37,444 nt of DNA from Actinomycetota bacterium (GCA_020052375.1 JAGVPG010000029.1:1-37444); one strand, 5' to 3'. Shown: positions 1 to 37,444, counted from the first letter of the stretch. Numbers and translations are program-made. Notes: a model not told the origin generated them from the letters alone.

Positions 1-1833
1 GACGGCTCGACCATAGACATATCGGACTCCGGAGACAAGACATGGATCGACTACCAGATCACCGTCACCCCGGAAGATTCCACCAACCAGGTCGGCGACA
101 CCCACACGTTCATCATCAGGCTGCAAAAAGATGTGGGCAATGGATGGGTGCCGGCAATCGGCGAGAGCGTTTCTTATGGCTGGGCCGGAGTAGCGAGCAC
201 GGTATCCCCGAGTTCGCCACAGTTGACAAACGGCACCGGAGAGGTCGAGGTGTTAGTCACTAGCAATACGGCCGGCTCCGGAACACTGACCGCTAATTTC
301 CAGAAAGAAACCGATGAATCGATGATCGACAAAACGGATTCAGCGGACAAGACATGGATCGACTACCAGATAACAGTCACACCGGAGGATTCGACAAACC
401 AGGTCGGCGACGATCACGTATTTACGATCCTCCTCGAAAAGGATACGGGTAGCGGCTGGCAAGCAGCAAATGGTGAGGATGTATCGTTCACATGGGCTGG
501 AGTTGGCAGCATAGTATCACCGACTTCACCGCAGACAACGGATGCGTTCGGCAAGGTATATGTCACCGTCGACAGCAATGCGGCCGGCTCCGGAACACTG
601 ACAGCAAACTTCATGAAAGACACAGACGACTCGACTATAGATGAAACGGCTTCCGGAGATAAGACGTGGATCAAATACCAGATAACGGTTACACCGCCGG
701 AGGCAACCAATCAGGTAGGCGACTCGCATATATTCACCATCAAGCTCCAGAAAGATACAGGAGAGGGTTGGACGGACGCGGATAACGAAAGCGTGTCCTT
801 TGCGTTGACCGGAGTAGGGAGCATCTTAGCACCGGCTTCCCCGGCGATCACTAACGCGAGCGGAGAGATCTATGTATTGGCCAATAGCAATGACCCCGGA
901 ACGGGGACGTTAACAGCAACTTTCCAGAAAGAGACGGATGGATCGACTATAGACATATCAGACTCCGGAGAAAAGACCTGGCTCGGCGGGATGATCTTCG
1001 GTTACAAGTTCAACGACTTGAACAATAACGGGATATGGGATCAAGACCAGGGTGAGATGGGCTTGCCGAACTGGACGATAAATCTGACTCCGGCAGGACA
1101 GATCACAGGGGACATAGTGTGGACGACAACGACGGATGCCACCGGTTATTATGAATTCGACGAGACGATCGTCGGGCTTGGAGATTACGCAGTATACGAG
1201 ATCATGCAGGACACCTGGGGCAACACGACTCCGATGAGCCAGAACGTGACTGTGTCAACAGACAACATGGAGCAAAGAATCGACTTCGGCAACAGGCTAC
1301 AGGGTGTTATTACAGGGACCGTCTGGAACGATCTGAACTCGAACGGCATCCTGGATCCGGGAGAGCCCCGCCTTAGCGGTTGGACTGTCACGCTATTTGG
1401 CGAAGACGGAGTGACCGTGCTCGCGACCACCTTGTCCGGACCTAACGGCGAGTTCATGTTCGACAATCTGGCGCCGGGGACATACTACGTCTCGGAGACA
1501 CTCTACAGTATCGACTGGGACAACACGACACCCCTTAAGAATAAGGTTGTGCTGGTGTGGTCGGGCGAACAGGGACAGTTCGTGGCTTACACGGAATTCG
1601 GCAATATACAGGCGTTCTTGCCGTTCCGTCCGCCGACATCGCCGGGCGAACCGTTCTTACCGTATACGGGTGGTCACGCAGGAATCAACATCGCGGCCAA
1701 CAACGCGCATAACGAAAGCAGTCCGGCGGATGGCTGGAGAAACCTCCTAGCAGGGTTGCTTCTACTTGGTTTTGGAGCCGCTGCGATGTGGCTCGGCAAT
1801 AGACGCTTTAAAAGCGTTGAAATAGACGATTGA
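1..1833 (+). CDS. LPXTG-anchored surface protein with Ig-like and SdrD_B-like repeats (5' partial)
   Basis: The reading frame is open from the first base, so the N-terminus and signal peptide lie outside the window; 610 residues are visible. Three tandem 104-residue Ig-like units, each starting W-I-x-Y-Q-I-T-V-T-P, are followed by two SdrD_B/Cna_B-type domains, recognisable by GYKFNDLNNNGIWD and GTVWNDLNSNGILDPGE, which resemble Ca-binding loops. The C-terminus has a sortase signal LPYTG, then a hydrophobic segment (LLAGLLLLGFGAAAMWLG) and a positively charged tail (NRRFKS), the classic wall-anchoring arrangement. It is probably an adhesin or stalk displayed on a Gram-positive wall. No sortase gene is in the window. 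The neighbouring gene encodes a secreted HExxH protein under c-di-GMP riboswitch control, so shedding of this adhesin is a possibility (inference). The ligand is unknown. Confidence 0.9.
   Translation, partial: DGSTIDISDSGDKTWIDYQITVTPEDSTNQVGDTHTFIIRLQKDVGNGWVPAIGESVSYGWAGVASTVSPSSPQLTNGTGEVEVLVTSNTAGSGTLTANFQKETDESMIDKTDSADKTWIDYQITVTPEDSTNQVGDDHVFTILLEKDTGSGWQAANGEDVSFTWAGVGSIVSPTSPQTTDAFGKVYVTVDSNAAGSGTLTANFMKDTDDSTIDETASGDKTWIKYQITVTPPEATNQVGDSHIFTIKLQKDTGEGWTDADNESVSFALTGVGSILAPASPAITNASGEIYVLANSNDPGTGTLTATFQKETDGSTIDISDSGEKTWLGGMIFGYKFNDLNNNGIWDQDQGEMGLPNWTINLTPAGQITGDIVWTTTTDATGYYEFDETIVGLGDYAVYEIMQDTWGNTTPMSQNVTVSTDNMEQRIDFGNRLQGVITGTVWNDLNSNGILDPGEPRLSGWTVTLFGEDGVTVLATTLSGPNGEFMFDNLAPGTYYVSETLYSIDWDNTTPLKNKVVLVWSGEQGQFVAYTEFGNIQAFLPFRPPTSPGEPFLPYTGGHAGINIAANNAHNESSPADGWRNLLAGLLLLGFGAAAMWLGNRRFKSVEIDD
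43..978 (+). repeat. Three tandem 312-bp repeats encoding Ig-like domains
   Basis: The conserved Trp codon opening each unit lies at 43, 355, 667 and again at 979, exactly 312 bp apart. Each unit encodes 104 residues. Units 1 and 2 share the start WIDYQITVTPEDSTNQVGD, while unit 3 has diverged (WIKYQITVTPPEATNQVGD). The array probably continues upstream, because the first 42 bases match the end of a unit. Exact unit length with divergence at many positions suggests old duplications kept in frame. Confidence 0.93.
1717..1745 (+). repeat. 29-bp direct repeat, copy 1 (inside surface protein)
   Basis: A 29-base stretch beginning AGCAGTCCGGCGG lies in the coding sequence just before the C-terminal membrane segment. 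It recurs identically at 1853-1881, immediately downstream of the stop codon. Confidence 0.9.
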
Positions 1834-1851
1834 TTGTAGTACGTATAGAAG

Positions 1852-1897
1852 GAGCAGTCCGGCGGATGGCTGGAGAAACCTGGATGCCGGACTGCTC
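1852..1897 (+). terminator. Hairpin after the surface protein gene, probable terminator
   Basis: A perfect 12-bp inverted repeat (GAGCAGTCCGGC at 1852-1863, complement at 1886-1897) with a 22-nt loop lies 18 bp after the stop codon. The following bases are only weakly T-rich, so efficient intrinsic termination is uncertain. A second small hairpin (GCCGCA at 1912-1917, TGCGGC at 1925-1930) follows. Confidence 0.6.
1853..1881 (+). repeat. 29-bp direct repeat, copy 2 (forms a terminator arm)
   Basis: Identical to 1717-1745. Its first bases supply the 5' arm of the hairpin at 1852-1897. Confidence 0.9.
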
Positions 1898-1945
1898 TAT
1901 TCAGTTGTAGGGCCGCATAGTCTGTGCGGCTCGGTATGCCTTCAC

Positions 1946-2515
1946 CTAACGGTCGTCGTTGTCGATATCGTTATCTTGCCGCCAGTCGAGGATATGCATG
2001 GCTTCGTGATAGATCAGCGTTGATAACGGATATGTATGGCTGGGGCTTATCACTATCGTCCCGCTCCTATAGTAAGCTATAGCTTCATAACCCTGAGCGT
2101 CACCGAAAGTAACTGATGTACCCTCAAGTATCGGATACTCGGCTATCAAACCGGCCAGTATGCTCCAGGCATCTTCCTCGCCGCCGCCGGCCGATGCGTA
2201 TGACTCTTCATTGCTACCGCCGCTGCCACTACCACCGGAACCCGAACCGCCGCCACTTGCCTGAGCTTGCTGAGCTCTGGCCGCCTCTTCGGCTTTCCTC
2301 TGCTCTTCGGCTGCCACTTTCGCGTTATAGTTTTCGATGGCTGTCTGCATGTCCGACTTCTCTGCGGCCGCATTGGCTCGCGGTATCACAGTGCTCTTAA
2401 AATTCAACGTGGATTTAGGTTGAGCCTCATTCCTCTGAGCTGCGATAGCCAGCCCCATCAGACTCATCGAGATCACCACCAGCACTACGATCAGCACGAA
2501 GATCTTTGTTCTCAT
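1946..2515 (-). CDS. Small secreted HExxH putative metallopeptidase
   Basis: 189 residues from an ATG preceded by GGAG with 8-nt spacing; an upstream GTG at 2524 abuts the Shine-Dalgarno sequence and is less likely. The N-terminus is a signal peptide or signal anchor (MRTKIFVLIVVLVVISMSLMG). Next come an Ala/Glu-rich helical segment with a likely coiled coil around EEQRKAEEAARAQQ, a Gly/Ser linker, and a C-terminal domain ending in YHEAMHILDWR. HEAMH fits the HExxH zinc motif, and HExxHxLD resembles the motif of MtfA-type peptidases, though I cannot assign a family. Only 15 residues follow HEAMH, so any third ligand must be the nearby Asp or lie elsewhere. The gene sits behind a c-di-GMP-I riboswitch with terminator and points towards the LPXTG protein gene. 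Catalytic activity is unproven. Confidence 0.8.
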   Translation of the reverse strand: MRTKIFVLIVVLVVISMSLMGLAIAAQRNEAQPKSTLNFKSTVIPRANAAAEKSDMQTAIENYNAKVAAEEQRKAEEAARAQQAQASGGGSGSGGSGSGGSNEESYASAGGGEEDAWSILAGLIAEYPILEGTSVTFGDAQGYEAIAYYRSGTIVISPSHTYPLSTLIYHEAMHILDWRQDNDIDNDDR

Positions 2516-2544
2516 CTTGACCACTCCTTTTCTTTTTGGCCAAA

Positions 2545-2594
2545 TAAAAAAGGCCTGCTTTTCCTTGGGATTTACCCCACGAAAAAGCAGACCT
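2545..2594 (-). terminator. Intrinsic terminator in the leader of the HExxH gene (riboswitch expression platform)
   Basis: Read on the minus strand, a long G/C-containing stem (aggtctgctttttc pairing with gaaaagcaggcct, small internal mismatches, apex near 2572) runs directly into six T residues at 2551-2546. It lies between the riboswitch aptamer and the start codon at 2515, the position expected of a ligand-controlled terminator. Confidence 0.8.
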
Positions 2595-2612
2595 AGACCT
2601 TGTCTTTTGTAT

Positions 2613-2709
2613 ACCTCGCCTTCGGCAGCTCGGCCGCCCTGCTAATGAAACAGGGTCCGGTAGCTTTGCGTCACCTGATTACTCAGGCTTTGCCTTTTCG
2701 GGGGGAGGT
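2613..2709 (-). ncRNA. c-di-GMP-I (GEMM) riboswitch aptamer
   Basis: The minus strand shows the hallmark GEMM-I pieces in order: GGCAAAGCC, a stem closed by a GNRA-type loop (CCTGA-GTAA-TCAGG), the core GACGCAAAGCTACCGG, a variable hairpin (CCTG...CAGG), then the tetraloop-receptor arm GGCCGAGCTGCCGAAGG. Outer arms ACCTC at 2709-2705 and GAGGT at 2617-2613 close P1. The two G residues before CAAA favour c-di-GMP rather than the cGAMP-binding variant, but that rests on remembered numbering. It is followed by an intrinsic terminator and then the HExxH gene, so it should control transcription elongation. Whether ligand binding turns the gene on or off cannot be read without folding. Confidence 0.88.
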
Positions 2710-2810
2710 TACGTTTTCATATAACGCAAGTTTTCAAGTTTCTCCTCGTACACCCATATTATCGGCATGTGAGAAGTGGACTTGAGAGAATTTGTGAAAT
2801 TAGTTATAAA

Positions 2811-2860
2811 AGGAGATCAAGGAGGTCAAGGAGGTCAAGGAGATCGAAGAAGAGCAAGGA
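2811..2860 (+). repeat. 9-bp purine-rich tandem repeat
   Basis: About five units of a 9-mer (AGGAGATCA, AGGAGGTCA, AGGAGGTCA, AGGAGATCG and a decayed unit) lie between the monophosphatase gene and the riboswitch. The same 9-mer family recurs after fhs at 24242-24286. No gene is seen in the remaining spacer 2710-2916. Confidence 0.85.
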
Positions 2861-2916
2861 CTCTAGTTAAATTTTCTTAAATTTGTCTTTGACATCTTCG
2901 AAATCCTTGAAGTCTC

Positions 2917-3741
2917 TTATTTTAAGGCCTGGTCTTTAGTCATTATGGAGCGGTTAAGTATCTGCATCATCTGGTCGTGAATGAGTGTATTGCTGGCCAG
3001 GACCTCGGGGAATTCGATATCGAATACCGTGCCGTTGAACTTGCTCAGTGTACCGCCCGCTTCAGTCAGGATGAGGCTCCCGGCTGCTGTGTCCCAGGAT
3101 TTGAGCCCGGCTTCCCAGAATCCGTCGAGCCGCCCGCAAGCGACGTGGCATAGATCGAGAGAAGCGGAGCCCGCTCGCCTTACGCCCTGCGCGGTTACCG
3201 TGAACTCTCTGAACATGTCAAAGAGCTTGCCCGGATTGTCCCGTGTCCAGTAAGGGAATCCTGTGACAAGAAGTGCTTTATCAAGTTCGTGTATCCTGGA
3301 CACCTTTATCTCTTTTCCGTTTAGGCACGCACCCTCGAACCTCTCCGCGGAAAACAGCTCGTCGCGGCACGGGTCATAGACGACACCGATCGTCACTTGA
3401 CCTTCGCACAAGAGACCGATCGAGATAGAAAAGATAGGATATCCATGGGCAAAATTGGTTGTGCCGTCAAGCGGATCGATGACCCAGACACAATCGCACC
3501 CGGCCTGGGCGTCGATGCCCTCTTCAGCAAGTATGCCATGTCCCGGGAATCTGGTGGAGAGCGTGTTGACTATATATTCCTGTGACTTGAAGTCAGCGTC
3601 CGTTACAAGGTCTATCTCCGCCTTGTATTCGATATGCTTGTCTTTGTGGATGGGAGACATATACTTAAGCAGGATCTGGCCGGCGTTCCTAGCGATGTCT
3701 ATAGCGGTCTCTAATAACTCGCCGTTCATAGTGTTGCCCAA
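2917..3741 (-). CDS. Inositol monophosphatase family protein
   Basis: The family hydrolyses phosphate monoesters (inositol phosphate, fructose-1,6-bisphosphate or phosphoadenosine phosphate) using two or three Mg ions. Visible signatures are DLVTDAD, the EE pair in LAEEG, WVIDPLDGTTNF (metal binding) and SWDTAAG near the C-terminus; the length of about 274 residues is normal. The chosen start is TTG at 3741, preceded by AGGAG with 8-nt spacing. An ATG six codons upstream (3759) has no ribosome binding site, and an ATG four codons downstream is too far from it. It follows the lipoprotein gene closely on the same strand and may be co-transcribed. The substrate cannot be decided; SuhB-like inositol-1-phosphatase is the default call. 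Confidence 0.9.
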   Translation of the reverse strand: MGNTMNGELLETAIDIARNAGQILLKYMSPIHKDKHIEYKAEIDLVTDADFKSQEYIVNTLSTRFPGHGILAEEGIDAQAGCDCVWVIDPLDGTTNFAHGYPIFSISIGLLCEGQVTIGVVYDPCRDELFSAERFEGACLNGKEIKVSRIHELDKALLVTGFPYWTRDNPGKLFDMFREFTVTAQGVRRAGSASLDLCHVACGRLDGFWEAGLKSWDTAAGSLILTEAGGTLSKFNGTVFDIEFPEVLASNTLIHDQMMQILNRSIMTKDQALK

Positions 3742-3775
3742 TATGTCTTCTCCTCTCATAAAGTCGAGTGGATGC

Positions 3776-4234
3776 CTAGTTGTTCGAGGTCATCTCTTCT
3801 ATTATGATCCACGTCTGTTTCGGATCGACGTTTTGGATCGCGACGGTCACCGTCTTCCCTGGAAAAGCATAGACAAGAGTCTCTTCATTCGACGGGCTGC
3901 CGGCGTCTGAGAAGGGTGGACTACCCTTTTTTGACAGTTCGTCTTTGAACCACATGACCACCTTTTCAGCGGGATCGCTAGCGCTATAGTTAACCCTGAT
4001 GATCGGTCGCCCGGCAGTGTCTTTGCCTTCTCCATAGTAAGTCCGGACGCACCCCGGATAGCGCGGAAATCCGTCGATGTCTTTGCCGGTCACATCCTTC
4101 TTGGACACCTTTTGGCCCGTTTTGCTTTTTGAATCGCCTTTTTTATCAAGCCCGAGCCAGCTGCAACCGGAAGCGCCGGCGACGCTTAAAAGCACAAACG
4201 TGATTATCGTAAGCGCAAGGACCTTTCTTCCCAA
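3776..4234 (-). CDS. Putative lipoprotein of unknown function
   Basis: About 152 residues with an N-terminal hydrophobic segment (VLALTIITFVLLSVAGASGC) ending in a lipobox-like A-S-G-C, so it is probably lipid-anchored outside the membrane. A Lys/Ser/Gly-rich linker leads to a domain containing GFPRYPGCVRTYYGEG and a C-terminal VTVAIQNVDPKQTWIIIEE, possibly a small alpha/beta fold. I do not recognise the family. TTG at 4234 has AGGGG at good spacing; the GTG at 4243 overlaps that Shine-Dalgarno sequence and is less likely. A minus-strand TATAAT at 4270-4265 is a plausible -10 box, without an obvious -35. Confidence 0.75.
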   Translation of the reverse strand: MGRKVLALTIITFVLLSVAGASGCSWLGLDKKGDSKSKTGQKVSKKDVTGKDIDGFPRYPGCVRTYYGEGKDTAGRPIIRVNYSASDPAEKVVMWFKDELSKKGSPPFSDAGSPSNEETLVYAFPGKTVTVAIQNVDPKQTWIIIEEMTSNN

Positions 4235-4367
4235 TTTGTGCACCCCTTCACATCAATATCTTATATTATATCCGATTTCAAGATGAACGACCTCCCCTTT
4301 ATCGACCGGACATTGACTTGCAGCCGAAAACAATTAGACTGTTAATATACAAAAAGGAGGAAACAAC

Positions 4368-5108
4368 ATGCAAAAAACGTCACGTAGATTAATATCGGTA
4401 TTTGTATTGATGGCTTTACTTGTTTCTATTACTCCGGTCATAGCTCAAGCCGCGCAGAACACACAACCGGGTAAGGATAGGGCGGTGTTCATCCACTACA
4501 AAAACGGTACGGTAAAACCAGCGTCTCCAGGGAAGGGCGGGCTTGCGGCTAAAGATTACGTTTTTCTCGCAAAAGGTGCTAAATGGAAGACGCTACCTGT
4601 CAACTACGTTATAGACCCCGATAACGCAAACGGGTTATCGGACGTTTTTATTACCAACGCGGTCAGCATGGCTGCTGAGGAATGGGATAGGTATACCGGT
4701 ACGGAACTCTTTGGGTCATATACGATCGACCGGAATGCGACGTGGGACGATCAGATGCAGGACGGCAGGAATGAGATATTATTCGGCAGCTATCCGGACC
4801 AAAAAGTCATCGCGATCACTGTGGTATGGGGATGGTTTAGCGGTCCCGCGCAAACCAGGCAGATAACCGAGATGGATGTATTGTTCAACAACTACTATAC
4901 ATGGGGCGACGCTACGGTCGATCCGTCTAAGATGGATCTGCAGAACATAGCCACGCACGAGATCGGACATGGAGCGGGGCTAGGAGATTTGTACTACACG
5001 ACGAGCGTGGATGAGACGATGTATGGTTACTCACATGAGGGCGAAACGAAGAAAAGAGACCTCTTTACAGGCGATATCGCCGGCATCAGGGCTCTTTACG
5101 GTAACTAG
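4368..5108 (+). CDS. Secreted matrixin-like zinc metalloprotease
   Basis: 246 residues with a clear signal peptide (basic MQKTSRR, hydrophobic core, AQA-AQ cleavage region). The C-terminal part has the extended zinc motif HEIGHGAGLGD followed about 15 residues later by a Met-turn-like ETMYG, as in metzincins of the matrixin type. The third ligand would be Asp rather than His (HExxHxxGxxD, as in snapalysin). The ending, DIAGIRALYG, is typical of matrixin catalytic domains, which bind the substrate strand in an extended cleft. The start is well supported by AAAAAGGAGGAA 6-8 nt upstream. It is convergent with the glycosyltransferase gene with no gap. Its target is unknown; it is the second secreted HExxH protein within 3 kb. 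Confidence 0.88.
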   Translation: MQKTSRRLISVFVLMALLVSITPVIAQAAQNTQPGKDRAVFIHYKNGTVKPASPGKGGLAAKDYVFLAKGAKWKTLPVNYVIDPDNANGLSDVFITNAVSMAAEEWDRYTGTELFGSYTIDRNATWDDQMQDGRNEILFGSYPDQKVIAITVVWGWFSGPAQTRQITEMDVLFNNYYTWGDATVDPSKMDLQNIATHEIGHGAGLGDLYYTTSVDETMYGYSHEGETKKRDLFTGDIAGIRALYGN

Positions 5109-5834
5109 TCAGCGCTCTGCGTCATACCAGATCGCTTGGCATATCTCCGGGTCCCGCATCGCCCTTCTCAGCTTGAAAAGCACCGTGACACGGCGGGCCA
5201 GGACGCGAAGGCGGGGTTTTAGCCGGCGCCCCGAGGTCACCGCCAGATATTCCTGAATGACGTGAAAACTTCTTCCTTGTATTTTTGCTTCTTTCCCGAG
5301 GGCTTTGGATAGTGCAAGCTCCTCTGTACCGTATAGTGTCTCGTCGAAACCACCGACCTTTTTGAAGGCAGCTCTTTCGCAGAAAAAGAACGCACCCCAC
5401 GCGCGACCACGGCGTGCCACAAGATGGTTTATTCCCCTGGCGATGAGCTTTATCTGCCAGTCATCATCATAATCCATATAACAACCACCGGCCAGAACCG
5501 TTTTAGTTGAAAACAGTTTTTCGATCTTGTTCAGAGATTCTTTGTCGATTATCGTATCGGCATCCACAAACAGGAGATATTTACCTTGAGATGCTTTCGC
5601 ACCGGCGTTCCTGGCCTTGGCTATGCTCCGCTGAGGCTCGTGGACGACCTTCGCTCCATGCTCGCGGGCTATGTGCGCGGTCCGGTCATCGGAACGGTTG
5701 TCGACTACGATGACCTCGACGGCTCTGGGGTCACGGTATGCGGCTTTCGCCTTAGCGAGCGCTTCCAGCGTAATAGGCAGATACTCTTCTTCGTTGTGCG
5801 CGGGTATGATGATCGAGATCCTGGTTTCTACCAT
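5109..5834 (-). CDS. Family 2 glycosyltransferase
   Basis: 241 residues. A GT-A fold is indicated by ISIIIPAHNEEEYLP at the N-terminus, VEVIVVDNRSDDRT, and the DxD metal/nucleotide-sugar motif in LLFVDADTII. A later acidic segment, GFDETLYGTEELALSKAL, corresponds to the ED motif region of this family. No transmembrane segment is evident apart from a weak hydrophobic stretch, so it probably works on the cytoplasmic face of the membrane. AAGGAG sits 6 nt before the ATG. It follows the metallophosphoesterase gene by 72 bp on the same strand. The acceptor and donor sugars cannot be inferred. Confidence 0.9.
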   Translation of the reverse strand: MVETRISIIIPAHNEEEYLPITLEALAKAKAAYRDPRAVEVIVVDNRSDDRTAHIAREHGAKVVHEPQRSIAKARNAGAKASQGKYLLFVDADTIIDKESLNKIEKLFSTKTVLAGGCYMDYDDDWQIKLIARGINHLVARRGRAWGAFFFCERAAFKKVGGFDETLYGTEELALSKALGKEAKIQGRSFHVIQEYLAVTSGRRLKPRLRVLARRVTVLFKLRRAMRDPEICQAIWYDAER

Positions 5835-5906
5835 ACGGGCTCCTTGATGTTAAAGACGAAGTTTCTATTTGTTGAATCGGCACGAAGAAGTCAAAGGTTT
5901 AGCGTT

Positions 5907-7580
5907 TCACCGAGGAAAGCCCAGTCCTTTGATCTGAAAATGGTGGCCCTTTAAGAGGGCGATGCATCTCATGATAAGAATAGCGCATCGCGCTATAAGC
6001 GATCTCTCTTTACACCCCTTGTGGCACCTCATCAGGTATAAAAGAATCCTATCTGACAAAGCTCCATGTCTATCGAATAGCGGCAGCGTTTCGCACTCAC
6101 CGACGTTGTCGTTCCACCGCATAAGAACGGGTTCCTTTTCAGCATCTTCAAACACCAGGCAGGCAAACTGCATCTTATCCCTGATAAGCTTCTCTTCCTC
6201 ACTGAAGATAACGTCCCATGTGCCGGTGTTGAAGTAGGTCATCCCCTCGCCCAGCTGGATGAATCTGCGCCCACCATTTCCAGTGTTCTTGTTTATATAG
6301 TTGATGATCTTATCCGGTTTTATAATATCGGGTTCGTGGGTGTGTCCGAAGACGATGTGCTTGACATCATTGCCCGCTTCTTCAAGCACCCTCCCGATCT
6401 CCGACGCATATTCGGAAGGATCCTTCATGAACAGCGGCATGATATAGGAGATCGACCTGCCGAGCAGGGCGAAGATCACAGCGGATAGCAGCGACGCGTA
6501 TCCGTATACAGTCTTGAGGCCGAACGTGGATACAAGTGGCGCGAGTATCACAAAAACCAGGCCGAGTACGTAAAAAATGGCTGACAGAGCCGTGACGACC
6601 CGGCTTAAGAAATAGGACTTCGTATTGTTGATAGGGGTCTCCCTCAAGCCCGCTATCTGTTCCAATACACTTCCATTCTTAAAGAGAGGTTTAAGGGTGT
6701 TCAGTCTGTCATCAGTCTTTTGCTTGATGTCTTCAGGGATGTCGGGCCGGAACCATCCGCCGCTTCGATTAAACGTCTTGACGAGCGTCTTGATAAAGCA
6801 ATAAAGCATACCGAACAGGCGTATCGGGCGGAACTTGTATTCATTTATAGCCCAGGCAATATACTTGGTCGGGGGTTTCACGTTCTCCGCGAAAGGATAC
6901 TCCGACTCTATCTGGTTGAAGAAATAGCGGACCAGGAAAGACCCGAACGGCAGGTTGATATGTTTCTCATCTCTAAGCAGGGGGCATAGGAAGTTTAGAA
7001 ACGAGTTGAATGCTTCATACTGGTTGCCGTGTTCGACATATACCTTGAAAGTCTTGTCGTAGAAAAACCAGTGTGAGAACTCCAGCGCATCCTCACCGGG
7101 ATCGTTCACCAGCTCCCGAAAGCATGTCTGCACTTCAGGCCAAAAGAGCTCGATATCATGATTGCCGGTCAGGACCGTCAGGCGATTTCCTTTAGACAGA
7201 AACCCTCCAATGCTGTTAAAGAAATGCCCGTGACCGGCTGCGATCGTGACCAACTTTCTGGCAGAGGCGGTCGCTTCAGTCGCAGCGCCATACTTAAGGG
7301 TATGACTGTGGCTCCTGACATCCTGGATCTCGGCCAGCATGGATGTTGAGCGACCCTTATCTTCACTCTTATAGACGTCTTCTTCCCGGGCAAGGACTTG
7401 CAGGAAATCGAAAGTGTCGCCGTTCATTACGAGGTGCACATTACCTTTATCCACACCGGATATATGGTCCAGGAAGCGCTTGAACGCGTCGTCGAAGAAG
7501 AAATCCTCGTTCGGCGACAGCTTCTTACTTTCAAGGCGCAGTCCTTCGCTGATGTGAAAGTCACTGACTATTACCAACAT
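5907..7580 (-). CDS. Membrane-associated calcineurin-like metallophosphoesterase
   Basis: 557 residues. The metal-binding motifs are split along the chain: SDFH near residue 7, NGDTFDFL near 52, LTGNHDIELFW near 140, EHGNQYE near 185, and FGHTHEPD near 410, together forming a complete binuclear site. Between the fourth and fifth blocks lies a hydrophobic pair of segments (YFLSRVVTALSAIFYVLGLVFVILAP and a following YASLLSAVIFALLG), a membrane insertion within the catalytic domain. A phosphodiesterase or pyrophosphatase acting on lipid-linked substrates (UDP-diacylglucosamine hydrolase-like) is possible but unproven. No good ribosome binding site precedes the ATG. The gene probably shares an operon with the downstream glycosyltransferase. 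Confidence 0.85.
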   Translation of the reverse strand: MLVIVSDFHISEGLRLESKKLSPNEDFFFDDAFKRFLDHISGVDKGNVHLVMNGDTFDFLQVLAREEDVYKSEDKGRSTSMLAEIQDVRSHSHTLKYGAATEATASARKLVTIAAGHGHFFNSIGGFLSKGNRLTVLTGNHDIELFWPEVQTCFRELVNDPGEDALEFSHWFFYDKTFKVYVEHGNQYEAFNSFLNFLCPLLRDEKHINLPFGSFLVRYFFNQIESEYPFAENVKPPTKYIAWAINEYKFRPIRLFGMLYCFIKTLVKTFNRSGGWFRPDIPEDIKQKTDDRLNTLKPLFKNGSVLEQIAGLRETPINNTKSYFLSRVVTALSAIFYVLGLVFVILAPLVSTFGLKTVYGYASLLSAVIFALLGRSISYIMPLFMKDPSEYASEIGRVLEEAGNDVKHIVFGHTHEPDIIKPDKIINYINKNTGNGGRRFIQLGEGMTYFNTGTWDVIFSEEEKLIRDKMQFACLVFEDAEKEPVLMRWNDNVGECETLPLFDRHGALSDRILLYLMRCHKGCKERSLIARCAILIMRCIALLKGHHFQIKGLGFPR

Positions 7581-7658
7581 ACGACAAGGTTCGTTCAGCC
7601 ATGTCCGAATGTCAAGCTACATCTGTGATCAGCGCGGTGGTCGCGGCCAGGTTCGGGA

Positions 7659-7686
7659 TTGACAGTTTTAACAATAATGTTAAGAT
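7659..7686 (+). promoter_or_regulatory. Promoter of the winged-helix regulator operon
   Basis: TTGACA at 7659-7664 and TAAGAT at 7681-7686, separated by 16 bp, lie 27 bp before the ATG at 7713. The -35 is consensus and the -10 is a fair match. Confidence 0.6.
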
Positions 7687-7699
7687 AAGAACAATAATG
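7668..7699 (+). promoter_or_regulatory. Candidate operator: palindrome plus 20-bp-spaced direct repeat
   Basis: TTAACA-ATAA-TGTTAA at 7668-7683 is a perfect 6-bp inverted repeat between the -35 and the end of the -10. AACAATAATG occurs at 7670-7679 and again at 7690-7699, exactly two helical turns apart. Both fit a dimeric winged-helix regulator binding its own promoter. Confidence 0.5.
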
Positions 7700-7712
7700 A
7701 TATGAGGTGTTT

Positions 7713-8297
7713 ATGCGAGTCAATATATCCCTGGATGAAGCATTGTCATCCAGATCAAAGATCAAGATCCTTAGTTATTTATTCGACAAGCAGGCTCCGA
7801 TGACGGAAAGCGAGTTGGCTTCTGTTGCCGGTGTTTCGCACATGACTGCCAACAGGATCATGAAGGAACTAAACAACTTGAACCTGGTTTCCATGACCAG
7901 AGTCGGCAGCGCTAATGTATGGGCGTTGAACAGCCGGAGCTTCGCTTATAAGACTCTAAGCAGAATCATGAGAGAAGTGCTGCTCATGCCCAAGCCGATA
8001 GATGACTTAAAGCAGAGGATAAAACGCCGGATACCCGGGGACATCGTAGAGAAGATCGTCCTATATGGCCCCGTCGCAGCGTCTGAAGAAACGGAGGAGA
8101 GCGATATAAATCTGTTTGTGCAGGTGAAGTCGGATAAGGAGCGGGAGGATATAAAGCAATACCTGGACGATCTGTCGCTGGAATGTTCGGCGCTTTATGG
8201 AAAAAAGCTGGCACCGTATGTCTTAACATCTTTAGAATATCAAACGAATAGCGACCACCCTGTTATAAAAGAGCTGGACAAGGGCATCGCATTATAG
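7713..8297 (+). CDS. Winged-helix regulator fused to a degenerate MNT-type nucleotidyltransferase domain
   Basis: 194 residues from ATG 7713 (GAGG at 5-nt spacing; an in-frame GTG lies two codons upstream). Residues 10-75 form a winged helix of MarR/ArsR type (SRSKIKILSYLF, ELASVAGVSHMTANRIMKEL). Residues 95-190 resemble minimal nucleotidyltransferase (MNT) domains: VLYGPVAASEETEESDINLFV aligns with the usual LFGSxARGE...SDIDLLV. Here the GS is replaced by GP and the second catalytic Asp by Asn, so catalysis is doubtful and a sensory or structural role is likelier (inference). It is first in an operon with an alpha/beta hydrolase 9 bp downstream and carries a palindrome in its own promoter, suggesting autoregulation. 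Confidence 0.8.
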   Translation: MRVNISLDEALSSRSKIKILSYLFDKQAPMTESELASVAGVSHMTANRIMKELNNLNLVSMTRVGSANVWALNSRSFAYKTLSRIMREVLLMPKPIDDLKQRIKRRIPGDIVEKIVLYGPVAASEETEESDINLFVQVKSDKEREDIKQYLDDLSLECSALYGKKLAPYVLTSLEYQTNSDHPVIKELDKGIAL

Positions 8298-8306
8298 AGA
8301 GGAGCC

Positions 8307-9089
8307 ATGGAGAATCTAAGAAAATACGGCAAGCCGCCTTTCAATATAGCTGTCGTTCATGGAGGGCCCGGTGCGCCGGGTGAGATGGCGCCGGTGGCGA
8401 GGGAGCTTGCACAAAACCGGGGCGTTTTGGAGCCATTGCAGACAGAAGAGACGATGCATGGACAGATCGATGAACTAAAGACCGTCCTCGAGGAAAACGC
8501 TGAGTTTCCCGTAATACTTATCGGACACTCATGGGGGGCGATGCTAAGTTATATGCTGACGGCTCAAGAACAGTCACTGGTAAGAAAGCTTATACTCGTA
8601 GACAGCGGTGTGTTTGATGATAAATATGCCGCCGAGATCGGAAAAACCCGGATAAGCCGCTTAAGCGAAGAAGAAAGACCGGTCTTGAGATCTCTTTCAG
8701 AAATGCTTGACTACCAGAATAGTGAGGAGAAGAACGGCATGTTCGCCCAAGTGGGCAAACTGGTCTTAAAAGCTGATTCATATGACCCTTTTCCTGATGA
8801 GAGCGAGGTCATCGAATACCAGTACGACATCTATGAGAGCGTGTGGAAAGAAGTGACAGACCTAAGAAGCAGCGGAGGACTGGTAGCGCTTGGCAAATGG
8901 ATCAGATGTCCGGTTGTGGCGATCCATGGAGATTATGACCCGCATCCCCCCGCGGGTGTTAGAGATCCGCTATCGCAAGTCATAAAAGACTTCCGGTTTA
9001 TCCTTCTTGAAAATTGCGGCCACACCCCCTGGATCGAGCGGCAAGCAAAAGACAGGTTCTATAAGATCCTTAGAGAAGAGTCAGAATAG
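8307..9089 (+). CDS. Alpha/beta hydrolase (proline iminopeptidase-like)
   Basis: 260 residues. HGGPG near residue 19 is the oxyanion-hole motif of proline iminopeptidase-like hydrolases, GHSWGA near residue 78 is the nucleophile elbow with the catalytic Ser, GDYDPHP supplies the acid Asp, and ENCGHTPWIE the catalytic His, so the triad is complete. It is probably a cytoplasmic esterase or aminopeptidase, since there is no signal peptide. GAGAGGAG precedes the ATG. It lies 9 bp after the regulator gene and is almost certainly co-transcribed with it. The substrate is unknown. Confidence 0.9.
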   Translation: MENLRKYGKPPFNIAVVHGGPGAPGEMAPVARELAQNRGVLEPLQTEETMHGQIDELKTVLEENAEFPVILIGHSWGAMLSYMLTAQEQSLVRKLILVDSGVFDDKYAAEIGKTRISRLSEEERPVLRSLSEMLDYQNSEEKNGMFAQVGKLVLKADSYDPFPDESEVIEYQYDIYESVWKEVTDLRSSGGLVALGKWIRCPVVAIHGDYDPHPPAGVRDPLSQVIKDFRFILLENCGHTPWIERQAKDRFYKILREESE

Positions 9090-9108
9090 TATCCTATCGC
9101 TTGTAGCT

Positions 9109-9118
9109 TGTGATCACA
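9109..9118. promoter_or_regulatory. Short perfect palindrome upstream of the ABC operon
   Basis: TGTGATCACA is a perfect 10-bp palindrome 65 bp before the permease ATG. It has CRP half-sites with no spacer, so binding by a CRP-family protein is not implied. A TGTAATAT at 9141-9148 is a possible -10. Confidence 0.25.
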
Positions 9119-9173
9119 CAGTCTTTATTCTAAGCTGGGGTGTAATATAAGGCACTAAAGTTTGCGAGGGCGC

Positions 9174-10286
9174 ATGGTCGATATTGCCGGACGCAACCTG
9201 CTCGAAGAAAAACTACGGTTTATCATCAGCAGCGGAGGGGTCGCGCTGGCGATCATGCTGATCCTCATCCTTAATGGTTTCTTTGCCGGTATGAACCGGC
9301 AGGTCTCTGCTTACCTGGACAATACTACCGCTGACCTGGTCGTATCACAGAAGAAGGTCAAGAACTTCCTTGGGACGAATTCGAGAGTGCCGCTTTCTGC
9401 CATATCCAAGCTCGAATCGATCAAAGGAGTCGAAAAAGTCGTACCCCTATTCTCAACATACGCGGTTCTTGCGCCGGAAGGCCGGCGAGAGTTCTCGCTT
9501 ATCATAGGGTTTGATCCTTTAAAAGGCGGCGGTCCGTGGAGATTGACGGCCGGCACATCCGATATTAACGACGATCAAGTCATCGTCGACAAGGTGATCG
9601 CTGACAGACACGGGTTCAAGCTGGGCGAAAAGATAAACATCCTTGGTAAGGATTTTACGATAACAGCCTTATCCACCGGGACGTCCTCCTGGATGACAGG
9701 GACGTTCTTTATAACATTCGACGCGGCTTCGAGACTCTTGTCGGCTAAGGATACAGCGGCTTTCCTTCTGGTGACCATCAAGGATAAAGCAAAGATAAAC
9801 GATGTCAAGCAAGAGATATCCGGTGACCTTGAGGACTTGACTGTCACGGAAAAACACGAGAGATCGGCCAATGATGTCGCTCTTTATGCCAGCGTGTTCA
9901 ACGGGCCCTTAAGACTCATGGTGATCATTGCCTTCCTGATCGGTGTCATGCTGGTGGGCGCCACGATATATACGGCGACAATCGAGAGAGCCAGGGAGTA
10001 TGGTGTGCTTAAGGCGATCGGCATTAAAAACCACAGTCTTTACCTGGTTGTATTCGAGCAGGCACTGCTTGCCAGTTTAGCCGGCTTTGTGTCGGGTGTC
10101 GGACTCTCGTATGTTGCGATATTCATCATAAACAACCTTCTACCGCAGTTTCTCATTCTGATCGAACCGGTTTATGTAGCGGAGGTCTTTGTCGTATCGT
10201 TGCTTATAAGCATACTAGCTTCATACATACCTGTGCGCACGATCGCGGCGATCGACCCGGCGATAGCGTTTAGAAGAGGAGCTTAA
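9174..10286 (+). CDS. MacB/FtsX-type ABC transporter permease (first of pair)
   Basis: 370 residues from ATG 9174 (GAGGG just upstream; an in-frame TTG at 9162 is an alternative). Topology is one N-terminal membrane helix (IISSGGVALAIMLILILNGFF), a large extracytoplasmic domain of about 200 residues, and three C-terminal helices with the family's ATIYTATIERAREYGVLKAIG coupling motif. This is the DevC/LolC/MacB class of mechanotransmission or export permeases, which do not translocate substrate through the membrane core in the usual way. It is followed 3 bp later by a homologous permease and then the ATPase with a YHS domain, giving a heterodimeric exporter. The substrate is unknown. Confidence 0.9.
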   Translation: MVDIAGRNLLEEKLRFIISSGGVALAIMLILILNGFFAGMNRQVSAYLDNTTADLVVSQKKVKNFLGTNSRVPLSAISKLESIKGVEKVVPLFSTYAVLAPEGRREFSLIIGFDPLKGGGPWRLTAGTSDINDDQVIVDKVIADRHGFKLGEKINILGKDFTITALSTGTSSWMTGTFFITFDAASRLLSAKDTAAFLLVTIKDKAKINDVKQEISGDLEDLTVTEKHERSANDVALYASVFNGPLRLMVIIAFLIGVMLVGATIYTATIERAREYGVLKAIGIKNHSLYLVVFEQALLASLAGFVSGVGLSYVAIFIINNLLPQFLILIEPVYVAEVFVVSLLISILASYIPVRTIAAIDPAIAFRRGA

Positions 10287-10289
10287 ACG

Positions 10290-11399
10290 ATGGGCATCGC
10301 ACTCGCCTGGAGAAACCTGTCGGAGAATAGGACCCGATTCATCATAAGTGTGGGTGGTATAGCGCTGGCCATCCTCCTTGTGCTGTCACTCGACGGGATC
10401 GTTGCGGGGTCGATCCGTCAGGTGTCTGTATATATAGACGAAACGCCCTTCGATCTTGTGGTGTCCCAGAAAGGTGTCAAAAACCTTCATATGACGACTT
10501 CTTTCTTCGATGCTGACCTTGTGGATAAAGTGCGGAGGATAGACGGCGTAAAGAAGGTCACGACGATACTGTACACTACGGACTACCTGGTTTCAGGAGA
10601 CAACCGCAGCGTCGCCTATATAATAGGGTATGAACAAGGAAAAACAGGCGGGCCTTGGATGATGGACAAGGGGACCGAGAAACTTAGGAGCGGCGAAATA
10701 ATCATCGATCGCGACATCGCGGCCAAAGACAAGTTGCTGTTAGGTGACAGAGTAACGATATTCGGCCGCGATTTTAAGATAGCGGGTTTTACAAAGGGAA
10801 CTGTCACTATAGTGAACTCGATCGCGTATATCCGGTTTGACGATTTTGAGCGATTGCGAGGACTGCGAAGCGTCGTCAGCTATGCCTTTGTGGATACAAA
10901 GACGGGAAACTCGCCCGATGCGGTAATGGGCAAGATCAAAAAGGATATCACTCAGGTGTCCGTACAGACTAAAAAGGAGTTTGCGGACAGTGAGCGTAAG
11001 GTTGTGAGCGACATGAGCGCGGACATAATGAAGATCATGAACTTGATAGGATTCCTTATCGGGATGGCCGCACTCGGTCTCACGGTCTATACCGCCACAC
11101 TCGCCAAGGTCCGCGAATACGGCATCCTAAAAGCTGTCGGTTCCCGGAACACCTGGCTCTTCAGAGTCGTGTTCGAGCAGGCAGCCATCAGCACTTTGGC
11201 AGGTACGGCCATTGCTTTCACCCTTGTTTTGCTGCTTAAAGCGGGCCTTGCGTTGTCATCGTCCAATATATTGATAGTCGTCGGATGGGATTCTTTCTTG
11301 CGGATCGCGGCGATCTCTATGATGATCGGAGTCATGGCATCAGCGATCCCCATAATAAAGATATTACGGCTAGACCCGGCGGACGTGTTTCGCCGGTAA
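10290..11399 (+). CDS. MacB/FtsX-type ABC transporter permease (second of pair)
   Basis: 369 residues, homologous to the preceding permease and clearly a tandem duplicate: both open with WRNL/GRNL, then a FIIS-G-G-ALAI-L helix, and both contain the DLVVSQK-VKN segment. The C-terminal coupling helix reads TVYTATLAKVREYGILKAVG. Four predicted membrane segments flank one large extracytoplasmic domain. The ATG lies 3 bp after the previous stop and is preceded by GAGGAG. With its partner and the downstream ATPase it should form a complete transporter. Confidence 0.9.
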   Translation: MGIALAWRNLSENRTRFIISVGGIALAILLVLSLDGIVAGSIRQVSVYIDETPFDLVVSQKGVKNLHMTTSFFDADLVDKVRRIDGVKKVTTILYTTDYLVSGDNRSVAYIIGYEQGKTGGPWMMDKGTEKLRSGEIIIDRDIAAKDKLLLGDRVTIFGRDFKIAGFTKGTVTIVNSIAYIRFDDFERLRGLRSVVSYAFVDTKTGNSPDAVMGKIKKDITQVSVQTKKEFADSERKVVSDMSADIMKIMNLIGFLIGMAALGLTVYTATLAKVREYGILKAVGSRNTWLFRVVFEQAAISTLAGTAIAFTLVLLLKAGLALSSSNILIVVGWDSFLRIAAISMMIGVMASAIPIIKILRLDPADVFRR

Positions 11400-11410
11400 A
11401 GGAGTTGACG

Positions 11411-12229
11411 ATGAACATGAACGAAAAAGTCATCGATGCGCGCGGACTTGTGAAAACATTCGGCGAAGACGCTACCGCCGTGCCCGCGCTCCGCGGTGTG
11501 GATTTTTCAGTCAGCCGGGGAGAGGTCGTTCTGATCATGGGGCCGTCTGGCAGCGGAAAGACGACACTTCTTTCGGTGATCGGTGCGTTACTTAAACCAA
11601 CTTCCGGGACGGTGACTCTTGGTGTGACTGAGCTGACAGCCCTTTCGGAACGCGATCTGCCGGACATAAGGCTGGCTCATCTCGGTTTCATCTTTCAGGA
11701 TTTTAACCTGCTTTCGGCGCTGACTGCTCGCGAGAATGTCGAGCTTGTTCTTAACTTAGCGGGGGTAAAAGGTGAAGAAGGGCGGCGCAAAGCTTCGGAA
11801 TTGCTTAAAGACCTCGGCCTCGGGCACCGGCTGGATTTCCGGCCGGATAAACTGTCCGGCGGCGAGAAGCAAAGGGTGGCGATAGCCAGAGCCCTTGCAA
11901 ACGAACCGGAAGTCCTTCTATGCGATGAGCCGACAGCTAATCTGGATTCGAAGATAGGCCACGACATCGTCAGGCGTTTGCGGGAGATCGCGAAGGATAA
12001 AGGAAAAAGCGTCGTCATCGTCAGTCATGACACGCGGATCAAAGAACACGCAGATAGGATACTCTGGCTGGAAGACGGCAAGTTTAGCGAGATGTCCGCT
12101 ATGGTTACCGACCCTGTATGCGGGATGTCCATCGAGAAAGACAAAGCCGCCGCGACGTTAGTCGACAGCGGAAAGACACTCTATTTTTGTTCAAAGGGAT
12201 GCGCCAAAGAGTATCAGGGAAAGCTGTAA
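11411..12229 (+). CDS. ABC transporter ATPase with C-terminal YHS metal-binding domain
   Basis: 272 residues from ATG 11411, with GGAG 7 nt upstream; the open frame extends further upstream into the permease gene but has no start signal there. Walker [10 protein letters not shown] is at residues 44-52, followed by the Q-loop FIFQDFN, signature [16 protein letters not shown], Walker [13 protein letters not shown] and the H-loop VSHD, typical of MacB/LolD ATPases. The last 44 residues are a YHS domain: DPVCGM, then [12 protein letters not shown], a metal-binding motif known from copper ATPases and soluble YHS proteins. The fusion is in one unbroken frame. It suggests that the exporter senses or handles a metal such as Cu (inference). 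It is convergent with the response-regulator gene. Confidence 0.92.
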
Positions 12230-12233
12230 ACTA

Positions 12234-12872
12234 TTAGACGAGTTTTTCTTTGAGGGCGGTGGCGACCGCTTCCGTTCGGGTCGCGGCATCGAGTTTCATA
12301 AGAATGTTGCTGACATGGAACTTGACTGTGGACTGACTCACAAAAAGCTGCTCGGCGATGTTGTTGTTATTCAATCCCTCGACCATCGATTTAAGGACTT
12401 CAAGCTCGCGTTCCGTAAGGTTGCCACCCGGCGGCGGTCCTTTTGTACTCTGCTTGATCAATACCTCCGTAGCTTCGGGTGCAAGCGTTGGTTTACCGTC
12501 ATAAGCTGCCCGGATAGCGGCGACAATGTCTTCAGCGGAAGAGTTCTTTAACAGATAACCGATCGCTCCCGCTTCAAGCGCGCCTTTGACCAGGTCTTCT
12601 TCAGGGAAACTGGTAAGAGCGATCACCTGGATCTCAGGGCATTCCTGTTTGATCGCTTTGGTGACTTCTGCTCCATCCATACCGGGCATGACGAGGTCCA
12701 TCAGGACGACGTCGGGTTTGACGTCCCGGCACATGCCGATGGCTTCTTCACCGCCGGATGCCTCACCGACCATCTTGAGGTCTTCGAAGGCCATGAGAAA
12801 AGCCACCAGCCCGCTCCTAACAACGGCGTGGTCGTCGACTATCATCACCCGGATCGGTTTATCACCTGCCAC
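12234..12872 (-). CDS. NarL/LuxR-family response regulator
   Basis: 212 residues. The receiver domain has the acidic pair in MIVDDHAVVRS, phosphoacceptor Asp59 in VVLMDLVMPGMDG, the Thr/Ser in ALTSFP and a Lys in YLLKNSS. The C-terminal LuxR-type helix-turn-helix reads LTERELEVLKSMVEGLNNNNIAEQLF. The start is GTG at 12872, 2 nt after the histidine kinase stop, with AGGG inside the kinase end at 6-nt spacing. It is the cognate regulator of the preceding kinase. Placed between two ABC export loci, it probably controls one or both of them (inference). Confidence 0.94.
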   Translation of the reverse strand: MAGDKPIRVMIVDDHAVVRSGLVAFLMAFEDLKMVGEASGGEEAIGMCRDVKPDVVLMDLVMPGMDGAEVTKAIKQECPEIQVIALTSFPEEDLVKGALEAGAIGYLLKNSSAEDIVAAIRAAYDGKPTLAPEATEVLIKQSTKGPPPGGNLTERELEVLKSMVEGLNNNNIAEQLFVSQSTVKFHVSNILMKLDAATRTEAVATALKEKLV

Positions 12873-12874
12873 GG

Positions 12875-14086
12875 CTATCCCTTCCCTTTCGGTCGCGTCC
12901 AGACAACGGACACCTTGGTGCCCTTCCCCGGCTTGCTCTGTATCCTGAGCTTAGCGTTGATCGCCTCGCTCCGCTCGCGCATTATACTCAAGCCCAGCGA
13001 TTCAGGTCTACTCGGACCGAGATCGAATCCCCGTCCGTTGTCCTCGATCACAAGTGTGATGCGGCCATCGTCACACGAGAGCCCGATCTCCGCTTTGGCC
13101 GCGCTCGAATGGCGCGCTACATTGTTTAAGGATTCCTGGGCTATCCGGTATAAGGCTATTTGGACATCCGGCATCAGGGAGCATTTACCTTTTATACGTA
13201 CTTCTACGGGTATCCTTGAGGAACCGGTGGTGGCCTCCGCCAGTTGCTTCATCAGCGCTCCGAGTTCGGCTTCCACTATTGTCGAAGGCCTGAGCTCAAG
13301 AAGCAGAGTCCGCATCTCCGCCAGAGCGCCCTTTGTCAGCTGGCGCAGCTCTTCAAGGCGCAGTCTGGCATCGGCCTGGTTTTTATCCCATATTATCGGC
13401 AAGACTTCGGCTATGAGGCTGGCTGAAAAAAGCGTTTGCGTTACCGCGTCGTGCAGCTCGCGGGCCAGCCGGTTTCTTTCGGCGGCCACGACCATCTCCC
13501 GTGTCTGGCCGTCGAGCCTTTCATGCTCGATCGCCAGCGCGGCCTGGTCGCAGATCGTCACCGCGAGCGCCACATCCTCATCGGATAGCGGCCGCGGTTT
13601 CTTATAGTAGATATGAAGCCCGCCGTAGGCTTCCTCCTTGATTATGAGAGGAACGGCTATTAGCGCGCCCACGTTCTTAAAAAGCTGGTCGAGGTATTGT
13701 TGCTGCTCGGGATCGGGCATCGACTCATATGTGTTCTTCTTGATCACGCTCATATCCGATAAGACGAGGGGTTGTCTGGTCTGTATCGCCTTACCGACCA
13801 CCCCTTTATCAAGGGGTATCTTAAGACCTGTTACATACGGGGGATTCATGCCTCTTGATGGCAGGTTTCTAAGGATGTTGCCTGTGACTTCAAGGCGGTA
13901 GATGCCGACATCGTCCGCATCCATCAGCTTTTTCGCTTTACCGACGATGTAGTCAAGGACCTCTTCGAAAGGTCTCTTCGAGTTAAGGATCTTGAAGATG
14001 TCGCGGAATCCCTCTGCGACATCACGCTGCCGCTCGAGCTCCAGTGTGTATTTTAAGAAACGGAGTTCCAGTTCCTGTTTCGACAT
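12875..14086 (-). CDS. Cytoplasmic GAF-domain sensor histidine kinase (NarX/DegS class)
   Basis: 403 residues with no transmembrane segment. A short N-terminal coiled coil (ELRFLKYTLELERQRDVAEG) leads to a GAF domain at about residues 35-190. The dimerisation domain carries phosphoacceptor His212 in RNRLARELHDAVTQT, and the HATPase part contains AQESLNNVARHS (N box) and VIEDNGRGFDLG (G1 box). It should sense an intracellular signal through GAF and phosphorylate the regulator encoded directly downstream. No ribosome binding site precedes the ATG; TAAAAT lies 9 nt upstream, so the message may be nearly leaderless. The GAF ligand (haem, redox or nucleotide) cannot be told. Confidence 0.92.
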   Translation of the reverse strand: MSKQELELRFLKYTLELERQRDVAEGFRDIFKILNSKRPFEEVLDYIVGKAKKLMDADDVGIYRLEVTGNILRNLPSRGMNPPYVTGLKIPLDKGVVGKAIQTRQPLVLSDMSVIKKNTYESMPDPEQQQYLDQLFKNVGALIAVPLIIKEEAYGGLHIYYKKPRPLSDEDVALAVTICDQAALAIEHERLDGQTREMVVAAERNRLARELHDAVTQTLFSASLIAEVLPIIWDKNQADARLRLEELRQLTKGALAEMRTLLLELRPSTIVEAELGALMKQLAEATTGSSRIPVEVRIKGKCSLMPDVQIALYRIAQESLNNVARHSSAAKAEIGLSCDDGRITLVIEDNGRGFDLGPSRPESLGLSIMRERSEAINAKLRIQSKPGKGTKVSVVWTRPKGKG

Positions 14087-14285
14087 GGCAATCGTATTTT
14101 AGCATAAAGAGTGAAGTGGGGAAGCAGGAAAACAGTGAAGCAGTGAAGTTGGGAAAAACGGATAAACCTGGTCGGTTGGATAGGTTGAAAACTGGCTGGA
14201 TGCCTGATGTCTGGGTCTTTTGAAAAAGAGATACTTTAAGCAACGGAAAGAGCCGCATGGCAAGAAGAAGGAGATGGACGGATAG

Positions 14286-14684
14286 ATGAGAGTGTTTATC
14301 GCGGACGATCAAAGAGAGCTCAGGTCGGCGCTGAGACTGTTGATCGAACAGGAGCGAGAGATCGAGGTAGTAGGCGAAGCGACGGAAGCCGTGAGCATGG
14401 TCGCGGAGGTCCGGGAAACACAGCCGGACCTTATCTTGCTCGATTGGGAGCTTCCGGGGATCGAGCCGATCATATCGCCGGCCGATGAGCGGCGTCTACT
14501 TTCGATCTTGCGTAGCCACTGTCCGCACGTCGAGATAATCGCTCTTAGCGGCAGGCCGGAAGCCGAGAAGGAAGCGCTTATTTCGGGAGCGCGGGCGTTT
14601 ATAAGCAAAGGAGAAGCCCCGCATTATCTTGTTTCAGCTTTAAGGGATATCAAAACGCAAAGTGAAAAGGAGAAAGAAAGATGA
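14286..14684 (+). CDS. Receiver-only response regulator
   Basis: 132 residues containing only a receiver domain: acidic pair FIADDQ at 7-8, phosphoacceptor Asp53 in LILLDWELPG, Ser in ALSG, Lys108 in FISKGEAP. After the phosphorylation loop there is an insertion (IEPIISPADERRLLS) not usual in NarL receivers. There is no DNA-binding domain, so output must be by protein contact or as a phosphate sink. The C-terminal coding end overlaps the permease start by 4 bp (ATGA), implying translational coupling with the exporter. The 14087-14285 spacer holds only GAAGCAGGAAA-like and GTGAAG-like purine-rich tracts. Confidence 0.88.
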   Translation: MRVFIADDQRELRSALRLLIEQEREIEVVGEATEAVSMVAEVRETQPDLILLDWELPGIEPIISPADERRLLSILRSHCPHVEIIALSGRPEAEKEALISGARAFISKGEAPHYLVSALRDIKTQSEKEKER

Positions 14685-15841
14685 GGATCATTAGGAACGT
14701 TTTTAGAAGGAAGTTAAGGGCGGTGCTTACCATCTCCGGTATCATGATCGGAGTGTTCGCCCTGATCGTTATGGGTGCCATGGCGGAGAAGATCACGCTT
14801 TTGGTCGACGGCGGTCTTAAGTGGACCGGCGACAAAGTCACAGTTTCTGCCGGGGACGGCGCAATGGGTGGTTTCTCGACGAATCCGTTGTCAGTAGATA
14901 AGGTAAACGAGATCGAGAAAGTGGACGGTGTCGCCGAGGCCTCCGCCAACATCACCATGCTGCTGTCCGAAAAACAATCGGCTATGACGATGGGCATGCC
15001 GCCGATGATAGCGGGCGGTGACGGCCGCGGCAAGGATTACGAGAGCTTCAAAGTCAGATACATAGATGGCCGTGAAGTCAAGCCGGCGGATAGGGGCAAA
15101 GTCACAGTCGGTGCGGACCTGGCGAACAAACTCAATGCCAAAGTAGGTAAAGAAGTAACGATCCGCGGTGAGAAGTTCGAAGTAGTGGGCCTGATGGAAA
15201 AGACTCTGACGGCACCCGATTCGTCCGTATATGTGAGTCTGTACGACGCACAGCGGTTATTCCACAAAGGTATGCCGGATATGGTCCGCGGTCGCGTAAA
15301 TCCGGATACGATGGCGACAGGTATCACCGTCTTTATCAAAAAGGGCTACAATCCGGAGAAGGTCGCTGAAAATATCAATAAAGAAGTTATAGGTGTCAAG
15401 GCGACCGGTCCGAAGGTCTTCAAGGAACAGATCGGAAACAGCACCAAGATATTCACATCTATAATATTCGGGATCGCTTTGATATCACTGCTTGTGGGTG
15501 GTCTATCCGTAGTCAATACGATGACTATGGCGGTCACCGAAAGAACCCGGGAGATCGGCATACGCAAGGCGATAGGCGCATCGAATCATGCTATTATCCG
15601 ACAGTTCCTTAGCGAGTCTGCGGTCATAGCCCTGACCGGCGGTATCGTAGGTCTTGGTTTCGGGTCCCTATTCGTACTTATGGCTAACGCCGGAAACACG
15701 GGCACGCCATTGTTCCTCCTCACGATAAGGCTTATGGGCGGTTCATTGGGTTTCGCTTTGTTCTTAGGGATTCTTAGCGGTCTGTATCCTGCCTGGCACG
15801 CGGCGAAGATGAATCCGGTGGCAGCGCTGAGGCATGAGTAG
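14681..15841 (+). CDS. MacB-type ABC transporter permease
   Basis: 386 residues with the MacB layout: an N-terminal helix (LTISGIMIGVFALIVMGAMAE), an extracytoplasmic domain of about 230 residues, and three C-terminal helices, with NTMTMAVTERTREIGIRKAIGA as the coupling motif and YPAWHAAKMNPVAALRHE as the conserved ending. A Met-rich stretch (MTMGMPPMIAGG) sits in the periplasm-facing domain. The start overlaps the receiver gene stop, with AAAAGGAGAAAG upstream. The ATPase gene follows after 50 bp. The substrate is unknown; antimicrobial or envelope-stress export is typical of this family. Confidence 0.92.
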   Translation: MRIIRNVFRRKLRAVLTISGIMIGVFALIVMGAMAEKITLLVDGGLKWTGDKVTVSAGDGAMGGFSTNPLSVDKVNEIEKVDGVAEASANITMLLSEKQSAMTMGMPPMIAGGDGRGKDYESFKVRYIDGREVKPADRGKVTVGADLANKLNAKVGKEVTIRGEKFEVVGLMEKTLTAPDSSVYVSLYDAQRLFHKGMPDMVRGRVNPDTMATGITVFIKKGYNPEKVAENINKEVIGVKATGPKVFKEQIGNSTKIFTSIIFGIALISLLVGGLSVVNTMTMAVTERTREIGIRKAIGASNHAIIRQFLSESAVIALTGGIVGLGFGSLFVLMANAGNTGTPLFLLTIRLMGGSLGFALFLGILSGLYPAWHAAKMNPVAALRHE

Positions 15842-15891
15842 GGTGACAGGGAAGTAGGGAAGTAGGAAACTAAAACAAAGGAGTGAGAGAT

Positions 15892-16629
15892 ATGACGATG
15901 ATAAAGACAAAAGACTTACATAAAAAGTATGAGTTAGGTAAGGGAAATCATGTGCATGCTCTACGCGGTGTGGACATGGATATCGACAAGGGCGAGATGG
16001 TCGCCATCATGGGACCGTCTGGATCCGGCAAGTCGACGGCCATGCATCTGATCGGCTGCCTTGACAAGCCGGATTCGGGAGAGGTATACATCGATGGCAA
16101 TCGTGTCGACAACCAGTACAACGGGACGCTCACACGGATCCGGAGCCGGGAGATAGGTTTCATATTCCAGGGTTTCAACCTGATCCCGACGATGACGGCA
16201 GTGGAGAACGTCGCTCTAGCTGCGGAGTACGCGGGAGCTTCAAAGAGAGATGCTCATGACGCTGCAAAGAAGGCGATAGAGCAAGTCGGACTAAAGGATC
16301 GTATGTACCACCGTCCGAGCGAACTGTCCGGAGGACAGCAGCAGCGTGTGGCTATCGCTCGCGCTATCGTGAACAAGCCGGGAGTCATCCTCGGCGACGA
16401 GCCGACAGGCGACCTGGATACTGCCACTTCACACGAGATCATGGATATGATGCGGGACATCAACATCACGACGGGCACGACGTTCGTACTCGTGACTCAT
16501 AACCCGGAAGTCGCGGAGGCATGCGACCGGACGATCCGTATGCGAGACGGCGAAGTCATCGACGACGGAAGAGAAAGCAAGCCGGAGTCAAGGGATCTTG
16601 ATGACGAACTAATGGAAGTCGGCGGATAG
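15892..16629 (+). CDS. MacB/LolD-type ABC transporter ATPase
   Basis: 245 residues from ATG 15892 (AAAGGAG at 8-nt spacing; an upstream in-frame GTG overlaps that site). Walker [10 protein letters not shown] at 41-49, Q-loop FIFQGFN, signature [15 protein letters not shown], Walker [13 protein letters not shown] and H-loop VTHNPE are all present. The C-terminus has a short acidic tail ([14 protein letters not shown]). It partners the preceding permease; no membrane-fusion (MacA-like) protein or outer-membrane channel is nearby, as expected for a monoderm. Confidence 0.94.
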
Positions 16630-16715
16630 ACCACAGAAGCCGGTAGCCACTTGCGCTTACTTCTCAGTTTGATAGTATAAGAAGTCCAAGACATGGCTTT
16701 AAGGGGTGATGGCCT

Positions 16716-18023
16716 ATGTCGAAGCGGATAGCACGAATTACAGACCGCCAGGTCGAAATGACCGTCGCAGTCCTTAATGAACTGCTGGACGAACCCCCTC
16801 CCCTAAGCTTTAAGATCCGTCTTTGGGACGGCAGTGAGTGGCATCCGGAGACTGATGCGGATCCTCGATTCACGGTCATCCTTAAAGATCCGGGTGCCCT
16901 AAAGCGGATGTTCTTCAAACTCAGCGATCTTTCACTTGCGGAGGCGTATATCTTCGGCGACTTCGATCTGGAAGGCGATGTCTATGCTCTCTTTGAGATC
17001 GGCGAATGGATAGCTGAGCGTGGTCTAAGCACATCAAAACGTATAAAGTTGAGCCGGGCCGTGCTCAAGTTACACTCGAGCGCGCAATCCAACGGCTCTG
17101 AACATGGACGTATCGAACTGGATGGTCCCACCCATTCAAAGACAAGAGACCGGCAGGCGGTCTCCTACCACTATGACGTATCAAACGATTTCTACGCGTT
17201 GTGGCTTGACGAAAACATGGTTTATTCGTGCGCCTATTTCGAAGATCCCGGTAACGACATCGACTACGCCCAGGAACAAAAGCTCGACTATATCTGCCGG
17301 AAACTACGCTTAAAAGCCGGCGAGCGTCTGCTCGATATCGGTTGCGGGTGGGGAGCGCTAGTCAGGCACGCGGCGCATTATTACAGAGTCAACGCGCTCG
17401 GCATCACTTTAAGCCAGCTGCAAGCAGACCTAGCGAACGAGAGGATCGCGGAAGCCGGTCTTTCAGACAGGTGCAAGGTGGAAGTATGCGACTACCGGGA
17501 TATCGACATGCCGGGGTGGTTCGACAAAGTGGTCAGCGTCGGGATGTTCGAGCATGTCGGCGAGGCTCTCATGCCGGCTTATTTTGACAAGGTGTATACC
17601 CTGATAAAGCCGGGAGGGAGTTTCTTAAACCACGGCATAGCCAGCTTTCAGGAAAACCGGGGAGCCGGCAAGGAATCAAATGAAACATTTATCACCAAGT
17701 ATGTGTTTCCTGACGGTGAGTTGGTCCCGGTAAGCAAGGCGCTTGGACTCGCGGAAGCGGCCGGTTTTGAAACACGTGACGCTGAAAGCCTGCGCGAGCA
17801 TTATGCATTGACGCTCGAACGCTGGCTTAGACGTCTGGAGGGCAAGCAAGATGAGGCGATCGCCGAGACGGATGAGGTCACATACCGCATCTGGCAACTA
17901 TTCCTGGCCATCTCGGTGTACGGTTTCAGGCGCGGACACCTGAACATATATCAGACTCTTCTCGTGAAACCGGACAACGGTATAAGCGGTCTGCCGTTGC
18001 GCCGCGATGATTGGTATAAATAG
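16716..18023 (+). CDS. Cyclopropane-fatty-acyl-phospholipid synthase family methyltransferase
   Basis: 435 residues. The enzyme uses S-adenosylmethionine to add a methylene group to unsaturated acyl chains of membrane phospholipids. An N-terminal SCP-like region (residues 20-125) precedes the methyltransferase: FYALWLDENMVYSCAYF, LLDIGCGWGALVRHAA (SAM binding), VVSVGMFEHVGE, LIKPGGSFLNHGI and a C-terminal W-LFLAISVYGFRRG. All are typical of the family, and the length is normal. The start ATG has AAGGGGTGAT about 8 nt upstream. It stands alone between the ABC locus and a convergent DUF gene. Mycolic-type or 10-methyl variants cannot be excluded. Confidence 0.93.
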   Translation: MSKRIARITDRQVEMTVAVLNELLDEPPPLSFKIRLWDGSEWHPETDADPRFTVILKDPGALKRMFFKLSDLSLAEAYIFGDFDLEGDVYALFEIGEWIAERGLSTSKRIKLSRAVLKLHSSAQSNGSEHGRIELDGPTHSKTRDRQAVSYHYDVSNDFYALWLDENMVYSCAYFEDPGNDIDYAQEQKLDYICRKLRLKAGERLLDIGCGWGALVRHAAHYYRVNALGITLSQLQADLANERIAEAGLSDRCKVEVCDYRDIDMPGWFDKVVSVGMFEHVGEALMPAYFDKVYTLIKPGGSFLNHGIASFQENRGAGKESNETFITKYVFPDGELVPVSKALGLAEAAGFETRDAESLREHYALTLERWLRRLEGKQDEAIAETDEVTYRIWQLFLAISVYGFRRGHLNIYQTLLVKPDNGISGLPLRRDDWYK

Positions 18024-18114
18024 TGCGAGTAGCTAGTGGGAAGTGGCCGGTATCGTTTATCCGTACAAACTTTCCATAGATGACCAGGGTCGGAGCGGTG
18101 ATCGTGAAAAAAGC

Positions 18115-18618
18115 TTACTTGCCGGACATTGCGATTGCGATGGCTTGAGCGAATTCTTCAGCGCGTTGTGACCCGATGAGGATCTTCTTGCCGTCCTTCA
18201 TTACCAACTGGACCCCCATATCACCGCTTACGTTATACGCCTTTCCGTACTTCAACGATATACGGATCCCCCAACCTCCGTATTCTGCGATTGGCTTATA
18301 ATGACGCGCCTCGTCGTGCTCGATGTCCTTAAGATAGATTGTTTTAGGACGCATGATGGGAAAGAAGCTTATTATGATACGGTCTTTATACACCTCGATG
18401 GTCATTTTCAAGACAAGCATGAAAACCGGAAGTATTACGCCGAAAAGCAGCCAAAAAATAAAAGCAAGGACAAGCGGTTCTTTAGGTATAAAGACTATTT
18501 GCAGGACCGGTATCCCCCAAAATATCACCACTTCGATCCCGACAAGCAGGATCAACCACAGTTGTCTGAACCTCTGCTCTTCCTCAAACAATACCTCATC
18601 ATTTCCTTGCTCACCCAT
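18115..18618 (-). CDS. DUF6141-like small membrane protein
   Basis: 167 residues. Two hydrophobic segments near the N-terminus (LWLILLVGIEVVIFWGIPVL and LAFIFWLLFGVILPVFMLVL) are followed by a soluble domain containing IISFFPIMRPKTIYLKDI, PIAEYGGWGIRI and MKDGKKILIGSQRAEEFAQAI, a PH-like arrangement. The EYGGWGIR motif is found in small bacterial membrane proteins annotated as DUF6141; function unknown. A weak AGGTG lies before the ATG. It is transcribed away from the AIM24-gene side, on the same strand and 54 bp downstream of it. Confidence 0.8.
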   Translation of the reverse strand: MGEQGNDEVLFEEEQRFRQLWLILLVGIEVVIFWGIPVLQIVFIPKEPLVLAFIFWLLFGVILPVFMLVLKMTIEVYKDRIIISFFPIMRPKTIYLKDIEHDEARHYKPIAEYGGWGIRISLKYGKAYNVSGDMGVQLVMKDGKKILIGSQRAEEFAQAIAIAMSGK

Positions 18619-18672
18619 AAGTCACACCTCTGCCACATTATACATCTGACTTGTAAGACCGGACTTATTTAT

Positions 18673-19431
18673 CTAAGAGCTGCCGAGGAAACCACCCAGG
18701 ACGTCAGTGGCGCTTGCGCCGCGCGACTGGTCCTTGCTCCTCGCGCCGGCGGCTGCCATGATGCGGTCGGCCAGTCGTGAAAACGGTAGACTTTGCAGAT
18801 ATACCAAGCCGGGCCCTGTCAAGCTGGCCAGGAACAGTCCTTCCCCGCCGAAAAGCATATTCTTGAATCCGCCGACCATCTGTATGTCGTAATCGACTGT
18901 CGGCGCGAAAGCCACGAGGCAGCCGGTATCGACACGAAGATGCTCGCCCTGTTTCAGATCTTTCGGGATGATCGTACCGCCGGCATGGACGAACGCGAGT
19001 CCGTCTCCCGTTAGCTTCTGAAGGATGAAACCCTCGCCACCAAACAAGCCGGCACCCAGTTTTTTAGTGAACGCGACGTCTACATCGATGCCCTCCGCCG
19101 CGCAGAGGAACGCGTCTTTCTGGCACAAGAACGAACCGCCCAGTTGTTTGAGGTCCAGCGGGATGACCTTTCCGGGATACGGCGCTCCAAACGCAACATG
19201 GCTTTTGCCTTCACCCGCGTTCTTGAACGATGTGATGAAGAAGCTCTCACCCGTTACCATCCGCTTTAAACCGGAAAACATACCGCCGCCTGCCCCGGTT
19301 TCCATCTCGACACCGTCTTCCATCATCATCATGGCACCCGCCTCCGCGCGGACGGCTTCTCCCGGGTCCAGTTCGACGACCACCAATTGCATCTCGTTCC
19401 CGACTATCTCGTAATCGATCTCAACAGCCAT
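18673..19431 (-). CDS. AIM24 / TIGR00266 family protein
   Basis: 252 residues rich in beta-strand, with the family features [23 protein letters not shown] near the N-terminus, [32 protein letters not shown] and [23 protein letters not shown]. Members form a double-psi or jelly-roll-like fold and are named after a mitochondrial protein; bacterial function is unknown. AAGGAGGA before the ATG gives a confident start. A Ser/Gly-rich tail ([23 protein letters not shown]) closes it, as in other bacterial members. It is divergent from cutA across a repeat-rich spacer. Confidence 0.92.
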
Positions 19432-19522
19432 GACTCCTCCTTAACGATTAGCACCGCTCCTGTTTACTGTCCGTCTTCGATTCTATACATATGCCTGCAA
19501 GAAGTGAAACGCAATATAAGTA

Positions 19523-19737
19523 AGTGCTCGCGAGAGGATTTTGTTTTAAGAAGCTCCTGAAAAACTGTCCTTGCCTTTGCTGCACACTTTTCTAAGGTCG
19601 CTGCGGAACTCGCTCGGGCTTAATCTAGTTAAATATAGAATGCGTCGCTCAAACAGTCCTCGCGTCCTTGAAAAGTGCTAGCAAAACCTAAGGTCAGTTT
19701 TAAGTCGCTCTTAAAACAAAATCCTCCCGCTCGCACC
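19523..19737. repeat. Large imperfect inverted-repeat element (~215 bp)
   Basis: An 18-bp core, GAGGATTTTGTTTTAAGA, at 19534-19551 is repeated exactly in inverted orientation at 19709-19726. Outer flanks (gtgctcgcga against gagcgggtgc-like) and inner segments also match in inverted orientation; for example TTTGCTGCACACTTTT at about 19575-19590 pairs imperfectly with GAAAAGTGCTAGCAAAA at 19669-19685. The whole could form one long hairpin centred near 19630. It occupies most of the gene-free 19432-19878 spacer. No protein is encoded. Confidence 0.75.
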
Positions 19738-19774
19738 AATGTATAAGAAAAAGGCTGTCAACTGCTAAAAAGGT

Positions 19775-19818
19775 GTCATCCTGAGGAGGTCGCTTTTTGG
19801 GCGACCGACGAAGGATCC
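19775..19818. repeat. REP-like palindrome
   Basis: GTCATCCTGAG...GACGAAGGATC with an internal hairpin GGTCGC (19788-19793) / GCGACC (19801-19806). Sequences of the form TCATCCTGAG...CGAAGGATC are common intergenic repeats in many bacterial genomes. A related relic lies at 27994-28018. Confidence 0.55.
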
Positions 19819-19878
19819 AAGTAAAAAGCAAGCGCCACTGTTATTATTGCTATACTTTTAATATTAACGGGAGGCGCT

Positions 19879-20202
19879 TTGGACTCATACATACAGGTAT
19901 TTTTTACTACTGACAAAAGGGAAGAAGCGGATACGCTGTCGCGTTTGCTTGTCGAGAAACGATTGGCGGCGTGCGTGCAAGTCGTCGGGCCGATCACCAG
20001 CACCTACCGGTGGAAAGGCAAGATGGAGCAGGCGGAAGAGTGGTTGTGTATCGCGAAATCCCGCGAAGGATTATTCAAAGAGCTCGAACGTGTTGTCATC
20101 GAGAACCACTCTTATGACGTGCCGGAGATCCTAGCCACACCGGTAACAGCTGGCAGTAAACCTTATCTCAAGTGGCTAGACGAACAAACCACCAACTGCT
20201 GA
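19879..20202 (+). CDS. cutA: CutA divalent-cation tolerance protein
   Basis: 107 residues, the normal size for CutA. Conserved features are the N-terminal YIQVFFTTDKREEADTLSRLLVEKRLAACVQV, the central STYRWKGKMEQAEEWLCIAKS and the C-terminal Y-D-VPEI-ATPV-AGS--YL-W. The family forms stable trimers and has been linked to Cu tolerance, though its molecular role is unsettled. The start is TTG, with GGGAGG 4 nt upstream and no ATG available at a suitable position. It is convergent with the zinc-ribbon gene, 3 bp apart. Confidence 0.95.
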   Translation: MDSYIQVFFTTDKREEADTLSRLLVEKRLAACVQVVGPITSTYRWKGKMEQAEEWLCIAKSREGLFKELERVVIENHSYDVPEILATPVTAGSKPYLKWLDEQTTNC

Positions 20203-20229
20203 CTGCTATTTAGGCAGTGGCGTGGTGGT
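20188..20229. terminator. Possible bidirectional terminator between cutA and the zinc-ribbon gene
   Basis: ACCACCA at 20188-20194 pairs with TGGTGGT at 20223-20229, with inner CTGC/GCAG pairing, across the convergent gene ends. It lies mostly inside coding sequence and lacks strong T-tracts. Confidence 0.3.
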
Positions 20230-20946
20230 CACTGTCGAGGTGCCGGCCATTGAGAAGATCATTATCAAGAAAAGGACGATCAAGCAGGTCATGACGATAG
20301 TGTAGATGAGGCCGGCGATGGCCCAGTTCTTCTGGATCTGTTTGAAGTGCGCGATGCTGTTCCATTTCTTGTTTCTCCAGGCCCATTCGTTTCCTTTGAA
20401 ACCGAGGACGAACGGCATGACGAAACTGACGTATGGCACCAAAGCCAAGAAGGCGATCTTTGTACTATTGCCCATGCCCCATATCCAGGTGAAAAAGAAG
20501 GCGCCCCAGTTCCATCCCCTTAATTCCGCAGGCAGTTGACCGTAGCTGCCCTTACCGGACGTGTTGTCAGTCCCCATTACCTTGTCGAAGTACTCTTCCG
20601 GCGTCAATCCGCCCATCCTGTCGCCCTGGTCTTTGATGGCGCTCGCGGGATGCCCCTGTTCGCACCCGCCCTGCTCGTTCAGATAGACAAGCTCTTTACA
20701 TTCGGTACAGAAAGCAACGCCGCCGTACCCGGGTTTTTCTACAGTGGCGGTCGACGTCTTTTCGGGGTTCGCGCTTTGCATAGGTGTACCTGCAGATTCA
20801 CCTGTTTTATCTGGAGGCGGATCAGCAGCAGGTTCCGGATCCACAGGTTTCGTGTCCGGTACTCTTGCATATTTGCCGCAAAGCGTACAGATCTCCTGCC
20901 GCTCCGATATCTCCGCTCCACAATGTATACAGTTCAAATCACTCAC
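20206..20946 (-). CDS. Zinc-ribbon membrane protein of unknown function
   Basis: 246 residues. An N-terminal zinc ribbon (CIHCGAEISERQEICTLCG), a Pro-rich linker, and a second Cys cluster (FCTECKELVYLNEQGGCEQGH) precede an aromatic-rich membrane part: LRGWNWGAFFFTWIWGMGNS, ALVPYVSFVMPFVLGFKGNEWAW, and a final helix IAGLIYTIVMTCLIVLFLIMIF. The GWNWGAFFF...WAWRNKKW pattern is common in small uncharacterised bacterial membrane proteins. The start is GTG at 20946 with GGGAG close upstream. No partner is obvious nearby. Confidence 0.8.
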   Translation of the reverse strand: MSDLNCIHCGAEISERQEICTLCGKYARVPDTKPVDPEPAADPPPDKTGESAGTPMQSANPEKTSTATVEKPGYGGVAFCTECKELVYLNEQGGCEQGHPASAIKDQGDRMGGLTPEEYFDKVMGTDNTSGKGSYGQLPAELRGWNWGAFFFTWIWGMGNSTKIAFLALVPYVSFVMPFVLGFKGNEWAWRNKKWNSIAHFKQIQKNWAIAGLIYTIVMTCLIVLFLIMIFSMAGTSTVTTTPLPK

Positions 20947-21026
20947 TACTCCCGATCTTCACCGGGAATCCCGATCGCTACATACATATTCGGCAATGCC
21001 GCGTTTTGCCTTTAGTCGATAATCCA

Positions 21027-21215
21027 TCAGCCCAACTCCGTTCCCAGTTTGCCGCCGATCCCCCAGTCCTTCCGGGGTTGTTCATCAAGGATCACCCAGA
21101 CATGCTTCTCGTCGATGCCCAGTTCCTCGGCGACGACCTTCGTCACGCGCTTGATTATGGCTTCTTTGACAGCATCATCGCGCCCTTCCCATAAGTCTAT
21201 CCTCACCAACGGCAT
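21027..21215 (-). CDS. 4-oxalocrotonate tautomerase family protein
   Basis: 62 residues. It begins M-P-L-V-R-I-D-L-W-E-G-R, and the Pro exposed after Met removal is the catalytic base of this superfamily. RD-AVKEAIIKRVTKVVAEELGI and HVWVILDEQPRKDWGIGG complete the beta-alpha-beta unit, which normally assembles into hexamers. GGGGGAG sits 5-6 nt before the ATG. No aromatic-degradation genes are near, so its physiological substrate is open. Confidence 0.92.
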   Translation of the reverse strand: MPLVRIDLWEGRDDAVKEAIIKRVTKVVAEELGIDEKHVWVILDEQPRKDWGIGGKLGTELG

Positions 21216-21282
21216 ATGCTCTCCCCCATTCCCTGTTATCTGTTCCCCGTTCCACGTTGACTCTTCATGATATTATACCCCT

Positions 21283-22104
21283 ATGACAACCTTTTTAACC
21301 GTGCTCATAGGGTTTTTTACAGGTATCTTGTCGGGCATGTTCGGTATCGGGGGAGCGCTGTTGTCGACGCCGGCGATCCGGCTTGTCTTACATGTAAAAC
21401 CGCTGATCGCGGTCGGAACAACGCTGCCTGTCATAATACCGACTTCAGCAACAGCCGGCATTGTATATTTCAGAAAGGGATTGGTAGAAAGAAAGGCGAT
21501 ATTTCCCACAGCGTCAGCCGGCATAGTCGGGGCTATCCTTGGGTCTTCCGCGACCGCTGTTATCTCCGGCCACTATCTCTTGATCATAACCGCCCTGCTG
21601 ATATTTGCTGTCGGGATACAGTTCACACATAGACAGCGGACACTAGACACTAGTAAGCAGGAAACAAGAGATGGGCGAGGTACCCCCACCTCAATCCTCC
21701 CCCTTAAAGGGGGAGGAATCAAAGGAGGGGGTTACTTGACAATGTCGTATGTTTTAGCAGGTCTTTTAGCTGGTTTCGTTGGGGGGCTGTTGGGACTCGG
21801 CGGGGGGATCCTTCTGATCCCGTTGTTTGTATTCTGGCTCAAGGTCCCGCTCAAGACGGCTTTCGGAACGTCTTTGATCACGATATCCATAATGGCGGTC
21901 CCAGGTTCGATCATACATTATCTGCTGGGGCACATCGACGTATACCTTGCGTTATTGCTGACTGTCGGGGTTATTCCCGGAAGTTACCTGGGGGCACGTA
22001 TCACTTATGTGGCAAAGGTAAAGGCGCTGGCTTTGGCTTTCGGCATCATCGTGATCGTGATCGCGTTATGGCTCGGCCTTAGTGAGGTGTTGCTCATCGT
22101 TTAA
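21283..22104 (+). CDS. TauE/SafE family anion permease carrying an in-frame repeat insertion
   Basis: 273 residues, about eight membrane helices in two homologous halves, each opening with a GxxxG-rich helix: FFTGILSGMFGIGGALLSTP and LLAGFVGGLLGLGGGILLIP. The family exports or imports sulfite, sulfonates or sulfoacetate. Between the halves lies a hydrophilic Gly/Arg/Thr-rich linker at about residues 117-153, encoded by a copy of the palindromic repeat at 21682-21733. The repeat leaves the frame open, so the protein may be intact, or the second half may start separately (ATG 21742, with the repeat's GGAGG before it). No Shine-Dalgarno precedes ATG 21283; TATTAT six nt upstream suggests a leaderless message. 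Confidence 0.88.
   Translation: MTTFLTVLIGFFTGILSGMFGIGGALLSTPAIRLVLHVKPLIAVGTTLPVIIPTSATAGIVYFRKGLVERKAIFPTASAGIVGAILGSSATAVISGHYLLIITALLIFAVGIQFTHRQRTLDTSKQETRDGRGTPTSILPLKGGGIKGGGYLTMSYVLAGLLAGFVGGLLGLGGGILLIPLFVFWLKVPLKTAFGTSLITISIMAVPGSIIHYLLGHIDVYLALLLTVGVIPGSYLGARITYVAKVKALALAFGIIVIVIALWLGLSEVLLIV
21682..21733. repeat. Palindromic CCTCCCCC/GGGGGAGG repeat, copy 1 (inside tauE-like gene)
   Basis: A nested palindrome: outer arms ACCCCCACCT and AGGAGGGGGT, inner arms CCTCCCCCTT and AAGGGGGAGG. Nearly identical to the copy at 26283-26333. It lies within the coding sequence at the junction between the two halves of the transporter. Confidence 0.9.
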
Positions 22105-22114
22105 GCCTAAACGA

Positions 22115-22288
22115 CTACTTGTTTTTCTTCTGCTGGCTCTGAACGACGATATAGATGATGACACCGATGATTATCAGCGGCACAAGACCTACCGGAAAAC
22201 AACAACATCCGCTGCTGCCGAAACTCGGGAAGAACGGCATCCTGAATGTCGAATACGAGCGCATGAACGCTAGTGCAAGAACAGGCAT
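22115..22288 (-). CDS. 57-residue Cys-rich single-pass membrane protein
   Basis: A short open frame on the minus strand with a good ribosome binding site (GGGAGG, 10 nt before the ATG). The protein has an aromatic N-terminal half (MRSYSTFRMPFFPSFG), a GCCCFPVG cluster, one strongly hydrophobic helix (LVPLIIIGVIIYIVVQ) and a basic tail (QQKKNK). Composition, RBS and topology argue for a real gene rather than chance. The three adjacent Cys might be lipidated, oxidised or metal-binding. Family not recognised. It is convergent with the TauE-like gene. Confidence 0.65.
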   Translation of the reverse strand: MPVLALAFMRSYSTFRMPFFPSFGSSGCCCFPVGLVPLIIIGVIIYIVVQSQQKKNK

Positions 22289-22366
22289 TTAATACGGCCC
22301 TCCCTTCCGAATACTACTGATGATATGCTTGTTTTATACCACAAATCAATATGCGCTGTCACGCCT

Positions 22367-22382
22367 TGTGATGAATGTCACG
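22367..22382. promoter_or_regulatory. CRP/FNR-family-like binding site upstream of fhs
   Basis: TGTGA-N6-TCACG matches the CRP consensus TGTGA-N6-TCACA at 9 of 10 defined positions. It ends 6 bp before the -35, centred about 50 bp upstream of the predicted transcription start, a position typical of activators. The regulator is unknown; no CRP/FNR gene is in the window. Confidence 0.45.
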
Positions 22383-22388
22383 TTTTTA

Positions 22389-22418
22389 TTGACAATGACG
22401 TTTTTTCGTGGGTATGAT
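22389..22418 (+). promoter_or_regulatory. Sigma-A-type promoter of the Wood-Ljungdahl cluster
   Basis: Consensus TTGACA at 22389-22394 and TATGAT at 22413-22418, spaced 18 bp. It is the strongest promoter match in the window and points to fhs, with a predicted leader of about 105 nt. Confidence 0.75.
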
Positions 22419-22461
22419 TAGCTATTATTTAGAGTTTTGCCTGCTTTAATCTATCTATAAA

Positions 22462-22503
22462 CCCTTAGATTTCGGTAAGGGATAATTGCACCCATTTTTG
22501 GGT
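22462..22503 (+). promoter_or_regulatory. Two small hairpins in the fhs leader
   Basis: CCCTTA (22462-22467) / TAAGGG (22476-22481), and ACCCA (22490-22494) / TGGGT (22499-22503) with a T4 loop. They lie in the 5' leader before the GGGGGAG ribosome binding site. I do not recognise a known riboswitch; it does not match the tetrahydrofolate riboswitch consensus as I recall it. Confidence 0.4.
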
Positions 22504-22531
22504 CAAGGATTAAGAAGGGGGAGTCAATCAG

Positions 22532-24241
22532 ATGGCGGTAACTGAAGTCAGAAGCGATCTCGAGATCGCGCAAGCAGCTAACATGAAGCCGATCGTCGAG
22601 ATCGCCAGTCAGCTCGGGCTGGATGAAGATGACATCGAGCTTTACGGGAAGTACAAAGCCAAAGTATCTCTGGATGTGATGGAGAAACTGAAGGACAGGC
22701 AGAACGGGAAGTACATCGACGTAACGGCCATCACGCCGACACCGCTCGGCGAGGGAAAGACCGTCACGACAGTAGGTCTCGGGCAGGCCATGAACAGGAT
22801 AGGTAAGAACGCGGTCATATGCATCAGGCAGCCTTCTCTCGGCCCGGTGTTCGGTATCAAAGGTGGCGCTGCAGGCGGAGGGTACGCGCAATGCGTGCCG
22901 ATGGAGGACTTCAACCTGCATTTTACGGGCGATGTCCACGCCGTAGGGTTGGCGCACAACCTTTTAAGCGCTTTTGTCGACAACAGTCTTTCGAAGAACA
23001 ATCCATTGAACATCGACCCGCTTAGCATCCTCTGGCCGCGTGTTCTCGATGTGTCCGACAGAGTCCTTCGCCATATAGTAGTGGGGCTCGGCGGACGCGA
23101 AAACGGGCTGCCGAGAGAGACCGGATTCGATATCACCGTCGCCTCTGAGGTCATGGCCATCCTTGCTCTGACAAGCGACCTTAAGGATCTAAGGAAGCGG
23201 CTTGGACGGATAGTGATCGGCTTTACTTATGACGGCAAACCGGTCACGGCCGACGACCTCCAGTGTGGCGGCGCGATGACCGTCCTTATGAAGGACGCCA
23301 TTAAGCCGAACCTGATCCAGACGCTCGAGAACGATCCCGTGTTCGTGCACGCGGGTCCTTTCGCCAATATAGCTCACGGCAATAACTCGATCATTGAAGA
23401 CGAGATCGCTTTGAAGCTCGGCGATTATGTAGTCACTGAAAGCGGATTCGGAGCCGATTGCGGCGCGGAGAAGTTCCTGAACATCAAGTGCCGCTACAGC
23501 GGTTTAAAACCGGATGCTGTAGTCATCGTTGCTACGATAAGGGCTCTTAAGATGCACAGCGGCGAGTTCAATGTGGTAGCCGGTAAGCCTCTGGATCCCG
23601 GCCTGACGCAAGAAAACCTGCCGGCTCTTGAGAAGGGCTTTGAGAACCTTCAGAAACACATCGAGAATATGAAGTTGTTCGGGGTGCCTGTAGTCGTTGC
23701 CATCAACAAGTTCTCATTCGACAGCGACAAAGAAGTAGAGTTCGTCCGCGAACGTTCTCTTGCGGCTGGGGCCGATGACGCAGTACCTAGCGATGTCTGG
23801 GCCAATGGCGGAGAAGGCGGGAAAGAATTGGCCGAAGCGGTATGCAAGGCGGCGGACAAGCCAAGCGACTTCAAGTTCCTCTATGATATCAATGCTCCGA
23901 TCAAGGAGAAGATAGAAACGATCGCGACCAAGATCTACGGTGCGGACGGCGTCGATTACGCGCCGGCGGCTGAGAAGAAGATCAAACTGTATTCGGATCT
24001 CGGCTATACGAACCTGCCTTTGTGTATGGCAAAAACGCATCTGTCGCTCTCACACGACCCGACACTAAAAGGGCGTCCGCGCAACTTCCGTTTACCGATA
24101 CGCGATGTACGCGCCGCCATAGGCGCCGGATTCCTGTATCCGTTGTGCGGGGAGATGCGGACGATGCCGGGATTACCCTCGGTTCCCGCGGGGACTAAGA
24201 TCGATATCGATGATGAGGGCAGGATCGTCGGACTGTTTTAA
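22532..24241 (+). CDS. fhs: Formate--tetrahydrofolate ligase
   Basis: 569 residues. It condenses formate with tetrahydrofolate using ATP to give 10-formyl-THF, the entry to the methyl branch. Clear signatures are ITPTPLGEGKTVTTVGLGQA (ATP loop), RQPSLGPVFGIKGGAAGGGYAQ, FTGDVHAVGLAHNLLSAFVDN and FGADCGAEKFLNIKCR; length is normal. The ATG is preceded by GGGGGAG at 8-nt spacing. It is first in a long co-directional Wood-Ljungdahl cluster and has its own strong promoter with a CRP/FNR-like site. A 9-bp repeat and a strong hairpin separate it from acsV. Confidence 0.98.
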   Translation: MAVTEVRSDLEIAQAANMKPIVEIASQLGLDEDDIELYGKYKAKVSLDVMEKLKDRQNGKYIDVTAITPTPLGEGKTVTTVGLGQAMNRIGKNAVICIRQPSLGPVFGIKGGAAGGGYAQCVPMEDFNLHFTGDVHAVGLAHNLLSAFVDNSLSKNNPLNIDPLSILWPRVLDVSDRVLRHIVVGLGGRENGLPRETGFDITVASEVMAILALTSDLKDLRKRLGRIVIGFTYDGKPVTADDLQCGGAMTVLMKDAIKPNLIQTLENDPVFVHAGPFANIAHGNNSIIEDEIALKLGDYVVTESGFGADCGAEKFLNIKCRYSGLKPDAVVIVATIRALKMHSGEFNVVAGKPLDPGLTQENLPALEKGFENLQKHIENMKLFGVPVVVAINKFSFDSDKEVEFVRERSLAAGADDAVPSDVWANGGEGGKELAEAVCKAADKPSDFKFLYDINAPIKEKIETIATKIYGADGVDYAPAAEKKIKLYSDLGYTNLPLCMAKTHLSLSHDPTLKGRPRNFRLPIRDVRAAIGAGFLYPLCGEMRTMPGLPSVPAGTKIDIDDEGRIVGLF

Positions 24242-24286
24242 AAGAAGTCGAGGAAGTCGAAGAGATCGAAGAGGTCGAGGAGATAG
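24242..24286 (+). repeat. 9-bp purine-rich tandem repeat after fhs
   Basis: Five units (AAGAAGTCG, AGGAAGTCG, AAGAGATCG, AAGAGGTCG, AGGAGATAG) start directly at the fhs stop codon. They share the unit with 2811-2860 on the same strand of the window. Confidence 0.85.
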
Positions 24287-24301
24287 ATTAGGAATAAGGG
24301 T

Positions 24302-24328
24302 CAGAGGTGCCGGGAGCCGGCACCTCTG
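24302..24328 (+). terminator. Perfect 12-bp hairpin between fhs and acsV
   Basis: CAGAGGTGCCGG at 24302-24313, a 3-nt loop, and the exact complement at 24317-24328. There is no T-tract after it, so it may act as an mRNA-stabilising or attenuating hairpin rather than a full terminator. Confidence 0.5.
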
Positions 24329-24352
24329 ACATTCATCTATGGGGTATGCGGC

Positions 24353-26278
24353 GTGAAGAAGTATAAAGTCACTTTCTATCCGGAAAACAAGCAGATAGAA
24401 GTCGGTGATGGAGAAAACCTGCTGGAGGCGGCGATGGCCGCCGATGTGCACATCAACTCCCAGTGTGGCGGAGAGGGCACGTGCGGAAGGTGTCGTATTC
24501 TGGTAGATGAGGGCGAAGTCACTGTACTAAAGACCCTTAAGCTATCGGAAGACGAGATCGAGAAGGGATACGCGCTTGCCTGCCAGACGCTGGTGAAAAG
24601 CGACGTCAAGATCCTTATCCCTCCCGAGGCGCGCCTCGGGAGCGTACCCGACGAAGAGGAAGAGATGGTCGACTACGGACGCGTCCTTTCGGCCGCGGAA
24701 GAAGCCGACAGGATCAAGCAGATCGAACTCGACCCTCCGGTCAGGAAGCTGCCGCTAAAGATGAATCCGCCTACCCTCGATGACAACGTGAGCGATGTGA
24801 CAAGGCTTTTAAGAGCTCTCAGCGCGGCGGGGATAACGAACAAAATGGAAGTATCTTCATCCGTACTTGATCACCTGGCACATGCTGTGAGAGAAGCGGA
24901 CTGGTCGGTAACGGTCACGCTTCTGTTTGACGAGGACCGGACCAGGGTCATGAGAGTGGAACCCGGAGATACAACGGATAGATCGTACGGTCTGGCGGTA
25001 GACGTGGGCACAACGACGATCGTCGTAAAGCTGATCGACATGAGAACGAAAGAAGCAGTCGCCGAAGGGTCCGCATACAATGCCCAGATCAGCTGCGGTG
25101 AGGATGTTATCTCGAGGATAGTCTTTTCCGGTAAAGGAAAGGGCTTGAAAAGACTGCAGGGGCTCGTTGTCGATACGATCAACGGGATCATAAAGAAACT
25201 GACGGAGAGCGCCGGCGTCGACCCGGCCGACATCACCCACGTAACGGCGGCAGGGAATACGATCATGATGCATCTCCTGATGGGGCTCGATCCCAAGTAT
25301 CTAAGAGAGGAACCGTATATACCGACCGTAACGTCCTTCCCGGATATAAGCGCGGTAAAGATAGGTCTTGATCTCGACCGTAGCGCGCGTCTGTTTCTAC
25401 TGCCTTGCGTCGCATCATATCTCGGAGCTGACATAGTGACGGGGGTGGTCGCAGCCGACGCGCCCAAGGGTGATGGGATGTTCTTATATATAGATATAGG
25501 CACCAACGGCGAGATGGTCCTGGGCAACCACGATCTATTGATCTCATGTTCCTGCTCGGCGGGGCCGGCCTTCGAGGGCGGCGGCGTAAAGTTCGGCATG
25601 AGAGCGACAGCCGGAGCGATCGAGGAAGTGGCGATCGATGCGATGTCACACGAACCGGGAGTCCTTACGATCGGAGGAAAAAAAGCGACCGGGATCTGCG
25701 GCAGCGGACTCATCGATGTTTTGGCGGAGATGTTTCTGGCGGGTGTCATAGATCAAAAAGGGAAGATAGATCTTGGACTGAATACGGCAAGAGTAAGACA
25801 TGGCGAGAACGGTCCCGAATACGTTTTGGTCTGGGAGAACGACTCAGGCACGGACCGGGATATCGTTATCACCGAACCGGACATAGACAATCTGATGAGG
25901 GCGAAAGCGGCGGTGTTCGCGGCGATCACAGTCCTTTTAGACAGCATAGGGATGACGATTGACGCGGTCGAGAAAGTACTGATCGCCGGGGCTTTCGGCA
26001 AACACGTCGATGCCAAGAAGGCCATAACGATCGGGTTGCTACCCGAACTGCCGAGCGACCGTTTTACATTCATCGGAAACGGTTCTCTCTGGGGCGCGCA
26101 TTTTGCCGCCATATCCAGGGATATGATAAGACAGTCGAATGACACGGCGAAGCGCATGACGTATTTGGATCTGTCGACCAATAACAAGTTCATGGACGGC
26201 TATGTGTCGGCGTTGTTCCTGCCGCATACGGATATGAGCCTGTTTCCGTCCGTCGCAAACATGATGAAAAGGGATTAG
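24353..26278 (+). CDS. acsV: Corrinoid protein reductive activator (RACo/AcsV)
   Basis: 641 residues. It re-reduces the inactive Co(II) corrinoid of AcsCD to Co(I) using ATP. An N-terminal plant-type [2Fe-2S] domain has Cys38, Cys44, Cys47 and Cys77 (CGGEGTCGRC, ALACQT). A linker is followed by an ASKHA ATPase with YGLAVDVGTTTIVVKL, FLYIDIGTNGEMVLGN, ICGSGLIDVLAEM and VLIAGAFGKHVDAK, as in the Carboxydothermus and Moorella activators. The start is GTG at 24353, with GGGG 8 nt upstream. Its position ahead of acsD, acsB and acsC fits this role. Confidence 0.95.
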   Translation: MKKYKVTFYPENKQIEVGDGENLLEAAMAADVHINSQCGGEGTCGRCRILVDEGEVTVLKTLKLSEDEIEKGYALACQTLVKSDVKILIPPEARLGSVPDEEEEMVDYGRVLSAAEEADRIKQIELDPPVRKLPLKMNPPTLDDNVSDVTRLLRALSAAGITNKMEVSSSVLDHLAHAVREADWSVTVTLLFDEDRTRVMRVEPGDTTDRSYGLAVDVGTTTIVVKLIDMRTKEAVAEGSAYNAQISCGEDVISRIVFSGKGKGLKRLQGLVVDTINGIIKKLTESAGVDPADITHVTAAGNTIMMHLLMGLDPKYLREEPYIPTVTSFPDISAVKIGLDLDRSARLFLLPCVASYLGADIVTGVVAADAPKGDGMFLYIDIGTNGEMVLGNHDLLISCSCSAGPAFEGGGVKFGMRATAGAIEEVAIDAMSHEPGVLTIGGKKATGICGSGLIDVLAEMFLAGVIDQKGKIDLGLNTARVRHGENGPEYVLVWENDSGTDRDIVITEPDIDNLMRAKAAVFAAITVLLDSIGMTIDAVEKVLIAGAFGKHVDAKKAITIGLLPELPSDRFTFIGNGSLWGAHFAAISRDMIRQSNDTAKRMTYLDLSTNNKFMDGYVSALFLPHTDMSLFPSVANMMKRD

Positions 26279-26282
26279 GAAC

Positions 26283-26333
26283 ACCCCCACCTAATTCCTC
26301 CCCCTTTAAGGGGGAGGAATAAAAGGAGGGGGT
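26283..26333. repeat. Palindromic CCTCCCCC/GGGGGAGG repeat, copy 2 (acsV-acsF spacer)
   Basis: Nearly identical to 21682-21733, with the same nested arms. It fills the acsV-acsF spacer and ends 10 bp before the acsF start. Its AGGAGGGGG arm resembles a ribosome binding site. Confidence 0.9.
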
Positions 26334-26343
26334 AAAAAAGGAG

Positions 26344-27117
26344 TTGAGCAGGATCAGTACGGCGATAGCGGTAAGCGGGAAAGGCGGGACAGGAAAAACC
26401 ACATTGAGCGGGTTGCTGATCGTCTCCCTGGTAAAAGCGGGGAAGACGCCGGTCCTTGCGATAGATGCGGACCCGAACGCGACACTTAATGAGACGCTCG
26501 GCGTAAAAAGCGACAAGTCGATCGGTCTTTTAAGAGAAGAAGTCAGGGAGAATATAGACAGCATCCCTGTGGGGATGCCGAAAGAGACGTTTCTGGAATA
26601 TCAGATACAGGACGCGGTGATCGAAGAGAAGGGGTTCGACATGCTGGCGATGGGAAGGCCAGAAGGTCCCGGTTGCTATTGTTATGTGAACTCCGTCTTG
26701 AGAAAATATATGGATCAGATATCCGGCAACTATCCGTATGTCGTGATGGACAACGAGGCGGGTATGGAGCACCTGGCGAGGAATACGACCAGGCAGGCCG
26801 ATTACCTGTTGATAACGACGGATCCGAGCATAAGAGGGATCGAGACCGCCGCCAGGATCAGAGATCTGGCGGAGGAAGAACGTTTAAAGATCGGACATAT
26901 ATATCTGGTTGTAAACAGGGTGGAACCGGACAGCGAGCTGAACTCTGCTTTGAAAGAGAAGATCGACGAGAGGAAGCTGGACCTCGCGGGGATCATACCG
27001 AGGGACTCTTTGATAGAAGAGTTCGACCTGGAAGGTAAGCCATTCTTTGATCTGCCGGACGACGCGCCGGCAATGATAGCAGCTAAGAAGATCTTGGAAC
27101 AGATCACAAGGAGGTAA
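26344..27117 (+). CDS. acsF: CooC/AcsF-type nickel-insertion ATPase
   Basis: 257 residues of the MinD/CooC P-loop family, which matures the Ni sites of CO dehydrogenase or acetyl-CoA synthase. Visible are the deviant Walker A SGKGGTGKTT (11-20), AIDADPN, the Cys-x-Cys pair GPGCYCYVN (Cys111, Cys113) that binds metal at the dimer interface, VVMDNEAGMEHLAR, and LVVNRV. The start is TTG at 26344, immediately after AGGAG, which is tight; the repeat's GGAGGGGG 11 nt upstream could substitute. It is followed 2 bp later by folD. AcsF versus CooC specificity cannot be decided; the acsB neighbourhood favours AcsF. Confidence 0.93.
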   Translation: MSRISTAIAVSGKGGTGKTTLSGLLIVSLVKAGKTPVLAIDADPNATLNETLGVKSDKSIGLLREEVRENIDSIPVGMPKETFLEYQIQDAVIEEKGFDMLAMGRPEGPGCYCYVNSVLRKYMDQISGNYPYVVMDNEAGMEHLARNTTRQADYLLITTDPSIRGIETAARIRDLAEEERLKIGHIYLVVNRVEPDSELNSALKEKIDERKLDLAGIIPRDSLIEEFDLEGKPFFDLPDDAPAMIAAKKILEQITRR

Positions 27118-27119
27118 AA

Positions 27120-27971
27120 ATGGCTAAGATAATCGACGGGAAGGCGATAGCGGCAACTATCAGACAAGAAGTGGCTGACGATACTGCCAGGTTTAAAGCG
27201 GAAACAGGGATTACACCGGGGTTGGCTGTAGTGATCGTAGGCGAGGATCCGGGATCCCAATTATATGTCAGCAATAAGGAGAAAGCATGCGCGGAAGTAG
27301 GCTTCTACTCAGAGAAACACGAGTTGTCTGTCGATACGACCGAAGAAGACCTTCTCACGCTAGTCGAAAAGCTTAACGGAGACGAAAAGATACACGGTGT
27401 GCTTGTACAATTACCTTTGCCTTCGCACATCGATGAGGATAAAATAATAGACACTATCCATCCGATGAAAGACGTCGATGGTTTCCACCCGGTCAGTATC
27501 GGTAATCTTCTGATCGGTAAACCGGGATTCGTACCATGTACGCCGCATGGGATCATCGTATTGCTTGAACGGTCGGGGGTCGACATCACAGGCAAGAACG
27601 CGGTAGTCGTCGGCCGGAGCAATATAGTCGGCAAACCGGTATCCGTCCTACTTCTCCAGGAGAACGCGACAGTCACTATTTGCCATTCAAGGACGGCGGA
27701 TCTGGCGGCGGAAACAAGAAGAGCGGATATCCTGGTGGTGGCTATAGGGAAACCGAGGATGATAAAGGCCGATATGGTATCGGACGGAGTCGTAGTCATA
27801 GACGTCGGAACAAACAGGGTCGATGGTAAATGGGCCGGAGATGTGGATTTTGATGAAGTCGAAAAGAAGGCCTCCGCGATCACGCCGGTACCCGGCGGCG
27901 TCGGCCCGATGACGATAGCTATGCTGATGCAAAACACTTTAAAGTCAGCGCAGATGAAAGTGAAAAAATGA
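27120..27971 (+). CDS. folD: Bifunctional methylene-THF dehydrogenase/methenyl-THF cyclohydrolase
   Basis: 283 residues. It converts 10-formyl-THF to methenyl-THF and then methylene-THF with NAD(P)H. Typical FolD signatures are PGLAVVIVGEDPGSQLYVSNKEKAC (with the catalytic Lys), VQLPLPSHID, PMKDVDGFHPVSIGNL, PCTPHGI, VVGRSNIVGKPVSVLLL (nucleotide loop) and TPVPGGVGPMTIAMLMQNT. AAGGAGG precedes the ATG, which lies 2 bp after the acsF stop. No separate fchA is present, so this enzyme presumably performs both steps. NADP versus NAD use cannot be told. Confidence 0.98.
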   Translation: MAKIIDGKAIAATIRQEVADDTARFKAETGITPGLAVVIVGEDPGSQLYVSNKEKACAEVGFYSEKHELSVDTTEEDLLTLVEKLNGDEKIHGVLVQLPLPSHIDEDKIIDTIHPMKDVDGFHPVSIGNLLIGKPGFVPCTPHGIIVLLERSGVDITGKNAVVVGRSNIVGKPVSVLLLQENATVTICHSRTADLAAETRRADILVVAIGKPRMIKADMVSDGVVVIDVGTNRVDGKWAGDVDFDEVEKKASAITPVPGGVGPMTIAMLMQNTLKSAQMKVKK

Positions 27972-27993
27972 CAAATATATAACTGTCAATTTT

Positions 27994-28018
27994 TCATTCT
28001 GAGCGAAGCGAAGAACCT
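27994..28018. repeat. REP-like relic in the folD-acsD spacer
   Basis: TCATTCTGAGCGAAGCGAAG followed by AACCT, a motif widespread as an intergenic repeat in bacteria and related to the palindrome at 19775-19818. It ends 20 bp before the acsD start. Confidence 0.5.
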
Positions 28019-28038
28019 AAGAGATAGTTGGAGGCAAC

Positions 28039-28971
28039 ATGGAAGTAAAAGAGACATATAACGGGACGATACGGGAAGTCACTCTGGGGGTAGGAGATAA
28101 GGCCGTAGTGGTCGGCGGAGAGACGGCCCTTTCCTTCTACACTTTTGAAGGAGTCATGCCGCGGAAACCGGTGATCGCCTTCGACGTATACGACGAAGAG
28201 CCGGCCGACTGGCCGGCGCCGGTGGTCGAACCTTACAAGGATGTCCTGGGTGATCCGGTGAAGTGGGCTTTAAAATGCCAGAACGAATACGGCGCGGATA
28301 TGATCTGCCTACAACTCGTTTCTACAAACCCGACCGGTACGAACAGGGGCGCGGAGGAAGCAGCCCAGACGGTCAAAGCGGTAGCGGATGCGATCGATAT
28401 CCCGATGATCGTCTACGGGACTGCCAACGTGGAGAAGGACACGGAGGTGCTGGCAAAGGCGGCTGAAGCCGCCCAGGGCAAGAATGTACTCATGGGACCG
28501 ATAGAAGAAGATAACTATAAGACGATAGCAGCGGCGGCTCTTGGTTTCCAGCAAGCCGGAGCGACTCACTCGCCTATCGATGTCAATATGGCCAAACAGC
28601 TTAACATACTAGCTACGCAACTGGGACTGAACGCGGACCGCATCATCATAGATCCGACGACAGGAGCTCTTGGGTACGGTCTGGAATACGTTTATTCAGT
28701 CATGGAACGGCTGCGGCTGGCAGCTTTGACTCAGAACGATTCGATGACACAGATGCCGATCATCAATACCATCGGTAAAGAGGTCTGGAAAGCCAAGGAA
28801 GTAAAGGTCTCAACGGAAGAAGAGCCGGCGTGGGGGGACGCGGAAACGCGCGGCATAATATGGGAAGCAATGACCGCCATCGCTTTGTTGATGGCGGGTT
28901 CGGATATTCTGGTAATGCGCCATCCGAAAGCGGTCGAACTGACGCGCGACTTCATGGCGCTAATGGCCTAA
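28039..28971 (+). CDS. acsD: Corrinoid iron-sulfur protein small (delta) subunit
   Basis: 310 residues. A TIM-barrel subunit that pairs with AcsC to carry the methyl-corrinoid. Features include TLGVGDKAVVVGGETALSFYTFEG, PVIAFDVYDEEPADWP, GADMICLQLVSTNPTG, VYGTANVEKDTEVL, IIIDPTTGALGYGLEYVYSVMERLR and DILVMRHPKAVEL, all typical of AcsD/CdhD. TTGGAGG precedes the ATG. It is followed 13 bp later by acsB. Confidence 0.96.
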   Translation: MEVKETYNGTIREVTLGVGDKAVVVGGETALSFYTFEGVMPRKPVIAFDVYDEEPADWPAPVVEPYKDVLGDPVKWALKCQNEYGADMICLQLVSTNPTGTNRGAEEAAQTVKAVADAIDIPMIVYGTANVEKDTEVLAKAAEAAQGKNVLMGPIEEDNYKTIAAAALGFQQAGATHSPIDVNMAKQLNILATQLGLNADRIIIDPTTGALGYGLEYVYSVMERLRLAALTQNDSMTQMPIINTIGKEVWKAKEVKVSTEEEPAWGDAETRGIIWEAMTAIALLMAGSDILVMRHPKAVELTRDFMALMA

Positions 28972-28984
28972 GGGAGGACCAACA

Positions 28985-31186
28985 ATGTCTAAGATAATAG
29001 CGTCGGCGGCTATACGCGGAGCTCACAAGATCGCAAAGCGCGCCGAAGAGTCATTGAATAACGCCATCCAGCAAAAAGGTGAAGCGCAAGAGGTCGGTTT
29101 CCCGGATACCGCCTATTTCATGCCGATCGCGCTCGCCCTACTGGGTGTCAAGGTAAAGACGCTAGGTGATTTCGTGCCGGTGCTGGAAAAGGCCAAGTCG
29201 ATGTTACCGCCCGAACCGGCGGAACATGTATGGCTGCCCTATCTGGGCAATACTTTGGATGCCGGTATCGCCACGATCCTGTTCGAAGAGATCATCGAGG
29301 CGGTCAAGTATATAACCGGACCGAATCCGGTCGACGGTATATGGCTGGGCGCGACCGATGATGTCATCTTGAGGATGCAGGGGATCAAGCTCGTCGACGG
29401 CAGTATGCCGGGTTTCGCCGCCTGTGTCGGCGCCATGCCGACCAACGCGGAAGCGGTCAAGCTGGCGAACGAGCTCAGGGAGAGGAACATCCTTGTATTT
29501 ATGTTCGGCGAGACCAACGGAAAAAGCATGGCCGAACAGCTGGCCGAGGAAGGCGTGCAGATGGGCTGGGATTCATACCTTGTGCCTTACGGCAAGGACA
29601 TAACAGCCGCCAGTTACGCCCTGGGGTTCGCCGCGAGGTCAGCTATGACGTTCGGCGGGATAGCACCCGGCGGGCTTAAAGAAGCTCACGACATCCTACT
29701 CTATAATAAGAACCGCGTTTTCGCGTTCGTCCTGGCTCTCGGCGAGGTGGATGACGAGAAATACGCGACAGCGGCCGGAGCCATAAACTACGGATTCCCG
29801 GTCATAGCGGATACGGACATACCGCAGATACTCCCGACGGGTATCTGTTCTTACGAACACGTAGTCTCCAACGTAACGCACGACAAGATGGTCGAGACGG
29901 CCATAGAGGTCCGCGGCGTCAAGATCAAGATCACCAAGATCAACGTACCGGTGCCTTACGGCCCCGCCTTTGAAGGTGAAAGGATCAGGAAAGAGCAGAT
30001 GTTCGTCGAGTTCGGCGGACAGAAGTCAACAGCTTTCGAGTATCTCAGGATGCGGGACTTGGACGACGTCGAGAACGGCAAGATCGAACTCATCGGTCCC
30101 GATATCGACAAGATGCCCGAAGGTTCGGCACAACCGCTAGGCATAGTCATCGATGTCGCCGGGCGTAAGATGCAGCAGGATTTCGAACCCGTCCTCGAGC
30201 GCCAGGTACACCACATGATAAACGGTGCCGAAGGCGCCTGGCACATGGGACAGCGGGACATGAACTGGCTAAGGATAAGCAAATCGGCCAAGGATAAGGG
30301 ATTCAATGTCAAGCATTTCGGCGAGATACTGCTCGCTAAGCTTATTGACGACTTCCCCGCTATCGTTGATAAAGTACAGGTCACATTATATACGGATGAG
30401 AAAGCAATGGCTGACCTCATGGAAGAGGCGAGACAGGCGTTTATCCATCGCGACGAACGCGTGGCGGGGTTGACGGATGAGTCTGTCGACACGTTCTATA
30501 GCTGTACGCTATGCCAGAGTTTCGCGCCCAATCATGTCTGCATAATCTCACCGCAGCGCCTCGGCCTCTGCGGCGCCTACAACTGGCTCGACGCCAAAGC
30601 GGCTTTCGAGATCAACCCGGCCGGCGCCAATCAACCGATCACCAAGGGAGACACGATCGATGAGCGGCTCGGTCAGTGGACAGGCGTCAACGAGGTAGTG
30701 GTTCAAAAAAGCAATCAGAGCGTTCAGAACATCAGCGCGTATTCGATCATGATCGATCCGGAGACATCATGCGGGTGTTTTGAATGCATAGTAGCGATCC
30801 TTCCCGTGGCCAACGGGGTAATGATAGTCAACCGAGAACATTCGGGCATGACGCCGACAGGCATGAAGTTCTCGACGCTGGCGGGTTCGGTCGGAGGCGG
30901 CGCGCAGACTCCCGGATTCTTAGGTGTCGGCCGCCAGTATATAACGAGCGAGAAGTTCATCTCGGCAGAGGGCGGCTTCAAACGCATAGTATGGATGCCC
31001 AAGGAGCTTAAAGACAGTCTCGAATCGCAGCTCAAGAAGCGCGGGGAATCGATCGGCATTCCCGACTTTTTCGACAAGATAGCGGACGAGACTGTCGGCA
31101 CGACAGAGGATGAGGTGCTGGCATTTATGCAGAAAGTCGGCCACCCGGCGCTCGAGATGGAAAGCATACTGGAATTCAGTGTCTAA
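28985..31186 (+). CDS. acsB: Acetyl-CoA synthase catalytic subunit (beta)
   Basis: 733 residues. It makes acetyl-CoA from methyl-corrinoid, CO and CoA at the Ni-Ni-[4Fe-4S] A-cluster. The cluster ligands are complete: Cys507, Cys510, Cys519 and Cys529 in CTLCQSFAPNHVC...LGLC, and Cys596-Gly-Cys598 in SCGCFEC. This is exactly one residue offset from the Moorella numbering (506, 509, 518, 528, 595, 597). The Phe gating the site (here Phe513) is kept. The full-length N-terminal domain, which in Moorella contacts CO dehydrogenase, is present, unlike the short archaeal form. AGGGAGG precedes the ATG. No CO dehydrogenase gene is adjacent in the window. Confidence 0.98.
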   Translation: MSKIIASAAIRGAHKIAKRAEESLNNAIQQKGEAQEVGFPDTAYFMPIALALLGVKVKTLGDFVPVLEKAKSMLPPEPAEHVWLPYLGNTLDAGIATILFEEIIEAVKYITGPNPVDGIWLGATDDVILRMQGIKLVDGSMPGFAACVGAMPTNAEAVKLANELRERNILVFMFGETNGKSMAEQLAEEGVQMGWDSYLVPYGKDITAASYALGFAARSAMTFGGIAPGGLKEAHDILLYNKNRVFAFVLALGEVDDEKYATAAGAINYGFPVIADTDIPQILPTGICSYEHVVSNVTHDKMVETAIEVRGVKIKITKINVPVPYGPAFEGERIRKEQMFVEFGGQKSTAFEYLRMRDLDDVENGKIELIGPDIDKMPEGSAQPLGIVIDVAGRKMQQDFEPVLERQVHHMINGAEGAWHMGQRDMNWLRISKSAKDKGFNVKHFGEILLAKLIDDFPAIVDKVQVTLYTDEKAMADLMEEARQAFIHRDERVAGLTDESVDTFYSCTLCQSFAPNHVCIISPQRLGLCGAYNWLDAKAAFEINPAGANQPITKGDTIDERLGQWTGVNEVVVQKSNQSVQNISAYSIMIDPETSCGCFECIVAILPVANGVMIVNREHSGMTPTGMKFSTLAGSVGGGAQTPGFLGVGRQYITSEKFISAEGGFKRIVWMPKELKDSLESQLKKRGESIGIPDFFDKIADETVGTTEDEVLAFMQKVGHPALEMESILEFSV

Positions 31187-31237
31187 GAGAGGAAGTAAGG
31201 AAGTGAGGAAGCAAGGAAGAAATGGAGAGGATCTGAT

Positions 31238-32584
31238 ATGGCGTTAACCGGGATTGACATATTTAAGCTGCTGCCGAAGACCAACTGCCAGGAATGCGGT
31301 GTTCCGACATGTCTGGCATTCGCAATGAAACTGGCAGCCGGCCAGGCCGAGCTGTCTAGCTGTCCGCATCTGTCGGACGACGCGAAGGCGGCTTTGGGGG
31401 AAGCGTCTGCACCGCCGATCCGGTTGGTGACCATGGGAAGCGGCGACGACGCGTTCAAGGCGGGCGGAGAACTGGTCATGTTCAGGCATGATAAGACGTT
31501 CTTCAATCCATGCGGATATGCATTGCTGATAGACGATACTTCGGGCGCGTCCGAGATCGACGGCAAACTGAAGCAGGTAAATGAGTCGCATTTTGTACGG
31601 GTGGAACAGGATCTGAAGGCCGACATGGTGGCCGTCAAGTGTTCTTCCGGTAAGCCCGAGACATTCGTAGAGATAATAGAGAAAGTCAAGGCGGCGACAT
31701 CACTTCCATTGATCCTGATGAGCGATAACCCGGAAGTGATCCACGCCGGCATGGCCGTCAACGGTGAAGCTCCCCTGATCTATGGCGCCAACAAAGACAA
31801 CTATGAAAAGATGGCGGACCTGGCGAAGACACACAAGACAGCCCTGGCTGTAATATCAGACAACGGTATAGACGGGCTGAACGACCTGGTGCCGAAGATA
31901 GAAGCGCTCGGCGTTAAGGACTTGGTGCTGGATCCCGGTTATAGGAATCCTAAGGAGACACTGCAAAGCCTCGTTTATATGAGGCGTGGCGCGCTGGTCA
32001 AAAAGATAAAAGCGTTCGGGTATCCGACGATCGCCTTTCCGGTGGAAGAGACGTCCGATGAGATGATGGAGACGCTGCTCGCCGGGTTATATACATGTAA
32101 ATACGGCAGCATCATAGTCGTCGGCAACCTGAAACCGCAGTACGCGCTACCGCTCTATGTATTGAGGCAGAATATTTATACGGATCCGCAGAGGCCGATG
32201 CAGGTAAAGCAGGGTATCTATCCGATCGGAACGCCGAATGAGAACTCGCCCGTCCTGGTCACGACCAACTTCTCGCTGACTTATTTTATTGTCACCGGGG
32301 AAGTGGAAGGCAGCAGGGTGCCGGCATGGATGTTGATCCAGGACGTTGAAGGCCTCTCGGTCATGACAGCGTGGGCGGCCGGCAAATTCGTGCCGGAAAA
32401 GATAGCCCCGTTTATTAAGGGAAGCGGTATCGAGGAAAAAGTAAAACACCGCAAGCTGGTCATCCCCGGTTACTTGTCGCAGATGAGCGGTGAGCTGGAC
32501 GATGAGCTTGAAGGCTGGAAAGTGGAAGTCGGGCCGCGAGAAGCCGCCGATCTTCCGGCGTTCCTGAAGGCCTGGAGCGCATAA
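31238..32584 (+). CDS. acsC: Corrinoid iron-sulfur protein large (gamma) subunit
   Basis: 448 residues. An N-terminal [4Fe-4S] domain has Cys17, Cys20, Cys25 and Cys42 (TNCQECGVPTC, SSCPHL), then a TIM barrel and a C-terminal corrinoid-binding domain (NFSLTYFIVTGEVEGSRVPAWMLIQDVEGLSVMTAWAAGKF). It accepts the methyl group from AcsE and donates it to AcsB. The 51-bp spacer from acsB is a GGAAG-rich repetitive tract that also supplies the ribosome binding site (GGAGAGGA). The order acsD-acsB-acsC interrupts the usual acsC-acsD pairing. Confidence 0.97.
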   Translation: MALTGIDIFKLLPKTNCQECGVPTCLAFAMKLAAGQAELSSCPHLSDDAKAALGEASAPPIRLVTMGSGDDAFKAGGELVMFRHDKTFFNPCGYALLIDDTSGASEIDGKLKQVNESHFVRVEQDLKADMVAVKCSSGKPETFVEIIEKVKAATSLPLILMSDNPEVIHAGMAVNGEAPLIYGANKDNYEKMADLAKTHKTALAVISDNGIDGLNDLVPKIEALGVKDLVLDPGYRNPKETLQSLVYMRRGALVKKIKAFGYPTIAFPVEETSDEMMETLLAGLYTCKYGSIIVVGNLKPQYALPLYVLRQNIYTDPQRPMQVKQGIYPIGTPNENSPVLVTTNFSLTYFIVTGEVEGSRVPAWMLIQDVEGLSVMTAWAAGKFVPEKIAPFIKGSGIEEKVKHRKLVIPGYLSQMSGELDDELEGWKVEVGPREAADLPAFLKAWSA

Positions 32585-32588
32585 ACAA

Positions 32589-32660
32589 GAGCTGAAGAAC
32601 TGAAGGATGAAGATCTGAAGGTTCGTTTTTACGACTGGATTTTCCTTCAGCCTTCAGCTC
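32589..32660. repeat. Inverted repeat in the acsC-oxidoreductase spacer
   Basis: GAGCTGAAG-AACTGAAGG at 32589-32606 pairs imperfectly with CCTTCAGCCTTCAGCTC at 32644-32660 around a loop of about 37 nt containing further CTGAAGG copies. It could attenuate or mark an RNA-processing site before the downstream redox module; there is no T-tract. Confidence 0.6.
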
Positions 32661-32676
32661 GCGTTTTGGAGGTTCT

Positions 32677-34566
32677 ATGACAAGAGAGTATATGCCGCCT
32701 TGCCAGGCGGCTTGTCCTATCTCAACGGATGTGCAGGGTTATTTGATGCATTCAGCGCTCGGAGATTTCTCCGGCGCATACCTTAACGCGCGCCTGACCA
32801 ATCCTTTTATTTCTTCTTGCGGATTCATCTGTTTTCATCCTTGCGAAGAGAAATGCCGGCGCGAGGGTGTCGACCGCGCTCTTTCCGTGATGGCCCTGAA
32901 AAGAGCGGCATCCGAATTGGGACGGCACGCAACTGTCGAAAATCAAGCTAAGAAGACAGGCAAAAAGATCGCCGTTATCGGAGGCGGCCCCGCGGGCCTT
33001 ACCGCGGCACAGGACCTGTGTATTCTCGGACATGATGTAACGGTGTTTGAGCGTGAATCTAAAGCCGGCGGCATGCTGAGCCAGACGATCCCGAAGTACC
33101 GCCTGCCTCGCGAAGCCGTCGAAGACGACATAAGATGGATAGAATCGGCGGGTGTGAAGCTTAAGACCGGCAAAGAAGCCGGTAAGGATTTTATGATCGA
33201 AGATCTTAAGAACCAGGGGTTCGAAGTGACCCTGATAGCGACAGGACTCCCTGTAAGTCGCAGCTTACCGGTATTTCCGGATGAACATAGATCGATCTAT
33301 CTGGCATTACCGTTTTTAAAAGCCGTAGCAAACGGCGAACGGCCGAAGTTGGGAGATGAAGTCATCGTCGTCGGGGGAGGCAATGTCGCCATCGACGTCG
33401 CCAGGTCAGCAAAAAGGCTGGGCGTAAAACAAGTCAAGTTGGTCTGCCTTGAGTCGCGCGAGGAGATGCCCGCGCATTCATGGGAGATCGAAGAAGCCGC
33501 CGAAGAGGGAATCGAGATGAACTGCTGTTTCGGGCCCTACGAAGTGATGGGCGGCGAACCCATGGAAGGCCTTAGGTGTCAAGCGGTAAAGAGCGTTTTC
33601 GATAGAGACGGTAGGTTCAACCCGACATTCTTTGAGGACAAATTCAACGAGGTCGGCGGGGACACCATAATAGTCTCGATCGGCCAGGGTAGAGATGTGT
33701 CATGGCTGGGTGACAGCGCGCAAGCAGTCTTGAACGACGAGGTGGACGGGGTGTTTTCTGCGGGTGAGTTTGCCGTCGGGCCAGGGGGTTGCGTGGACGC
33801 GATGAAGAACGGCCACACGGCGGCGGTTAAGATCGATGAATATCTGACCGGTGAGGTGATGGAAACCGGCGACCAAAAAGTCCTGGGTGAACTACCCGAG
33901 CGCATGAGGGAACAGGTCAAAGTAAGAGAGAGGATCGAACGGGATATACGCCCGGCATTGGAAAGGATCGATGACTTCGATCTGTTCGAGGCCGGTTATG
34001 CACAGAAATATGCCTGCAAGGAGGCTCTCAGATGTATGTCTTGCGCCGCGGGAGCGGTGGTCGATAAAGGGAAATGCGTGGCGTGCCTCACATGTGTAAG
34101 AGTGTGCCCGTATGAGATCCCCAAGATAGGTCCCGAGTCGGTCGCCGTTATAGATCCGGAAGAATGCCAGGCGTGCGGCATATGCATAACAGAGTGTCCG
34201 GCGCTGGCTATCGGTTTCCGGCGCGACCAGGAAGAGCGGCTGTTCAAAGCTATCGAAGAAGCGGCGTCCTCTTCAGCGGGCATCGATTTCTACTGCCGGA
34301 ACCGCTTGTTCTTTGAGGACGAAAAGACTCAAAAGGATAGAGCAAGGATAAACGTCACGTGCATCGCGCATGTCAGCGCCCGCGCGATACTTAAGGCATA
34401 CGAGCTGGGAGCGCAGGCGGTTACGCTGTACGTATGCCCGGGCGATGAATGTTTCTATAAGGAAGGGCATGAATGGGCGCAAGACCGCGTTCAAAATGTG
34501 AAGTCGGTACTGGCGGCAGCCGGTTACGAACCGGATTCGCTGACATATAAGGATGAAGTCTCATGA
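32677..34566 (+). CDS. GltD-like flavoprotein fused to two [4Fe-4S] motifs and an MvhD-like domain
   Basis: 629 residues. Residues 1-70: Fer4_20-type N-terminus with Cys9, 13, 48, 52, 56, 60. Residues 94-420: GltD/NfnB-type flavoprotein with FAD motif IAVIGGGPAGLTAAQ and NAD(P) motif VIVVGGGNVAIDVARSA. Residues about 465-510: two ferredoxin motifs, CVACLTCVRVCP and CQACGICITECP. Residues about 535-629: a domain resembling MvhD, with VTCIAHVSARAILKAYELGAQAVTLYVCPGDECFYKEG, including a pair of MvhD-type Cys. MvhD normally links hydrogenase to heterodisulfide reductase. The gene overlaps metV by 4 bp, so it probably feeds NAD(P)H electrons to the methylene-THF reductase (inference). No HdrBC or hydrogenase is nearby. 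Confidence 0.88.
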   Translation: MTREYMPPCQAACPISTDVQGYLMHSALGDFSGAYLNARLTNPFISSCGFICFHPCEEKCRREGVDRALSVMALKRAASELGRHATVENQAKKTGKKIAVIGGGPAGLTAAQDLCILGHDVTVFERESKAGGMLSQTIPKYRLPREAVEDDIRWIESAGVKLKTGKEAGKDFMIEDLKNQGFEVTLIATGLPVSRSLPVFPDEHRSIYLALPFLKAVANGERPKLGDEVIVVGGGNVAIDVARSAKRLGVKQVKLVCLESREEMPAHSWEIEEAAEEGIEMNCCFGPYEVMGGEPMEGLRCQAVKSVFDRDGRFNPTFFEDKFNEVGGDTIIVSIGQGRDVSWLGDSAQAVLNDEVDGVFSAGEFAVGPGGCVDAMKNGHTAAVKIDEYLTGEVMETGDQKVLGELPERMREQVKVRERIERDIRPALERIDDFDLFEAGYAQKYACKEALRCMSCAAGAVVDKGKCVACLTCVRVCPYEIPKIGPESVAVIDPEECQACGICITECPALAIGFRRDQEERLFKAIEEAASSSAGIDFYCRNRLFFEDEKTQKDRARINVTCIAHVSARAILKAYELGAQAVTLYVCPGDECFYKEGHEWAQDRVQNVKSVLAAAGYEPDSLTYKDEVS

Positions 34567-35255
34567 TCATAGGAGAAAAGAAGCCGCTTGACGAGATCTT
34601 GGAAATGATCTCAGAGTATAAGAAAGTATTGATAGCCGGATGCGGCACATGTGTCACCATCTCGTATGCCGGGGGTGAAAAAGAGGCGGCAGAGCTCGCT
34701 TCAGCAATAAAGATGGCAGACAAAAAGGCCGGCGTAAAGAGAGAGATCCGGGAACTGACTCCCTTAAGGCAATGCGAAGTAGAGTATGTCCGGGAGATGG
34801 AAGACCAGGTCAAATGGTCTGACGTGGTATTGTCGCTGGCGTGCGGAGTCGGAGTCCAGACGATGGCCGATCAGTTTTCGGGAAAGCGCGTCCTGCCGGG
34901 CGTCAACACGATGATGCTGGGAAGCCACGGCGCCGACCGCGTGTTCAAGGAATACTGCGGCGCCTGCGGCGATTGCATATTAGACGAAACGGGTGGGATA
35001 TGTCCTATCGTCAGATGTTCTAAAAGCATGCTCAACGGTCCATGCGGCGGTTCCTCGAACGGCAAGTGCGAGGTGTCGCCGGAAATCGAATGCGGCTGGC
35101 AGCTCATATACGACAAATTGAAAGAGCTGAAGAAAGCGGAGGAATGGGACGTGAACCGGCCGCCGAAAGACTGGCGATCGAGCTGGCACGGAGGACCGAG
35201 AATAGTGAATAAGGAAAGCGGAAAAAGGAAAGCGGAAAGTGAAGAGCGGGAGTAA
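34563..35255 (+). CDS. metV: Methylene-THF reductase zinc/iron-sulfur subunit MetV
   Basis: 230 residues. It matches the MetV family with VLIAGCGTCVTISYAGGEKEA near the N-terminus and a Cys-rich core: EYCGACGDCILDETGGICPIVRCSKSMLNGPCGGSSNGKCEV...CGW. MetV binds a [4Fe-4S] cluster and stabilises MetF in acetogens. The start overlaps the stop of the flavoprotein gene (ATGA). The last 15 residues (NKESGKRKAESEERE) are encoded by a GGAAAGCGGAAA purine repeat and look like an extension picked up from intergenic repeat sequence. The metF start lies inside this tail. Confidence 0.95.
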   Translation: MIIGEKKPLDEILEMISEYKKVLIAGCGTCVTISYAGGEKEAAELASAIKMADKKAGVKREIRELTPLRQCEVEYVREMEDQVKWSDVVLSLACGVGVQTMADQFSGKRVLPGVNTMMLGSHGADRVFKEYCGACGDCILDETGGICPIVRCSKSMLNGPCGGSSNGKCEVSPEIECGWQLIYDKLKELKKAEEWDVNRPPKDWRSSWHGGPRIVNKESGKRKAESEERE

Positions 35256-36153
35256 TTTAGAGAAGAAGTTGAATAGTGGAAAATTCGCGGTGACGGCCGA
35301 GTTGGGACCGCCACGGAACTGCGATATGTCGGTCGTCGAGGAGAAGGCGAAGATACTCAAAGGATATGCCGACGCGGTAAACATCACCGATTGCCAGACG
35401 GCTATCGTCAGGATGTCGTCGATAACGTCCGCTGTGGCTTTGATGAAACAAGGCCTTGAGCCGGTGATCCAGATGACGTGCCGTGACCGCAACCGTATCG
35501 CTATACAGAGTGAGATACTCGGCGCAGCGGGACTTGGTGTAAGGAACATGTTATGCCTGACCGGCGATCACCAGAAGTTCGGAGACCACCCGGAGGCAAA
35601 AGGTGTCTGGGACTTAGACTCGATACAATTAATAGCAGTGGTCAAGAAGATGCGGGATGAGCATCTGCTCTCCAGCGGTTACGACATGGAGAAACCGGTA
35701 CAGATGTTCATAGGCGCAGCCGAGAACCCGTTCGCCGATCCTTTTGAATGCCGGGCGGCCCGCCTTGAGAAAAAGGTGGAAGCGGGAGTCGACTTCATCC
35801 AGACGCAGATAGTCTACAATATCGAGAAATTCGAAAAGTGGATGGAAGAGGTAAGAAAAAGAGGCCTTCACGAACGGGCCTATATAACCGTTGGTGTTAC
35901 TCCGCTCAAGTCGATCGGCATGGCCAGATATATGAAATCGAATGTCCCGGGGCTGGATGTCCCCGACAGTTATATAGAACGTCTTAGCAAGGCCAAAGAA
36001 GACGGAAAAGACCTGAAACAGGAAGGTATTCAGGTAGCCATCGATATCATAGATAGGGTAAGAAAGATCCCGGGTGTCAAGGGGATACACATCATGGCGA
36101 TCGAATGGGAGGAAGCGGTACCCGAGATCGTCAAGGGTGCCGGATTGAAATAG
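35239..36153 (+). CDS. metF: Methylenetetrahydrofolate reductase catalytic subunit
   Basis: 304 residues, an FAD-containing TIM barrel reducing methylene-THF to methyl-THF. Features: FAVTAELGPPRNCD (Glu near the flavin), NITDCQTAIVRMSS, IQMTCRDRNRIAIQSEILGAAGLGVRNMLCLTGDH (folate site) and GVDFIQTQIVYNIEKFEKW. The start is GTG at 35239, 17 bp inside metV, with GGAAAG upstream. Overlapping genes point to a tight MetV-MetF complex. The C-terminus lacks the regulatory domain of eukaryotic enzymes, as expected. Confidence 0.96.
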   Translation: MKSGSNLEKKLNSGKFAVTAELGPPRNCDMSVVEEKAKILKGYADAVNITDCQTAIVRMSSITSAVALMKQGLEPVIQMTCRDRNRIAIQSEILGAAGLGVRNMLCLTGDHQKFGDHPEAKGVWDLDSIQLIAVVKKMRDEHLLSSGYDMEKPVQMFIGAAENPFADPFECRAARLEKKVEAGVDFIQTQIVYNIEKFEKWMEEVRKRGLHERAYITVGVTPLKSIGMARYMKSNVPGLDVPDSYIERLSKAKEDGKDLKQEGIQVAIDIIDRVRKIPGVKGIHIMAIEWEEAVPEIVKGAGLK

Positions 36154-36163
36154 GAGGACGACG

Positions 36164-36640
36164 ATAAACGAGCTGACTACGATCATCGATAAGTATAGAG
36201 ATAGGAAAGGCGCCGTGATCCCGCTATTACAGGAGATACAAGCGCATTACGGGTACCTGGACGAAAAGGTGATGCGGAAAGCCTCGTCCAGTCTTGGGAT
36301 ACCGCTGAGCGACCTCTATGGCGTGGCCACTTTCTATTCACAGTTCTCTCTCGAGAAGACCGGTTTATATATAGTAAGGGTCTGCCACGGTACGGCATGC
36401 CATGTAAACGGGGCAAGGGACATTACAGAAGCGATCAGAGAGAAACTGGGCATAGAAGAGGACGAGACGACCGGCGACGGCAGGTTTACGCTCAAGACGG
36501 TCGCCTGTCTTGGCGCGTGCAGCTTGTCGCCGGCGATGATCATAAACGATACGGTATACGGCAGGCTGACCAAGAAAAAAGTGACACAGATAATCACCAG
36601 GTTGATGGAGGAAAACAATAAGAAAATCCTTAAGAAATAG
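36164..36640 (+). CDS. NuoE-like thioredoxin-fold [2Fe-2S] protein, apparent AUA start
   Basis: 158 residues if started at ATA 36164, which sits 6 nt after a perfect AGGAGG. The first in-frame conventional start is GTG 36215, but the 17 residues before it (NELTTIIDKYRDRKGAVIP) align with the usual NuoE N-terminal helix, and GTG has no ribosome binding site. So either AUA initiates or an ATG has mutated or been misread. The [2Fe-2S] ligands are Cys74, Cys79 (CHGTAC), Cys115 and Cys119 (CLGACS). Such subunits normally dock on a NuoF NADH-oxidising flavoprotein, which is absent here; the GltD-MvhD protein may be the partner (inference). It lies between metF and acsE. Confidence 0.9.
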   Translation: MNELTTIIDKYRDRKGAVIPLLQEIQAHYGYLDEKVMRKASSSLGIPLSDLYGVATFYSQFSLEKTGLYIVRVCHGTACHVNGARDITEAIREKLGIEEDETTGDGRFTLKTVACLGACSLSPAMIINDTVYGRLTKKKVTQIITRLMEENNKKILKK

Positions 36641-36661
36641 CCTTACAGGGAGGAGAAGAAG

Positions 36662-37435
36662 ATGCTGGCAATAGGTGAGAAGATAAACGTTATCTCGAAG
36701 AAGATAGGGAAAGCGATGGCCGAGAGGGACGAGGCGGCCATAAGGGAGATGGCGAAGGCTCAGGTAAAGGCGGGAGCCAACATTCTGGATATAAACATCG
36801 GAAGCACCAAGGAAGGGCCGGCAAGGATGGAGTGGCTGGTCAAGGTGGTGCAGGACGAGGTCGATATCCCGTGTTCGCTGGATTCACGGAATCCGGAAGC
36901 GATCGAAGCCGGCCTCAAAGTACACAAAGGCCAGGCGATGATAAACTCGACGGATGGTACGGCGGAGATGCTGGATGTGTTGATGCCACTGGCTGCGCAG
37001 TATAAAGCCAAGATCATAGGCCTCACCATGACCAAGGGCATCCCGCGGGATGCCACCGAGCGCGCGGCGATCGCGGTCGATATCATGGGGTCGGCTATGA
37101 CTCACGGGGTGGACCTTGAAGACCTGTACCTGGATCCTTTGGTGCTGCCGATCAAGGTAGCGCAGAACCAGGCGATCGAGGTCTTTGAGGCGATCAAACT
37201 TTTCAGGCAGCTGAACGACCCGCCGCTTAAGACCGTAGTGGGCTTAAGCAACATCTCGAACGAGGTGTTCGGCGAGGTCAAAGAGAGACTCGACAGAGTC
37301 TTCCTGGTAAGCTTGATGGCTCTCGGCCTGGATGCGGCGATCGTGGACCCGCTTGATACGGAGCTGATGAATTCCTTAAAGACTGAACAGATATTCAGAG
37401 GAGACATTCTCTATTGTGACTCGTATCTCGATTAG
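36662..37435 (+). CDS. acsE: Methyl-THF:corrinoid iron-sulfur protein methyltransferase
   Basis: 257 residues. It transfers the methyl group from methyl-THF to the Co(I) of AcsCD. A pterin-binding TIM barrel: LAIGEKINVISKKIGKAM, ANILDINIGSTKEGPARMEWLV, IPCSLDSRNPEAIEAGL, MINSTDG, LDPLVLPI and VVGLSNISN, all closely matching Moorella AcsE. GGGAGGAG precedes the ATG. The stop codon is 9 bp from the window end, so the cluster may well continue beyond it. Confidence 0.97.
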   Translation: MLAIGEKINVISKKIGKAMAERDEAAIREMAKAQVKAGANILDINIGSTKEGPARMEWLVKVVQDEVDIPCSLDSRNPEAIEAGLKVHKGQAMINSTDGTAEMLDVLMPLAAQYKAKIIGLTMTKGIPRDATERAAIAVDIMGSAMTHGVDLEDLYLDPLVLPIKVAQNQAIEVFEAIKLFRQLNDPPLKTVVGLSNISNEVFGEVKERLDRVFLVSLMALGLDAAIVDPLDTELMNSLKTEQIFRGDILYCDSYLD

Positions 37436-37444
37436 CGCGGAAGA

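Follow-up and report, generated by a model that had tools for sequence, protein, structure and literature searches.

The methylene-tetrahydrofolate (methylene-THF) reductases (MTHFRs) of acetogens have been classified into four types according to the partner that brings in the electrons, namely MetF alone, MetVF, MetVF-RnfC2 and MetVF-HdrCBA-MvhD (PMC8760232). In the last of them, the Moorella-type enzyme, HdrA is the NADH-oxidizing subunit (PMC8760232), and the HdrA of Moorella contains a GltD domain with sites for FAD and NAD(P)H (PMC9430772). Energy-conserving coupling at the MetF step of acetogens is a long-standing open question. We describe here a locus of an uncultured Actinomycetota bacterium, close to its carbon-fixation genes, in which MetV and MetF are preceded by a single gene that joins GltD, ferredoxin and MvhD parts, and that probably encodes the NADH-oxidizing electron-input subunit of a methylene-THF reductase. 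No description of the GltD-MvhD-MetVF combination was found in the literature searched (open-licence PMC papers). The gene name gltD does appear in the legend of a figure showing CODH/ACS neighborhoods of Actinobacteria clades (PMC7325909), and the fusion gene may already be drawn there without comment.

The locus and its genome

The stretch of DNA analyzed (the window) comprises 37,444 bases and is the entire contig C15 of a genome of 1.64 Mb (95% complete, 35 contigs). The features that concern us lie close to its end and are collected in Table 1. A preliminary description had placed four ORFs here, the fusion, MetV, MetF and a NuoE-type protein, and both their positions and their domain identities (by Pfam) were confirmed. 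The start of MetV overlaps the stop of the fusion and MetF, the only MetF of the genome, overlaps the end of MetV. The NuoE-type gene probably starts at the ATA at 36164, behind an AGGAGG (36152-36157), rather than at the GTG at 36215, because the match to the family begins at 36176, upstream of this GTG. The contig ends at 37444, only 9 bases after AcsE.

Table 1. Features of the fusion-MetV-MetF locus, with positions counted from the first base of the window.
Feature	Position	Strand	Evidence
GltD-ferredoxin-MvhD fusion, 629 aa	32677..34566	+	Pfam, NCBIfam and PDB matches; AlphaFold2 model
N-terminal Fe-S motif of fusion, residues 9-60	32701..32856	+	C9, C13, C52, C56, C60 invariant in 29-fusion alignment
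FAD/NAD(P)H domain (Pyr_redox_2) of fusion, about residues 97-391	32965..33849	+	Pfam and alignment with solved homologues
CLE at NAD(P) ribose site of fusion, residues 257-259	33445..33453	+	30/34 fusions
C453-x-x-C456 of fusion, invariant	34033..34044	+	Alignment of 29 fusions
Two-[4Fe-4S] ferredoxin domain of fusion, residues 467-507, eight Cys	34075..34197	+	Pfam and alignment
MvhD/FlpD-like domain of fusion, with C540, C562, C587, C592	34279..34563	+	FlpD match; Cys conservation
MetV, Fe-S subunit of methylene-THF reductase	34563..35255	+	PF12225, E 7e-35; 12 conserved Cys
MetF, flavin subunit with methylene-THF site	35239..36153	+	PF02219, 4e-43
NuoE-type [2Fe-2S] protein, about 158 aa, probable ATA start	36164..36640	+	PF01257, 6e-49
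AcsE, methyl-THF:corrinoid methyltransferase, last gene on contig	36662..37435	+	NCBIfam PRK07535 over cut-off

The fusion matches, over the Pfam gathering scores, Fer4_20 (the N-terminal Fe-S part), Pyr_redox_2, two Fer4 and FlpD/MvhD (residues 555-624, 49.5 bits), which bears out the earlier suggestion that the NAD(P)H-flavin, ferredoxin and MvhD roles are gathered in one chain. Its best NCBIfam match, PRK12771, covers residues 4-514 with 417 bits (cut-off 516) and stops before the MvhD part; by profile search the fusion is the sole FlpD match in the genome. It has the GltD fold with the FAD and NAD(P)H motifs and so belongs to the GltD/NfnB family. Its flavin domain is of the GltD type only, with a single flavin site, and the TrxR-like flavin domains of HdrA are absent. 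AlphaFold2 models the chain with confidence as a single body (pLDDT 90.3, pTM 0.89), and the nearest folds to this model are NfnABC and StnC (best structural matches 9bov, 9n5u and 8oh5). Among 29 aligned fusions 16 cysteines are invariant (C9, C13, C52, C56, C60, C453, C456, the eight of the ferredoxin domain and C540), while C562 and C587 are nearly so and C592 less. C453 and C456 are reminiscent of the RCxxC motif found ahead of the N terminus in classic GltD, and they may complete a second cluster of the N-terminal type. An arginine of the flavin domain, R142, was considered as a diagnostic of bifurcation and rejected, since the other solved GltD-like chains in the alignment carry the same residue. 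For MetV a query against the PDB gave no solved relative by sequence, and the folds matched by its structure model (pLDDT 82) were all generic, with no E below 0.001. No natural MvhD-MetV fusion was seen among the loci examined.

The preliminary description stated that HdrABC, RnfC2 and NuoF were missing from the neighborhood. This is correct for the window, but as the window is a whole contig nothing past AcsE is visible. At the level of the recovered genome, HdrABC and Rnf are absent. The window has no separate HdrA, and HdrB and HdrC are found neither there nor in the rest of the genome, whose only CCG-domain protein (at 95% completeness) is DsrK/HmeD-like and adjoins a cytochrome b-like protein. 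Family profile searches detected no Rnf in the recovered genome, and the RnfC_N profile had no match, so that the RnfC2 subunit of the type III enzymes is lacking. Also encoded in the genome are a single NiFe hydrogenase of the group-1 type, which has a small subunit of the twin-arginine kind and comes with a cytochrome b, a DsrMK-like pair (contig C8) and two CO dehydrogenases of the CooS type (contig C29). Together with the lack of Rnf, these genes suggest a quinone-linked respiration beside the Wood-Ljungdahl pathway.

Distribution and relatives of the fusion

We searched 397 sampled Actinomycetota genomes with the ferredoxin-MvhD half of the fusion. The complete fusion was present in 34 of them and MetV (PF12225) in 114. 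Wherever the contig continues beyond the fusion (32 genomes) MetV adjoins it, one of these MetVs being cut by the contig end (G376). In two more genomes (G356 and G029) the contig stops after the fusion, and MetV is found at the start of another contig. The fusion is thus tied to MetVF, and this part of the preliminary description is supported. These loci are usually located beside AcsBCD.

The association extends beyond the Actinomycetota. We confirmed 583 MetV relatives in the genome collection and retrieved the neighborhoods of the best 80 of them. Most of these 80 sit with HdrA, MvhD and HdrBC, i.e., in the Moorella-type arrangement. Still within the best 80 of 583, the fusion adjoins MetV in two Actinomycetota (L076 and L109), one Bacillota (L103), one Nitrospirota (L143), two anammox Planctomycetota (L129 and L140) and one member of the Dehalococcoidia (L094, where the fusion is cut at the contig start). 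In the two Planctomycetota MetF is located apart from the fusion-MetV pair. The fusion-MetV-MetF trio is therefore real and conserved, recurs in dozens of genomes and is no chance arrangement.

Many of the HdrAs of ca. 1,500 aa in the type IV loci (among the same best 80 of 583) also contain GltD, in which the CLE site of the fusion often recurs. The GltD tree places the fusion of the window in a clade of 30 rows, all fusions (100/99). Over this tree the fusion labels need 4 changes, and a one-clade origin of the fusion is neither demonstrated nor rejected (AU p 0.08). In the MetV tree the MetVs linked to the fusion and those linked to HdrA interleave, with 7 changes of which at least 3 are forced. 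For example, the Nitrospirota locus (L143, fusion) falls beside L152 and L153 (both HdrA), and the f21 fusions beside L134 (HdrA). Because of this interleaving it looks as if partners had been exchanged, the same MetV receiving its electrons either from the fusion or from HdrABC-MvhD. The best reading of the trio would be that of a stripped-down relative of the Moorella-type (type IV) MTHFR.

Proposed electron path and donor

MetVF alone does not oxidize NAD(P)H but becomes NADH-dependent once an NADH module (RnfC2) is added (PMC8760232). For this reason the simplest reading of the trio, to which we assign a probability of ca. 0.6, is that of a linear NADH:methylene-THF reductase that does not bifurcate and whose subunits are the fusion, MetV and MetF, but not NuoE. 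The three proteins would associate in a soluble enzyme of the Wood-Ljungdahl pathway, with the conserved ligands presumably loaded with their cofactors. NADH would be oxidized at the FAD of the GltD module, and the electrons would pass through the Fe-S clusters of the N-terminal type to the two-cluster ferredoxin domain, from there to the MvhD cluster and on to MetV. The MetV clusters would then deliver them to the flavin of MetF, where methylene-THF is reduced to methyl-THF. The MvhD domain would be the docking and transfer piece towards MetV, as in the Moorella-type complex, HdrBC and the flavin domains of HdrA being absent.

The choice of NADH comes from the ribose-binding loop. In the alignment with solved homologues, GltD-type proteins linked to NADPH have YRR-like loops, whereas the window has the acidic CLE, which suggests NADH as the likelier donor of its fusion. 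A different donor, either NADPH or reduced ferredoxin (whose electrons might enter at the ferredoxin domain), or an enzyme working in reverse to make NAD(P)H from methyl-THF, appears unlikely to us. It is true that four of the 34 fusions (L038, L040, L054 and L064) have the NADPH-type YRR, and that the type II MetVF enzymes take reduced ferredoxin in vitro (PMC8760232). However, the window and 29 relatives share CLE, and a pyridine-nucleotide module that is always attached would be needless if ferredoxin were the only donor.

A second alternative is that the fusion bifurcates. Its GltD FAD would send part of the electrons of NADH downhill to methylene-THF and part uphill to ferredoxin, and the MetF step would yield reduced ferredoxin. 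The flavins of the GltD-like NfnB and StnC do bifurcate (PMC5861303, PMC7483475), the folds nearest to our model are precisely those of NfnABC and StnABC, and the arginine proposed to tune the flavin of NfnB corresponds to R142, invariant in the fusions. Besides, the type IV enzymes have been proposed to bifurcate (PMC8760232), and in L054 an HdrC-HdrB-like gene follows MetF directly. Against this, the fusion has one flavin site, the HdrA flavin domain is missing and the trio lacks a second flavoprotein to act as partner, as in Nfn or Stn; neither NfnA nor a NuoEF-type partner for a second branch was found in it, NuoE being assigned to another enzyme (see below). Also, a genome without Rnf lacks one of the usual outlets of reduced ferredoxin. 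We consider bifurcation improbable for this locus, while in view of the gene in L054 a second branch may exist in some of the fusion enzymes. A broader proposal would see in the fusion enzymes a fifth and widespread MTHFR class that conserves energy at the MetF step, in Actinomycetota with small genomes as well as in other anaerobes, one GltD-Fd-MvhD chain sufficing, in the absence of HdrABC, to bifurcate the electrons of NADH to methylene-THF and ferredoxin. We find it similarly improbable.

Assignment of NuoE

In the preliminary description NuoE was an orphan subunit of the reductase, helping to feed or bifurcate electrons without NuoF. The position of the gene, within about 10 bases after MetF, and the lack of NuoF in the window speak for it, yet the rest of the genome and the relatives tell otherwise, and we regard this model as highly improbable. 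The genome has exactly one NuoE-family protein, that of the window, and exactly one NuoF-family protein, which sits at the very end of contig C7 with its first codons cut off. What follows this NuoF is a NuoG-like/FdhF pair, in fact a single frame read through an internal TGA (CARL-U-HAPTV), i.e., a predicted selenocysteine formate dehydrogenase. The genes of L054 run fusion, MetV, MetF, the HdrC-HdrB-like gene, NuoE, AcsE, NuoF, a short ORF and NuoG/FdhF, and AcsE, NuoE and NuoF follow one another in L035 and L036, two relatives with the same order, and similarly in L040. Most fusion loci have no NuoE, and in the four (out of 33 fusion-bearing relatives) that have one nearby NuoF is always within two genes. 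Furthermore, the closest solved relatives of the NuoE of the window are NfnC and HydC-type hydrogenase subunits, i.e., NuoE-type partners of NuoF homologues.

We found no sequence overlap between the ends of C15 and C7, and we infer the adjacency of NuoE and NuoF from synteny and from both contigs stopping at the expected junction. Most likely, NuoF and the selenocysteine formate dehydrogenase follow immediately past the end of C15. The situation that the preliminary description had named as contrary to its model, a nuoF directly beyond the window, is thus very probably the real one. Since there is a single NuoE and a single NuoF, the latter cut at a contig end, and since synteny and the loci without NuoE point the same way, NuoE very probably belongs, as its small subunit, to the formate dehydrogenase and not to the reductase. 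The unit is the trio, not the four genes initially grouped together.

That the fusion serves instead the CODH/ACS corrinoid proteins, e.g., in their reductive activation, with MetV adjacent by mere operon packing, would fit the position of AcsC, which comes before the fusion here as in most other loci, but is hardly credible with MetV adjacent at every testable locus, including six without a neighboring AcsC (L049, L055, L103, L129, L140 and L143), and with an MvhD domain that matches the partner known from MetVF-HdrABC-MvhD.

Comparison with known systems

With the fusion-MetVF class, found in Actinomycetota and in four or more other lineages, the MTHFRs would gain a fifth type of partner, and the 'gltD' annotations near CODH/ACS genes would become a usable marker of it. 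The formate dehydrogenase to which we assign NuoE shares the NuoE, NuoF and NuoG-like/FdhF gene set with the bifurcating enzyme of the HylABC-FdhF2 type and has an in-frame TGA, although here AcsE and the contig break apparently separate the members of the set. The flavoproteins NfnB, StnC and that of NfnABC share with the fusion the GltD fold, the FAD and the NAD(P)H site. They differ from it in their tail, NuoG-like or other instead of MvhD, in having YRR where the fusion has CLE, and in their association with NuoEF or NfnA rather than MetVF. In the type III enzyme (RnfC2-MetVF, Acetobacterium woodii) a NADH-oxidizing flavin/Fe-S subunit has likewise been added to MetVF, and a linear reductase is also what we predict here, which would make the two enzymes functional counterparts. 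However, the input subunit of the window is GltD-Fd-MvhD and not of the RnfC type, in a genome without any RnfC-type protein.

The closest system is type IV (MetVF-HdrCBA-MvhD, Moorella thermoacetica and Sporomusa ovata), which shares with the window MetV and MetF encoded together, an MvhD-type [2Fe-2S] protein next to MetV and the ferredoxin domain (PMC9430772, PMC8760232), as well as the GltD domain, with its FAD and NAD(P)H sites, common to the HdrA of Moorella and the fusion. In the window, by contrast, MvhD is a fused C-terminal domain, GltD, ferredoxin and MvhD make up one chain of 629 aa, and HdrB, HdrC and the TrxR-like flavin domains of HdrA are lacking. The input subunit resembles type IV reduced to its GltD, ferredoxin and MvhD parts, minus the HdrA flavins, and comparing both enzymes would reveal what the flavin of HdrA contributes.

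Wood-Ljungdahl and respiratory genes of the genome

The formate dehydrogenase on contig C7 (see the table) is encoded in one reading frame that contains a TGA codon in frame (CARL-U-HAPTV), and is therefore a selenoprotein; the TGA occupies an identical position in four relatives (L043, L051, L054, and L062). In the window, and likewise in the relatives L035 and L036, the interval from AcsD to AcsB holds no CO dehydrogenase gene. In f18 and f21 relatives an ORF of ca. 650 aa lies between these two genes (Prismane/CODH in L043), and the source genome has two CooS genes, both on contig C29. Besides a DsrMK-like pair, this genome has a NiFe hydrogenase of group-1 type with cytochrome b, yet no Rnf was found in it; the combination points to quinone-linked respiration in a bacterium with the Wood-Ljungdahl pathway.

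Coordinates of the features discussed
Feature	Location	Positions	Strand
Formate dehydrogenase	C7 (L004)	4479-7166	minus
DsrMK-like pair	C8	7033-7302	
NiFe hydrogenase, cytochrome b	C3	28493-29893	
AcsD-AcsB interval	window	28039-31186	
Upstream extension of NuoE	window	36152-36214	
HdrC-HdrB-like gene	L054	5090-6487	

Variants of the methylene-THF reductase locus

Upstream of NuoE the reading frame continues into an extension in which a perfect AGGAGG precedes an ATA start codon; the GTG start of NuoE at 36215 is probably wrong.

The fusion also adjoins MetV in two anammox planctomycetes (L129 and L140, one of them Candidatus Kuenenia hertensis), where MetF does not adjoin the pair and Gly replaces one MvhD Cys of the fusion. 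In L054, a locus of the fusion type, an HdrC-HdrB-like gene lies immediately 3' of MetF, and this locus is possibly an intermediate between the Moorella-type (type IV) MetVF-HdrCBA-MvhD arrangement and the fusion type. In four loci, mostly from Bacillota (L096, L136, L144, and L145), MetV is adjoined by an HdrA-like flavoprotein-ferredoxin-MvhD fusion, a different solution from the GltD-ferredoxin-MvhD protein in that the chain contains the HdrA-like flavoprotein and lacks GltD.
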